The translations under genes and the position numbers were made by a program. The notes beneath the pieces are model-generated. The model saw nothing but the letters and a program-made list of their open reading frames with translations, was not told the DNA's origin and searched no databases. Positions 1 through 64,000 of a DNA stretch of 64,000 bases are shown here, piece after piece (position 1 is the first letter of the stretch; the number at the start of each line of letters is the position of its first letter). Origin of the DNA: Astrocystis sublimbata (Eukaryota; Ascomycota; Sordariomycetes; Xylariales; Xylariaceae); NCBI GenBank assembly GCA_022453515.1, contig JAJNNY010000004.1, forward strand, positions 1 to 64,000. The letters are read 5' to 3'.

Positions 1-159
1 CAGGCTTTGCCACCGACACCCTCTCCTCCACATGGGCCAGATGGCTCAACAAAGTCATCAAAGGTGGATGGCGAGGCTCCCTTCTCCCCTCCTGCACTAG
101 ATCAAGGCGGGTCCTCGAAGAAGGAGGCGCTCGGGGACGGACAATCTGAGAATACTTGA
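1..159 (+). CDS. Probable C-terminal tail of a gene that begins left of the window
   Basis: Frame 1 is open from the first base to a TGA at 157-159 and gives about 52 residues. The segment is rich in Pro, Ser, Gly and Lys (it contains PPTPSPPHGPDG and ends in GDGQSENT), the composition of a disordered C-terminus of a fungal regulatory protein. Nothing in the visible part identifies a family. The call rests only on the open frame touching the edge, the gene-like composition and the absence of any open frame like it in the following several kilobases. It could be chance. The sequence left of the window would settle it. Confidence 0.4.
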   Translation, partial: QALPPTPSPPHGPDGSTKSSKVDGEAPFSPPALDQGGSSKKEALGDGQSENT

Positions 160-2307
160 CAGTAACTGCAGCAGCACGTGTCTTCTCACACCTAAGTCTT
201 GGATCATCCATACCATCCTCCGTCCGACCCGCAAAATCAACATATGGCCTGGTCCTAGCATGACGGATTTGTAGAAGGTGCTAAGAATGATTTCTACACA
301 AGATTCAACCACCTAGAGACAGGAAAATGATGGGTTTCTGAGGCCGACCAAACAGACTGTCGACTCGGATATTGTAGCTTTCACTGGCGGGGAATAAGAG
401 GAGTTTGGTGATTCATTATCGAATCATATCACGCTCGAACACTGATAGAAGTACGCAAGCAGCAGATCCCAGGCCACTTCCAAGCCCGGTTTTCGAGGAA
501 TACGGTAGATAAATGGCGAAGTTTTACGCTTTCTCAAGAGTCTGCATCTCCGGAGTTCGGTATACATTCAACTTTGGGGATTCAGCCGTGCAAACAGCGA
601 ATCCATGCGATGCGAATTTCGACGCGGAAAAACACTGTGGTCGTTGCTGCGTCTACGCGCTGCATCGCGAAGCACTATTGACGACAGCGGAATTGGGTAT
701 GATCACGGAGTATGGTCCACGGCTACGAGCATGCGGGCGGGCAGACACGAGTCTAGTATTAATAGACGGGGGGAGTGATGATATGTCCCGTCAAGAGCAG
801 CATAGAGGGTTCAACTATCCGGGAGGCTTTCGATGTCCTGATGAATGAAAGTTTCCGAATACTCGCGTACACGAAGAGCGAGTCATTGTATATACAATAA
901 AAGATAGCAATATCAAGTACACGTATAATCATTGTTCATCACCATAAGCTCACTATTCGAGAAACCAAGCGTGATGTTTGCGAAAATGTGTATTCCAAAT
1001 TCGGAGATAGGTCATATTCACATACAATCCCCATTTTTACAAACATGATCTTTGGATCGGTGTTTCATCAAACTGTCTTGTAATCATACACGGGACCGAG
1101 CGAGAAGGAACAGAACAGCAGCAGTCCAGCGGACCCTTGTCTTGTCAGGCCCATGACAAAAAGAAATGCGTGACATATCGCCAATTTGGGCATTAATCGA
1201 CGCTTCATGATTCCATGTTGGGCTTAGCATCGCCGTATCGAGAAGATCCAACGATCTACTATTAGCAACACACGACAGGTTTTCGCATCTCTTTCCGCTC
1301 TCTCTCCGATTCACTAGTACTTGCCTTGCTTCCATCGGCTGCTCTATCCTATCCCAGCCCCTGCCTTGCCGAATGGAGCTGGAGAAAGGATGATTGAATA
1401 GTCTAATTAAGTTAGGAGTTCGTTGAACGTGGACGAAAGCAGGATCGTTGGAGAGGCGCTGCAAGGGAATCCTGGGGATGTGTTCTACAGAATGTACGCA
1501 GTACCTCGTTCCTCGGGAGAGATGTATACGGTTGGTTATACACATGGGTAGGGCCTAGCCACACAAGTGCAAGACCGTATGAAGTATATTATGAGTTCGT
1601 TCTAAATGAGCAAGAAAATCCAGTAGATCCAAATTATCTATCAGATTGATGGCGTAGGCCTGGAGTTAGTTAGTAACTGTGTATGTATAGTTTTAGGGCT
1701 GGAGCAACAACAGCGGGATGGACGGACGGACGAACCCTCGTTCGACGCCATTGTTTCACTTTGCCCCGGGAAATTCTTTTTTAATAACATTGCTCTATCC
1801 CTCCTCCTCCTCCTCCTCTTAATTAACGAGATAAGCTGACTCAAAAGCCACAGGTATCAGAACCGGGGGCGGAAGGAGAAGTGGAAATAAGACCTTGGTC
1901 TGGGCTGGCCCGGTCATGGTTTGGACTTGCCGTTTCGTTGAGTCTTACACACGCTGCTCAGAGCGCACTAGCCAGGGTAGATGCTGCAGATGACAGGATC
2001 CTTACAGACCCAGTCATATTCCGCCCTTGTGTAATGTAAGTGTAAGTAAGACAAGTCAAGTCAAGGCAAGGCAAATGATACTGTTGTCACTTAGGTACAT
2101 GTCTCAGCCTAGCAGGAAGTCTAAGTTGGAGTTAAGATTGGAGGACCCTCCCGAGGCGCCACACAAGATAGATGCAAAACTGCATTTAAACAATTACTTT
2201 ATAATCAGGGAATAATAGAATAATAAAACAAAAAACATTGTATATTGCTATCTGAGGGGCATTTTATTAAAGTTTTCAACTTGTATTTAGTTTTGTATTA
2301 TAAAAAC

Positions 2308-2353
2308 CTTAACAAGAACCCAGAATTGTGTTATCTATTTTGTATGGCAACCT
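2308..2353 (+). repeat. Diverged dispersed repeat, copy A (pairs with 58303-58346)
   Basis: About 45 bases in an AT-rich block align with 58303-58346. Five of the clear differences are transitions in the C-to-T or G-to-A direction, with copy B the more AT-rich; two others are T/G exchanges, plus a small indel near the end. Both copies lie outside genes. The pattern fits an old repeat family mutated by RIP (repeat-induced point mutation). The match is short and was found by eye, so only this core is claimed. Confidence 0.45.
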
Positions 2354-5300
2354 ACCTTCTCCCGCAAGTTCCGCCTCCAGATCTGTAATACACATGAAGC
2401 ACTACTATTCCATGAAATAACGGGCAAAGTGGGGATACGATGGAAGCACAAGATGTCGTTTTCATCGTCCTTGGTAAGCCGATGATGAACTGTCTCATGT
2501 ATGCAAGCCTCTTCAAAGGGAGTCTTAAAAATGATATTGAAATAACGATGTAAGCAATGAGTTACTCACCGCATACTGCTTGGCGAGTATGATATGAGAT
2601 ACCGAGATACCTACCTACCGAGCTACAGTACATACTACTGTATGTAGAACATCACACCCGCCTCCATAGTCTAGCGTCAACCCGCTGGACAAGGATTGGC
2701 AGATCCTCGGGCAAACAACACCCCATTGGTTTCCACGATGATGCCTTGACCTACCTAATGGGTATACACGCATATGCTGCGTGAGTCGGATAGGAACTCA
2801 CTTCTCTATCTGGCCACTTTCTAAAGAGCCCTTGTCCTGGCTAGACAGGCAAGCAAGCAAGGGGGGGGGGAGCCTCAACTCCGTCTACAAGAGGTAACCA
2901 ACGCACCGTTGCATTGCGGCGTTGCCCGAAACCAGGAACCGACTGCCGCAATAGGACAATAAGCCTAGCGTACATGTATGCCCACATCGACTACCGCTCG
3001 ACTACAATCGTGGCGCTGGGAAAAGTTTCTTTGCCGGCGGCGGGACTCGGTAGTCAACTACCTAACGTATGCGCACTTACTCGGTCTGCAGACGTTAGTA
3101 CCTCCGCATGTGATCATGATGTAAAAGAGAGAAGGGGGGGGGGGGCCATTGGATTGCTGTAAAAATATGTTCAAATCCATGGCAAGATGTCTGACGACGT
3201 GCAGCGAAGCCATCAACCATAGACTATAGAAAAGGTATCTCAAGATTGACGGGATCACAGGCACGGATCGTTTATTCGGCATGAAAACCTTCGATGAGGA
3301 GTATGGGATGATGAGACCGAGATTGTATTCTTTCTGTCCTCCATGTCATGATCTTTACCTGCCAGCCCCTCGTCCTCGTCAGTGGTCACGGCTGCTCGTC
3401 ACGCTACACCGACGCCCTGCAGGTGATCACAAGCGAGCGTATTGATTCAACCTATGTACATGTGTACCTATAGTACTGTACCTACTCCATGGATATAAGA
3501 TCGATCTTCTGCATGGATCCCAGTGGGTAAAACCACGCATCAATGCAGAGCCTACCCCGGCCAAACAAGGCGCTGCTGTGCGCACATATAACGTCGAGGG
3601 GAAATCCGCGCTAAACTCGCACGGTCAGCCACTCGTCGTTCCAAGTGAGATCTGATATGTCTTTCGGATATGAACGGTCTTATAGTACGCCGCCTCAAAG
3701 GCCCTGAGAATCCCTGTCAGTAGCCGACAGCCGCTGAGAAAAACGCCGCGTTGGGCAATGGGAATCCGACCGCGGCCGTCCTCCTCCGCGTTTTCGCTGA
3801 AGTTGCTGGGGGCTCACGTGCGAATATCATTGTACTCGTACAGTTAGCATCAAAAGTGCACAAATCAAATTGGCGCAGTGTATGTATGGTAAGTTAGATG
3901 ACGTATATAATGCATGGAGTAAGGGTAACGCATTCCAACGATTGATTTGAGCGCATGGCACACCAGAGCGCCTCTCGCGGCGAAGGGCTGCAAGTGGAAA
4001 AGAACGGATCGAGCACTAAGAAGGAAAACCCTTGTAAGCGCTACGGAGCGAGGGATTTAATCATATGTATCTTGTATGTGGCTCACATGTGACACCTTTT
4101 TGACAGAAAGAACCGTTCATGTGTTTAATTATGCTTTAATGAACACTATAGATTAAAAGTGCCCCGTACCTTACTGCGTGGTATTATAAAAGACGCAGAC
4201 ACTAACCTGTACAAGGTGGATAAGCCAAGGATAAGCCTTAGAAAAAAAAAAGGCGAAACATCGCCCGAATATTAACCACTGTTCTCAACACCTCTTCCTA
4301 GCCTCTTGGGGTAAAAGGTAGGTACTACAGAGGAATATCCAGTTGCTCAGCGCGGTCGCGGCGATAAACAAGGACAATATATACTATGTAGACATACGCG
4401 CCATCGCTGGTTTGTGGAATCTTCCCGCACGTGGCTCAATCAGCCGTGTTCCGTCTTGTGCCAGCCACTAGCCAAGCCGCGGCCGTTGTTGGCTCGGCTA
4501 ATGCTACCGTTGCGCGTCTGACGAACTGTTGGTCACTTTGAGCCCCGCGCGGGCCCAACGATGTGGGACGATCGACCAAATCTCCGTAGGTGCCCACAAT
4601 GAAGTAGTCGAGAACGTGATGGAACCTCGACCAGAAGCCAAAGTGATCGAGCCTCGCGAGCTGACTCGGGACCAAGCTCGACCAAGCACCATAGCAGATA
4701 TGCAAAGCTTCGCCCTGCATGCCGCAACTGTACACAAATTCCTAATCTGTCCATAGTCGCCATAGGCTAGGTTAGTTCCCTTGGACCTCGAACTCCCGAG
4801 TCGCTTGCGTCGTCTGTCTACATAGTATGCACGCAAATTGAGTTTCCTAGTGTCCACTGTCCTTCGTACGAGTGCGCGGGTTGCGAAGTCATAGGGTTCT
4901 CGTATGTATATAGTAGAGTCAAAGTGTGCACTGGTATTCAGTCTCCCAGGCCGATGTGCCCAGTTGAAGTGGCTGGCGGCGTCTAGAGCAAAAGAGCTGA
5001 TACCGCTATTCGGCACGCCTATACTGTACAACGAGCATATCAAGTGCGGGCGAGTCTACGCATCAATTCATCTGTGTTTAGTTCTGTAAAGCTTTCCTCC
5101 TCCCTCTTATTCGAAAAGTATCCCCACACTAAGACGCAAAGCCAGTAAGCTCCCAAGGTAGCCTGAGTCTGGCTGCACGGTAGACTCCACTAACGCAGAT
5201 AATGCATTCGTACCGTTTTGAAAGGGAGGGGGTGTGTTGGTGAAAACAGCTACTAGTAGAAGATTCAACTTACTGCTTGAGATACAGAATATCATCCTGG

Positions 5301-8300
5301 CATCTGGAAAGTGGCCGTCCCCTCTCGATGTATCCGGCTGTCCGCGGTGCTCGGGGGTGCTCGGCGCGCGTAAGCCACAGGAAGTGGAGAGGTGCGATAG
5401 TCTGGAAACGAGTCATACTATACGATGGTGTTGGCCGGATAGGAAACGATAGAGCCTTTAAGGTGCTCTCTAAGGGTCGATGACAGGAAGTCTAAATATT
5501 TAGTCTGTGGAATGTGGTGTGATGTCTGCAGGACGGTCGATCCTTTTGCCTCGTGCTTAGACGGTATTCAAGCTACTAAGGCAGGACTACACGCATAGCA
5601 TATCCAACTACCTGCGGCATCAACCTATCACAGGTGGTGGTGAAGAAATTAGGTTGGCACGGTGGCTGAACGGGATGCTGCATGGTTAGTACTAGCTTGA
5701 TGGCCAAGACTAGCGAGACTAGATGGCGTTCCTGCTCTAACGGCGCCCGAAGCGAGAAGATCTCCAAGCCAACCAGGTGGAGTTGAATTCGCGATCCTAC
5801 CAAGCCTACCTCGGCAGTATGATAGTATACTTACTATGTACGAGTAGTGTGTCTCGTGTGTGTGCTCGTGTGGTACTATGTACTACTAGTAAGTATGTCA
5901 ATGGAAAGTCGTAGCGATGCTGCAAACACCGTCAGGGCCATCATGACACCTACGAGTACTCGTACCTACCTACCTACTCGTGCGCGTTGCGATACCCAGG
6001 TGCCCAGGCATCCAGGACCCGGCAAGGGATAGGCTGATTCGTGGATCCTGTCGAGCCTGTCGAGCCTGTGTCGTTTGGCGGCAAGATGGCGAGTGCTACT
6101 ATCATGACTATCATGTCGGTCGTCGTCTCTCGTCGGATATGTCGCGCAACGACATTAGTCAGGATCGGTCATTGTGACGTCGGCCACCTCGAAGCAACAG
6201 TAAGTTCTTTGAAACCGGCTCAGATGGGCAAATGTGGTCCCCGGGCAAAGGTACCACTACACTACCACTCACGACCAACAGGGCCGGAGCACAGATGGTC
6301 GTATTCCTTCGGTATTTTCATTTCCCTCTCATGTCTCTCGCAGTCACGCACGCACTCCGGCGTCTGCTGGGGCGGGCTGGCTGGCGGGCTGGCTGGACCC
6401 GTACAAAAATGCACAGGGCGCGAGGGGCGTGTGGTTGGCTGGATGGAAGGCTGGAGGCTGGACAGAAAGATCCATGGATGGAGATGCGTAGGGTGACAGA
6501 AGTGGACGAATGTCATGTTGGCATTGTTTCAGATTTCGCCCAATCCGGCAAGCAGGGGGGTAGCTGAGAGCGCTAGGGCCACTTGGTCCACCGGCTACAA
6601 TACTTAGGCCCGCTAGGTCCCTACTCAAGCCCCTAACGTACCTAGAAGCCACCACAGCACACAGGCACGCGCCCTGGGCGAGCTGGGAAGGGTCTGTACG
6701 TACGAAATACCTGCCTAGGCGAGCTAGGGTCACTAACGTGGTGACGGACGGACAGGGTCATGGTCAGAAACGATGCTGAACACGTACACACGTAACACGT
6801 TTACGAGTAACCTCCTAAGACTAAAAACGATACGCACGATCCAAGTCAAGTGGACAACTACGGCTATCGTGGCGGGTAATGCCGATGCTCATAAACGCAT
6901 TGTTCTCGGATGCAATCGGACTCGAACCATTCATGGGCCTGCGTCGCTGGGTCTGTGTCTTACGTAGCTGGCGACTCATCATCAGGTACTCACTCACCTC
7001 CAGATGCTGTTGTCAACCCCCTTTTACATATTGTGCACACATACTTTGACCCTTCTTCAAGGTTGACCGTCTCATCATTTCCCAGTTGCCCCTATTATAA
7101 TTGATAACCCGATGTACCTGCTGCACGGCCCTGCCGATGCTTCCTGTGCTGGATCACGACCACCCATTGCGTCATTGTCTACACATACCCTTCCTTCTCG
7201 GCTTCACAGCTGCAGCTCGGGCAGGATTCGGAAGGCGGGCGAGGCGGGCAGCTCAGGGATATCGTGAACATAGGAGGCCGCAGCTACTCGTAGGTACGTC
7301 ACGGCACAGAACGTGCAACGACGTCCAGCCCCTCCCAGCTACCTACTCGCCTACCACGCGAGCACTGCGGTAGTCAAAAACAATGCCCGAACTATCTGGG
7401 CCCTTTCGGAATTGAGTGCAACACTCTCTCTGCCCTTTTGCCTACGGTTCGTATCGTAAAGTCCCCGTCGCTGAAGAGATCTGCAACATCGTGGCACTGT
7501 TGTGGCTGTCTCCCAAGTGGGCTGGTGGGTGGGTAACTGAAGCTCGTCGCAGTATGAGGCCCAGTTTGTCTGATTGTCTTACAAAGCGACAACCAATGAC
7601 AGAATAATGTTCCCAAAGTAGCCTGACAAGGAGAACAGCGGCCAGGGTAAGTTCTCTTCTTAATAACAACCCCGCAATCCTCTCATCTGGGCCTCTTTGA
7701 AAAAAAGGACCAGGCTTAACCTTGTACTGAATTTGCTAGTCACATTGTAGAAGTCGTTGCTTTTGAATAAAGAAGTGGACAGTCAGTTAGTTACGCACCG
7801 TATGTTTACTTCCGCTTTGGAACAACTTTCCACTCAAACTGGAGTTCTGACAGTTGGCGGGTTCTAATATTAGGACCAATACCTTGCTGTTCATCATCAC
7901 TCAACGAGGATACCCGGTCTTGTCCCGGTTCCGTAATGGATTGGGCACGGCCTAAACCCTTAACAACATAGTGTTGACAGGCCAGGACCAGGATATCTCA
8001 GAACCTAGATGAATATCAAGTAACAACGGGGGTGGTCTTAAATAACCTTGCTAAATTTCTATCCCCCGACCTGGGGCTGAACGGATTCCGTCAATGACGG
8101 CTAGTTTCTGTATACTAGTACATCGTAAAGACGCGTCTGTCCGCGCCTTGTTGCCTGCAACGATGCATATGAGTTAGATGAGATCTGCAGAGCGATCCAG
8201 ATATGGTTAGAGGAGGTGCCGCCGAAAAAAAAGAAAAAGAAAAAGAAAGTACAGGGACTTATGAAAGGGAAACTTCAACACACGACACACACATTCGGAG

Positions 8301-10535
8301 AGGGCATGGCGCCGATGCAAAGTGGTGAGTGCATTCCTGCCGTTGTCCTGGATTCGAAACACTAATTTTAATAATCCTAGTTTTACCACATGGCTGGCCT
8401 GGGGGAGGGCTTAGTTGAAACGACCAAGTGTGACGGGGACTACTTGCCCAATGCGGTTCCGATCCGAGTCACACTGTCACACACACATACGAAGACACAA
8501 CCATCGTACTATGGATATAACACATCCATGATTCATTCAATTGTCCAACGCGCAGTAAACAAACAACCCTAGATGCTTGGGTCCGCCCAGGTCCGAGTTG
8601 GGTACCTGCCATTCAGTCAAATGCGGCATGCTGCTCGGTGGAGACGGACAAATCAGCCGTCAGGTCCGAAGATCGTCAAGCCGAGTAATTGCTGTAACTC
8701 TAGTTACTATGCGCCTATGACTGCCCGATATTTCAGCCACCCAATGCACATACTAGACGTTCAAGACCAATCAATCCACGGTGATTTGCTGCTTATTTTC
8801 ACGGGAATAAGCTCTAAGCTGAGGAATTGACCAATTGGGCTATTTTGGAGTACGGGGTTGCAAACCTTACAACCTGGAAGCTCTCATCGTAGCCATTGCC
8901 AGTGTCTGTCTGTACGGGCACTTCATGCTATGTACATACGAGTAGTATCCGTATGCAATTACCTAAGTACTTCAGGCAACGACCCACCAATAGCGTTGTT
9001 CCGTCCAAGGAGGCTGCCCACTCTATATACAGTAGTAACTGGTCACACATCAGTCCTGTTAGTTGTGATCATTGAACTGATACTAGTAGTGATTGTTCCT
9101 AGATCGTATCTTTCGATGTGATGGATACTTTCGGTTTGCTAGCATGAAACTTGCCTACCTACCTACCTATCTACCTACATATGTGCGTATGTAAGAGCCT
9201 GCACAACACGAGCAGTATGCACATGTGTAATACTGCATACCCATACCCTGTACATACATCGTAGGTATGTGCTGGGAGACAGCTCACCTCAAGCTCACGG
9301 TTGCGTGTACACGGGCACTTCCGGCCTAGGGTTCTTCTCCACCTCGGCCTACCTTAGGTGGGCATTGAAAAGCTAAGATGAACTTCTCCACGACTCAGTC
9401 AGCCACCCCTCCAAGTGTGAGGTTAGACTTTCTCGCCTTCTTGTGCATGAGCCCCAATTCTGCATGTCTTACACTACCTACCGCGCCAACCTAGCTCTCG
9501 TATCGTTCCCGATCTCTCAGTTTTTTCTACTCTGTTACTACTTAGTACGATGTGTTCCCAACCTATGTAAATAGCCCACAAATTGCATTACTCCAGCTTT
9601 ACGTTGCCCAGCAAATGTTAACAAGATGAAGGGAAGAAGCAGCAGCTTCTGAATTCATCTGTGTTGTTGTAGATGCCTAGGTAGCTAGCACCCCGGGTAC
9701 CTAGGTACCTAGTTAATCGATCAGACCCATTGCCAAAGTCCAACCGTTGCAGTTCCTCTCTTCCATCGTGTACGAGTAATATGTGTTTGCAAACAGTAAG
9801 AGCACCTAGCTACCTACCGACCTACGGCCTTGAGTTAGTTCCCAACTACCATCTCACGACCCCACTTATACTTGTTCGACTTATTCAGGCAATCAAGCCA
9901 GCAAAACTTTCTTGCGCAGGAGCCGCTTGGGGCAATACTGACACCCCCACGTCTCTTTCTTCATTCACCCCTTACCGGCCTGCTGCTGGCTGACTTCGTC
10001 TGCATCTCAAGCGACACACCACTCCTCCTCCAATGTATGTTCGGTGCAATGCCCTCATGCCCTCATGCCCTCAGACTACCTGGACACCTACCCACCTCAT
10101 GTCAACCTCTGTTACCTATTGCATCGTAGGTAGGCCGGGGAGGAGGTACCTCTGCTTGTCGAATTGGAGACCCACGAAGTAAAAAATACAGTATCATACC
10201 TGGCCTCGGACACCCCAACCCATCGTCGGCGCCACACACCCTGGCCCGCCTGGCTGTGTCTTGTCAACCCTAGAACCCTGGAGAGTCGAGCAACAGCAAC
10301 AGGGGGGGCTCCAGGGATAGGCCGACTTCACTTTGATGCCCTCGACGCCCTCGATGCCGTCTTCGACAGCTTTATCCACCACAGCCTTGTCCCTGCAGGG
10401 GTGAGCAGTAAAGTTCCCCGCCTAGATAATCTCCCCCCCCTCTTCCGGCACGTCTTGCCCTCGTACAGTTTTGCTAAGTATGAGCTTACCTACTTTCTTG
10501 CCTAGGCTTCCGCCTGGGTCGTAGTCTGGTGCTAG

Positions 10536-10557
10536 GTAGGCAGGCAGGCAGGCAGGC
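10536..10557 (+). repeat. Tandem GGCA tetranucleotide run
   Basis: The GGCA unit is repeated about five times, interrupted by a change to GGCG at the right end. It lies in non-coding DNA upstream of the gene at 11912. Confidence 0.7.
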
Positions 10558-11747
10558 GAGGCAAGGAGATAGGGTGGCACTGTCAAGCCACATTCGTGGA
10601 CCTCACAGCGCTGTGCTGTCCCTCGTCCGTCTTGATTACCGTACAGTATAGCATCCTCTGGCATACACGTACTGGCCCATATCTTCCCGCGCCGAGAGCT
10701 GCTCTGCTCTGTATCATCGTTTTTCCTTCTCACAGGACTCGACTCGACTCAACTCGACCCGACCCGACTCGGACTCGTGTCTGTCATTTTTCTGATTACG
10801 CCTTCGAAACTGACTGACTGGCCCTCGCTTGGGTGGGTTGGCTCTCGTTCTCGCCCCTCCGGGCTCGTCTTCGTCCTTGCAGATAGATGGTCCTGCGGCA
10901 CCCATCTCAGACTTACTTTTACTTGCATGTCTCACGACGCTCCGTCTTCCTCACGCCAGGGTTCCCTCGCACGTCTCCTTCGCTGTTGGCTGATCTGATC
11001 TTCGCAAATCTGCCACTGCGGCTCTTGGTGCCAACTCTTCATCGGCTGCACCGCTTCCAATCAAAGCCGAGCCATTGACGACTCCACATGTCCATTCGAG
11101 AACGTCTCTTTTCCTACCTACTTTCCATTTTGGGCATTGCCTAAATCGGCTGCACGTTAAGGGATCTACATCCAGTAGAGGGCCATCTGCCGTGCCGTTG
11201 TCTCATTGTCTCATTCCCACACTCGCTCTCTCGCTCGCTCGCGCAGAGGCCCTGACTCTGCCATTGTACTGTACATAGTAAGTACATGAGGTTGTTGCAT
11301 TTCGCTTGCCAGTCCCTGATGCCTAGTACGACTGCTTGCCTGCTCCGGTACTGCATCTGCAGCACGCCTGCAGCACGTCTGCCCTCTCCAGGACCTTTCC
11401 CTCCTCCAAGTCAAGTGTCTTCCTGCCTGCCTGCCCCCCCCCCCCCCGGGATGCCGATCTCGACCGGTGCCGCGCCAGGGCCTGCCCAGCTTGGAACGCC
11501 CAGATACCACCTCATCATCGAGACCCGTCACGGCATCGTCCATCAGCTAATGCCTCCCTGAAATTAGCTAGTCAGTATAGTCAATTTGTGCCCATGCGTC
11601 TGGCACTGATCTCCAGATGAGGCTGGTCTTAATGACCGAACTATATCATTAGCCCCGACAGCTTTCCTCGCCACCACTAAGCTGGCCGCCCTCTCCAGCT
11701 TGCTTATGCAAAGGTTATTATTACTTGTTAATTTGTTGTCTTCGTTC

Positions 11748-11802
11748 TTGTCGTTGCTGCTGCTGCTGTCCTTGTCGTTGCTGCTGCTGCTGTCCTTGTT
11801 GT
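11748..11802 (+). repeat. Two copies of a 24-base CTG-rich unit
   Basis: The unit TCGTTGCTGCTGCTGCTGTC plus CTTG occurs twice in direct tandem, with CTG triplets inside each unit. It lies about 110 bases upstream of the predicted start at 11912, so it is probably in the 5' leader. On the opposite strand it is a CAG/CAA-type microsatellite. Confidence 0.75.
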
Positions 11803-11911
11803 TCCTTCTCTTTTCTTCCTTTTCGTACTTGTTAGTGCTATTTGCCCACGCCCAGAATGTCGTCCTACCATACTACCTCCTAGCTTGCTTGCCATTGCTC
11901 TGTCTACCGAG

Positions 11912-13551
11912 ATGATGCTCACCATGACCCAGCCTCTATCGTACGGCTACCGGCCAATCCATGACTTACCGACACCACCTCGATCTTCACCCCCCTTGAC
12001 GATCTTGGATATTTCGCAAAAGACGCTTCAGCAGCAGCAGCAGCAGCAAAGCCCGCCCGCTCAGCCCATGTCGGCACCTCACCGTGGCCTGCCACCACCG
12101 GCGGCCATGACACTAGCCCAACCGCCGCCGCCGCCGCCGCCACAGCCACATGGTCCACCTCATCCACCTCATCCACAGGCAATGGGCTCGGTGATGCAAT
12201 CTCAGGTACCGCCAGCTCCGTCTCCGCATGGCCAAACTCGGGGCTCGTTGCCTCCACCACCGTCCCAATGGCAAGGATCGGAGGATACCATGAAAAACTG
12301 GTTAATGGCTAGATCCGAGGAAGAAAGGACAAGGCAAGAAGAAGAGAGGACACGGCAAGAATCCCTTCGCCTGGAACAGAGAAGACTCGAGCACGAAATA
12401 CTTCGAACATCACTAGAGCGCGGCATACCACCCCCCATGATACCTGTGCTTTTCGCAGGCTTAGGCAGTAGCCACTTTTCGCCGGCTACAATGGAATGGC
12501 TCCAACAGTTTCTGCCGTCGCCGCATCACGCTCCGATCTTACAGCCCCACGGGCCCATGTCTCCTGGCCACAGGCGGGATTCTCAACAGTACGGTTCGTA
12601 CGCGGGGTCTGCTGGTGTCCCGCCCACTCCGGGGTCTGCGGCTGGGACACAGGCAGGATTTGTTCAATATCAAGGCCCGGGCTCGCCCGCCAGGGCACGG
12701 GCGCACACCATTGGCAGTCTCGGCGGTGCGGCGAACCGCCCAGTGGGGGGGTTGGGTACTTCAGCATTACCACGATTAACCACGGGCGAGGGTATCGCTG
12801 GGCCTCCGCACACGTCGCACACTACGATCCAGCAACATCAGCAGCCATCTCAGCCACCGGCACAGCAGCAGCAGCAACAAGGAGCAGCAACTCAACAAGA
12901 AACACAGTCCCCGGGGATTTATTTCCACTACTGGCAGCCTCCAACGTCCAACGCGGGTTCCAGCCAGCAAGCAGCGTCGTCCGGTTCGTCCTTGTCCAAA
13001 CCCACCCCCTGAAGGAATTGCCCGACGACGATCGCTGTTGCTAACCCCAAACAGATTCGCCTAAGAAGCGCAAAGCAACAGGGCCACAACCATCCGTCCC
13101 TCCACCGAGCCAACGGCGGTCGAGGTCTCCAACTTTCGTGCAGCAAGGCGGCACTGCTCTGTTATCTCATCCGCCGCCGGGTCGCCGGCGAGGCCACTCA
13201 CGGCAGAGAAGCGATATATCCGCATACCGCTCCAAGGCTGAGGTGTTTGGACCACATGGAGGGTTTTCTCCGGGCATGGGAGCCCCTCTGGTGGGCACAT
13301 CAAGAGAAAACACGTTCGCCGAGCCATATCAACAATCACGAAGCAGCCATTCCGTCTCGTCCATGCTATCGTCAGATCAGCCGTCTTCCCGATTTCCTCC
13401 TGATGGTAGATCCTCCGGGCAGCAATTAGAGCGGGAGCAGCGTTCACGGGCAGGGTCCGAGGAAAGAGGGGAAAGAGGGCGCGGAGCTCATCCACCACCG
13501 CCACCACCGCCCCCTCCGCCTCCAGCGCCTCGCGAGCGTACAAATGAATAA
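11912..13551 (+). CDS. Conserved Pezizomycotina nuclear protein, Pro/Gln-rich, function unknown
   Basis: There are two exons, 11912-12983 and 13055-13551, with a 71-base phase-1 intron (donor GTTCGT, branch GCTAAC, acceptor CAG). They give about 522 residues. The N-terminus reads MTQPLSYGYRPIHDLPTPP. Poly-Gln (near residues 40-47) and poly-Pro stretches follow. A charged helix around residues 130-170 holds two EEERTRQE repeats and EQRRLEHEILR, then a conserved GIPPPMIPVLFAGLG segment. Later come IYFHYWQPPTS and a basic SPKKRK motif created at the splice junction, a likely nuclear localisation signal. I recall proteins of this layout throughout Pezizomycotina, with no known function. There is no DNA-binding domain. 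The start could be 11912, 11915 or 11924; 11924 has the best context (ACCATGA). An open frame also extends upstream to 11885. Confidence 0.75.
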
Positions 13552-16500
13552 GCATGGACCTCTCTTTGCAATCAATCATGGAACGAAATCACGAGTACAC
13601 GCGACCTACGAGATGGCACTTGTGGTTGACCAACCAGCCCCCACGCGGTGCATTGCCGTTGTTGGGGATTTCTTCTAGCGAACTATGCTTATCATGACAC
13701 CACAGTCTGGTACTGTCTATAACATAGCAGCGCTTGTTCCTCGGACATGGACAAGTCCTCCTTCTCTTTCACTTCTTCGTGGCCCACCCGCCCACCTGTT
13801 TTAACTATCGCATTTTGGGCTAGTATCCCAACACCATCGTCATCAAAAGCATGAGAAAGGGGCGGCATCTAGGGTAAATGGCGTTCTTGGTCAACGGCAG
13901 CATCTGTACTGGCCTGGCATTGTATGTACTGTATATGATAGATAGCCCAAAAAACGGCAAGGGGGAGGATTGTACATTACGGGATCGAAAGGGACAACTG
14001 CATTTCCAACGCACAGTTTCGCAACAACAAAGTGGCGCGGCACCTCAGATGATAGGAGGAATATTTTCCTCCCTTTCCCACCCAGCCGCCGCAGTTGTCA
14101 CGAATAACATCTGCAACCTTACCCGCATTTGCATATCTCGACAGCCACATCTATGAAAGCAATAAATAACCTAGCTCGTCTAGTTAACCTACATTGCACC
14201 CGAGTTGAAACCACTCTTTCTGCCGCGGCTGGGCCAAAGCTGTCGGATATTTTTGTGATTTGTCAGAGATCTATTACCAGACGCTTGCGACCATGGGCCA
14301 CGGAAGATCTTCTCTTGGCAAACAGAACCCTCCCACATCCATTCGATGGCCGAGTATGGAAGGCCGAGTATGACGTGACGATAGTAGGGCTGCAACCCCT
14401 GGCTCCTGGCCCGGTGTAGGGCAAATGATTGGCCAACCTGGGTGCTCTCGGGCCTGCACACAAGTGAGACCCCTCCTCCAATCTTTCGTGTCAGCTCAAT
14501 CTCCCGTCCATAAAGCACGTATTATAGGCCAAGCAGTAGCGAGCGCCGAGGGCAAGGGTCGTTTCAAGTCAAGCAAAGGGAACGGCGTGCTCACTTGCGC
14601 GCCCGCCTTCTCCATGACAAAACCGAAACGGAGAACGCTGCAAGTGGTTTGCTGATGATGCATGTGGGAGGGGAGGTATTGGTATTGGAGAAGACGACCA
14701 CTCACACACCCCTGCCCCGTTGGCCGCCCATTTCTGATTCGCTTTCTTGGAGCGTATGGATGCGTATGCGTACGTGAGCGCAGGGGAAGAGCCGAGTAGG
14801 TACAGTAGACTGACGGGCAGACGTTGCGCGCACAGCTGATCGCGATACCGAGGAACAAAACCTACCACAACATACCTCGAGAATAAGCGATAGTCGTGAG
14901 CCGGATTTGGGGGGGGGGGAATGCGACGTTGCAGGGGTAAGACGGATCGTGCAGCATGGGTCTTCTGTCTCAACTCAATATCCGCGCGCCAGACGGCTCG
15001 CAGGGTCCATCGAGATTTGTGATTCGTCCCTCGCCGCTCGAACCGCTGCTAGTGCAGCGGTAGACAGACTAACACCCAAGACACCGACGAGTCGCTGCTC
15101 TCTAGCCACGCTCGAGGCCGGTTCCGGGGGGCGGATCGGCAGAGATAGACGGGCATCCAGCCGACGAAGCCAAGATAGGGGGCTCGGGGGATAGGGATCC
15201 TTGATGGAGATGCAAAGACTGGCAGAATCAATCACAAGACGCGCTTCGGCGTTCCCTAGGACCTCGGGATGAGCCGAGCGACACTTACTTCAACCTCGTA
15301 GCAACGCCGCTGCTACTATGTACAGCTCCCACAAACCTCCTCAGGCCTGCAATGCGACGCTGCGCTCCAACGCTGACTGACCGCACACTAACCAACGGCT
15401 GTCCAGACAGGTCGCATTACAGAAGAACCGCGCAACTATGGCTCGAGTGGGGACTGACAGGAGCAGCATGCTGCTTACTTACGTCTTGTCTTGTCTTGTC
15501 TTGTCATGTCTCTATCTATCTGCCTCAGATGAAGCAAGATATCCCCGATCCAGCATGGGTCAGGTCAGCAAGCCACTCCAAAACAAACGCCACCTGCCAT
15601 AGGATGCTACCATCTCGCCATGCACTCTGTGTATGTATGAAGATGCTCATGCGTCTTCCCTGGCATCTCCATCTCCGTCTTTGTTGCGGAGATGTGGCGT
15701 AAGAGCAGCAGCAGTCCCCGACTACACCACCATCAGTAGAATGAAGGCGTTTGGCCCAGCTGGGATGTAACGAGGCCACCGTGCGACCGCTCGTGGGGCT
15801 ACTCCGTACTTGTTACCTGTTCTGTCTGTCTGCTTTTGCAGCGAGCGGCGATCCCTCTCCCCGGGCTTGGCTTCTAGAGTGTCTGCGGGATCGCTTACCT
15901 CTTGCTCCCCTCAAACTACGATACAGTCGTAGGCATGTACTACAAAACTTTGACAACTACATACAGTAGACAGGCCCAGACGTGACGTGACATAGGCATG
16001 GGCACGGGCACGGATATGGTATATACGTAACATGGTACGGTAGGTCGTACTTTGGGAAGAACGGCTCTCTATCGTCCCGTCCAAGAAGAGGCCCGTCTGC
16101 GTTCTGCGTCTACCGTCGCATCGGACGGTCCGCTGGGGTGAGAAGGGAAAGGGACCCCGGCGTGTAGAAAAGGATAGTTAGCCAGCAGCAGCAAGCTGTT
16201 CGTGCTTGTGCCACTACTGGAACAAGGGCCATATGCACCATGACCGACCGGCATGGCATTTCTACTGCTTCAAAGTCTGCGCCTTCAGATAAACTGGGAC
16301 ACACGGGCTTTTGTCTGCCCCGACTGCTTGCTCTGCTGATCCGCTCTGGCTGTTTCTGGAAGGCCTCTCTCGCGACCAGTCTTCCACTACTCACTCTCCT
16401 GTGGTGACGGCCCACACCTCCGGTCGCCAGTACCGTAGGTCGCGGGATCGACGCGTTCACGAGACGCATACTGCAGATTGAATGGGGTTTTATTAATAGC

Positions 16501-19500
16501 GCCGCGTTTACGAGCCACAACCAGTCGCTCTCACGTCTCGTTCGGAGCACATATTCCACCCTCATCATCTATTTGTTTGCTTGTATGTTTGTTTGCTTGT
16601 CAACTCGCTCCTCAACCTTGTCGAACACGAACGCGGCCTATGCAGTTCGAAAGAAAGGGGGGGAGGGGGGGCAATAGCCCATCGCCTGTGCCTAGATTTC
16701 CGCGAGCAGGCAACGATCACTACATGTACGGCAACTAGGTATTTCTGCGCTGCTACAAGGTACAACATTAGCTGGCGTGACGTGTATGGTTCCATGTGCC
16801 CAGGCGTATGCAATTACGGTTGGCAGCTTTTGCAGAGAAAGTGAAAACCAACCCTTTTTCGTTATGCGCAACAGACACGACCGACGCTCTCCTCATGAGT
16901 GTTTCAGCACTTCCCCACCAAGTGAAAGAGATGCGTTGACCCATTTAGCAGTTGACAACGATTGCGTCTAGAAGAGTTGCTGTGTCCCAGAGTGGAAGCA
17001 GGTAGCGATAGATCAGTCAGGGATATGCACGCAGCAAGTGCTGCAGTGCAAATGGAGTATGTATGCCTGCTTATTACTTCTTGGGACCAACACCTACCTT
17101 GGCATTGATGTTTACTACTAGTACTTTGCTGGACAAACCCCGACCCTTGGGAAAGACCCTGCCTGGTGCATATTCAATGTACGGCTATGTTCTTCTTAGT
17201 CAAGGCGGTGTTGTTGTGAGATGCTTGATCCCGAACAAGACAGAGCCGAGGATGGGACAGCTATATCACAGCACGATATAGACAGGATCAGGCCCTGCGC
17301 GGGTACCAGCCCATCCTAGACCAATATAGCAAATTTGCTCGCGAAAGACAAGACTCGTTTACCTACTCTGACTGGATCACCACCCGCGGTGCTGACACGA
17401 ATGTTTGTCGGGGGCAGATAACCCCGAATTCGGGGAGGCATCAACTATCATCTATACGCCCACCATGCATCGGACTCTTCATATCGATGGAGTACAGTGT
17501 TCGATCTTCAAGGTGCCTGAGTAGACGCATCTTGTGGCATCGCATAATGTGTAGAACTAGATGTTCGTACGACACGAGTCGCAGGTTTGTAAAACTAGAC
17601 GCACCCAGCAAATCGTCAGTCTAACTCACGAAACCACGGTGCTTACCTCCATCGTGCGCCATCTCGATAGGCTTGGCTGTTGATTTTGCCCTCTCGCGGT
17701 GACTGACATCTGATAGCCGACGGGATCGGAACAACAAACCTAGAGGAGCTGGGAATTCTTATCTGTAGTATGATGTATGTACAGGACAAATCAAGCTCAT
17801 TACATGTAGATAGGTAGGGGTTACCAGACATGCACGAGTGACATGGCTGAAGCCTATTCGTAGCATGTACTGCGAATCAACGGTGGGATCATTCGATTAT
17901 AGCTACCTAGCTCCTTGCAAGCCGCTACTTGTCTCTTCGATGATCGGGTCGTTTCCATCCTCTGGAGCAGAGAGCGGACGATCGTGACACCTGCACGAAA
18001 TCACGAGGTCACATAGTTCATCCGAGCTGAATCCTCTGTCTCCTTCGAGTCTCTTGTGAAGCTAATTTACTCATTTCAAACCTCAAGTAGGATGAAGTGC
18101 CTCGCCGTCACTGACACGTTTGCCTTCTGGTAGCTTCCTCAATGCCTCAAATCACTTGTCTGCGTTCCGCCACTCTGATTTCAACTGATGAAGAAACCCC
18201 ATGCCGCCCGCCAAGCGCCTATCGGAACGGGTCAGTCGTCCGTCCTCGTCTACGTATTTATTCGGTGGCTGGGGCCGATCTACAACCCCTAATCCCGGCT
18301 TCGTCCAACTTTCGACGCCCGGTTGCCTTCTGCAGAGTCATTTGGTTAATTGCCAGCCTCTCGGGAAACCCTGCATCTCAACAGCAGCATTTCCAGAGTC
18401 GGTTTGTGAGACACCCTACAACTCAACCAGGTTTGTTGACGTCGACCTGGATAGAGACGGAACAAGAAGACTGGCGGTCTGAGACTTCTTGCATGATTGT
18501 GTGGCTCATGGCTGGGCCAGCATACTTACACAATGCTCTCATTCCATTCCCATTATGACCTTCTCCGGTCGAGTCGAGAACACTGGCATATAGTAGTCCT
18601 GCCAGAGTTCATCGTCAGCATTATTCAGAGGGCCTTGGTGACACCTATCGCCCCGATATTTCTCTGCAACTTGTGGTAGAGGCATAAAGCACGGACTCGG
18701 AGAGATAGGTATCCTATGTTCATTGTCTGTATTGTTGGTGGAGTGTCATGATACTGCCTATCGAATAATCCGCAAACGAGCAGCCAAGTGTAAAAAATCG
18801 GGCGGAGCCGTCGTGACGTTGGTATCATCTTAAGCAGAACGTCTTTGCAAGGTAGGCCTGTACGTCTGACTGCTCTTGGCCGTGGAAGAAACTGCTCTAT
18901 CCTCTTCCAACTTGGGCAGCTGGGACAACTGTTGTCGTATCACACACTGCCGTTAAAGCTCTGTGCTTGCAACACTCGTCTACTCTTTTCCACTGAGCTC
19001 TGTCGAACTGACTAGTACATTGATAGATGCCTTTGCCGCAATGCACATACGCAATCGCCCATGGAGGAAGGTCGAGAGCTTGACAAAGCTTCGTTGCGTA
19101 GGTTGGTAGCCTTTAATTAGAGATTTGATATCAGTAGCTCCTATGTGAGGATTCACGTGGCATAAAAGCCTCTAACGCCGAAAACTGTATGCCCGTGTGT
19201 ACGTTTCATTGGGTGTCAATGCTGCTTGCATCCTCCTGCAATGTGTCCCACGGCCGAAGCTTCTCTAGGTGGGCAGCGTCGGCCGGTTCACGTTCTTCAT
19301 ATCCGCCAGTATCATATTTTTGACAAGCTACGACAGGCATACGCCTTACTCGTTATGCTTTGTCTTACTTAGCCACTGGGCCCGGCCGGATTCTACCGAC
19401 AATCAATGAGGAAGAATCTGGCAGATATCTATGCCAATAATGAGTACTCATCATGGAATAATAGACTAGGCGAGAGTCGAGATTTTCTGGACATTGTCGA

Positions 19501-20564
19501 AAAGCCTTTACATATATGAGTACCATTGTAGACATGTGGTTATGGGATAGTGCTCGACATTGCCAGTACGACGACTATAGCCATCTCGAGCCTCCAGAAA
19601 CCAAACCTCTTTGCCTCATGTATCCCCACAACCCGGACTTCGAATGTGTAGGGGGACGAAAATGTGAGCACAATAGGTAATATCACCATTGCCACCTAAC
19701 GTGGCTCTGGATCAATATCTCGGATGACGACTAAGGAAATACAAGACGAATAGAACTAAGGTAGCGTGGTGCAACAACAAGAATAAAGCTACATAAACAT
19801 GGATCAGAAACCCCCGTACTGCATACATAATTGAACAACACGATGAGGTGCTGTGATAGAAACCCCAGAAGATCAGGGTATACGATAGATGTGCGTGATA
19901 TCAATTCTCTGCCAACGAATGCCGATAGCACATATTATGCTCTTCTTGCCTTACAAGCACGGACAGTTGTATGAGACACCTGGCATATGGAGCAAGGAGT
20001 CAACAAACAGTATTAATTCCCTGAGTTCTGTGTAATTTTGAAAGTTCAGTGCCACGTTATGGCCATGTAGATTACTTCGAATGTCATCAAATGCCGCTTG
20101 AGCGGCATCGACCGTCAGAGCATACCTTTGTATTCATTGAGACATAGGTAGTAATTAACCACCTAAGCACGGCTTGAGAACTCCTGCGTGTGGAACGTAA
20201 TACATCATGCATCAAACAAATGCCATGAGACAATCATCAGTCCGCGATCAAACTAAGTGTTTGCCTCATATCTTCGATGCGTTCACATGTTCCCTCGGGA
20301 GTTTCATCAGACCATATGATAGTCAGAGGAACTATTTCCTGTTGAACGTCATACAAATACAGCACGAGGGAAAAGCCTCGTCTCTGATGGCATTACTCAG
20401 AGTAGTGGTATGTGCAGCTATTATTAACTATATACGAGAAATATGTTAAATCTCATTTTGATATCTTCATCTGTGCTCAACTCCCAACTTCCTACCCCAA
20501 CACCAGACACCTTCGCAAGTCGCTAATCTAAAATTCACTTCATCTGCATTTACAGATTTTGTAA
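13552..20564. other. Gene-poor intergenic region of about 7 kb
   Basis: I see no recognisable gene. Many short open frames overlap on both strands without family similarity or splice logic. Simple repeats include G11 at 14909-14919 and a (TCTTG)n run near 15485-15505. The segment from about 18.9 to 20.5 kb is more AT-rich and has nothing I can name. Confidence 0.55.
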
Positions 20565-21559
20565 TTAGCAGGAGGAGGAGGCGAAGCCGGGGTTGATTAG
20601 ATCGAAAATACGGTGGCCGATGGCGTTGTAGCCGGGCACGAACTGGACAACAACGTCAGTAACTACTCACACTAGCCTGTGACGTGACGCCAAGGCGAAT
20701 CCACGCCCGCGACTGGTGAAGGTGACTTACAGCAGTTCCGAAGGGCTCGACAATGGTGTTGTAGGTAGCACCGGGCTTGGTGGCAGCAAGCCAGACCCAG
20801 GTCTCGTTGGTGCCGTATCCGATATCCGAGGCGGGCAGAGCGTTGAGGACGCTGTTGTACTGCTTCTCGGGGATCAGGGGGTTGCGGGCGCCAGGGTTGT
20901 CAAAGCCGATGCTGCTGAGGATCCACTTGACGTCGTTGTTCTTGCCGGCCTCGAGGCCGGGGGACCCGTGCAGGGAGATTCCGTCGTACATCTTCTCCAG
21001 ACGGGCCTCGTTCCAGTTGCGGGCATCCTTGTGGCCCTTGACCCACTTGACGGCACCGAGACCACCATCGACCTCGAAGCGCTTGTCACTGCGAAAAAGC
21101 CTTCGTGTTAGTTTGCTGCGTGGCTGATATACTCTGGGATAAAAGGGTTCTCTTACGGAGAGATCCAAGGAGAGCCGGGGGTCACTAGACATTGTTAGTT
21201 AACTTCTATGTGACTGGTTGATTTGCTAGTCAGGTTTTCTTACTGTCCCAGCCAAGATCGTGGAGGATGGTGGTAACGGCGTGGAGCTCCAAGTCAACGC
21301 TGGCCTTGACGGTCTTGTTGGCGTTGATGGCAGCGGCGCCGAGGAGCCAGGTTCGCATACAGTGCTTCCAGAGGTAAGGGGTGAAGTTCTTGATCACATC
21401 CCGGGCATCGCGGACGATCTGAGTATCGACAACCTCGACACCGTAGAGGATGGTGGTGGGAAGTTTGGATCCGTGTCCGTGTCCCCCTGTAGGGTATGAA
21501 GGGGTGCAGCTGGCGGAGGCGGCCAGGGCCAGAGCCGCGATGGAGTTGAAGAACTTCAT
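20565..21559 (-). CDS. Secreted HD-domain protein, cyanamide-hydratase-like
   Basis: Four exons: 21244-21559, 21157-21184, 20731-21088 and 20565-20642. The introns are 59, 68 and 88 bases with donors GTAAGA, GTAAGA and GTAAGT. The product is 259 residues. The N-terminus MKFFNSIAALALAASASC is a typical signal peptide, and NFT and NKT are possible N-glycosylation sites. HD-superfamily marks are H66 in KHCMRTW, the H100-D101 pair in ILHDLGWD, the FEVDGG motif and a later ISLHGSPG segment, arranged as in fungal cyanamide-hydratase-like HD proteins. A metal-dependent hydrolase or hydratase outside the cell or in the secretory path is likely, but the substrate is unknown. Most characterised relatives are cytosolic, so the signal peptide is unusual. 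The second exon is only 28 bases. Confidence 0.8.
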
Positions 21560-21681
21560 GTTGAGACGTCAAGGGAGAAAATGGACCAAAAGAAGAGAGA
21601 AGCAGACAAAGAACCGGGAGAGTTGGCAGAGCACGATGAGGTGATGAGGAAGGAGTTGATATTATGAGCTCGACCAAACAT

Positions 21682-21696
21682 ACATATATATATATT
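21682..21696 (-). promoter_or_regulatory. TATA-like AT repeat upstream of the HD-domain gene
   Basis: An alternating TA run lies about 125 bases upstream of the start codon at 21559. It sits at a plausible distance for a core promoter with a short leader, but simple TA repeats also occur by chance. Confidence 0.35.
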
Positions 21697-22837
21697 TTGA
21701 CGGTTTCCCTATGTTGGAGATGAAGGCCCTTGAGATGCGTTCGCCGTATAAGCTATGTACACTAACTAGGCATGCTGACTGAAAGAAACCTCTAAATAGC
21801 GTTGCATGTTCCTAAATGGTGCCTTGCCGCCTCGTTGCCGAGATTGGACCTCTGATAGTCGAGAGCTCTGCTCGTTGGATTTGCTCTGCCAAGCGAATAT
21901 ATTTGGAAGACCCAAGCTGCAGGGACGAGGCAATGGTTTGGAATAGGTCAACTACATCGAAAAGGGTCATGGCGAACCTTGGTCTTGGCTAGACAGAGTC
22001 TATACTCGGACACCTCGACGCTTGGGAGCATGGTGAGCATGACAGCTTGGGTAATTCTATTAATAATTGTGGCTTCAGGAACTTCACTTGGCATAGGTTT
22101 TTGTTCCCAAGCCCAATCAGGAGGACAAAAGGTTGGCGGGCAGGATCACACGGACGCTTACATAAAATAGTCTATCATGCCACTGATCTCGGATAGTTCC
22201 GACTTCCATTTAAGTATGTCTAAGTTTTTTCTTTTTTCTAAACATAACTTAGCACTTGATGCCAACGCTAGTCTGCCTGCGCCTATACGTTAGTGCTAGG
22301 CCATTGGCCTTGGAAGCTATTGAGAAGACGAACGAACGCCACACCCATCCTCTTGTGAGCGTGTGGTACAAGACTGTGACAGCTCGAGATGATACCTCGT
22401 CCAAAAGTAAACGAGACGCACATGGTATACATGGTGGTATAGAATCATCACAAATTTGAGAAAAATCGATGTTGAATGAGACAGTAGCATTGACCAAGGT
22501 CACATATCATTCCTCGAATCTTACTCCTGTACAGTCGATACCTCTGTCATCATGTGCTGTCAGGTTGCCCAAACGTGCGAGCCAAGCCCGACCAAGCAAG
22601 CCAAGCAGCGGATGCCCAGCTCCTGCCCAGCCTCACCCCTAGCGTCGAGTGTACTGCACCAAGCAGATGTTCTAGAACAGCGACGGCCATGCCACCGCAT
22701 ATCCTGCCTGGGGCCTGCGTATTACGGGCCAATGAGCCACGGACCATGCCGTCGCTGTGGCGTTGGCGTTGGCCTTGTCCCAAGTTCCCTTCCGCTAGCA
22801 TCAAGTTCGTGAATCGTGAGAAGAACAGTAATGGTTC

Positions 22838-22869
22838 GTAGCCGGCCGAAGCAATTGTCGGCCGGCTAC
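22838..22869. repeat. Perfect 12-base inverted repeat with 8-base loop
   Basis: The arms GTAGCCGGCCGA (22838-22849) and TCGGCCGGCTAC (22858-22869) are exact reverse complements separated by AGCAATTG. The very GC-rich stem would be a stable hairpin in RNA. There is no T-tract or gene end next to it. Confidence 0.8.
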
Positions 22870-24945
22870 AAAGCAAGAGACACCAAGGTGATTCGGGTTA
22901 ATCGGCGGCTAACGACAGCCGTGCGGAGAGGCCATGTACGGTTTTGTGACAAGTCGGCAACTCCCGTGAGACGATGACTCCGTACTTCAGTGTCCTGCCG
23001 GTTTCTGCTAGTAATGATGCTTGGAATTTGTCAAATCTCGAATCGATAGCAATGTCACCGTGGGGTCCTAATTAGAGATTGGGGTAGGGTACCTGACTTA
23101 ACATAAGGTTGCGGCAGCTATATCGTACCTCGATAAGGTAGGTAGGTAAGGTTAAGGTACGGCACGTATGGAGGGAGTAATTAGTCTATGTGTACGTGGT
23201 CGACCTAGGTAACTCTAGTGCACTATCAAAGCTTAACACTTAGCTGTCAAGGGTGGTGGTGTGTGGTTGTTAATTGTCTACTAGTATTGTTGAAATTCAT
23301 AAGCCAACCGAGTGTGGAAGCAATGCATGCTCGGCTAATGGATGTAAGTAGGTGGTATGTACCTGTACCCCAGAGAGCTCTGAGCCCATCCTCAGCTGCC
23401 GATGCCTACCACCTACCACCCACCTATAATTGGATGGTGGGGCACGAGATCTCCCAATACGCCATCACGATAACAACAATTGGTGTATACATACCTAGGT
23501 GTATAGCAACATGCTGTGCCACTGCCGTGCTACTGCGGCCTGCGCAGCAACATAAATAACTGTGGCACCGGCAACGTACAGTACGTGCACGCATATGTGC
23601 AGATGGTTCTTCTTGGCGCACCGTTGAAGCTAATCTTGGTAACTTTAGTCGACGGGAGGAACACGCTATCAACAAGCCTGTCGTCAAGCCACCTAAAGCC
23701 GCCGCCACGTTCCTCATAATCCTCACGATCCTCACGTCCCTCGTGTCTGCTTATGTCCTCGTACATCTTGAAATTGGCTTCATCTGACTCGCATCTACCC
23801 TGTTTCGCCTTAGTCAGTCAGTCAGCCCAGCCCTCAACTTACCAGCTGAGACTTGGCAAGGCGGCTCTCCGAGTCTCCAGTCTGTCAAAGAGCGCATCAA
23901 GCCCCGATAGTCTATAAGTCTATAAGGCTACCGTCGGCCTCTAGCCTACAACGATGAAAGTCGGTCATACCGTGCGTGTCTTGCAAGCCGAGTCGAGACT
24001 CACGAGGCCAAGCGGAAAATCTTGACCGGTGTAGCGGACCAGCTTAACCAAGTGTGCGTAAGTGCTCGTACGTGTAAGCCGGGCGAGTCGAGTGGCGGCA
24101 TCTAGCATATCCTGGCAATATCACCACCTAGCAGCGCATTCCCCTTCCATGTCCATCCAGTTGACAGGCTCGACAGGCAGTGTGGTTCACAGATATCGCA
24201 ACGCTATGGTAGAGATGGATGTACAGTATGTACGTTTGCATATTACCCAAGAAACCCAACCCAATCCAACTTAAGTAGCAAGCCAAGATGCCAGGACAGT
24301 GTCATTGTCGCCCGCGGCCCTGCATGCCAGAAATGCACGTTGCCGAATAAGCCAAGCATGTGAAAGACTGCAGTAGGCTTAGGCTCACACGATAGTCTCG
24401 CCCTCCCAAACCATATCCAGCCTAACCCACCTCGCCCACCTTCACCAGATTAATTACGAATCCGTCTCTGTAAGTGGTCCATCCAGCTCGCCAGCCCTCT
24501 GCCCGATCTCCATATCCCCACCTCGAGATCTCGGACAAGGATGCAAAGTACAGCGAGCACGCCATATGTACATACGGCTACAGTACACACTGCAGGCAAC
24601 TGTACCTCGCACGCTGCCTATCTCGCCTCTGTCATGTAGCCTGTAAGCGAGTAAGTACATTATAGTGCAGATATGGGCGAAGGATGAGAATTTCTTCCCG
24701 CCGGTATGCTTACTTACGCAATGTATACTTAGGTAATTAGGTAGGTTCCAAGGTTTGCGGCATTTCTCGGCGCCGGCTGAATGTCTTGCGGGTTCCCAGG
24801 TTGGTTTTGCATTGCTACAGTACCTACTACATACCACCCAAGCAGAAGTAAGCCTTGGTTTTAGGGGTGCATCAGAGAGATACACTTACATACTAGACGG
24901 CTTTTCATAGTTTGGGTCGGTCTCCGATCGCCAAGCCAACCAGCC

Positions 24946-27058
24946 ATGTCCTCCGTGCCAGACCCGGCCGTGGTCCCGGCTCCCGAGGCCCAAGATCTTC
25001 AGAAATCACGGGTCGACCCAGACATCTCCGACCCAGGCGCGTCCGAACACGGCCTCGTGACGCCCGTCTTGGCCTCCGCTGACGTCCCCGAGACCACCAA
25101 GTGGGAGGTCTGGTCGTGGTACGCTTATTACATTGGTGCCAACGGCCTGGCTCTGTTCAACTTCGGTCCGACCGCCTTCCAGAATCTCCTGTCACAGGCA
25201 GCCCCCGAAGACACAGGACTTCTCCCCTTCGCCGGCCGTGACCGCAATGTCAACAGCAGTCAGTAAATCTACTTACGAGTCCTTCAATTTTCTCAATTGA
25301 GCCCAGGAATATCTATATATATATATTTAGGGTTTTGCTGTTCGTCATATGCCGCCCGGGTATGCTGCTCGGCTACCCTGTGCATGTGATTGCGGTTCCC
25401 ATTACAAGGTTAAAATTCTAACCTTAAATCTGCCGCAGTCGTCCTTCTCACCAATGGCATCAGTTTCGCCATCCAGGCCGCACTGTTCATCATCATCGGG
25501 GCGTACGCCGACTTCGGCTCCGGCCGCCGTTGGATCCTGGTCTTCTGGTCCATCGTTTCCTTCGGCATCGGTTTCGCCTGGCTCGGCGTGCACGAACCGT
25601 CCAAGTGGGAGGCCGGCGTGGGTTTGTACATTGTGGGCCTCATATGCTGTAAGTAATCATAAGCCCTGGAAATCTTGTTGTCCACCCCTTCTTTCGACAT
25701 CTCTCGGCAATCACGAACTACCTCAGCGTTTCCTACTGGATATATACGGAACCTGGAACTGACTTACTCCACCCCGTCCAAAGACCAGCTCACCCTGACG
25801 TACTGGACGGCCGCATTTCCATCGCTGGCGCGCAATACGCCACACATCAAAGAAGTCGCGCGCGCCTATGCCGATGGCGAGATCAGCCAGGCCGACTATG
25901 ACCGCCAGGATGAGCTCGAGCGCAGTCGGCTCAGCAACACGGCCTTCTGCATCCAGAGTCTCGGCGAGGTCGTCATCTTGGCCATCATCGTTGGCATCCT
26001 TTTCGGCGTGGACGTGAACGCGAGCACCGAGGCCAACAACCGAGGCTTGAGCGTGCTCATCACCTTCGCCACCGCCGTCTGGCTCGTGCTGTCCATCCCA
26101 TGGTTCCTGATCGAGAAGAAGCGGCCCGGTCTGGCGATCCCGCGACACATGAACATCATCAGCGTCGGTTTCTGGCAGTTGAAGGAGGCTCTGACGTATG
26201 TAACCAACGAATTCCATGCACTTCCCCCCTTTTCATTGCAAGTCTCTCTGGGTAGGCATCTATTCCCGGGCATACATATGCTTCTCAAACCACACCGACA
26301 AATGCCCGTGCCCGAACCCGAATCACGAACAATAATGTTCCTTCCCTCCTCTGAAACGCAAGTACTGACATTCAGTCGCTTCAAGTAAGATCTGGCACCT
26401 CAAGCAGAGCCTGATCTACCTCGTCGGCTACTTTCTCCTGGGCGACTCCCTCAACACGACCGTGACTGTCATCGCAACGCTGCAGAACGAGGTGGTTGCG
26501 TACGACACGCTGACCCTGACGTACCTGCTCATCGTCGGCATCGTGTCGCAGGCGGCCGGCATCGCCGTGTACTGGTGGCTGCAGCAGCGGTTCCAATTGG
26601 GCGCCAAGACCATGTTCAACGTCGTCATGGTCGGCATCGTGCTGCTCGACGGCTGGGGCATGATCGGCAACTGGACGGACCGGTTCGGCTTCCACCACGT
26701 CTGGGAGATCTGGCTGTACCAGGCCTTCTACGGCCTCTTCGTCTGCCAGTGGTACTCGTACTCCCAGATCCTCATCTCCTCCGTCACCCCGCGCGGCCAC
26801 GAATTCCTCTTCTTCTCCCTCTTCACCATCGTCGGCAAGACTTCTTCGTTCATCGGCCCCTTCGTCAGCAGCGCCATCATCGACGCCTCTCCCGGCCACA
26901 ACAACAACAGCGCCCCCTTCTACTTCCTCTTCGGCCTGACCCTCGTCAGCGCCGCCGGTCTTTGGCTCTTCCTGGACCTGGACAAGAGCGCGAGAGAACA
27001 GGAGGCCTTCCTGATCCAGCAAAAGGCGAGGACGGCGTTGGCGTCGGATAGCGAATAA
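24946..27058 (+). CDS. atg22: Autophagy-related protein 22-like vacuolar amino-acid effluxer
   Basis: Four exons: 24946-25258, 25439-25648, 25784-26195 and 26386-27058, giving 535 residues. Spliced, the protein reads through IVLLTNGISF, ICYQLTLTYWTAAFPSLARN and EALTKIWHLKQSLIYLVGYF, all Atg22-like. It has about 11-12 hydrophobic membrane segments of the major facilitator fold. Atg22 exports amino acids from the vacuole after autophagic degradation. The introns (180, 135 and 190 bases) are longer than in most neighbours. The second acceptor, CCAAAG at 25783, was chosen because it restores TYWTAAF; an alternative CTCAG upstream also keeps an open frame and would insert about 24 residues. The long intracellular segment with ARAYADGEISQADYD is also typical. 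Transport activity is inferred from family only. Confidence 0.88.
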
Positions 27059-27928
27059 TGCCACATGATGTCGCTGTTATACGAAGTTTGCTTATTCGCG
27101 TAATAACATCTACTTGGTCAAATGATCTTGACCACACGATATATGCATAAATCTTCTCATCATTTCCTGCTTCTTTTCTATACTATTTAGATGATACCCA
27201 CGGCTTTTCAGCTTGGAATTTCTAGGTTCAAGGGTCAAATTGGCGACTGTACTTTGAGGTTTTATATGCCGACAGTCGTGGCAATAATAGCAAAAAGAGT
27301 TAACTATTTTGAACGACTAACAATTTAGGTTTAAGTTAGCTAGTTGTATGTCTATTTGCTTACAAACGCATAATCAGCCGATGTGCTCGCCAATCAACGT
27401 AACGGTTTTTCAGCCAGAGGTGGCTTTTCACTATGGTCTGCGGTACTTTCAAGCGAAATGGGGCAATGCTGACCACATCGGATGCTGCCACGTATGTTCC
27501 TGTTGCCTGCGTCCGACCCAACTGTTATTAGTCTTGCTATGGCATTAGATAACAGGTTATGGCTGCGCAAAGTGAGAGTTTATTGAATAGAACGAGTTGT
27601 AGACATAGATACCAATGGTAAAAAACTATGGCCTGCCGTCGTCAAATTCTTCTGCCGAGGTACCCACTGTATTAGCCTATCCCTAGTATGCGGTGGAAGA
27701 ATTTAATAATCACCTACATTAACCTACCTATATTGTACTTGATCAAACGTAATAGTAAATAAACACTAAATAAACGTTTAATAAGTGTTTATTTACTAAT
27801 AATTAATAGATAATTAATTATTATTTCCTAGTTAACTGTTTTAAAAAAGCAAAGTAATACTGATAAGTTTACTGTAGAGGGCGTGGTTTAGTACGGTACT
27901 AGCTGGTATAGATAAGTGGCAATGGTTA
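27059..27928. other. AT-rich intergenic region between convergent atg22 and SPO22
   Basis: The two genes end towards each other here, so both 3' ends lie in these 870 bases. The stretch 27700-27860 is very AT-rich and contains a 15-base perfect inverted repeat (27753-27798). No coding region is visible. Confidence 0.6.
27753..27798. repeat. AT-rich nested palindrome, 15-base arms
   Basis: Arm TAGTAAATAAACACT (27753-27767) is the exact reverse complement of 27784-27798. The 16-base centre itself contains the palindrome TAAACGTTTA (27771-27780). It lies in the AT-rich 3' flank shared by two convergent genes. It may be a mobile-element or RIP remnant. Confidence 0.8.
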
Positions 27929-30900
27929 TTAAATGCTTCCACCGCGGGCCTGGGCAGCTGGGACATCGTCCCATTTCAGTTTCGTGTGCTTTTCTTGCAG
28001 CTGTCTCTCTAGCTCACCGCCGTCTGGAAGATAGTGAGCAATCGTGAGCGCGTGGCTTATCCAGGCTTTGCTGAGTTCATCCTCATGGAGGCCGAATAGA
28101 TCGACTCCATGATTGAAGGCTGTAATCGTAATCCATTCCAGCTCCATGAAGGGGAACTGCTTCTTGCTCTATATCACATGCTGTTAGCATCTTCATAGAG
28201 GCGTTGCGTTTGCACTGATCAATCAACCTGCCTTTGCCAACTGTTTGACCATCACAGAAATCTCGTCTATCAAATTCAAAGGAATACCGTGTTCCATCGG
28301 TAAAGTGACTTTAAGTAGGCATCGCATATACTTAGCCAGCTTCTCGTTACCAAAATTTTCGAGAGCCCAGATCTGGTTAATGAGATCGCGCATGGTTTGG
28401 TATAGCACTGATACAGTTTTTAGTCATCTCTGTAGGCAACAGGGGTGTGCGGAACATATTACCTTGCGGCGGAACAGATTCGCATCTCAAGATACAATCC
28501 GCCATGGCTTGGTAAGCAGAAAGACTCTGACCCGCTTTAGCCTTGAGAACAATGCTTTTGAGGTCATCCTATGACTTCAAGCAAGTAGCTCCTTCAAACT
28601 CAAAGATCAACAGGGTCGAAAATTTGGTTTGGAGATCTCCTTGTGCGACTTCATTCAACGTATCGAACCTTGAATCAAGTTCTTCTTGGAAGCGTTTCAC
28701 ATGACTCCGCATGTCAAGATAGTCTTGGAGACGTGACTCGGTGTTATCATTGGATCTTGCGAGGGCAAGAAGCACCGTGGCAGCCATGAAATTGCAAAAC
28801 ATGGCGCGTAGCGAGTTATCATTGGCCTTCTGGGCTGGGATATCCGGGGGATAGCTTGGTAAGATAGATAGACAGCACTCCAGCATGGAAATGATATGGC
28901 GTGCATCCCATATCATTGTCTTTTCCAGGCCGAGATTGTAGGCGTTCTTGCAAAACCAGTCCAACTCCTCGACGGTGAAAAGCTTATCGGATTTACAATC
29001 GCGGCGCTCTTTCTGTATCTCGTCGGCAGCTTGACCAGCCGTTAGACTTTGCTGTACAACAGGTCTCACGTATTTGACCTACCAGCTTTGAATATATTGC
29101 AAAGGTCTTCTACCATGCCCTCCTTTTCTCTGTTACTTTCTTTCTCGTCAGTCAACACCGAGACCTCGAGGCGTATCAAGACCCGCAACAATGCTGGAAG
29201 GTGTATCGAGCTCGACAAATGGGACCGACGCTTGTGTACTATGAGCTGCAATGCCTTGATCGTAGTTATCTTGTCTTGAACTTGCTGCGCCTCGAGACAG
29301 CATGCATACAAGCATTCCGAACCAGTAGACGAAGTCTCGCTGATCTGGTTTAGACATCGCAATGCACTGTCCGCATCCTCTTGTTTCAAAGCGACTCTAA
29401 AAGCCAAGTAGGCTGTCATTGGTTCCTTCAGTGTGTCATCGTTCATTGCCTGCAGGATCTCGCCTGCAGTGGACAGGTCATTCAATTGAATGGCGCAAAG
29501 CAATAATTTTCTGAATCACCGTTGGTCCTCGTTCACATACACATGATGCAACCTGTTTGAAATGGGACTGACCTGGCCATTTTACCCAGATTCGACGGGC
29601 CGGACTGTTCGAGAGCTGGATGCAAAGCCAGATTGTACCACTTCGCAGCCGAACAAAACTCTCCCTGGCTGAAGTCGGCGTCCGCCTTCTTCCAAATCAA
29701 CTATCGAATGGTCAGCCTCGAAAAATCGACGTCAACGCCTTGTAGCGACTAACGGTGTGCATTCCCACGGCAGCATTGACAGGTAGAGGCTTCCCCATGC
29801 AAGGTAGAACCTTGTCCAATACCACTTCGAGACCTTGGACGAACTCGGGCGGCCCATCTCGGGTTGCTATATAGGTTCGCAGCATGATAGCTTTGTCAAT
29901 CCACTGTTCCTGTTGACTACCTAATATGTTGGGCAAAAAAAAATCGTCGAGAACCGATATGGCAGCCGGGCGATTTCTTACGTCAAGCTTTCGTATGTGA
30001 TGGATGAGTAGGTTGAAAGATGATTCAGTCATATCTATGCTTCTCATCATACGTCGTATGATATCGGCGTAGGCCTCACTATCGAAAGTCTCATTTGGAG
30101 AGCGTAGTAGAAGTTCGGTCCGAAAGAGCAAGACAATGAGCTTGTCGCCCAATTCGCTTTCAACATAGGCAATGTGGTTCTCGGCACGGCTCATATAATC
30201 GGGACCCCCTATCTCGAGGTACACTTGGATGAGAGTTTGAGAAATCGCTAGTCTTAGTTCGATGGCATCTCTCGAAAGTTGACCCAGTTCCAGTGCGTTA
30301 ATCAGTTCGTAAGCCCTCTCCAGCCACTTGCCGGCCAGGGCGAGGTTCTTCTTCTGTGCCAAGTCTCGCCCAATCTCAAATAGAGCATCGGCGGTTTTTT
30401 CTGCCGACACGGCGTCAATATTGGGCACCAAGCTCTCGAGCTTTCCGTACACGTGATCTGCGACGTCCATGCGGTCTCCTTTCCAAGCCTAAGACGAGTT
30501 AGTCGACGGGTGGAAACTCGTATTGAATGGGCGCTTGCCAGCACGACACGAAGCGTGGAGCATTTGACTTCAAACTGGCTGGATGTAAGGGACCCGTTCC
30601 CAGACGGCGAGCCTTGCGGAGGCTGCAACCGTCCGTTGTATTCGACGGCTTTCTGCAGCGCCCAGAGGCCGGACTCGATCTCCTTGGTGGCTAGGTAGTG
30701 TGAGCAAGGACCTTTTGGGATCCGGTTTCGTGCGTAGCCCAATCTTCCACTTACCAATACAGGTTCGAGTTGTCTTGATAGCGAGTTGCTCGAGGTGGAG
30801 GATGCTCCTCTGGGAATGGTCGTCGGTCTGTCGCGCTAGAACCAGCATAGAAAATGACAGCAACCGCACCAGACAGAAGAATTTTCCTGTCCCAGGTGGC

Positions 30901-31232
30901 ACACTGCCATCGCTATCTACACGCCTCCTTTCCCGTGTCCCCCAGTTCCAGAGGTCCAAGCCAGCAGCAGTCAATTGAGTGCGGTGTTCGGCGGTTAGGG
31001 GCCGAGCATCGTGTGTCTTGAGAGCTTGTACTTGGCTGTCTATGTCATCGTTCAGCTTCTCGGTGGCCAGTTCGGCTGCATGGGCGAAGGATAGGGTGCG
31101 GAGGTGGCTGGATAGGCCTACGACGATCAGCACAGGCCCAGCCAATGGAGGCTGGCAGCAACCACACTTACGGATGACGGCGTCCACGAGCTGCCCCCTA
31201 TTCGCGGCAGATGGAGTTTTGAGATCGTCCAT
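27929..31232 (-). CDS. SPO22: Meiosis protein Spo22/Zip4-like, with an in-frame TAG codon
   Basis: Nine exons: 31172-31232, 30755-31117, 30539-30690, 29754-30488, 29573-29700, 29083-29510, 28463-29029, 28232-28407 and 27929-28168. They encode 949 codons. The protein is helical and TPR-like throughout, with SPO22/ZIP4 family landmarks: AWKGDRMDVADHVYGKLE, LFTVEELDWFCKNAYNLGL and MELEWITITAFNHGVDLFG near the end. Spo22/Zip4 scaffolds crossover (ZMM) proteins on meiotic chromosomes. Codon 776 is TAG (28569-28571), where I expect Trp of a WDDL motif. The same frame stays open past it, and two more introns and two more exons follow. Unedited, the product would stop at 775 residues. Intron 3 (30489-30538) has a GCAAGC donor, and intron 8 is best fitted with GCAGGT because no GT donor keeps frame. 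The last intron is the least certain. Confidence 0.85.
28560..28578 (-). promoter_or_regulatory. Hairpin presenting the TAG adenosine of SPO22, putative mRNA editing site
   Basis: On the mRNA strand, GUCAU (28575-28571) pairs perfectly with AUGAC (28567-28563) around a three-base AGG loop. Its first base is the A of the in-frame UAG (28570). Two further outer pairs (78-60 and 77-61) form after one A-C mismatch. Fungal A-to-I editing in sexual tissue is known to favour UAG with U at -1 and adenosines in hairpin loops. The structure is seen directly; editing itself is inference. Confidence 0.5.
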
Positions 31233-32593
31233 AGTAAAGGACTACCGAGGCTCCGCCGACTTTGGGTTAGATAGCCAACAAATGGCCCTCCAGGTAGACT
31301 ACTTGTCTAGGTAGGCTTTGCATACAGAGTGGTATTGGTTCCGAAGTAGGCAGTCGAGTGCTAGACAGGCAGGACAGGCAGGACAGGCTAGACGGGCAGG
31401 ACAATGACCCCTCGGTCACTCTGAGAATGGTTCGCAATGTCACAACTAGGTAATTCGTGGCAGGAGAAGCGAGTGGCGAGTGGCGAGAAGCGAGGTTGTG
31501 GCTCTCTACAAGACTTCGGCCTGGATTATTTTAGGCAGACACCGACTGGATGCCAGGTGCAGGTGGATGGGCACTCAGATACCTCAGGCTCCAGACTGTA
31601 GGCTACCTACATATGTACCTAGATACACCGTGCCCAGGCGACGTGACCTGCGTCCTGCACAAGTCGAGGAAAGTGCCCTGCTTACCCTGCTTACCCTGCT
31701 TGCTGCCTTCCTGCTACGTAGGTAGGTAGGTGAGCGGGAGAGCTCGGGTATACACGTCCACTGACAGGAGCGATACGATACCGCTCCTTCCTATATTGAA
31801 CCCCGGCTGCCTCCCCCAACCTGTCTGTAGGTACGGTTCCAGCAAGTGCCCAGATGATGCCATCTGCATGGAAAGATGTATATCAAAACCTCATCCCTAC
31901 ACGATACCTTACCTTAGGTATACATGCTCATGCAATGATTGGCCATGTGTCAACCCGAACGGCTATCTCTACAGTAAGCCGCGTCGAGATCGAACTGGTG
32001 AGTAGGATTGGCCCTATTGCATTGCTCTTGCCTGATATGGCTGACGTGGAAGAAGCGGTTGAGCTTCTGTTGCGAGCGCTTCAAATGCTACTGTCACGGG
32101 CGACGACACAGATCGACGTACATTAGCTGCAAAGTGCCTGTTTTCCTCTCCTTACCTAGGTACGTAGATGGGTAGATGAGTTTGGTAACCGGAGAGTTTC
32201 GAGCATGGCACTGGAGGAGCACTAGGTGAATGTCTGCAGTCTGCAGTCTGCGGCCAAAAGTTGGGAGCAACTGGGCACTGGCGACACTAGGAGGTAGGTA
32301 GCAAACACCAAAGGGCAAAAAATCTATAGTGTGCAGATCTATAGGATGATGCGTCGCATCGTCATTCCCATCGGATAGAGCTCCGTTATCATGTATTCCT
32401 GTGATTATCTTTTACTTGCATACTTATCGGGTATCGCCGTGCCATCTACTAGGCCAACAAGCGCCGTACATGCCACTCACACGGTGGCGGGATCGTGTGG
32501 TAGAAAGTTGCCTACAATGAGGCTGGGTCTGCTCCCCGTCGTGGTCACATCAGCAATCGTTCACGCTGTACTTGGTCTGTCTGCATGGACAAC
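31233..32593. other. Intergenic region upstream of SPO22
   Basis: These 1.36 kb hold the SPO22 promoter and the 3' flank of the ERT1-like gene. They contain short direct repeats (GGACAGGCA units near 31369-31400, TTACCCTGC units at 31681-31705) and one TACCTAGGTA motif (32153-32162). I see no coding region. Confidence 0.55.
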
Positions 32594-34750
32594 TCACATC
32601 TTATGTTCATCTCTGCGTATCATGAAGGAGAAACAACAATTGACAGTGGGGTCCTTGGAGAGGTCGTCCGGGTTCTTCAGCGCGCACGCTGTCAGCAGTG
32701 TATCGTGCGCTGGGTCGAAGGCGATGGTGCCAAACTCTTCCCAGTACCGGACAAGCGAGTCTTCCGTCATGATCTCGTGTAGCGATATTAAGCCCTGCCG
32801 TTGTCTCGTCAGCCTGCATCGTCGCACACGATGATCGTGTTCTTCGACTTACGTCCCGTAACCTCTCTACGGGCACGTGGATGAGCTCCGCCATCTCCTT
32901 GTTCCCCCTAAATATCTCCCCCGACCTCCTCCAGCAGCAGGCCGGAACGGCCATCGACGCAAACACACGGTCGTATTCCATGAGCGACTTTTCAAACCAC
33001 ATCTCGACGTACACGAGTTCCATATCTGTGAGCCCCTGCACCTTCTCGCGGAACTTGGGACGGAAGCGATCCAGTTGTCGCAGGATCTTCTGTTTCGACG
33101 CGGGCGCGATATGCCCGTCCATGTAGCTCGAGAGCCGAGCATATCCCTTGATATAGTTGAAAGGCTTGAGAAGCCCAGCGTCGTACTTGGCTCTCAACAC
33201 TCGTTGCATGCGCGCCTCGGGCGTGTCGTTACCGGACGGGTCGGCGGCCTGTAGATAGAATTCCCTCGTCTTGTCTGCCGGGGCGGCGCTCTTGGGTCTC
33301 GCGATGGCGTTGCGATCCGCGTTGGGCGGCAGCATGGACCCTACCTCCATGGCACTCGGCGGTAGGGGGTTGCCCAGAAAGTGAGCCATGTCTGCTTGGC
33401 CGGGCTGGGACTGGTTTCTGTACAGTAAACTCTGCTCATCCGTCAAAGATCCGCTCCCTTCTAGGAGACTCGTGTTGAGAAAGTCATTCAGTAAGTTGAA
33501 CTCGCCGGTGACTTCTTGGGGAAGCATATATTGGGGGTTGTAGTGATGCATGTCATGGAATTGGTTTTGCGCAGTCAACCATGCGTCCGAGAAACCGGCC
33601 ACTGCGAGGTCAGCCTACGATATAGATGGTTTGTAAAGGGGCTCGAGGAGAACGCACATTGGTTCATGTTGTTACCACCAGCCGTGCCGGCCTGCAGGCC
33701 AGAGACCGGGCTGGGTGACACAAGCTGCAGCTGGTTGCTATTGCTGCCTGGGTTGCCTTGGACAAGTGGGCCGAAGGCTGGCTTGGTGCCCTGGGAGCCA
33801 TTCGCATCGAAAGAGGGCGGTACCAGCGCATTGGTACCTCGATCTATCGAGTTTCGCGACAATTCGGACTGGCTGTCTGGCTCGTCACGTGCAGCTCCAG
33901 CTGCAGGAGTAGAGCCCTTGGGCTTCTTTGCATCCGGATCCCTGGGCTCATCATGGCAGAGGTGGCCAATGTTGCGCTTGATGCATCTCGTACATGGTCT
34001 CCCCTATTCGCTCCCTGGTCAATTCGGCACACGCACCTCGGAGCAACAAGACCCCAGCCACTGATGTAACGCAGCGAGGAACTGATCTTACATACGAGAT
34101 CACATGTCATGTGCTATAAAGCATTGAAAGCTGCCGTCAGCGAAAAACAATCCTCGACACATCCAGTCCCTTCCCCGCCCCCCAAAAAGGGCAATGCTAT
34201 TGGGCCCAGTCGGCGCGCCACGCGCATTTCACAGAGACGGACAGGGCGTGAGATCACGAGGCGGGCAAGCGACAGCATTGGGGCGCCTTCGCCAAAGGCG
34301 TAGACAGGCGCAGGCGCGCGCAGACGTGGGCCAATGGACGCGGGGTGATGGACGGCGCTATACAAGGTTGCTGAATGAGAACTTACAGATCGGCGACAGT
34401 ACACGCATGCTGTAGGAACGCGCGACCAAGAATTAGCCCTAGCCCATGCTCATGCGGTGGACATACAGACAGACATTGTACGGACAGGATGCGACGATGG
34501 CGGCGACCGGGGAGGGGTGGGAGCTATCAGAGGGGAGGGGGAGAACGGGAGAACGGGAGAACGGGAAAGGGAGAGGGTCAGGACTGGCATTGTACATCAG
34601 CAGCGTACCGTGATTCACCTTGCGCCTCTTCCTGGGGCTCTTATTGGCATTGTCGGTGGGTGTATTGGCGGCGGTACTGGGGGTGTTGTCTTTGGACTTG
34701 GCATCGCTCTCGGATTTCCTGTCCTTGGCATGCGCGCCATTGCTCTCCAT
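32594..34750 (-). CDS. Zn2Cys6-PAS transcription activator of gluconeogenesis (ERT1/AcuK family)
   Basis: Six exons: 34609-34750, 34387-34409, 34096-34113, 33658-34003, 32853-33601 and 32594-32794, giving 492 residues. The N-terminus ends in SPRKRRKVNHACVYCRRS, followed by HMTCDLGRPCTRCIKRN and IGHLCHD, a complete Zn2Cys6 binuclear cluster with six Cys. The long middle reads AGFSDAWLTAQNQFHDMHHY and EFNLLNDFLNTSLL. The C-terminus carries the PAS-like part (RVFASMAVPACCWRRSGEI, RYWEEFGTIAFDPAHDTLLT) and ends SFMIRRDEHKM. This order is diagnostic of the family, which activates gluconeogenic genes on acetate, ethanol or fatty acids. Exons 2 and 3 are microexons of 23 and 18 bases inside the zinc cluster. 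Introns 1 and 2 are long (199 and 273 bases), and intron 1 holds a GA-rich tandem repeat (34541-34566). I cannot decide between AcuK and AcuM orthology. Confidence 0.9.
34541..34566 (+). repeat. Short tandem GAGAACGG-type repeat in intron 1 of the ERT1-like gene
   Basis: About three copies of an eight-base GAGAACGG unit lie in a purine-rich stretch (pyrimidine-rich on the transcribed strand) within the first intron of the gene. Confidence 0.7.
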
Positions 34751-35073
34751 AACGACGACTGGCGGGTGTGCTACTCGAGGGCGACTCGGGAAGCGGGCTT
34801 CAACTTCACACTGGGCTGTTCAGATCTGTTAGGCTTCTCATTGGACGGCCAGGTGGTGCAACGAGGCGTGCAGGGCAAGGGCAGTTGGTGGGCGTCGTTG
34901 GGCGTTGGACAGTTGGTCAAGTGGCGTTGGACGGCTGTGTGCAGAGCCAAGCAGGAGGTTTTGGGTCGACTGTGTCCCGGGCAATGGCGGTCGCCCACGA
35001 CTGGTGAGGCGGGAGGCGGGAGGGAGAGGGAGAGGAAAAAGAAAGCCCGGAATAGGGAAAAACTGTAGGGTTT

Positions 35074-35089
35074 GGGGGGGGGGGGGGGG
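35074..35089 (+). repeat. G16 homopolymer tract
   Basis: Sixteen consecutive G residues, the longest homopolymer I saw, about 325 bases upstream of the ERT1-like start codon. Its exact length may be unreliable in the assembly. Confidence 0.7.
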
Positions 35090-36649
35090 CGTGTGCAAGG
35101 TGAGCGCGCCCGTGATCGACCAAGGAATTCCCGGCTCGAGTGAGGACGAGAGGGTGACAATGTCGGCGACGGTACACCATGCACGTGTGATGGAGGTACA
35201 GCAACCGTAAATTAATTAATTGACGGGCACCTTACCTTCGCTATCCCTGGCCCAGGACATGGAGGCACGCAGGCACGCAGGCAGATATACAGACAGACAC
35301 AGCTGAGGTGCCTAAGTTGGGATCTGGAGCTGATAGATAATTCGCATCTCAATCAATCACTCAATCAATCAATTACACACAACACCCCTGGGGCACTCGG
35401 AGAGGTTCTGCTCTCCCCCCTCTCTCACTTCTCTCATCGGCAGCAGCCAATGCGGACGAAGCAGATACGCGTTGAACGCGCAGAAGCGGGCGGGGGGGCT
35501 GGCTGTGGGCCGCGGACTGCAGACGGACTGCACGCTGCGACTGCGACTTGCGACTTGCGACTGGTGCGAATCGGGATCGCAGAGGCGCGCGATGATGGGA
35601 GGCGGCGGCGGCGGCGGCGGCTGGGGTGGGTAACAATTGGCCGATTAGTGACGGGTAATCGAGGGCGGCGACTGTGCGATTGTGCGAGAACAATAGGAGT
35701 GGATTGGGGAAGGGAATGGGTAAAAACGGAACTGCCGCGCTGCTGGACAGGACGTCTTTTGTTGATTGATGAAGGGCCTCTTGTTGTCTGGCTTGTTGGC
35801 TCGTTGGCTCGTTGGCTCGTCTGGCAATTGTTGCCGCTAACCTTAGGTTAGAATAATAGAGGGGCCAGCACGAGGCACTGCTCCCTTTCCCACCAAACCA
35901 TCGCACGCCGGGCCATCGGAACCTCGAACTCAGTTTTCCCCTATACAAGAAAGTGGAAGCTTCACTCGCGTGTTTACCTTACCTAACCATTACCTCGTCA
36001 CCGGGCTAGGGAATGGACTAACACGAATGATGACCAGCATCGAAACCACCTACCCAGCCTGCCTAATAGTTGCAAGATACTGCTTGTAATCGTATGTACA
36101 GCGGAACACCAGTACGGTCCAGCCGTGCATGTGAGCCGAAGGGGGTTCGGGGGGCACCTATCGCCAGGGTTGGCCTCCCACTTGTTTCGGCATACCCAGC
36201 TGGTAGAGACATCGAAGCTGGGCATGGACGGGATTGGCCATTGCGCACTGGGCCGACGCTGGGCGGACAGAACTAAACATACAGGTAGCTACATGTAGCA
36301 CTTGTAGCAGGTAGGTACTCACTCGTATGTACGCATGCTTTGTTAGGTAGTGACTAACAACTTCTGGGCATGGAAATCAATGCGTTATTGTCCGTCTTGT
36401 CCTCCCATTTCCATTTGTCCAGCCCTCAGCTCCCTAACCGCATCGAGCTGTGTGCGCCAGTCGAAGATCGATCCCAGTCGAGCCAGTCATGCCAGTCATG
36501 CCAGTCAGAGATGACCCCCGTCGAGATCCAGAGAAATCTCCCTCCTCCCTGCTCCCTCCCGATCCGTCCAAACCTCCCCCAAGCTGTCAGCCGCCTGCTA
36601 CGCACTTATCTGCTTGCTTCCAACGGCCTACCTTACTAGGCAGGCGAGA

Positions 36650-36692
36650 GCAGGGCAGGGCAGGGCAGGGCAGGGGCAGGGCAAGCCAAGGC
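36650..36692 (+). repeat. Tandem GGGCA pentanucleotide repeat
   Basis: About seven units of GGGCA or close variants occur in non-coding DNA. Slippage would make it length-variable between strains. Confidence 0.7.
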
Positions 36693-38794
36693 ACGGCGAG
36701 GTGGGTGGCATCCGCTCGCCTTGCCCTTTGAGACATGTTCGTTTCCAGCTGCAGTACAGTAATGTAATATGTCGTAGTCGTAGGTATGCCCATGTGTGCC
36801 AAGAGGCGTCGACATCTTCTCGAAGCAGCCAAGACCGTCCCACGTTGCGGCTCCGATATTGAAAAACCCCTTGGCTCATATCCAATGCTGCAGGTCCGCC
36901 GCACTGACCTCTCTTTTTTCCACGAGAACATGAACCTTTTGCCCTGTCACGCCTCTCTAGTTGTATATGCCCCGTACATACCAACCGGCCCAACCTATAT
37001 GTGTATACATATAGATATAGATGCTCACTTATATAAGAGGAATCGACAAGCCAAGCTCCGATGCCAAGGGCGTGGTCCTCATCGTCGGGTCAGTCATATG
37101 CAGCTCCATCTGCACCGTTACTATCTTCAGTATCATCTAACGTCTACGATGGATGGCTTTAGTGTGCATGCAAGCCCGAAACGGAGTCTGTCCTGAACCA
37201 GATGAAGCACCGACTAGGTAGTAGCTCAACCTTGTGCGCATGATAATACCCCTTTCCGTCCTCTTATCAGCAAGCGATGCACCAAAAAAGCTTGCTTTAC
37301 TAAGTAAGTAGCTTGTGGCATCATACCGCCAACTAATTGTCCGATCGGCCATCGAGTCTACGCCGGGCTCTTGTTCACATCTCGGTGCTATACGAGGCAT
37401 ACGAAGCTTATGCTAAATAGGGCCTCCTGCGTGAGAGTTGCATGCTTGTGCTGCCCATCCAGTGTCTGGAATTCGCTGTATTTAGGCGAATGCCTCTGTT
37501 GTATAACTTCACCATACCGCTCACATCCCACCTCCGCGAATGCTGCCCAACCCGCAGATCGATGGGTCACAGCCGAACGCTTGGGGACTATTACCCCATA
37601 TGAATGAATACGTCCTTCCATTGTGTCCAATCAATTATCTGTTGAATGTATTTGAAACGGTGAATCGGATATTTCCATCTATGTGCCATCTATGTGCCAT
37701 CTCATCTCGCTTAAGGCGGCTGTAGCATATGGCCGCATACTTTGACATTTATCATCTGAACATATCGCGGGCCAACTTTGAGCCGAGAGCTCAAGAACAG
37801 GAGACTCTGACTACTCCATCCGCATAGAAGCTCAGGTGAGCCTGTCCACTTACCGGTCAGGCGCGGGCAGTGTTACCCATGTCGCGACGGTGAGATGCAG
37901 GGTAATAAGAGCACTTGCAGATGCCGGCAGATCAATATGTGATGACGAATCGACCTCAATTCATATCTGGAGGAGCTCGGTAGAACAGTTGAAGGTGGAT
38001 ATAGTCACCCTCGAGCTCAGGCAGACGAACACACGATAAGGCTGAGATCTTGCTATCACAGTTTGTGGACACAGCCCGTTCTGTAGACTGTACGAGTAGT
38101 CGATGCCGAGGGTAGCACTTTGTCAGACACGTCAGACACGAGTGCTATGTGTTGTCCCTGCTACACGACATCGGCCGTTCTGATGATGTTCCGAGGAGAC
38201 ACCAGATGCAGGTCGACTAGACGTCATCATCAGAGACCAGCAAATCCCGTATCCCGCAATACCTTGCAACAACATGACTGTGTGATGCCGTGATTGGTTG
38301 GACACGTAGATGAAGTATACATCAAGATTTGATCATTCAACTTGCAATAATTGCTCCGATGTAGTATAGAGTATATACACATCCAAATGGGCCAATAGAA
38401 GAGACCACCTTGTAAGATTTCGAATCAGTCCAGACTCGAATGAGGGCGTACATTGTGCGTCCAGGGTCAACAGATCGGACCGACTACATACATGCGTACT
38501 GTATCACGGCGGGTGTAGCTGCCAATTTTATCCCCAAGAGAGGAATGCGTGCAAATCGAGGCGGCACGTGAGCATAAAGGTACGACACGAACGGTATAGC
38601 ACCATCCCGAGATGTCTCGATTCCATTGATTGTTGCTCTGTTGCAGTTGAACAGGTTCATAAAGAGGACGGCCTTTGATGTGTTCGAGTACGTGGCAATC
38701 TGCGATTCATAATAAGGATAATAAATATCCAAGGTATCATTAGTGAAGCATAACTTTCTACGCTGTTGACAATATACACGTAAGCACGAAAACA

Positions 38795-41047
38795 TCATTT
38801 GACTTTCCCCATGATCGTCTCAGGCCCTCTGACGACGTCCATTTGCGCCGCTCGGGCCTTGACCGAGTTCAACATGCTGCGCTCAAAATCATCTCGGGAC
38901 CTGAGCACCGCCTCAACCCACGTGATCTGCAGATCCCAGTAACGAGACTTGAAGTCCTGAAAAACATCAGGTATCGCTTCTTTCTCCGTCGTGAGGAGCT
39001 GCAGGAAGTACTCGGTGACCCGCCAGGTCTGCGTGATAGTGTTGCTAACATCTGTGTTGAGTGTACGGAAAAACTCAAAGGCTGTTGAGATATCGTTGAA
39101 GATCTTATCCTGGAATGGGTCGGTGCGTCTGAACTTGGCGCCCTTATTCCGTACGCACATTAGATACTGGACCAGCAGCTCGTCTGCGAAGATCTCCACA
39201 AATATGTCTACGAGCGAGTGGTGAAGGACTTGCTGATAATCACCGACGTACTCCTCGAACGTCACGATCATCTGCTTCATGGCCATCGTCTCGTACCACC
39301 GCGGCGTGAAAAACGTTGTGATGACCGTCTTGAAATCGACCGAGATGACTAGCTTGGCAAACTTGTTGATGCACCACGTGCTGAAGTCGACGTAGCCATC
39401 CCGGAGCAAGCCCATCTCGGATTCGGCGTGCTCCATATATTGCGGCGTAACGAAAGGCTCGAACTTTTGCTTGAAGCCAGAGAGATAGGCCATCCGGCCA
39501 TCTTCCTCGTTGTCATCTATGCAAGCCATCTGGTCGTTGGCAGTAGCAACAAGCCAATCTTGCAATGCCTGAAAGCCGTCCAGCTCGGATTCCCTGTCCG
39601 CTTCATATTTCGCTGCTTCTTCCTCGAGCATTTTTTGGAAGGTTTGCTGTCGACCGCGCAATCGGAGGAACATGGTGTCAATAACACCCTCGGCAACGTC
39701 CGTTCTCTCCGAGTTCCCAGCGACATCAATCTGCTCGCGAAGCATGCGCCACATGTCGACCAGGTTCCTGGTCCGAAAGTAGCCGTATTCGTCAGTGTCC
39801 AGGTTCGAACCTTCGACATTCCGGTCGGCGAAATCGCGTTTCTCCTGGGCGAAAATACGGTCGATCCACTCATCCAGAAACTTGATGATCAGCTGTCGGA
39901 AATCCTTGACAAGCTCTTGCTCCCGGTTGTCAATCACGTGCGGCCGCAAGTCGCTCTCTGCGAAGCCGAGTTTCCGCATTTTCTTGTAGTATTTCTCGGG
40001 CCAATTGATAATCTCTAGAGTGTGTGCCGAGCTCACATCCGGATCTTCTATCAGGCCAATCAGAAGATCGTGCATAAGCTGGTGATATATGTCGCCGAAT
40101 GTTTTCAGGATCTTCCACTTCTTGGGCATCAGGTGGACCATTCCCTGCCGGACTGCATTGAGATAGTTAAAGTACCACTTCATCGAGTCGGGGAGTTTGG
40201 TCGGATCGTCCAGGAACTTTTCCCTCGCCTCGGCCAGCTTCTCTTCGCAGTTCGTTCTGATGGCCTTCAGGAACCTATCCTTGTATCCTCTGACTTTCTT
40301 TGCTCCGTCCGTTATGCTCTGAAAACGGGTTGCCATCTCCTTGTGGTCCTTCAAGGCTTCCTGGAGCGCCTCCACCCTCTGGTCACTTTTCTCCTCTGCC
40401 TCGACGACGATAGCAAGGCGCACGACAATTCCATCGTCGCCATCGCAGACCAGGTTGATCATGTCGAGGGCAACCATGTCGAAGTGGCTGTCGAACCATT
40501 CAATCGCATCGTCCAGCCTCGAGAAATAGTCCTCTAATGTCGATTGTAAGCTCGCATCGTCCGCCCGTTGTATCTGCTCCATGGCATCGTCGCGGATGTT
40601 TCGTAGTTTTGTCAGCTCGTAGTGTATTCGTAGTAGATTCGGCATGTTCTTGGTGTCCTCGGCATCCTCGCCCAACATCATCTCAATCCCGTTCAGGCGA
40701 TCGTTGAAGGACTGCAGGTTGTCGACCATGGTCTCTACGGCGCCGAAGTTGCGGTGGGCTTGCGACACGATGTTTATGCTGGTGAAGTCCTTGATCATGT
40801 TCTGGGACTCGGAACACAGGGTGTCGATCTTCATCATCTCGTCCCGGATGGCCTGCACGGTCTTCTGGCCATCGGTGAGCCCGTTCATGCCGGCCTGGGT
40901 GGTCTCGAGCTGGTCGCGCAACCCGCCGCGGAGCTGCGAGTCGACGGCCGCCTTCTTGCGCGTAAACTCGAGCTTCAGGGCTCCGATCTTGTCGAGGTCG
41001 TCGGGGTGTCGGAGAAGCTCCGAGAGCTTGACGAGCGGGGCGTCCAT
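38795..41047 (-). CDS. sec6: Exocyst complex component Sec6
   Basis: A single uninterrupted frame of 750 residues, close to the usual Sec6 length. The N-terminus has MDAPLVKLSELLRHPDDLDK and a coiled-coil region through about residue 130. The rest is the helical rod expected of exocyst subunits, with Sec6-like segments such as GMVHLMPKKWKILKTFGDIYH, INWPEKYYKKMRKLGF and FLDEWIDRIFAQEKRDFADRN. Sec6 is a core subunit of the octameric complex that tethers secretory vesicles at the plasma membrane of hyphal tips and septa. The lack of introns in a gene this long stands out among its neighbours. The first ATG of the frame is used; no upstream in-frame ATG was seen. Stop at 38795. Confidence 0.92.
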   Translation of the reverse strand: MDAPLVKLSELLRHPDDLDKIGALKLEFTRKKAAVDSQLRGGLRDQLETTQAGMNGLTDGQKTVQAIRDEMMKIDTLCSESQNMIKDFTSINIVSQAHRNFGAVETMVDNLQSFNDRLNGIEMMLGEDAEDTKNMPNLLRIHYELTKLRNIRDDAMEQIQRADDASLQSTLEDYFSRLDDAIEWFDSHFDMVALDMINLVCDGDDGIVVRLAIVVEAEEKSDQRVEALQEALKDHKEMATRFQSITDGAKKVRGYKDRFLKAIRTNCEEKLAEAREKFLDDPTKLPDSMKWYFNYLNAVRQGMVHLMPKKWKILKTFGDIYHQLMHDLLIGLIEDPDVSSAHTLEIINWPEKYYKKMRKLGFAESDLRPHVIDNREQELVKDFRQLIIKFLDEWIDRIFAQEKRDFADRNVEGSNLDTDEYGYFRTRNLVDMWRMLREQIDVAGNSERTDVAEGVIDTMFLRLRGRQQTFQKMLEEEAAKYEADRESELDGFQALQDWLVATANDQMACIDDNEEDGRMAYLSGFKQKFEPFVTPQYMEHAESEMGLLRDGYVDFSTWCINKFAKLVISVDFKTVITTFFTPRWYETMAMKQMIVTFEEYVGDYQQVLHHSLVDIFVEIFADELLVQYLMCVRNKGAKFRRTDPFQDKIFNDISTAFEFFRTLNTDVSNTITQTWRVTEYFLQLLTTEKEAIPDVFQDFKSRYWDLQITWVEAVLRSRDDFERSMLNSVKARAAQMDVVRGPETIMGKVK

Positions 41048-41988
41048 GGTGAGAGAGGTTCGGGGAGGCGCCAGTGCAGCCGTCGCAGTAGTTCAGCCTA
41101 TACCATCCCGCAGGCTAGTTGCGAGGACGGATTCTGCACCACCAGGTCGGTTTACTCGGTGTTGGACGCTATCAATGGTATGGAGTGGTGTGGTGGTGTA
41201 GTGGTGTAGTCGACGAGCCTGAAACAGAGTGATGGATATAAAGTATGATTGATGGTGAGATGTCGCGGGCGGACAGGGTACGAGGTACGAGGTACCTACA
41301 CCATTCATCATGGATTGCATGTGCCTTACCTACATGTATCTAAGTACTTACCTACACGTACCCCGCCCCGCGGGTGAGATAAAACTTGTCTGTCTGGTCC
41401 ACCGCCAATACCCCGCTCAAGCGATCAAGTCTTGTTGCACCCGCGTATCCAGGTAAGTACCTACCTATGGATTGCCTGCCCCAGCCCAGCCCCCAGCGCC
41501 ATAAAAGGTTGGAATCCTCTTCCTGGAAGGTAATTCTAATATGCTATACCTAGGCTTGCGATAGTAAGAAGATATCTTTAACTTTGCCGCTGCAGCTTTG
41601 GCTTCGTCACCAAGCCATTGATGCCAGCTAGGGTATGGCATGATACACAAATCGACATAGTGCTAACCCTGAAAAGACATGGGGGTTTTTGGAAGTGTAC
41701 CTCCATCCACATCATTAGCAATGCATCGAAATATAAGCGGGCTCATAAAAGAAGGGAAAAGAGAAAAGACCGAATCGCGATGACTGGCCGACGAGAATAT
41801 CACTCATTTATGAACCGATGGCCGGTGCAACTTTTGACTCAGTAAAATTGAATTGGGAAACAATGCGAAGTCATCGCCATCTCTCGCCGCCATAAACCCC
41901 CAACGCCAGCCAGCATGCCAATACAGAATGATCAAACCCAATTCATCAAAAACACAATCATCCGCACCGGACCCGGACGCTTAGAAGT
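41048..41988. other. Intergenic region upstream of sec6
   Basis: Promoter side of sec6 and 3' flank of the TauD-like gene. CCTACC/GGTAGG-type runs occur around 41285-41360 and 41450-41465. No gene is visible. Confidence 0.55.
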
Positions 41989-43512
41989 CTAGTCGCCCTC
42001 CAATCTCGCCACAGGCGGCTGATCGTTCACCTGGATCCCACCGCGTTTCTTCTCTTTCGAGTCCCAATACGGCAGTCTCCAGCCGCCTTCGCCTTGCGGC
42101 ACGGACAGCCACAGCCTCATGAGGTGGCGTCTGGCCAAGCCGCTGTTAGGCGGGTGATCGGTGTATGCGGTGCGCGCGTGGAGGGTGTGCGAGTTGCTGA
42201 CGAATTGGATGTCGCCAACCTCGAGGACCATGTGCAGCTTGACGCGCTCGCACGTAGCCTCGAGTAGGTCAGCGGCCTCCTCCTGCGCCGCCGACAGCGG
42301 CGGGATGATGCCGAGGTCCGAGAACCGCTTGAGGCTGCGCACGTAGTAGGGATCCCACTTGCAGTAGACACGCTGCTCGCGCTCCGGGTGCGCCGGGTCC
42401 GGCGTCTCCAAGTAGAAGACGGCACCGCGGATGTACGGTTCCTCGCCCTCCGATATCTCCCCTTTCCGATCAAAGTACCATACCGGCTGCGTCAGTAGCT
42501 CTGCGACGTCCGGCCGCTCGGCTTGCAAGATATTCCAGACATGGTGAATTGATGCCACGTCCGACTCCCCACCGGATTGGGCCCGCGCAACGCACAGGAG
42601 GCCGACGATGTCGCATTCATCGGCGTGGAAAGCCTGCCAACGATGAGTCAATATCTGCCCGGAAAAATCCGTATCACGGACTCCTCAGTTTTGATGGGCG
42701 GACTCTATTTACCTGTCTGGCTGTTGTCTTGTAAATGCGCACCGAGTCAATCTTGGTGTCATCTACGTAAAGGTTCTGGACATGGCCGAGAATGTGGCCG
42801 TTCCTCTGAACATCATCGTTAGTCTCGACACAGACAAAGAGCATGCCGCAATGGCCAGTCAAAACCAAGTGTCTTTGTCCAGCCATCAAATGGAGAGGGG
42901 GCGAGCTCACATTCTGCGAAAGAGGATAACCGATATGGACCCCCAACCCGAAGTACGCAACAGCAGACTTGAAGTTCCCCCATTCGTTGACGGGGATGCC
43001 TTTCTTAAACAGCATAAACCCCTTTCCGTTTATGAGCTCTCGGCGCATGGCCGCCAAGTAGCTATTTAGGCTGGGTAGAGGGAAATTATCCTTTGTGATG
43101 CCCGTAATCGGCAGCTCGGATTCGATAAAGTCATCAGCGGCCCTAGAGATCTCCTCGATCTCAGATGCAGAGAACTGATGGACCCAACGCTCGGGGTTGT
43201 TGGCATACTCTTCGGGTCGCCATACTGTCTGGCCTTCAATGCGTCGTGGGAAATCACTGTAGGGGTATATGTGATCATATAAGGGGGGATGTTGGCCTAA
43301 GTCCCGATTAAATTGTCAGTCTATGCAACACGGCTAGCTATGGCTTGTTTTTGTTTTTGTATTCTTGGGGAGGATACCCCTTTCCTCGGTTCAATCTTAC
43401 CTGATGTCTTGATTCCATCGGGGAAGATGTCTGAGTCGACAGTTTTCACTCGTGCCTTTAGGCTTCGTACCGGGTCCTCCGGTAAGCCGGCGTCCAGAGC
43501 AATGGGCGCCAT
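41989..43512 (-). CDS. TauD/TfdA-family Fe(II)/2-oxoglutarate dioxygenase
   Basis: Four exons: 43401-43512, 42911-43296, 42713-42805 and 41989-42633, giving 411 residues. The introns (104, 105 and 79 bases) have donors GTAAGA, GTGAGC and GTAAAT. The fold is indicated by HPPLYDHIYPYSDFPRRIEG near the N-terminus, the metal-binding HxD in AFHADECDIVGLLC (H200, D202), and the C-terminal block NSHTLHARTAYTDHP with the distal His (H349) and the 2-oxoglutarate-binding Arg in RRHLMRLWLSVP. Fungal relatives are often annotated as taurine catabolism dioxygenase or as TfdA-like, but the substrate cannot be read from sequence. No signal peptide, so probably cytosolic. Nothing next to it suggests a sulfonate operon-like cluster. 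Confidence 0.88.
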
Positions 43513-44938
43513 GACGAGGTTGATCTACCACAGGTTTCCTTAAATGTACTATTCTCTTCCAGTATGGTAAGTATTCTAGGATTGTGAACAGAGTCAATAT
43601 AGGATAGTTGCATGTATGAATGAGGAGCACGTGTACGCCGACGACTCGGCTGTGACATCTTCCTTTATAAAGAATATGCCAATGTGCATTCCAGTCTTAT
43701 CTGATTCATTATTCATCAAGGCTAACGGTACCTGAATCTCACTCCGATCTGTCTTCCGTCTTGGTAGCTTCGTAAGTATCCGGGGAAGAATGCCGGATTG
43801 TTGGCGAATATTGCGTGATCATAACACAATATGGCGGAAACCAATCAGCGCCCATGCCCGGTCACAAAGCGCACAAAGCGCACCAATTCACCAGTTTTAG
43901 CTAACGATGGCTTTCCGAGTTATCTTGGCTTATGATCATCTATCTCTTAGTGTAAGAAGGTGAAGACGACGTCGTATGTCATTCAGCGGCAAGGAGCTCT
44001 CTAATACGTTCATCGCTGTTACATCCCGGTGGTCTAGCTTACGGAGGGATGCGACGCTACGGGGCAATAGCCTCCACTGATGAGGAGCGAGGCTTGCTTC
44101 AAGGTTCTCCGCGATTGATCATCCCATTTCCTTATTCCTGACAGTTTTCACCGGAAATCATAGCTCATATGTGTCCCTTCTGCAACGGTTGCATGCAATG
44201 AAACGTGGAGCCGCCGCGAAGTTGATCCATCAAGGCAGGCTCGGCAGGTTAACAGGCATACATACAATCGAGCAACCCATTCGCAGCCCTAAGACATAAG
44301 CTTACCAACGCCGGCTTCGGGTTGCTTGATAAGCCAGATCCAGATCTCTCTTTGCTGCTTGCCATAGGCGATAGGTCAGATGTGACCTGATTTGTTCGAC
44401 TTCCATGCAATGACACCCTATGTGATGCATCCAAGAACGTACCTACCTCGCCTACTTCAATAAATACCTACCAAGGTAAACTTCAGTAGCACCCCCCTGT
44501 CTTGGAGTAGCTTCTGCTAGAATACCAAAATTTGTATGTCATTCTAGCTCTATTTGATTTGATCGAGCGTCAACCTATGAGGCATTATCCCGGTTACCGT
44601 ATCTACCACCACCATATACGTCCAGTGGGCCCTCCTCCTCCCACCAGCGGACGAATCTCATAGGGCTTATCAGCATGCGCCAGCTTGCAGACTGGCTCGC
44701 AAAGTGATGCCTTGAGATGAATCGTGAGCGAGAGCGCGATAAGCGCGAAATTGGGTTACACATCATATTACTGACATATCGCTGAAGCGAAGCATCCAAT
44801 TGTCGTCTGTGCGACGCGGGTGTTTGTATAGGTAACTCCGGCAAGCAAAGCCTCCCTCCGGCACGTTTCCCCGATAACCTACTAACCGAGCCGTTGCTCT
44901 TATCGTTTTGCGATCGTTGCCCAAATCGCCCCCCTCTC
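43513..44938. other. Intergenic region with no recognisable gene
   Basis: About 1.4 kb between the TauD-like start and the end of the membrane-protein gene, both on the minus strand. An antisense-looking open frame (44575-45231) overlaps the last exon of the membrane protein and is not credible. I see nothing else. Confidence 0.5.
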
Positions 44939-46119
44939 TTACTTTCTGAACAAATTGGTTTGTGAACCGAAGAATGGGTTGGGTTGGAACTCGTGAGCAT
45001 TCGATTGCAGCTCGTTGTCGCCAAGCAACCTGGATTTGTCATCGCCAGAGTCTGCCACCGGCGGCGCGCACTTGATCTCGCCCCGGAGTATCTCGATAAT
45101 CGAGACAATGGGCAGCAATAACATACCAACAGAGAGAAGCTGCCCAAAGCTCCACTGCCTCTCACCCCCGTCGCTGAGGTCGACCGGGTGATTTCCGCCA
45201 AAGGCGTCGGCGAGCAGAGAGATACGTACAATGGCGCCGATAGAGATGGATGTCATCAGCAGCAAGCCACCGATCTGGATCGTCTTATAGAAGCGCTGAG
45301 CGCGCGAGTGGAGATACCACGTCGCAAGCACAAAGACCACTACGTTCCCGGCGATGACAGCAATGGTTCCGAAGATCGAGAAGATCCTGTTCCCGGTTGG
45401 GGCCTGCGCCGTTCCATCGGTCTCCTCCCAAGCGCACGTGATAGGGAACGTAGAATCGTTGATATTGTTCTTCACAGCTGCTAGGATGTAAATGCCGTAC
45501 AACGAGCTCAGGACGAGGTTGACGAAGATGAGGAACTGACGAAGCCATCGCAAAACCCAATCTCTTCGGAAATCGTGGACGAGCGCCAGTAGACTCGCGT
45601 TATGCACTGCCATAGACAATAGAGACAGGATCCAGATGATAAAAAAATGGTATGGCGCGATGGAGTCTATCCTGCCCAACCCCACGCTCTGGATCCCGAT
45701 GCCTGTGAGGATCTGCTGATCCGAGTATGCATTGAGTAACTTGCGTCGCAGGATGCTGGGTTTCTGGGCCGAGGCGCGCCCGCGCGCCTCTTGAAAAACC
45801 AACGATGCGCTGACTGACAGAGTTTATGCAGTTAGACACCGACTTCGAATCGAACGACGCAGGGGTACTTACTGACCAGCGCGATAATGGCTGTGATGAT
45901 GAACGACAACAGAACCTATGCCACCGCACACACCGTCGCGTGTTAGTTACTAAGTACTTAATTAAGTAAGGAGGTAGCGCCACCTGCAAACCCCCAAACT
46001 CCCAAACCCCCCCCGGATAGGCTTGGATTCCAAGGTTAGCTTAGCTGACAACATACCCCTATACCCGCCACCCCCGAATCGCTAGGGATAGCTGGCGGCG
46101 CATTCGTGCACTTCGCCAT
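44939..46119 (-). CDS. Multi-pass fungal membrane protein, function unknown
   Basis: Three exons: 46057-46119, 45873-45915 and 44939-45813, giving 326 residues. The donors are GTATGT and GTAAGT; the introns are 141 and 59 bases. The protein begins MAKCTNAPPAIPSDSGVAG. The first hydrophobic helix (VLLSFIITAIIALVIS) is created by splicing of exons 1-3, with exon 2 only 43 bases. Further membrane segments lie around YHFFIIWILSLLSMAVHNAS, FLIFVNLVLSSLYGIYILAA, IFGTIAVIAGNVVVFVLAT, IGGLLLMTSISIGAIVRIS and LLSVGMLLLPIVSIIEI, about six or seven in all. The C-terminal tail is acidic-polar and cytosolic-looking (SNAHEFQPNPFF). I recognise the general type of uncharacterised ascomycete integral membrane proteins but no named family. 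Confidence 0.75.
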
Positions 46120-46807
46120 GATTTCGCGACCAAGATGCAGTCCGTGATTTACCACCAGCGCCGTAGAACTGGGTTCCGGTATTCACTTTCGGGAATAGGT
46201 AAAGGTTAACAAAGCTCTACTAAAGTTCTGTTGGGTGACAATGCAATTGAGATAGGCGCTGTTTCAAGGGAGAAGGTGAAACAAAAAGGGACATATGTTC
46301 AAAGGACAGGATAAATGCAAACCACATAACAAACTTGGAAACGGGTGAAGAAGGCTGGTGGCGAGCTCATGTGGCTATGTCTGTCAGGTATGAAAAGCTT
46401 GCCTTTGCTGTGCTGCCTACCGCGACAGGCAATGATACGACGCTATCCTTCCGAGCCTCACCTTAAACGCCTACGCTGACAAGGCGCTTAGAGGGGCAAG
46501 CGCATCCCTGTAGCCTCCAACCGGCAGAGACAGCTGACATGAACCCTGACCTTGATCCGGCGGCGTCATGCGCATTGGCTGGATGATGCGATGCCAATTT
46601 TCTTGGGGCTTTATGCAACCACTGGTGTCGGGGAACGAATACTGTATAGTGGGAAATGAGTTCATCTGTGAATGAATGGATGATCGTCACGTATGTCAAT
46701 TCAACGAGGCTGGCCTCCAATGCGCAGTATGATATCTAACTAGGCTGAAACCCCGCCCCCAAACCCTTAAACGCCACAGTTTCTTCTCTTTTCACTTTCC
46801 TCACATC
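46120..46807. other. Intergenic region between hsf1 and the membrane-protein gene
   Basis: These 690 bases contain the 3' flank of hsf1 and the promoter of the membrane-protein gene, both on the minus strand. No coding region is visible. Confidence 0.55.
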
Positions 46808-49135
46808 TCATGTCCTCCGTTGCCGCTTCATGGCTCGATTCGGGCTGTCTTCCGAGTCCTCTCGCGAAATCTCCTCTGTGCCACTCGGACTCGGTGACTT
46901 GTGACTGGGTGTATTGGTCTCCACAATTCGGCCAGCCTCTAGTCCGTTCCCAGATAATCCACCTGTGTTGTCCGGTATGTCCAGATTCCAGCTATCGTTG
47001 AAGGCGGGTGTATCAAAATTGAAGTCATTGCCAATGCCGTCAGGGTAGTCTTCCAAGTCCAGGTATTTGTTGATATCGACCTCATCACCGACGAAATAGT
47101 CTTCGGGCTGGTCATCTAGACCCGGTATCCGGCCGGAGGGGCTGAGAGGGCCGAGTCGGTAATTGAGATCCTCAAGCTGCTGTTGCTGCTCCTTTTGCAG
47201 GCGTTGAAGCACATCTAACTCTCCCTGGGTCTCGGATATACGTTGAATGGATGGCGGAATCACCGAGGGTATGGCAGGGGAGACGGACGAGGGAGGGTTG
47301 GTATCTGGGTGACTGCTTGATCCTGGCACGCCGAGGACGCTGGGATCCGAGCGTACAGGAGGCGTGGCGATTGGTGACGGGGCAGATGGTGTAGGGGTCG
47401 GGACGCCGTTACTTTGCCCTCCGGACATGATAGACAGCATACGGTTGCGTTGGTCGTTTGTCATGTTCACCGCAGTGTTAGCGGCTACGTTTGACAGGTC
47501 GATCGGCGTGTTTCCGGTCTTGCCGGCATTCGAATTGGCATCTTGAATGAACTTGAGCATCCCCTCTTGGGGATTAGACTCGAGCTCTTGCTTAAGATAT
47601 GATGGTGTGCCAGCCGAGTCGAGTGGGGTGTCGTACAGCTCCGTAACTTGCGCCGACCCCGCCTCTTGACTGGGGAAGCTGGGATGAAGGGGCGGTTGGG
47701 GAGTGGTGGAGTGCGAGGCAGGTTGGTTGCTGGGAATGGGGGGCAGGAGACGTTGCGCTCTCTTTGGTGTCCCAACCTTTGCGGGATTTGGGGGCATCTG
47801 CTGCTGCACCCAGTCATCGAGGTCGACAACGCTGCCTTGGGCGGTGGTGGGCATTTGTACGTTGGGTATGATGCTCGCAAGCAGGTCGTTCACGTTCTGG
47901 GTTCCGCCTTGCTCCTCTAACGATTTCCTGAACACGTTCGCTAGAAAGTTCAAGATGGCGTTGATAGAGTTCTCGTGGCGGTTATGCATGTTCTGGAACA
48001 TCATCGCTTGTTGAAAAAGCTGGTTATGTTCTTGCCGCAACCGACTGATCGCGTCGCTGATCTGCTTCTGACGATGTTGCAAGGTCGCCATCTGATCTCT
48101 CACCAAGGCCAGCTCTTTCTTCTGGAGTGGACCTGCCTCCGGCGCTGGCAGAGCACGGCTAGGCGTACTTGTCGGGTGGAAGGTTTGGGCCACCGCATCG
48201 TCGATCGGTGTTGCATCGTCGTCACTGTCCACCTCGCCGTCTTCTCCACGTTTCTTGCCGCCCTTCTTTGTATTACCACTCTTGGGCTTGTTGATCAACC
48301 ACAGAAGATTCGGATGCCCACGTCTAAAATATGGATTATAGTACTCGCTTGGGCTTTTGTTTTTCCTTTCGCTAGCTTTCATAGAATTGTCCGAGAGGCC
48401 GACCTTCTTGTGGAAACCATACATGTTTAGTTGTCGCACAAATGATGCATAGTTGTTGTGCTTGAATAGCTCGGGAATCAATGTCTTTGCAAATTCATCT
48501 TCGTCGAGCACGACGAAAGAGTCGCCCTTGTCGGACCAGCGGATCAGCTCCGTGTTCTTCCCATCCTCCAAAAAGCTATGGAAGAATTCTAGGTCAGCTT
48601 TCTAGTAAGCAGATCGAAGGTGGTGGGGAAAACACGGGAAACAACCAAGAGTGAAGACTAACCTGTTAAGTTTCTGGACGAAGGGCGGAATCTGTTTCCT
48701 TTTGGCCTGAGCTTCTCTCTTCGCTCTCTGCGCTTTCTCCTCGAGCAGCTCTACGTTATCGTGCTCGTCTACAGGCCCATTGGTCTGGTTCGGCAACACG
48801 GTGTCGTCCGCGAAGCCCGACCACGGATCGTTGGGCTGTGGTGAGAATGTGCGATTTGAAGTGATTAGGGCATTGTTCCCGCCTCTCCTGGCTAGTGCGT
48901 TGGAGGGGGCAGGTGGCCCCTGCGGGAACTGACCTTGGCTGGGAGATATCATGCCGTAGGGATTGATCTGGTTGGGGACATTGTCGGCATAGTTGCCCGT
49001 GTTGTTCCCATTCCACCTGAGCATTTGCTCTGGGTTGCTGAATTGCTGAGGCATTTGCTGTGGCGTTGGCATGCTACCTGGGGCTGGTCGTTTTCGAGAA
49101 TTCGAAGGAGGCATCGGGTGGTAGTAGGTGTACAT
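46808..49135 (-). CDS. hsf1: Heat shock transcription factor
   Basis: Two exons, 48663-49135 and 46808-48575, with an 87-base intron (donor GTTAGT, acceptor CATAG) inside the DNA-binding domain. The product is 746 residues. The HSF winged-helix domain (about residues 150-255) is complete: IPPFVQKLNSFLEDG, TELIRWSDKGDSFVVLDEDEF, LFKHNNYASFVRQLNMYGFHK and YYNPYFRRGHPNLLWLINKP. A heptad trimerisation region follows (LVRDQMATLQHRQKQISDAI to LFQQAMMFQN), then a long Ser/Pro/Gln-rich activation region. HSF binds nGAAn repeats in promoters of chaperone genes and is usually essential. The first Met of MYTYYHPMPPSN was used; a start seven codons later (MPPSNSRKRPAPG, 49114) is equally possible. An open frame extends upstream, so a further 5' exon cannot be excluded. 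Confidence 0.92.
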
Positions 49136-51616
49136 GGGCCGAGCTGTCGTGTCGCAGTGCAGCAAGCGAACTTCCAAGGCCGACGCGAAAGTACGGCACT
49201 CGAGCGCGCTGCGGTACAATGACGAGGGCCAGCGCGATAAATACGAGTGGTGATGGCAATGGAGACGGACGATCGGATACGCCTTACTTGGTGGGCTGGA
49301 GGGTCAGCGGCACAAGTGGTCGACGCAAAGCCAACAGGGTTGTTTGGGCGGATCTCCGGCGAGGCTGCCTGTCGCGCAGTTAGGCTGCCAGCGCAAAGCG
49401 GCAATTCCACGTCTGATGTGAGGGGTGGATCGCGAGGCTGCGAGGTGTACAGTAGTACTCGGCTCGTAGAAAACGTGGGGGCGGTGGGAGGCTCAGGCGT
49501 TTTCGAGTGCGCTAGAGCAAGCAGTGGTCCATATGGCGGCCAATACTGTGGTCAGCCGGTCGGGTCGTTTCGAGCAATGGTGCGCGCAAGGTTCGATGGT
49601 CAAGCGAATCCCAAGCGTTCTTCGACGTTCGGAGCCATGAACCTATATAACGGCCGGGGGCCTGGAGGGGCGAGAGATGACAGATCAGAACAGGTCGGTG
49701 GTGGAAGGCGGAGAGAAGCTTCCAAGACCCGAATGTCTCTCACGACGCGACAGCAACAATGGATATTGTGAGACGTCGTGGCAGGAGGGACAAGGTTGGG
49801 GGAAGGCTAGGAGAAAGAAGGGCTCTTGTTCTCGAAGTCGCGACAAAAGGTGCGATGATGCGATGCGATGTCGCGCGGCGCCGTCAATGGCCCTGGCGAT
49901 GGGGTCAAGCAATGCAATCTGAGGCACTTGGAGACAGGGTCGCAGGTCTGACACACCGGTCGCGCGTTGTGCTTGTGCAGATACAGATGCAGCCTACAGG
50001 TGTAGGGGGGGTGGCAGGCGAGGCAGTGGTCTTGGCCAGTTGTCGCGGGTGCGAAAGGCTTTCGGTGGTGGTTTTTATTTTTTGTTTGCAGCCTGGGTCA
50101 GATGTAAGATGCTGTTTCGGAGGGGCTGGAGAATGACAGCACTACTTAGGTAGTAGTGCCTACCAAGGTGCGGTACGTCTAAGTACAGACACACAGACAA
50201 TGGGATGGATGGATGGTCTGTCTGTCTCTCTGTTCCTTTGACCGGTCTTCCCAGCACGACTGCGAGAGGCCCGCGGGACCGGGATGTGGATGTGATTCGT
50301 GAATGGCGAACGGCGGATTGGCGGGCTTGGGCGACTTCTGAGGTTCGGGCCAAGCAGATGTCTTGGCGGAACTCAGCTTCCCGTCTCCGTCTTGTCGTCC
50401 TTCTCGTTGGCACTGTCTAAATCCTGCCTCGAATTGAATCGGGGTGAAGAGATGGGTAATCGACATCAACAGGCACCTAGATAGATGACGATACGCTGTG
50501 AAAGTCTTGGTGGTTGTTGGTGTGAGTCTGCAACGAGGAGCTGCATCCATGGATGTGGCAGGTATGATGTGCCTACAGACCTTGGTTAAGCAGGTACCTG
50601 TAGGCGGCGCCACCTACCTGGGCACTGACGTTGATGTGGGAATCTGTAATCCGTAGGTAGTACCTCCATACATGTACCTACCGAGCCTTAGGGTACCTAA
50701 CGGAATACTCGAAGCTTCATGACGTCTACATGTAGCTTGACGTCCTTAGGTACATCGGCACTTTCATGTCAATTCTACGCTTCAAGATGAAACCCTCACC
50801 TACCTATAGGTACCCATCAACCAAAGATCATTATTTGCCCTCGATCTATCATCTCACTGGATGAGGGGCACGAGTTGGCATTGGAGGTCGGAATTATCCA
50901 TAAGATCCTGTCGTACTGCACAATCCTGCTTCACACCAACTGGCTACATACATGTATCTACAAGTACCTGGTAACTGGTTATCAGTGCTCAGGTGGGTTG
51001 ACAGGTGATGGATGGTTCTTACTACCTACAACGGCAGTGCCGAGGCAGGTAATATATGTGAAGATCACCTCGTGAACAAACAGACGGACGGCATCTTACC
51101 CACCTCGCCCACCTAGGTACTCTGAACATACATGGGATACGACGAAAAAGGAATCAAAAAGCGTATTTCTCTCAAAGTAAACTACCTACCTACCTAGAAG
51201 TAAGCACCCATCATCTTCGCTGGCTGCCCTTTCGTCGCAAAGCCGAGCTAGGTACCTAAGCTACCTCGGCCTTTCATTGGAAGTAAGCTTACCAACTCGC
51301 CAAGTCCAAGTCACTAACATCTCTTGTATGGTAAGCCTCCAGCGCTGTTATGGGTAAGACTTGATTGATGCTTGCGATTATAACCATACGAACTGGTGGG
51401 TGGGTTGTTCTATGCCTTCAACAGATGTGAAGCAATCCTTGGCTCTCGTGCTGCAATTGTCTTATTCTGAAACATGGCTTCAATATGCTATCATGAGCTC
51501 CGTCTTAATACGAATGAATGCCTCTCATAGGCAACATCACCAGACTATAGGTACCTAGGTATCATGAGTAGGTGCTGTGCATCACCTCTGCTAATTCGAC
51601 ATGCGCCGCATATGCA
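49136..51616. other. Upstream region of hsf1 and 3' flank of cwc27
   Basis: About 2.5 kb. Some open frames overlap on both strands around 49.2-50.6 kb, without family similarity. This probably holds a long hsf1 promoter or leader. CCTACC-type tetranucleotide runs and one TACCTAGGTA (51552-51561) lie near the right end. Confidence 0.5.
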
Positions 51617-53218
51617 TCATCTGGCTCCTCTACCAGCAAGAGCAGACGCTCTGGCCATTTTGGCGTTCCTTGCTTGGTCCCATTCCCTGCCTGATTTCCC
51701 AGGTTGCGCTTCCCTATGGGCCCGCTTCTCCTCTTTGAGGGTGCGAGCTTTCTCTCGGGGGTCTATCACAACAAGTTCCTCCTCGGCTTTCTTCCTGTAG
51801 CTCAGGTCCTTACCTAGCTTGTCTACAGCGAAGGTCAGCGAATGCGACATCCACCCTTCGTCGTCGCTGTCTTCCTTCTCTGCCTTGTCCCAAGATGTGC
51901 AACTGTGACAGTTGGCTATGAAATGCAGATCGCAAAGCTCCGCTTCGCCTTCCGCCTCTACAGCTTCTTTCTCTTCGTCACCGACACCTGACGGTACTGT
52001 AGCTTGTTCCTTTTCCGGGCCGGCTTGCTTCAGCTTGGCCTTGAACGCCTGAAGTATTGATAGATCGCCATCTGCGGTTGATGGTTCGCCTCCCCTGCGT
52101 CGTTTGCGACCCCGTGATGATGTGGCAGGGATCATCTGCTCCAAAGCGGTCTTCGTCACTTCCTGCACGGGTTCTGGGTGTATGGTTCGCTTCATAGACG
52201 CTTTGAGGGCAGCGATTTCATCATTTGCTTGTTCCAATGCCGACTTCTTCGGCAGGATTTCCGGCTGTGGAGAGGATACACGGCGCACTGGTGTCGGCTC
52301 CTCTTGTTTGCGTGGCGGTGAGGGTCTCCGGGCTTCCGGGGAACCGGACCGGGCAATCCGCACTGGTATTGACTTTTGTAGGACCTTCTCCTCCTTTTGC
52401 CTGGAGGCAGTTGGTTTCTTAGCCGGTCGATCGTCCCCCTCGTCAACGTCCATCACAATGCGTGTGTCGAATTTTGCCTTTTTGATCACCGGCGCATCGG
52501 CGTCGCCTTCGTCGTCGTCAAAGCTTAATAGTTTCTTGCTATTTCTCGGCTTCCTCTTCTTTCTCTCTATGGAAGCGGGTGGTTCTGTCGGCCGGGCTGT
52601 ACGCGTTCTCTTCTTCATGCCGTCGAAAGGGTTGACCAAGATCTCGGTGCTGGTGATTTTGATAGCATAGAGTGGCCTTTCGCTACCCTCGGCAACCTCT
52701 GCCTCCCCCATGCGCGCGAGATTGTAGATGGTGTCGCCTACCACCCTCCCGAAGACGGTGTTCTGGTTATTCAGCTCTTCAGCCTTGTCCAAAGTGAAGA
52801 AGAACTGGCTTCCGTTTGTATCCGGTTTGCTCTCATTCGCCATACCGAGAAGTCCCCTGCGACTGAATTTCAGACGCGAATGGAACTCGTCCTTGAAGTT
52901 CACGCCCGCCAGCCCCGCGTTCTTGCCTCGCCGCGTGTCCATCGGCCAGGGATCCAGGTCGCCGCCGTATGCGCCGCCATCGTAGATGCATTCTCCTCCA
53001 TTGCCGGTGCCAGTAGGATCACCTCCCTGAATAATGAAACCGGGAATTAGGCGGTGGAATATTGTGTTGTCGTAATAACCATCTAAGCACAGCTGCAGAA
53101 AATTTCGGGAGGTGAGGGGGGTTTGCTTCGCGAAGAGTTCGATAGATAAATCGCCAAATGTTGTGTGTAAAATGAGGGATGCTGTCGGCTGAGGTTCGAG
53201 GTTGTAGATGGACGACAT
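51617..53218 (-). CDS. cwc27: Spliceosomal peptidyl-prolyl isomerase Cwc27
   Basis: A single exon of 533 residues. Residues 1-175 are a cyclophilin domain with family motifs TTFGDLSIELFAKQTP, NFLQLCLDGYYDNTIFHRLI, GFIIQGGDPTGTGNGGE, FSRRGLLGMAN and NGSQFFFTL. NPFDGM follows, the usual end of the Cwc27 core. The C-terminal half is charged and low-complexity (KKRTRTARP, RKKRKPRNSKK, acidic stretches) with an EQANDEIAALKASMKRT coiled coil, as in Cwc27/SDCCAG10 proteins. In this family the domain is often weakly active or inactive; the protein works in the B-act spliceosome. The frame is open upstream to 53407, but translation almost certainly starts at MSSIYNLEP (53218), because the extra 63 residues have no cyclophilin counterpart. 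Confidence 0.92.
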   Translation of the reverse strand: MSSIYNLEPQPTASLILHTTFGDLSIELFAKQTPLTSRNFLQLCLDGYYDNTIFHRLIPGFIIQGGDPTGTGNGGECIYDGGAYGGDLDPWPMDTRRGKNAGLAGVNFKDEFHSRLKFSRRGLLGMANESKPDTNGSQFFFTLDKAEELNNQNTVFGRVVGDTIYNLARMGEAEVAEGSERPLYAIKITSTEILVNPFDGMKKRTRTARPTEPPASIERKKRKPRNSKKLLSFDDDEGDADAPVIKKAKFDTRIVMDVDEGDDRPAKKPTASRQKEEKVLQKSIPVRIARSGSPEARRPSPPRKQEEPTPVRRVSSPQPEILPKKSALEQANDEIAALKASMKRTIHPEPVQEVTKTALEQMIPATSSRGRKRRRGGEPSTADGDLSILQAFKAKLKQAGPEKEQATVPSGVGDEEKEAVEAEGEAELCDLHFIANCHSCTSWDKAEKEDSDDEGWMSHSLTFAVDKLGKDLSYRKKAEEELVVIDPREKARTLKEEKRAHREAQPGKSGREWDQARNAKMARASALAGRGAR

Positions 53219-53949
53219 GCTGCATGCGCTGCCAGTCGGCGGGCACTTGGACGAACTTGCGATCCGGGACTCGACGTCAAGATTGCGCGCGAAAATCCAA
53301 AACTGTTTGAGACGAACGATTGGAATTCTGTGTGCGCGTGCGCGTGCGCATGCGCATGCGATAGGTAGGTCCGTTGGGTATTGATGACGGCTTGCGAAAC
53401 AAAACAATAGAATGAATGTGAGAGAGCTTAAAGCTCACCATCGCACGAGGTCGGGAATACAGGGACGTCAGTCTGCTGGTGTTATCTTATCGCCGCGTGT
53501 CTACAGGGGGCATGAGCTACCTAAGTACCCTTGCGTGTGACCTTTCTAGTGGCGGGTACCTGAGCCACCCTGCTGTGGGCAGAGTCGGGCTACCCAGTGT
53601 AGACCAATGCTTTTGTGCAGTATACAGCACCTGCATGCTTCAAGTTAAATTCTATATTTTAAATATTCCAGTTGGATTTTTTGCTGGCCAACTTCGCACT
53701 TTGCTACTGTTCAACCTGTGGCGAAACGACCAATACAAGTAGAGGAGAACCTACAGCACAATTTGCCAATTCGCTTTTCACTACAAAGTGGCCTCCTAGC
53801 TACACACAAGCTTTCACTCAGGTCGAGAAGAGGAAGGCCTGCTAATTTTGCCTTACCCCTCTAACATTAGTCCGTCGCCCAGGAAGTGAAATCCTGAGAT
53901 ATAATCAACCACTGTCGAAAGCGCCTCTTCTGGGGTAAAAGAACTCGTC
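53219..53949. promoter_or_regulatory. Shared divergent promoter region of cwc27 and deoxyhypusine synthase
   Basis: These 731 bases lie between two start codons pointing away from each other. They contain an alternating GTGCGC/CATGCG run near 53330-53360 on the cwc27 side. I identify no specific factor site. Confidence 0.5.
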
Positions 53950-55142
53950 ATGTCTGCGTCGGAGCAGAGTTCAAACAAACCGCCTGAAGAGGCCACTAAT
54001 GCGGTGCTGGTCCCTTCAGATGAACTGCCCGAGGGTGCGCAGAAGGTGGAGGAGCTCGACTTCAATGCGTTCAAGGGGAGACCGATCACCGTGGATGATA
54101 TCATGCAAGGTATGGGCAATATGGGTTTCCAAGCATCTTCGATTGGAGATGCTGTTCAGATAATCAACAAGATGGTAAGCTAAAACCATCAGGGCACCGA
54201 TCCATAATGAGCAACAAGTAACACGATATATCAGCGAGCATGGCGAGACCCGGAGACCGGCGACAAGACCACCATATTCTTGGGGTACACTTCCAACATG
54301 ATATCCTCTGGCCTGCGAGGAATCTTCCGATATCTGGTGGAGCATAAGCATGTGTCATGCATCGTGACCACTGCCGGTGGCATAGAGGAGGATTTCATCA
54401 AGTGTCTCGGCGATACGTATATGTCATCCTTCAGCGCAAAGGGCGCGGAGCTACGGGCCAAGGGCCTGAACAGGATCGGAAACCTCATGGTACCCAACGC
54501 GAATTACTGTGCCTTCGAGGACTGGGTCGTGCCTATCCTAGATACGATGCTTGATGAACAGGAGGCCAGTAAAGGGACCGACGATGAGATAAACTGGACC
54601 CCATCGAAAGTGATACATCGACTGGGGAAGGAGATCAATGACGAGAGATCCGTATATTACTGGGCTTATAAGAACGACATTCCAGTCTTTTGCCCGGCTC
54701 TGACTGATGGGAGTCTAGGTGATATGCTCTATTTTCACACTTTCAAAGCGTCGCCGCGGCAGCTGAAGATCGACATTGTCGAGGACATTCGTCGAGTAAA
54801 TACGATATCTGTACGAGCAAAACGGGCGGGGATGATCATCCTAGGCGGTGGCGTCGTGAAGCATCATATCGCCAACGCCTGCCTCATGCGGAACGGCGCT
54901 GAGTATGCTGTCTATATAAACACCGCCCAAGAATTTGACGGAAGCGATGCCGGAGCCAGACCGGACGAAGCCATTTCTTGGGGCAAGATCAAACCGGGAG
55001 CAGATCATGTCAAGGTACTGTTACATGTGTCCAGACGCCAGACCTCCTGGCTTGTAGCTACTAACAATAATCACAGGTCTACCTAGAAGCCTCGGCATGT
55101 TTTCCATTTATCGTGGCCAGCACATTTGCAAAGGATGCCTAG
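53950..55142 (+). CDS. dys1: Deoxyhypusine synthase
   Basis: Three exons: 53950-54174, 54235-55014 and 55077-55142, giving 356 residues. The introns are 60 and 62 bases with donors GTAAGC and GTACTG. The enzyme transfers the aminobutyl group of spermidine to one lysine of eIF5A, using NAD, as the first step of hypusine formation. Family marks are [88 protein letters not shown] and [20 protein letters not shown], with the catalytic Lys326 in SWGKI. The length is normal for fungi. The short last exon ([14 protein letters not shown]) finishes the conserved C-terminus. Likely cytosolic and constitutive. Confidence 0.95.
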
Positions 55143-55944
55143 GTGTACTAAAGAACGACTATTTAATTACCATCAGCTTATGTCCCTTTCTTCGCCAGTG
55201 ATAGTGGGCAAGAAGGTCTAAGTGAATTTACCCACACACAGCTTGTCGTTGCAAGAAATTCTAGTACTGGCCATCATCAATTTTGAAGGGTACTGGCACC
55301 TTGCACAACTAAGCACTTGTTTGGAAGTCGCCCCGGGCCACTTCTGCAGCTCTTCAGATTACGGGTCAAACCTGCAATGGAATTTGAGTTTCGACCTGAC
55401 GTCCTCTGAGGGCCTGCAGAATTAGACGCGCATGGTGCAGAATTCCAGGTACCTACCTAAGCACCTACCTAGCGGAAGTATCCGCTCCTTGCCCAGGTAA
55501 GTGCAACTGCCATCGTAGCATGTTGTCGCTCTCGCCACAAACGACATTGCAGAAGTCGGCACGTTCATGAGATCGGTGACACCCCATGTGCGAGCAGGCG
55601 TCGGCACTCCTTTCAACACGCAATGTTGGATTTCATCTACAAGGTAGACAGGGAGGGAGCTGTCGGTATATACCTAGGTACTTCTTCGAATTCATAATGC
55701 AACGATGTGTCTACATGCCTCCCGAGTACCTAGTGTTCATGCCTACATATCCATCACATCTACGCACACACGAGCTGACACTGCTAAACGGGCTCCCAAC
55801 CACTATTTACTCGGCAGAGGCATGATACTATGCAAACCGAACCGCGATTCCCGACAACCCCTAACCCGCAAGTACTATAAGTATCTCGGAAGCAAGGTAC
55901 ACGCGGCGAGTTGCGCACCGATATTGGCGACCATTGCAAAAACA
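55143..55944. other. Short intergenic region
   Basis: Between deoxyhypusine synthase and the next start codon. It contains a TACCTAGGTA motif (55671-55680). The open frame of the following gene extends into it as far as 55705, but that part looks random. Confidence 0.55.
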
Positions 55945-56694
55945 ATGGCACCTACTAGGCCGACATCACAGGACAAGGATCCGGTAGACACCGGAGTCAA
56001 GAAACTATACGACGATATAATGAAGAGAAGTGGACAAGATGATATGAAGGCTGCTGAGCTATTATTTGAGAGACAAGAACAAAGAGCAAAGAAGCCTTGG
56101 CATGGACTCACAGAAGGCCAGCGGCTCATTGCGAGAATGAGAACCGATGAGCTGGACCCTCGCGAGATTCAACAGCAAATGGAAAACGAGGAAAAGGTAG
56201 TCGCCAGGAATCCAAATCATCCACTCGTACCCCCCCATCTCCGCTTCTATCCTCGTCATATCCGCGAGAAACACGCCAAGGAACGCAAGGCGAAAGAGGC
56301 GGCAACCGCAACGGCGACAACTTCGGTTGCCTCCAAACAGCAGGCCCCTGTGGCAAGTTCAGACGTCAAATCACCAGCCCAAAGCACTACGAAGGTGAAC
56401 TCGCTATCAGAGCCATCAGGTGAACCAGTAGCGCAGCCTTTCGAGTCAAAAATGACCAAGCGAATAGAAAAGCGGCGAAGACAGTCCACTCACCATACCT
56501 TGCCGTCACCGTCAAGGTCTTCGACGGATGCACCAACCGTTCCCTCCATTGAGAGACCTAGAAAGAAAATCCATTTGGAAATTGATAGTTCGAAAGTTAA
56601 GCACCTGTGGGGAGACCGGTCCGTGCCTGAGAATGACGAGACACGCCACATGGAAATAGCCAACCCGAACGAGTCGGAGTCGGAGCGTGATTAA
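55945..56694 (+). CDS. Small charged protein of unknown function, conserved-looking
   Basis: A single exon of 249 residues starting MAPTRPTSQDKD. The N-terminal half is helical and charged, with GVKKLYDDIMKRSGQDDMKA, RQEQRAKKPWHGLTEGQRL and NHPLVPPHLRFYPRHIREKH, which look like conserved fungal motifs. The second half is Ser/Thr/Ala-rich and disordered, with basic patches KRIEKRRR and RPRKKIHLE and an acidic end (NESESERD). It could be a nuclear or RNA-related protein. I do not recognise a family. The frame is open upstream to 55705, but the ATG at 55945 (context AACAATGGC) begins the gene-like part. Codon choice and composition favour a real gene over chance. Confidence 0.7.
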   Translation: MAPTRPTSQDKDPVDTGVKKLYDDIMKRSGQDDMKAAELLFERQEQRAKKPWHGLTEGQRLIARMRTDELDPREIQQQMENEEKVVARNPNHPLVPPHLRFYPRHIREKHAKERKAKEAATATATTSVASKQQAPVASSDVKSPAQSTTKVNSLSEPSGEPVAQPFESKMTKRIEKRRRQSTHHTLPSPSRSSTDAPTVPSIERPRKKIHLEIDSSKVKHLWGDRSVPENDETRHMEIANPNESESERD

Positions 56695-57767
56695 AGTGGG
56701 AGTGGCACTTTGGCGAGATCCTGCTACAAGATCGGGGGCTGTGGCTGACCGACCTCCGTTACCTTATGAACTACCTTCTGATTAGGTACTTGAATACAGC
56801 TTTCACTACGACGCGAGTGGAATTCTTTTAGATTATACACTATACTCAGAGGAAACCCAACCTGTGTTGAGTCACTTACTTAGTCTGACTATGAGTAGGT
56901 ACCCATCGCGGCACTCTTTTTACTTTAAATCAGGAGCGAGTGCACGTCACCTTTAGATTGCCCCTTACACTTAACGGACAATCCCTTTGCCTCAGGTGAA
57001 CGTCTAGCAATAATTCTACGATGAAGCATTGATGTGCTAGCCCGAGCTACCGAGAGAGGTTATTAAACCTCGGTTCTAAGCATTCCAACCCCACTGCTCC
57101 TACTATTACTACTACTGATCGCGTATAGAGGCATATAGTTCAAGTCTCTACAACTTTTAGAGACAAGCATATATGTAAATTACTTAGATATTAGGCATAC
57201 TACCTATGTATAGGCTACAACATCTATAGATGTACGATGGTGGGGGCCCGTAAGTATAAAAGCAATCATACTGTGGACTTTTTCAGTATTCTCCCACAAC
57301 GAGCCTATTTCGACTGCGAACCCCTGGATAATTTTTTTTTAAATCTTGTAATATCTGTGATTTTCGAGCAGCATCCAACCCTCCTACTATACGGGCGCCC
57401 TCTAGCTGAAATGCGAGTGACTCAACTTTATCATGGCGTATTTAGTGTGCGATAGGAAAGCTATCGTTTCCGAATGCAAAGAAGTAAGTGGCAGCATGCG
57501 TGCTTGGTGGAGTCGAAATAAGATTCGTGAAAGTGGAATTTTGAAGGTGCTTTCCTTCTATCTACTCGCCTACCTAGGTAGGTACCATGTAGTTGAATTT
57601 CCCAGGCTCAGCTCCTGCCGGTCCTCAAGATGAGGAAACATCAACATAGATAAGGTTGGTGCTAGTAGCAGCACCCGAATCCCATACAAAGATAAGAATC
57701 ACGCACTTCACTGTCTACAAGTACGAGCATTCTCGGCCTGCTTTGTAAAAACAAGGTTAGGTGCTCG

Positions 57768-57866
57768 GCGAGGCAGAGTTTAGAAAAAAAAGTGAGCCGG
57801 GTGCTAGCAGGGGGGCGCTAGCTAAGCGTACAATAACTGGCTCACTCTTTTCCAACTCTGCCTCGC
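57768..57866. mobile_element. Imperfect inverted repeat of about 30 bases, MITE-like
   Basis: The left arm (57768-57798, starting GCGAGGCAGAGTT and ending AGTGAGCC) is nearly the reverse complement of the right arm (57839-57866). The difference is a two-to-three-base indel and a few substitutions in the A-rich middle. The 40-base centre contains GCTAGC twice. Size and structure fit a miniature inverted-repeat element or a solo hairpin remnant. No clear target-site duplication is visible. Confidence 0.55.
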
Positions 57867-58302
57867 TGGGGTTACGATACCTGACAACTACAGCATGTAC
57901 AATTGCTATATGTACTCGTACGGGGGGACGGGATCAAGAATCTGGATCTGCATTGGCCCCCGGCTCTATAATTGGCTCCTTAATTGGCACTAGTGGCATG
58001 ATGACCGTTGTTCGCGAACGCACTAGTGCATATCAGGAGCTACATAGGCATCTACCTGGTCGAGCTAGCCAAGCCAGTGTCACTCTCTAATGGACCCATC
58101 TTCAACATACAAGGGAGCAGCTCTCAGCCATGTCCTGGCCGAGGCGCTATACAAAATAGGTAGCATAGTCTTAAGTACTTAAGGCAGTAAAAAGTATGAA
58201 TAAACATTCTTTTAATTATAAAGTATTTATTATATAATAAAACTATATTTAACTACTTATAATATAATAATAAAATAAATATTATTTAATTTATAATTAG
58301 TT

Positions 58303-58346
58303 TTTAATAAGAACTTAGAAGTGTTTTATCTATTTTATATAGCACC
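58303..58346 (+). repeat. Diverged dispersed repeat, copy B (pairs with 2308-2353)
   Basis: This is the more AT-rich partner of the copy at 2308-2353. It carries T or A at the five positions where the other copy has C or G, inside a block that is nearly pure A and T on its left side. The pattern is consistent with RIP. Confidence 0.45.
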
Positions 58347-59461
58347 TCGCTAGCCTACGGGCTTGTTTAAAAAATACTTTTCTAAACCATGGGTAACGCG
58401 TTGACTGGGCTATACCTTTAGGTACTATTACTTCGCTGGGTCCACACTCGCTTCCATATCATGCAATCTTAATCAAGATTGAATCCATACATGAGTACAT
58501 CTGCGGACTATACCTGTACCTAACAGGCAATCTCAAGATGTCTTGCGTTATAGCTCTCTAACCTTGAGGTATATATCTAGGTACATACGATTAAACATCA
58601 CCCTATCTACACACGCCTACCTAGGTACATGTAGGGGAATGTACGTGATGTACCTAGATCAATAAGGCACCGTAGGTTCAAGGTTGTGTGTACCTACATA
58701 GTAGGTAGGTACAGAAGGCACGCTCGTGGATATGAACATAGAAATCGGGGCAAGGTATCCGATCTCCCCATGTCTCGCCCACAATGTCTGCCCATGTTGT
58801 TGTGGTCCATGCTACGGTATACACTAGTGATCATGCACACTTCTGGAGCCAATCAATCTGAGCCATTCAAGGCTGAGAAAAGGCCGGCATCCCTGCAACC
58901 GCGCCTGCTTGGCACGCTCTGTGTCAGGCGTCACTGCCGTAGGCTCCTGCCTACTTCAAGGTACCCGAGCACTCGCCTACGCTACACACATCAGAGTCGT
59001 ACCCGTCTAGTCGGCCCAATGTCGTTAGTCAAGCACCTTAATACCATGAGTAAAGTACCTTAGGTACGTACCTATGAACTCGCTGAGCCAGCCCAGCCAA
59101 ACCCAGGCGCTTCCGAGACTGATTCGTGTTTTCGAGATTCGGTGCAATCTCAATCAGCCTCTCCTGCACACAACACAACACAACACATCCACTCATTCCG
59201 CGCCTCAGCTTCACATTCGCATCGTTTGCAGCCCGTTCGTCGTCCAGACGCAACCGCATGCTGTCCGTTCATCATCTATTTCCTCATTCTGTCTTCTATT
59301 TTCTGTTTTGCATCGGGCGATAAGCGCGCTTTCTGCATGTTGCGACGTCCGTGACACATCTTGCAGTGTGTACGAACTTTGTTAGGCTAGCGAGGTACCT
59401 TGTTTCGAAAGGCGCTGTTGAGATTGTCGATATCCTATCTTGAGCTGGCCTCCATGCAGAG

Positions 59462-59470
59462 TATAAAATA
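59462..59470 (+). promoter_or_regulatory. TATA-like box upstream of snt1
   Basis: TATAAAATA lies 57 bases before the proposed split start codon, leaving room for a short 5' leader. Confidence 0.4.
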
Positions 59471-59518
59471 CGAGTTGGGATTTTAGGTATCTGGACAACC
59501 CTGTCCAACTTGGCCAAC

Positions 59519-62500
59519 ATGTGAGCCCGTCCTTTGTTTTTTGACGTGTTCTACGGGCTATGTGTAGCGCAGAAACGCCGTGGACGGGCGCACCTTGCTT
59601 GATTCCATTTCACAAGCCCATAGCCTTCCCATGCACGCTCACCTGCTAGACCTTGCCATGTCCTCCCTATCTGGCCAACATGCCTGCTCGACCTGGATAG
59701 CTGGAGGCCATGAGACATCAAAACCTTCCGACTAATGTGTTGTCTAGGGCATCCCGCTACACGGCTTCTCGGTACGACGGCGATGCACGCCGCTCAAGGT
59801 CGCGTGAGCGCTCGCCAGACAGAAGATCACTATACAGCGATGGCGGTCCACGACGTTCCTCGGCGGAATCGAGGTCGAATCCTGCCGCCTTTCAGGCGAA
59901 CCGAGACTCTTTCCGCGACACGCTGCCTAGAGATACGCCACGCGGACCGAAAGCTTTGCTCGAAGCCCCCAGCGGGCCCCGAGGTGGCGGCTTCACAGGC
60001 GATTTTCGGGGTAGAGGTCGTGGGAGGGGCAGAGGCTGGCGAGATGATAGCCGAGACCGAGGGCGAGATCGCGATATCGATTTCCGGGATCGAAGAGATC
60101 CTCCCTATAGGGACGAGCGCAGTCGTGAGCGTGACCGACCCGATTGGCGCAACCACGACAGGGACAATTTCAGAGGACGCCGACCCTCTCCTCGTCCACG
60201 CTCGCCGCTGGGGAGGGATTTTCGAGACGCGAGAGACTCGCGCGATGGTCCTCTGGGCGTGGATGCGGATCGAGCTAGGCGTGGATCACGAGATGGACCC
60301 CTCTCAGCCGGTTCCTCTTCCTCCGATCCGCCTTTTGCCCATTCATCATACCGTGGCGAATCGTCATACCGGGGTGGCTATGGTCGTGGTCGCCCACGAG
60401 GTCGAGGCGACTGGGACCACAACCGTGGTCGTGGCCGTCCATTCTACGAGGATAGGGATAGATATGGCACTTCGTTCCGAGCGCGCTCTCAAGAGGGGCG
60501 GTTCCGAGATAGAGAAGACCGTGAACGCGAAAACCGATATCTCGACTCTGACTTACGTCCACGGGATCCTCGAGACGACCGGGACGCTCGAGAACGTGAG
60601 ACGCGACTGAAACCTGAGAGAACATCCCACGAGCCCCCAATCATAACCAAGGACGTTTCACCGCCACCTGTAGCTCCCGCCGCGCCCTCGTTCGGATCTG
60701 TACCTAACAGAACCACATCAACAGGTGAATCGGGGCCGACTACTGGAAAGGTACCACCCACAGGCCCCAGGGCATTGAAGGAAGACCGCCCTGCTTCCGT
60801 CAATGCTATTCCCATCGCAGATTCGAGACTCCCACCAACTGGGCCTTCGAAACCATCGTTCATGGAAAGAAGTCCACCTATACCTTCGGGACCCCGTTCA
60901 CAGAGGGCCGGTCCGTCAAGCAAACAATGGATTAACCCCAACCTTAAGAACAGGGTACCAGAATCGCCAAAGTTGGGTAGGTCACCGGGCGTTGTTCAGT
61001 CTCGGCCGCCTGGGCCCCGGCCCGACGGCGCTCAACCAGATCAATACGGGGAATCGGCCCAGCGACCGCGCAGCAGTGACGCAAAAGCGGAACCTCAGGA
61101 CTCCAAGATGGATGACCCTCCTCGAGATGCGCAAGGGGGGGACTTGGACGAAGCTTCAGGGTCGGGGTTGAGGCCCCAATCTGCTGGCTCGTCTACGGAT
61201 CGTGACAAACGCAGAGATGAACCGAGTTCTCTGAACGTTGATGATGCAAAATATGCCGAGGAGAGTGTAGACGTCACGCCAAGCGAGCCCAAGTCTATAG
61301 GGCCCAATGAAAAACAAGGTCTGCCGGCACAAAAGCGTTCGATCTTACGACAGCCCACGATTCATGTCACTCTGCCTGAAAAACAAAGCCGGCAAATTAT
61401 CATGGATCAATCTTCAGAGTCCGACGAGGAAGAGTTTGGCGACGTCATTCAATCCGAGATGGCGGAGGTGGAGAAGGAGTTAAAACAACTAGAAACGGTC
61501 GAGGAATCTGTGTCCATGAATCCAATGATTAGATACGCCGTGATTTCGCTCGCGGCAGCCAACCGAGTTGCTACAGAAGCCGAGGGCTTAGAGGACATGG
61601 TTGGCCCTATTCCGGAGCCAGCGACCCTTCAGGAGCTGAACCCCACAGAGCCACAGACTCAACCGGAGCTAGACCCGGAGACGGACCCGAAGACGGGACC
61701 GGAACCAGAATCCAACCCGGAACCCAACCCGGAATCCAAGTCAGAGTCCAGACCGGAACCCAATCTGGAGGCAGATATACTCCCCGACGCCCACGATAGC
61801 CCTCGTCATACAGACCTTACTCATGCTAACGCTTCACACGCTGATGTTGAGAAGCCAGAACAAGATGATAATGCTCCACCTCCGGCTGCAGATGAGCTCG
61901 CCGAGCCTTCAAATGACGCACGACAGCAAAGTCGACCGCCAATGGCGCAGGAGGGTACCATTCCAACGATACCAGACCCTCCCCCGACCGATCACAAGGC
62001 GGTGATTGATGATGGGGATGTCAGTATGGAAGATGTTGCGGCCAGCAATGTGGACTCTGAAGTACCACCACCACCAGCATCAGCAACCTCTGCGTTGGTA
62101 CCCGAGCCCATGCTCCCGTCATTCGAAGAAGCTCAGATCGAATCTCGCAATGCTAGCAAACGAGAGTCTAGTACCCCGTCTCCACCCGATGATGATGAAG
62201 ATACCGATATCGAAGACGTCGATCTTCAAAGCATTGCGATTGTGCGTGAACACATGCAAACACCCCCGTTGGATGCCTTACCCTGCTTTGATGGAAAGCC
62301 CTGGGATAAGGATAAGTCATTCTTGAAATCGATGGACACTCTGCAACCAGACCTCGAGGCCTTCATTCTCCAGAAATTTAGAGATGAGACACGAAGCCAG
62401 GATGTTTTGGAAGCACAGCGCAAGGAGGCGTACGGCGGACATTACGACAAGTACATTCGGTTCACCTTGTCAGACGAGCCCGTGGCGGTGAAAAACCGCG

Positions 62501-64000
62501 AAAAATTCAGCTGTGTCCTGGGAACTACCGATCCAGTACCTGCCCCTAAGCCCGTGGTCGCGGTGGAGTCCAAACCCGAACACCCTCGGCGCAGTAGGTA
62601 CGCATCCGAACGTGACCTAGAAAGGGTCCTCGAAGAATCAAGAAAGATCGAGGATGAAAAGCGTGAAAGACAACTTCAGGCTGAGCGGGAGAAGTTTAGA
62701 ACCGAAAAGGAAGCTGTGATTCCCCGTCAATACCAGACAGATAAGGAAAGGGAAAACGAATTCTACAGCAGCAACACGGGCTACATTCAACCCGAAAGAA
62801 TTGTGGCAACATGGGAAGTTTTGCCCCCTGTCGACAATTTCACAGAGGAGGAGTACAGCCAGTTCGAGAAAGCCTACTTGGAGTACCCCAAGCAGTGGGG
62901 CCGCGTTTCCGATCCGCTCGCCAACAGAGACTTTGGCACGGCTATCCAATTCTATTATCTTAAGAAAGAGAAAGAAGAGCTCAATCTCAAGGCAAAACTT
63001 AAGAAGCAGCCTAAGAAGAGAAAGAGAGGCCGTGGTGGCAAAACTCGATCTAGTGCATTGGTCTCCGAGCTCGGGAACGGCGATAATGACAATGAAGAAG
63101 CGCAGGAAACCGGGGAGAATGGTGAGAGAAGGCGGCCACGTAGGGCAGCTGCCCCTACATTCAACTCGGAAGCCACCCCTGCTGCTACGGATGTTGAAAC
63201 CGGAACCCCGGCTGGTACTCCGGGACGAAGAGGCGTAGGTGTGACCAGAGCAGACGGAACTGTTGAGAAGCCTAAACGCGGCCGTCGAGTTAAGGACAAG
63301 GACCAGAAGCAACCTAGGGTCTCGGTTGCTCTGGCTGCGGCACCCACTCCGGGGGTTGCTGCACCGTCTGTGGCCAGCAAGGGCAATCGTTCGCGGTCTG
63401 CATCCAGAGTTCGAAACTTGGACTGGATTGGCCAACCGGGGCAGGACGAACATGGTCGCCAACCCGTTCAGTACGAGCTGGCGCCCAATGTTGGACAACC
63501 AGCTCCCGGCGCCCCTATGCAGCCCTATCCGCATCCACAGCCACTCGTTAGTCCCGAGAGAAGTGGCCCTCCCCCTCCTCCCCCCCCTCCTCCTCCTCCT
63601 TCCATGCCGGATGCGATGGCTCCTCCGCCGCTCCGACCGGATCCACCGGCACAGCCTACGGTGGGTGTACTTGATATAGGTCAATCAACCCCCCCAGATC
63701 GGAAGCCAAGCGGACAGCCTTCCAGTTATTGGAGCGTACCGGAGAATAATGATTTCCCACAGCTACTGAGGTCCTTTGGGAGCGATTGGGTCGCTATTGC
63801 TGCTCACATGAAGAGCAAGACTCATGTCATGGTAAGCGACGCGCACTACTATAACCTGGTGAGGAGGCGTCATTAACTTTCACAGGTTAAAAATTACTAC
63901 GGTCGCCGGAAAGAGAAAGAAAACTGGGAGGCGCTAGTAAAGGAGGCAGACGAGAGAAAGAGCCGCGGAGAGAAACGGCCACCTCCTCCAGTGTTGGCCA
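59519..64000 (+). CDS. snt1: Snt1-like SANT/Myb-domain subunit of the Set3 histone deacetylase complex, 3' end outside window
   Basis: Proposed exons: 59519-59520 (AT of the start codon; the exon also holds the leader), 59748-63831, and 63886 to beyond the edge. Spliced, the protein begins MASRYTASRYDGD and runs over 1,400 residues here. The N-terminal 300 residues are Arg/Gly/Ser/Asp-rich (RGRGRGRGWRDD, RDRDIDFRDRRD). A long disordered middle includes PE repeats. The first SANT domain (about 1025-1080) has TEEEYSQFEKAYLEYPKQW and AIQFYYLKKEKEELN. The second SANT domain (about 1328-1385) has YWSVPENNDFPQLLRSFGSDW and, across the 54-base intron, THVMVKNYYGRRKEKENW. This is the layout of Snt1, the NCoR-like scaffold of the Set3 complex. 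Without the first intron, a Met at 59710 would start the same frame with about 13 extra residues. Confidence 0.88.
61660..61775 (+). repeat. Degenerate coding repeat rich in Pro-Glu within snt1
   Basis: Imperfect repeats of codons for PE, DPE, NPE and SESRPEP-type units encode an acidic, disordered stretch around residues 640-675. It probably grew by slippage. Confidence 0.7.

Follow-up and report, generated by a model that had tools for sequence, protein, structure and literature searches.

A UAG codon apparently shared by SPO22/ZIP4 genes of many Xylariales genera points to stop-correcting mRNA editing

The meiotic gene SPO22/ZIP4 of Astrocystis sublimbata is interrupted by a single in-frame TAG at codon 776 of 949. 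We consider A-to-I correction of the resulting UAG during sexual development to be the best explanation and hold it to be highly probable; we infer that the transcript is edited, at what stage and by which enzyme, and that the gene depends on this. The initial annotation had already read this codon as a candidate site of stop-correcting editing, a reading now supported by a stop shared among relatives, a conserved tail, the lack of a plausible intron, candidate editing machinery, a PUK1-type stop in a kinase gene and the editing of SPO22 in Fusarium.

The mechanism that we envisage starts from an SPO22 mRNA bearing a genome-encoded UAG at codon 776. At the sexual stage Tad2-Tad3, a deaminase of the tRNA type, would act with its cofactor Ame1 to turn the A of this UAG, preceded by U and enclosed in a hairpin loop, into inosine, and ribosomes would read UIG as UGG (Trp). 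Sexual tissue would then produce the full-length 949-residue Spo22/Zip4, and translation of unedited mRNA would stop after 775 residues, leaving out the last 174.

An in-frame TAG in an otherwise intact SPO22/ZIP4 gene

The SPO22/ZIP4 gene occupies positions 31232-27929 on the minus strand of the window, the 64,000-nucleotide stretch of DNA analysed here. Splice sites, Pfam and a database protein defined a model of nine exons, comprising 949 codons and a final stop: exons 1-3 at 31232-31172, 31117-30755 and 30690-30539, exons 4-6 at 30488-29754, 29700-29573 and 29510-29083, and exons 7-9 at 29029-28463, 28407-28232 and 28168-27929. Its assignment to SPO22/ZIP4 follows from a match to the Pfam SPO22 domain in exon 4 (PF08631, E 3.5e-54) and from resemblance over the full length to proteins annotated as SPO22/ZIP4. 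In our model, introns 3 and 8 begin with GC; the GC donor of intron 8 (AAG/GCAGGT) was chosen because the GT donor four bases further on throws the last exon out of frame.

The TAG lies in exon 7 (29029-28463, minus strand) at 28571-28569, with the frame open on either side, and the candidate edited A is at 28570. Around it the frame reads CLKS-stop-DDLKSIVLKAKAGQ, with CLKS-stop-DDLK as the immediate context, and past the TAG no stop intervenes before the donor at 28462 (CGCAAG/GTAATATG). The part of the gene 3′ of the TAG (28568-27929, minus strand) amounts to 173 codons, which are conserved in relatives; they consist of what is left of exon 7 together with exons 8 and 9, the two exons that make up the C-terminus. 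Apart from codon 776, the gene is intact, with neither a stop nor a frameshift, and the TAG stands where the ancestral codon was one for Trp. These results bear out the initial annotation, which had placed the TAG in the minus-strand SPO22 frame at an expected Trp (the residue that most other fungi have at codon 776 in our alignment), had followed the open frame to a donor and through two further exons to the C-terminus, and had set a 949-residue product against one of 775 residues.

The database protein P0001 of A. sublimbata (875 aa), very probably the entry of the window's own genome, was identical to our model at 875/875 aligned residues, with 74 gap residues. Of these, 44 correspond to residues 733-776, around the TAG. 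The annotated intron over the TAG is spurious, and P0001 is otherwise the same protein as our model.

The stop at codon 776 is shared among Xylariales

Two protein searches, in which scoring was limited to the candidates with most words in common, yielded 179 SPO22 homologues. Of these, 136 were aligned together with the protein encoded in the window; the remaining 43, chiefly from Colletotrichum but including some from Leotiomycetes and Dothideomycetes, were aligned separately. Assignment to orders by species name divided the 136 into 72 Xylariales and 64 others; a row named Lasiodiplodia mahajangana, which sits among Nemania in the tree described below, was counted as Xylariales. Codon 776 in the relatives was deduced from protein models rather than DNA, and a model that ends at residue 775 does not display the kind of stop that follows.

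Among the 72 Xylariales models, 15 ended exactly at residue 775, 20 skipped exactly codons 764-776, one (P0001) skipped 733-776, and 20 skipped the site with other ends. Trp was present at codon 776 in 15 models (14 plain, one in a gapped context), and the partial model of X. flabelliformis, out of frame at the site, aligned a Tyr (1/72). Models resuming exactly at residue 777 numbered 21 of the 72. Such a model requires NAG at codon 776, since a splice acceptor needs AG, and TGG is thereby excluded. Among the 64 models of other orders, 51 had Trp, six had another residue and seven did not cover the site; none ended at 775 or resumed at 777. The 43 separately aligned homologues had Tyr (14), Thr (14), Trp (12), His (2) or Val (1), the Colletotrichum models having Tyr, Thr or His. 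Together with the Trp-reading Xylariales models, the Colletotrichum residues show that Trp is not strictly needed at this codon.

The models thus indicate that a stop at codon 776 is common to many Xylariales genera and is not specific to one strain. Comparison of this codon between SPO22 orthologues had been proposed in the initial annotation, and it revealed stop-type models, that is, those ending at 775 or skipping exactly 764-776, in 35 other database rows from many genera. SPO22 annotation is faulty on a wide scale, as 56 of the 72 retrieved Xylariales models end at or skip codon 776. False introns and early ends of this kind, which we found in the automatic models at the SPO22 stop, have been described at edited stops (PMC4817773, PMC11169179).

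Two other recurrent gaps were observed in the models. A large skip of residues ~343-518, ending at 519, is common to 15 Xylaria, Nemania and Ustulina models; it is unexplained and is perhaps a copied annotation error. It follows that annotation errors can spread between models, but the deduction of NAG at codon 776 still holds because a splice acceptor is required there. Residues 623-811, nearly the whole of exon 7, are missing from eight models (Whalleya, FL2044, FL0641, Hypoxylon FL1857 and FL0890, and the Sordariales Apodospora, Rhypophila decipiens and Cladorrhinum). In the three Sordariales models this gap may conceal further stops.

Distribution of the stop on the tree and conservation of the tail

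A quick maximum-likelihood tree was built on query columns 1-755, which exclude the site. Its 82 rows comprised the window sequence, 67 rows from the 72 Xylariales and 14 from the 64 models of other orders; P0001, P0002, P0006, P0011 and P0051 had been dropped as own-genome, mis-framed or same-species models. All 36 stop-type rows (the window, the 15 ending at 775 and the 20 with the 13-codon skip) fell within one clade of 61 rows, together with 17 rows skipping the site with other ends and eight with Trp. In the sister clade of Apiospora, Neoarthrinium, Truncatella and Seiridium, Trp was present in 7/7 rows. The label stop or Trp changes at least seven times on the tree, and both a single gain with several returns to Trp and a few separate gains would fit this distribution.

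The sequence past the stop was compared with that before it in models possessing a tail, which leaves aside those ending at 775. In 21 stop-type rows (the window and 20 others; 210 pairs), mean identity was 0.729 at residues 600-762 and 0.775 at 777-938. The corresponding values for 14 Trp rows (91 pairs) were 0.501 and 0.541. Divergence in the tail relative to that in the body had a median ratio of 0.79 for stop-type rows, 0.91 for Trp rows and 0.90 between the two sets. Poronia provided a contrary case, its identity to the window being 0.56 after the stop and 0.60 before it. By these figures, the SPO22 sequence past the stop is not decaying.

These data bear on a plain null allele, in which RIP or a nonsense mutation would have converted TGG to TAG and broken SPO22 in this strain. 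The change is from G to A and is of the RIP type (RIP changes C to T where A follows, here on the opposite strand). Such a loss is, however, at odds with the stop-type codon in 35 other rows across many genera, with the conserved tail among stop-type species and with the absence of a second stop or frameshift elsewhere in SPO22. Conservation makes the null allele very unlikely and upholds the earlier preference for editing over it.

No plausible intron removes the TAG

Alternatively, a genuine short intron that keeps the frame (an exitron) could end with the TAG and be removed by splicing, in relatives if not in Astrocystis. Exactly such a 39-nt intron, extending from Val764 to codon 776, is present in 20/72 Xylariales models. 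The models of these relatives use the GT of codon 764 as the donor, but this codon, Val in most relatives, is ATC (Ile; 28607-28605, minus strand) in the window and contains no GT, so that the donor is absent. Within 199 nt of the TAG, the only other GT donors in frame are 81 and 132 nt upstream, and their use would remove 27 or 44 residues, conserved ones among them; in-frame GC dinucleotides occur at 78, 192 and 198 nt upstream. No CTRAY branch-site sequence was found in the 200 nt upstream of the TAG, whereas five of the eight introns of the model have one 9 to 15 nt from the acceptor. The length of 39 nt is also below that of any of the eight SPO22 introns (50 to 64 nt). Furthermore, the residues that would be skipped (FEFEGATCLKSW) are kept in Trp-reading species and in other classes, and 15 other Xylariales models stop at codon 776 with no splice. 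In the window, we found no combination of usable donor, branch site and acceptor that would yield a working protein. By sequence, then, an intron over the TAG, which the initial annotation had also mentioned, is implausible, and we consider an exitron to be very improbable, if slightly less so than the null allele.

A predicted hairpin at the TAG

A-to-I editing is known to prefer U at -1 and hairpin loops (PMC4817773). At the SPO22 TAG, U precedes the A and the A lies in a predicted hairpin loop, which fits this preference. Folding prediction gave the hairpin described in the initial annotation, a five-pair stem (GUCAU/AUGAC) closing the triloop AGG at 28575-28563 on the minus strand, with the A of the TAG as the first loop base. 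The sampled probability that this A is in a hairpin loop was 1.0 for flanks of ±15, 20 and 30 nt, and with ±40 to 100 nt it ranged from 0.94 to 0.99.

As a chance control, we used all 1568 TAGs in the window, on both strands and in any frame, the SPO22 TAG included. The A was within a hairpin loop of the minimum free energy (MFE) structure in 435 of them, and a perfect 5-bp stem with an A-first triloop was found in two. Among the 1568 TAGs, 150 reached a loop probability of at least 0.95, and 83 of these folded with an MFE no higher than that of the SPO22 site. When the segment was recoded at random with synonymous codons, 78 of 1000 versions reached the same probability, 29 of them with such an MFE. 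Taken alone, the predicted hairpin is only mildly unusual and weak evidence; the weight of the case for editing lies in conservation. We also considered the 13-mer GTCATAGGATGAC as a special motif and rejected it, its three sites in the genome, including that in SPO22, being about what we estimate its length to allow.

A parallel stop in a PUK1/STK-21-type kinase gene

PUK1 of Fusarium and its N. crassa counterpart STK-21, with UAG UAG or UAG UGG, are the archetype of the A-to-I-corrected stop. The PUK1 stops are in kinase subdomain IX, where N. crassa NCU03242 has an edited UAG UGG (PMC4817773); NCU03242/stk-21 is classed as AGC/NDR (PMC3591445). The Astrocystis genome likewise encodes, in a gene other than SPO22, a kinase of this type with an in-frame TAG TGG at the DWWSLG motif (minus strand; locus L039, G000:C148:110500-115500, and L034). 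It reads CD-TAG-TGG-SLGVILYE in subdomain IX, and the loop probability of the A in its TAG is 0.93 with flanks of ±30 nt and falls to 0.69 with ±60 nt. Its putative orthology to PUK1/STK-21 rests on the site, the NDR type and search matches rather than on comparison with the Fusarium or Neurospora proteins. Among 12 TAG-bearing kinase matches that we read, TAG TGG in subdomain IX occurred in one (L034). Genome-wide counts of TAG within kinase matches were set aside, as alignments running through introns take in the TAG of 3′ splice sites.

We examined the 120 best of 1727 matches to this kinase. The best 70, Xylariales and allies by name, included three with both Trp residues, 21 resuming exactly at the second Trp and 46 with other skips; the first Trp was thus missing from 67/70, a stop-type gap and a systematic annotation error. 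Of the next 50, 45 had both Trp residues, four resumed at the second and one ended just before the site. Rows with both residues included Leotiomycetes, a class in which editing has not been found (PMC11087585), but also Sordariomycetes such as Pyricularia, Diaporthe and Cytospora; the kinase stop is therefore not universal. The kinase stop, too, seems to be carried across the order Xylariales. RID (PF00145), taken as a second control, had no internal stop in 7/7 matched stretches and was uninformative.

UAG readthrough during translation could give some full-length protein without editing and would likewise preserve the downstream frame and the shared UAG. However, the SPO22 context is UAG G, unlike a known fungal readthrough motif, UGA CUA. 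Readthrough also leaves unexplained why the replaced codon is one for an ancestral Trp, and why a parallel TAG occupies the first Trp position in the PUK1-type kinase, where editing has been proven in other species. We give readthrough very little credence.

Candidate editing machinery

For A-to-I editing, the genome contains candidate machinery, judged from its own sequences. Deaminase motifs are present on contigs C88 and C108, which we take to be Tad2-like and Tad3-like, respectively. Six DUF726 matches were taken as four genes. The one on C108, an Ame1-like candidate, carries Met-Val at the place of Ser-Gln, Arg-Asn and Leu-Asp in the other three. Two features speak against this candidate: by our count, the pair is one residue off the published spacing, and the nucleophile position is Gly. 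Met-Val at 500-501 is reported to be essential for F. graminearum Ame1 and to be the Sordariomycete state; the nucleophile position of Ame1 is given as Ser, and its catalytic triad as dispensable for editing (PMC11087585).

Relation to SPO22 of Fusarium and other known systems

Editing of SPO22 as such is already published for Fusarium, on which the initial annotation was silent: the F. graminearum orthologue FGRRES_01563 is reported to be edited from UAG to UGG in perithecia (Liu et al. 2016, PMC4817773). This PUK1-like gene has in common with the Astrocystis case that SPO22 carries an in-frame UAG, dodged by a false annotated intron, and that sexual development is involved. The two differ in that the Fusarium editing was seen in RNA, whereas the Astrocystis site is known from the genome and gene models. 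The Fusarium stop is probably at another codon, as all five Fusarium models covering codon 776 have Trp there. Residue 663, Trp in 112/112 covering models of the 136 aligned, is omitted from 6/6 Fusarium models and missing from 11/23 Hypocreales-type models, those six included, and the Ilyonectria model resumes exactly at 664. These gaps suggest a second premature-stop site in SPO22, and we infer a separate stop at Trp663 in part of Hypocreales. With Trp776 read and Trp663 omitted in Fusarium, the Xylariales site looks independent. The Trp663 stretch is also omitted in Biscogniauxia FL1348 (P0044) and B. marginata (P0046).

CHE1 of F. graminearum offers another parallel: its stop is shared by related Fusarium species and is accompanied by the same annotation errors, and the A is predicted to lie in a hairpin loop (Zou et al. 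2024, PMC11169179). Its editing takes place in hyphae and its stop is described within close Fusarium species, whereas the Xylariales SPO22 stop would span many genera.

SPO22 may be a hot spot of editing-dependent stops, gained independently in Xylariales (codon 776) and Hypocreales (probably 663) and kept through long divergence, with some lineages having or regaining Trp. Gating of synapsis on editing would then be convergent, selected regulation and not neutral accumulation, a proposal to which we give slightly less than an even chance. Individual editing sites are reported to turn over fast (PMC5381528), which makes a long-lived SPO22 site of interest. One site over many genera, with Trp-reading relatives, would allow adaptive and neutral accounts of restorative editing to be tested against each other by comparing species, and this in a gene at the core of meiosis. 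PMC10512317 names N. crassa, S. macrospora and F. graminearum as editing fungi; our searches of the open-licence literature found no report of mRNA editing in Xylariales, and the present results point to stop-correcting editing in this order.

Genes adjoining SPO22

In many database models, SPO22 is fused with a PF24990 (ERT1/acuK-type) domain, as if a same-strand gene adjoined it upstream in relatives. An ORF at 32607-33614 on the minus strand of the window had no Pfam match. The converging neighbour on the plus strand (26369-27058) matched Pfam ATG22 (vacuole effluxer) with E 1.6e-65.
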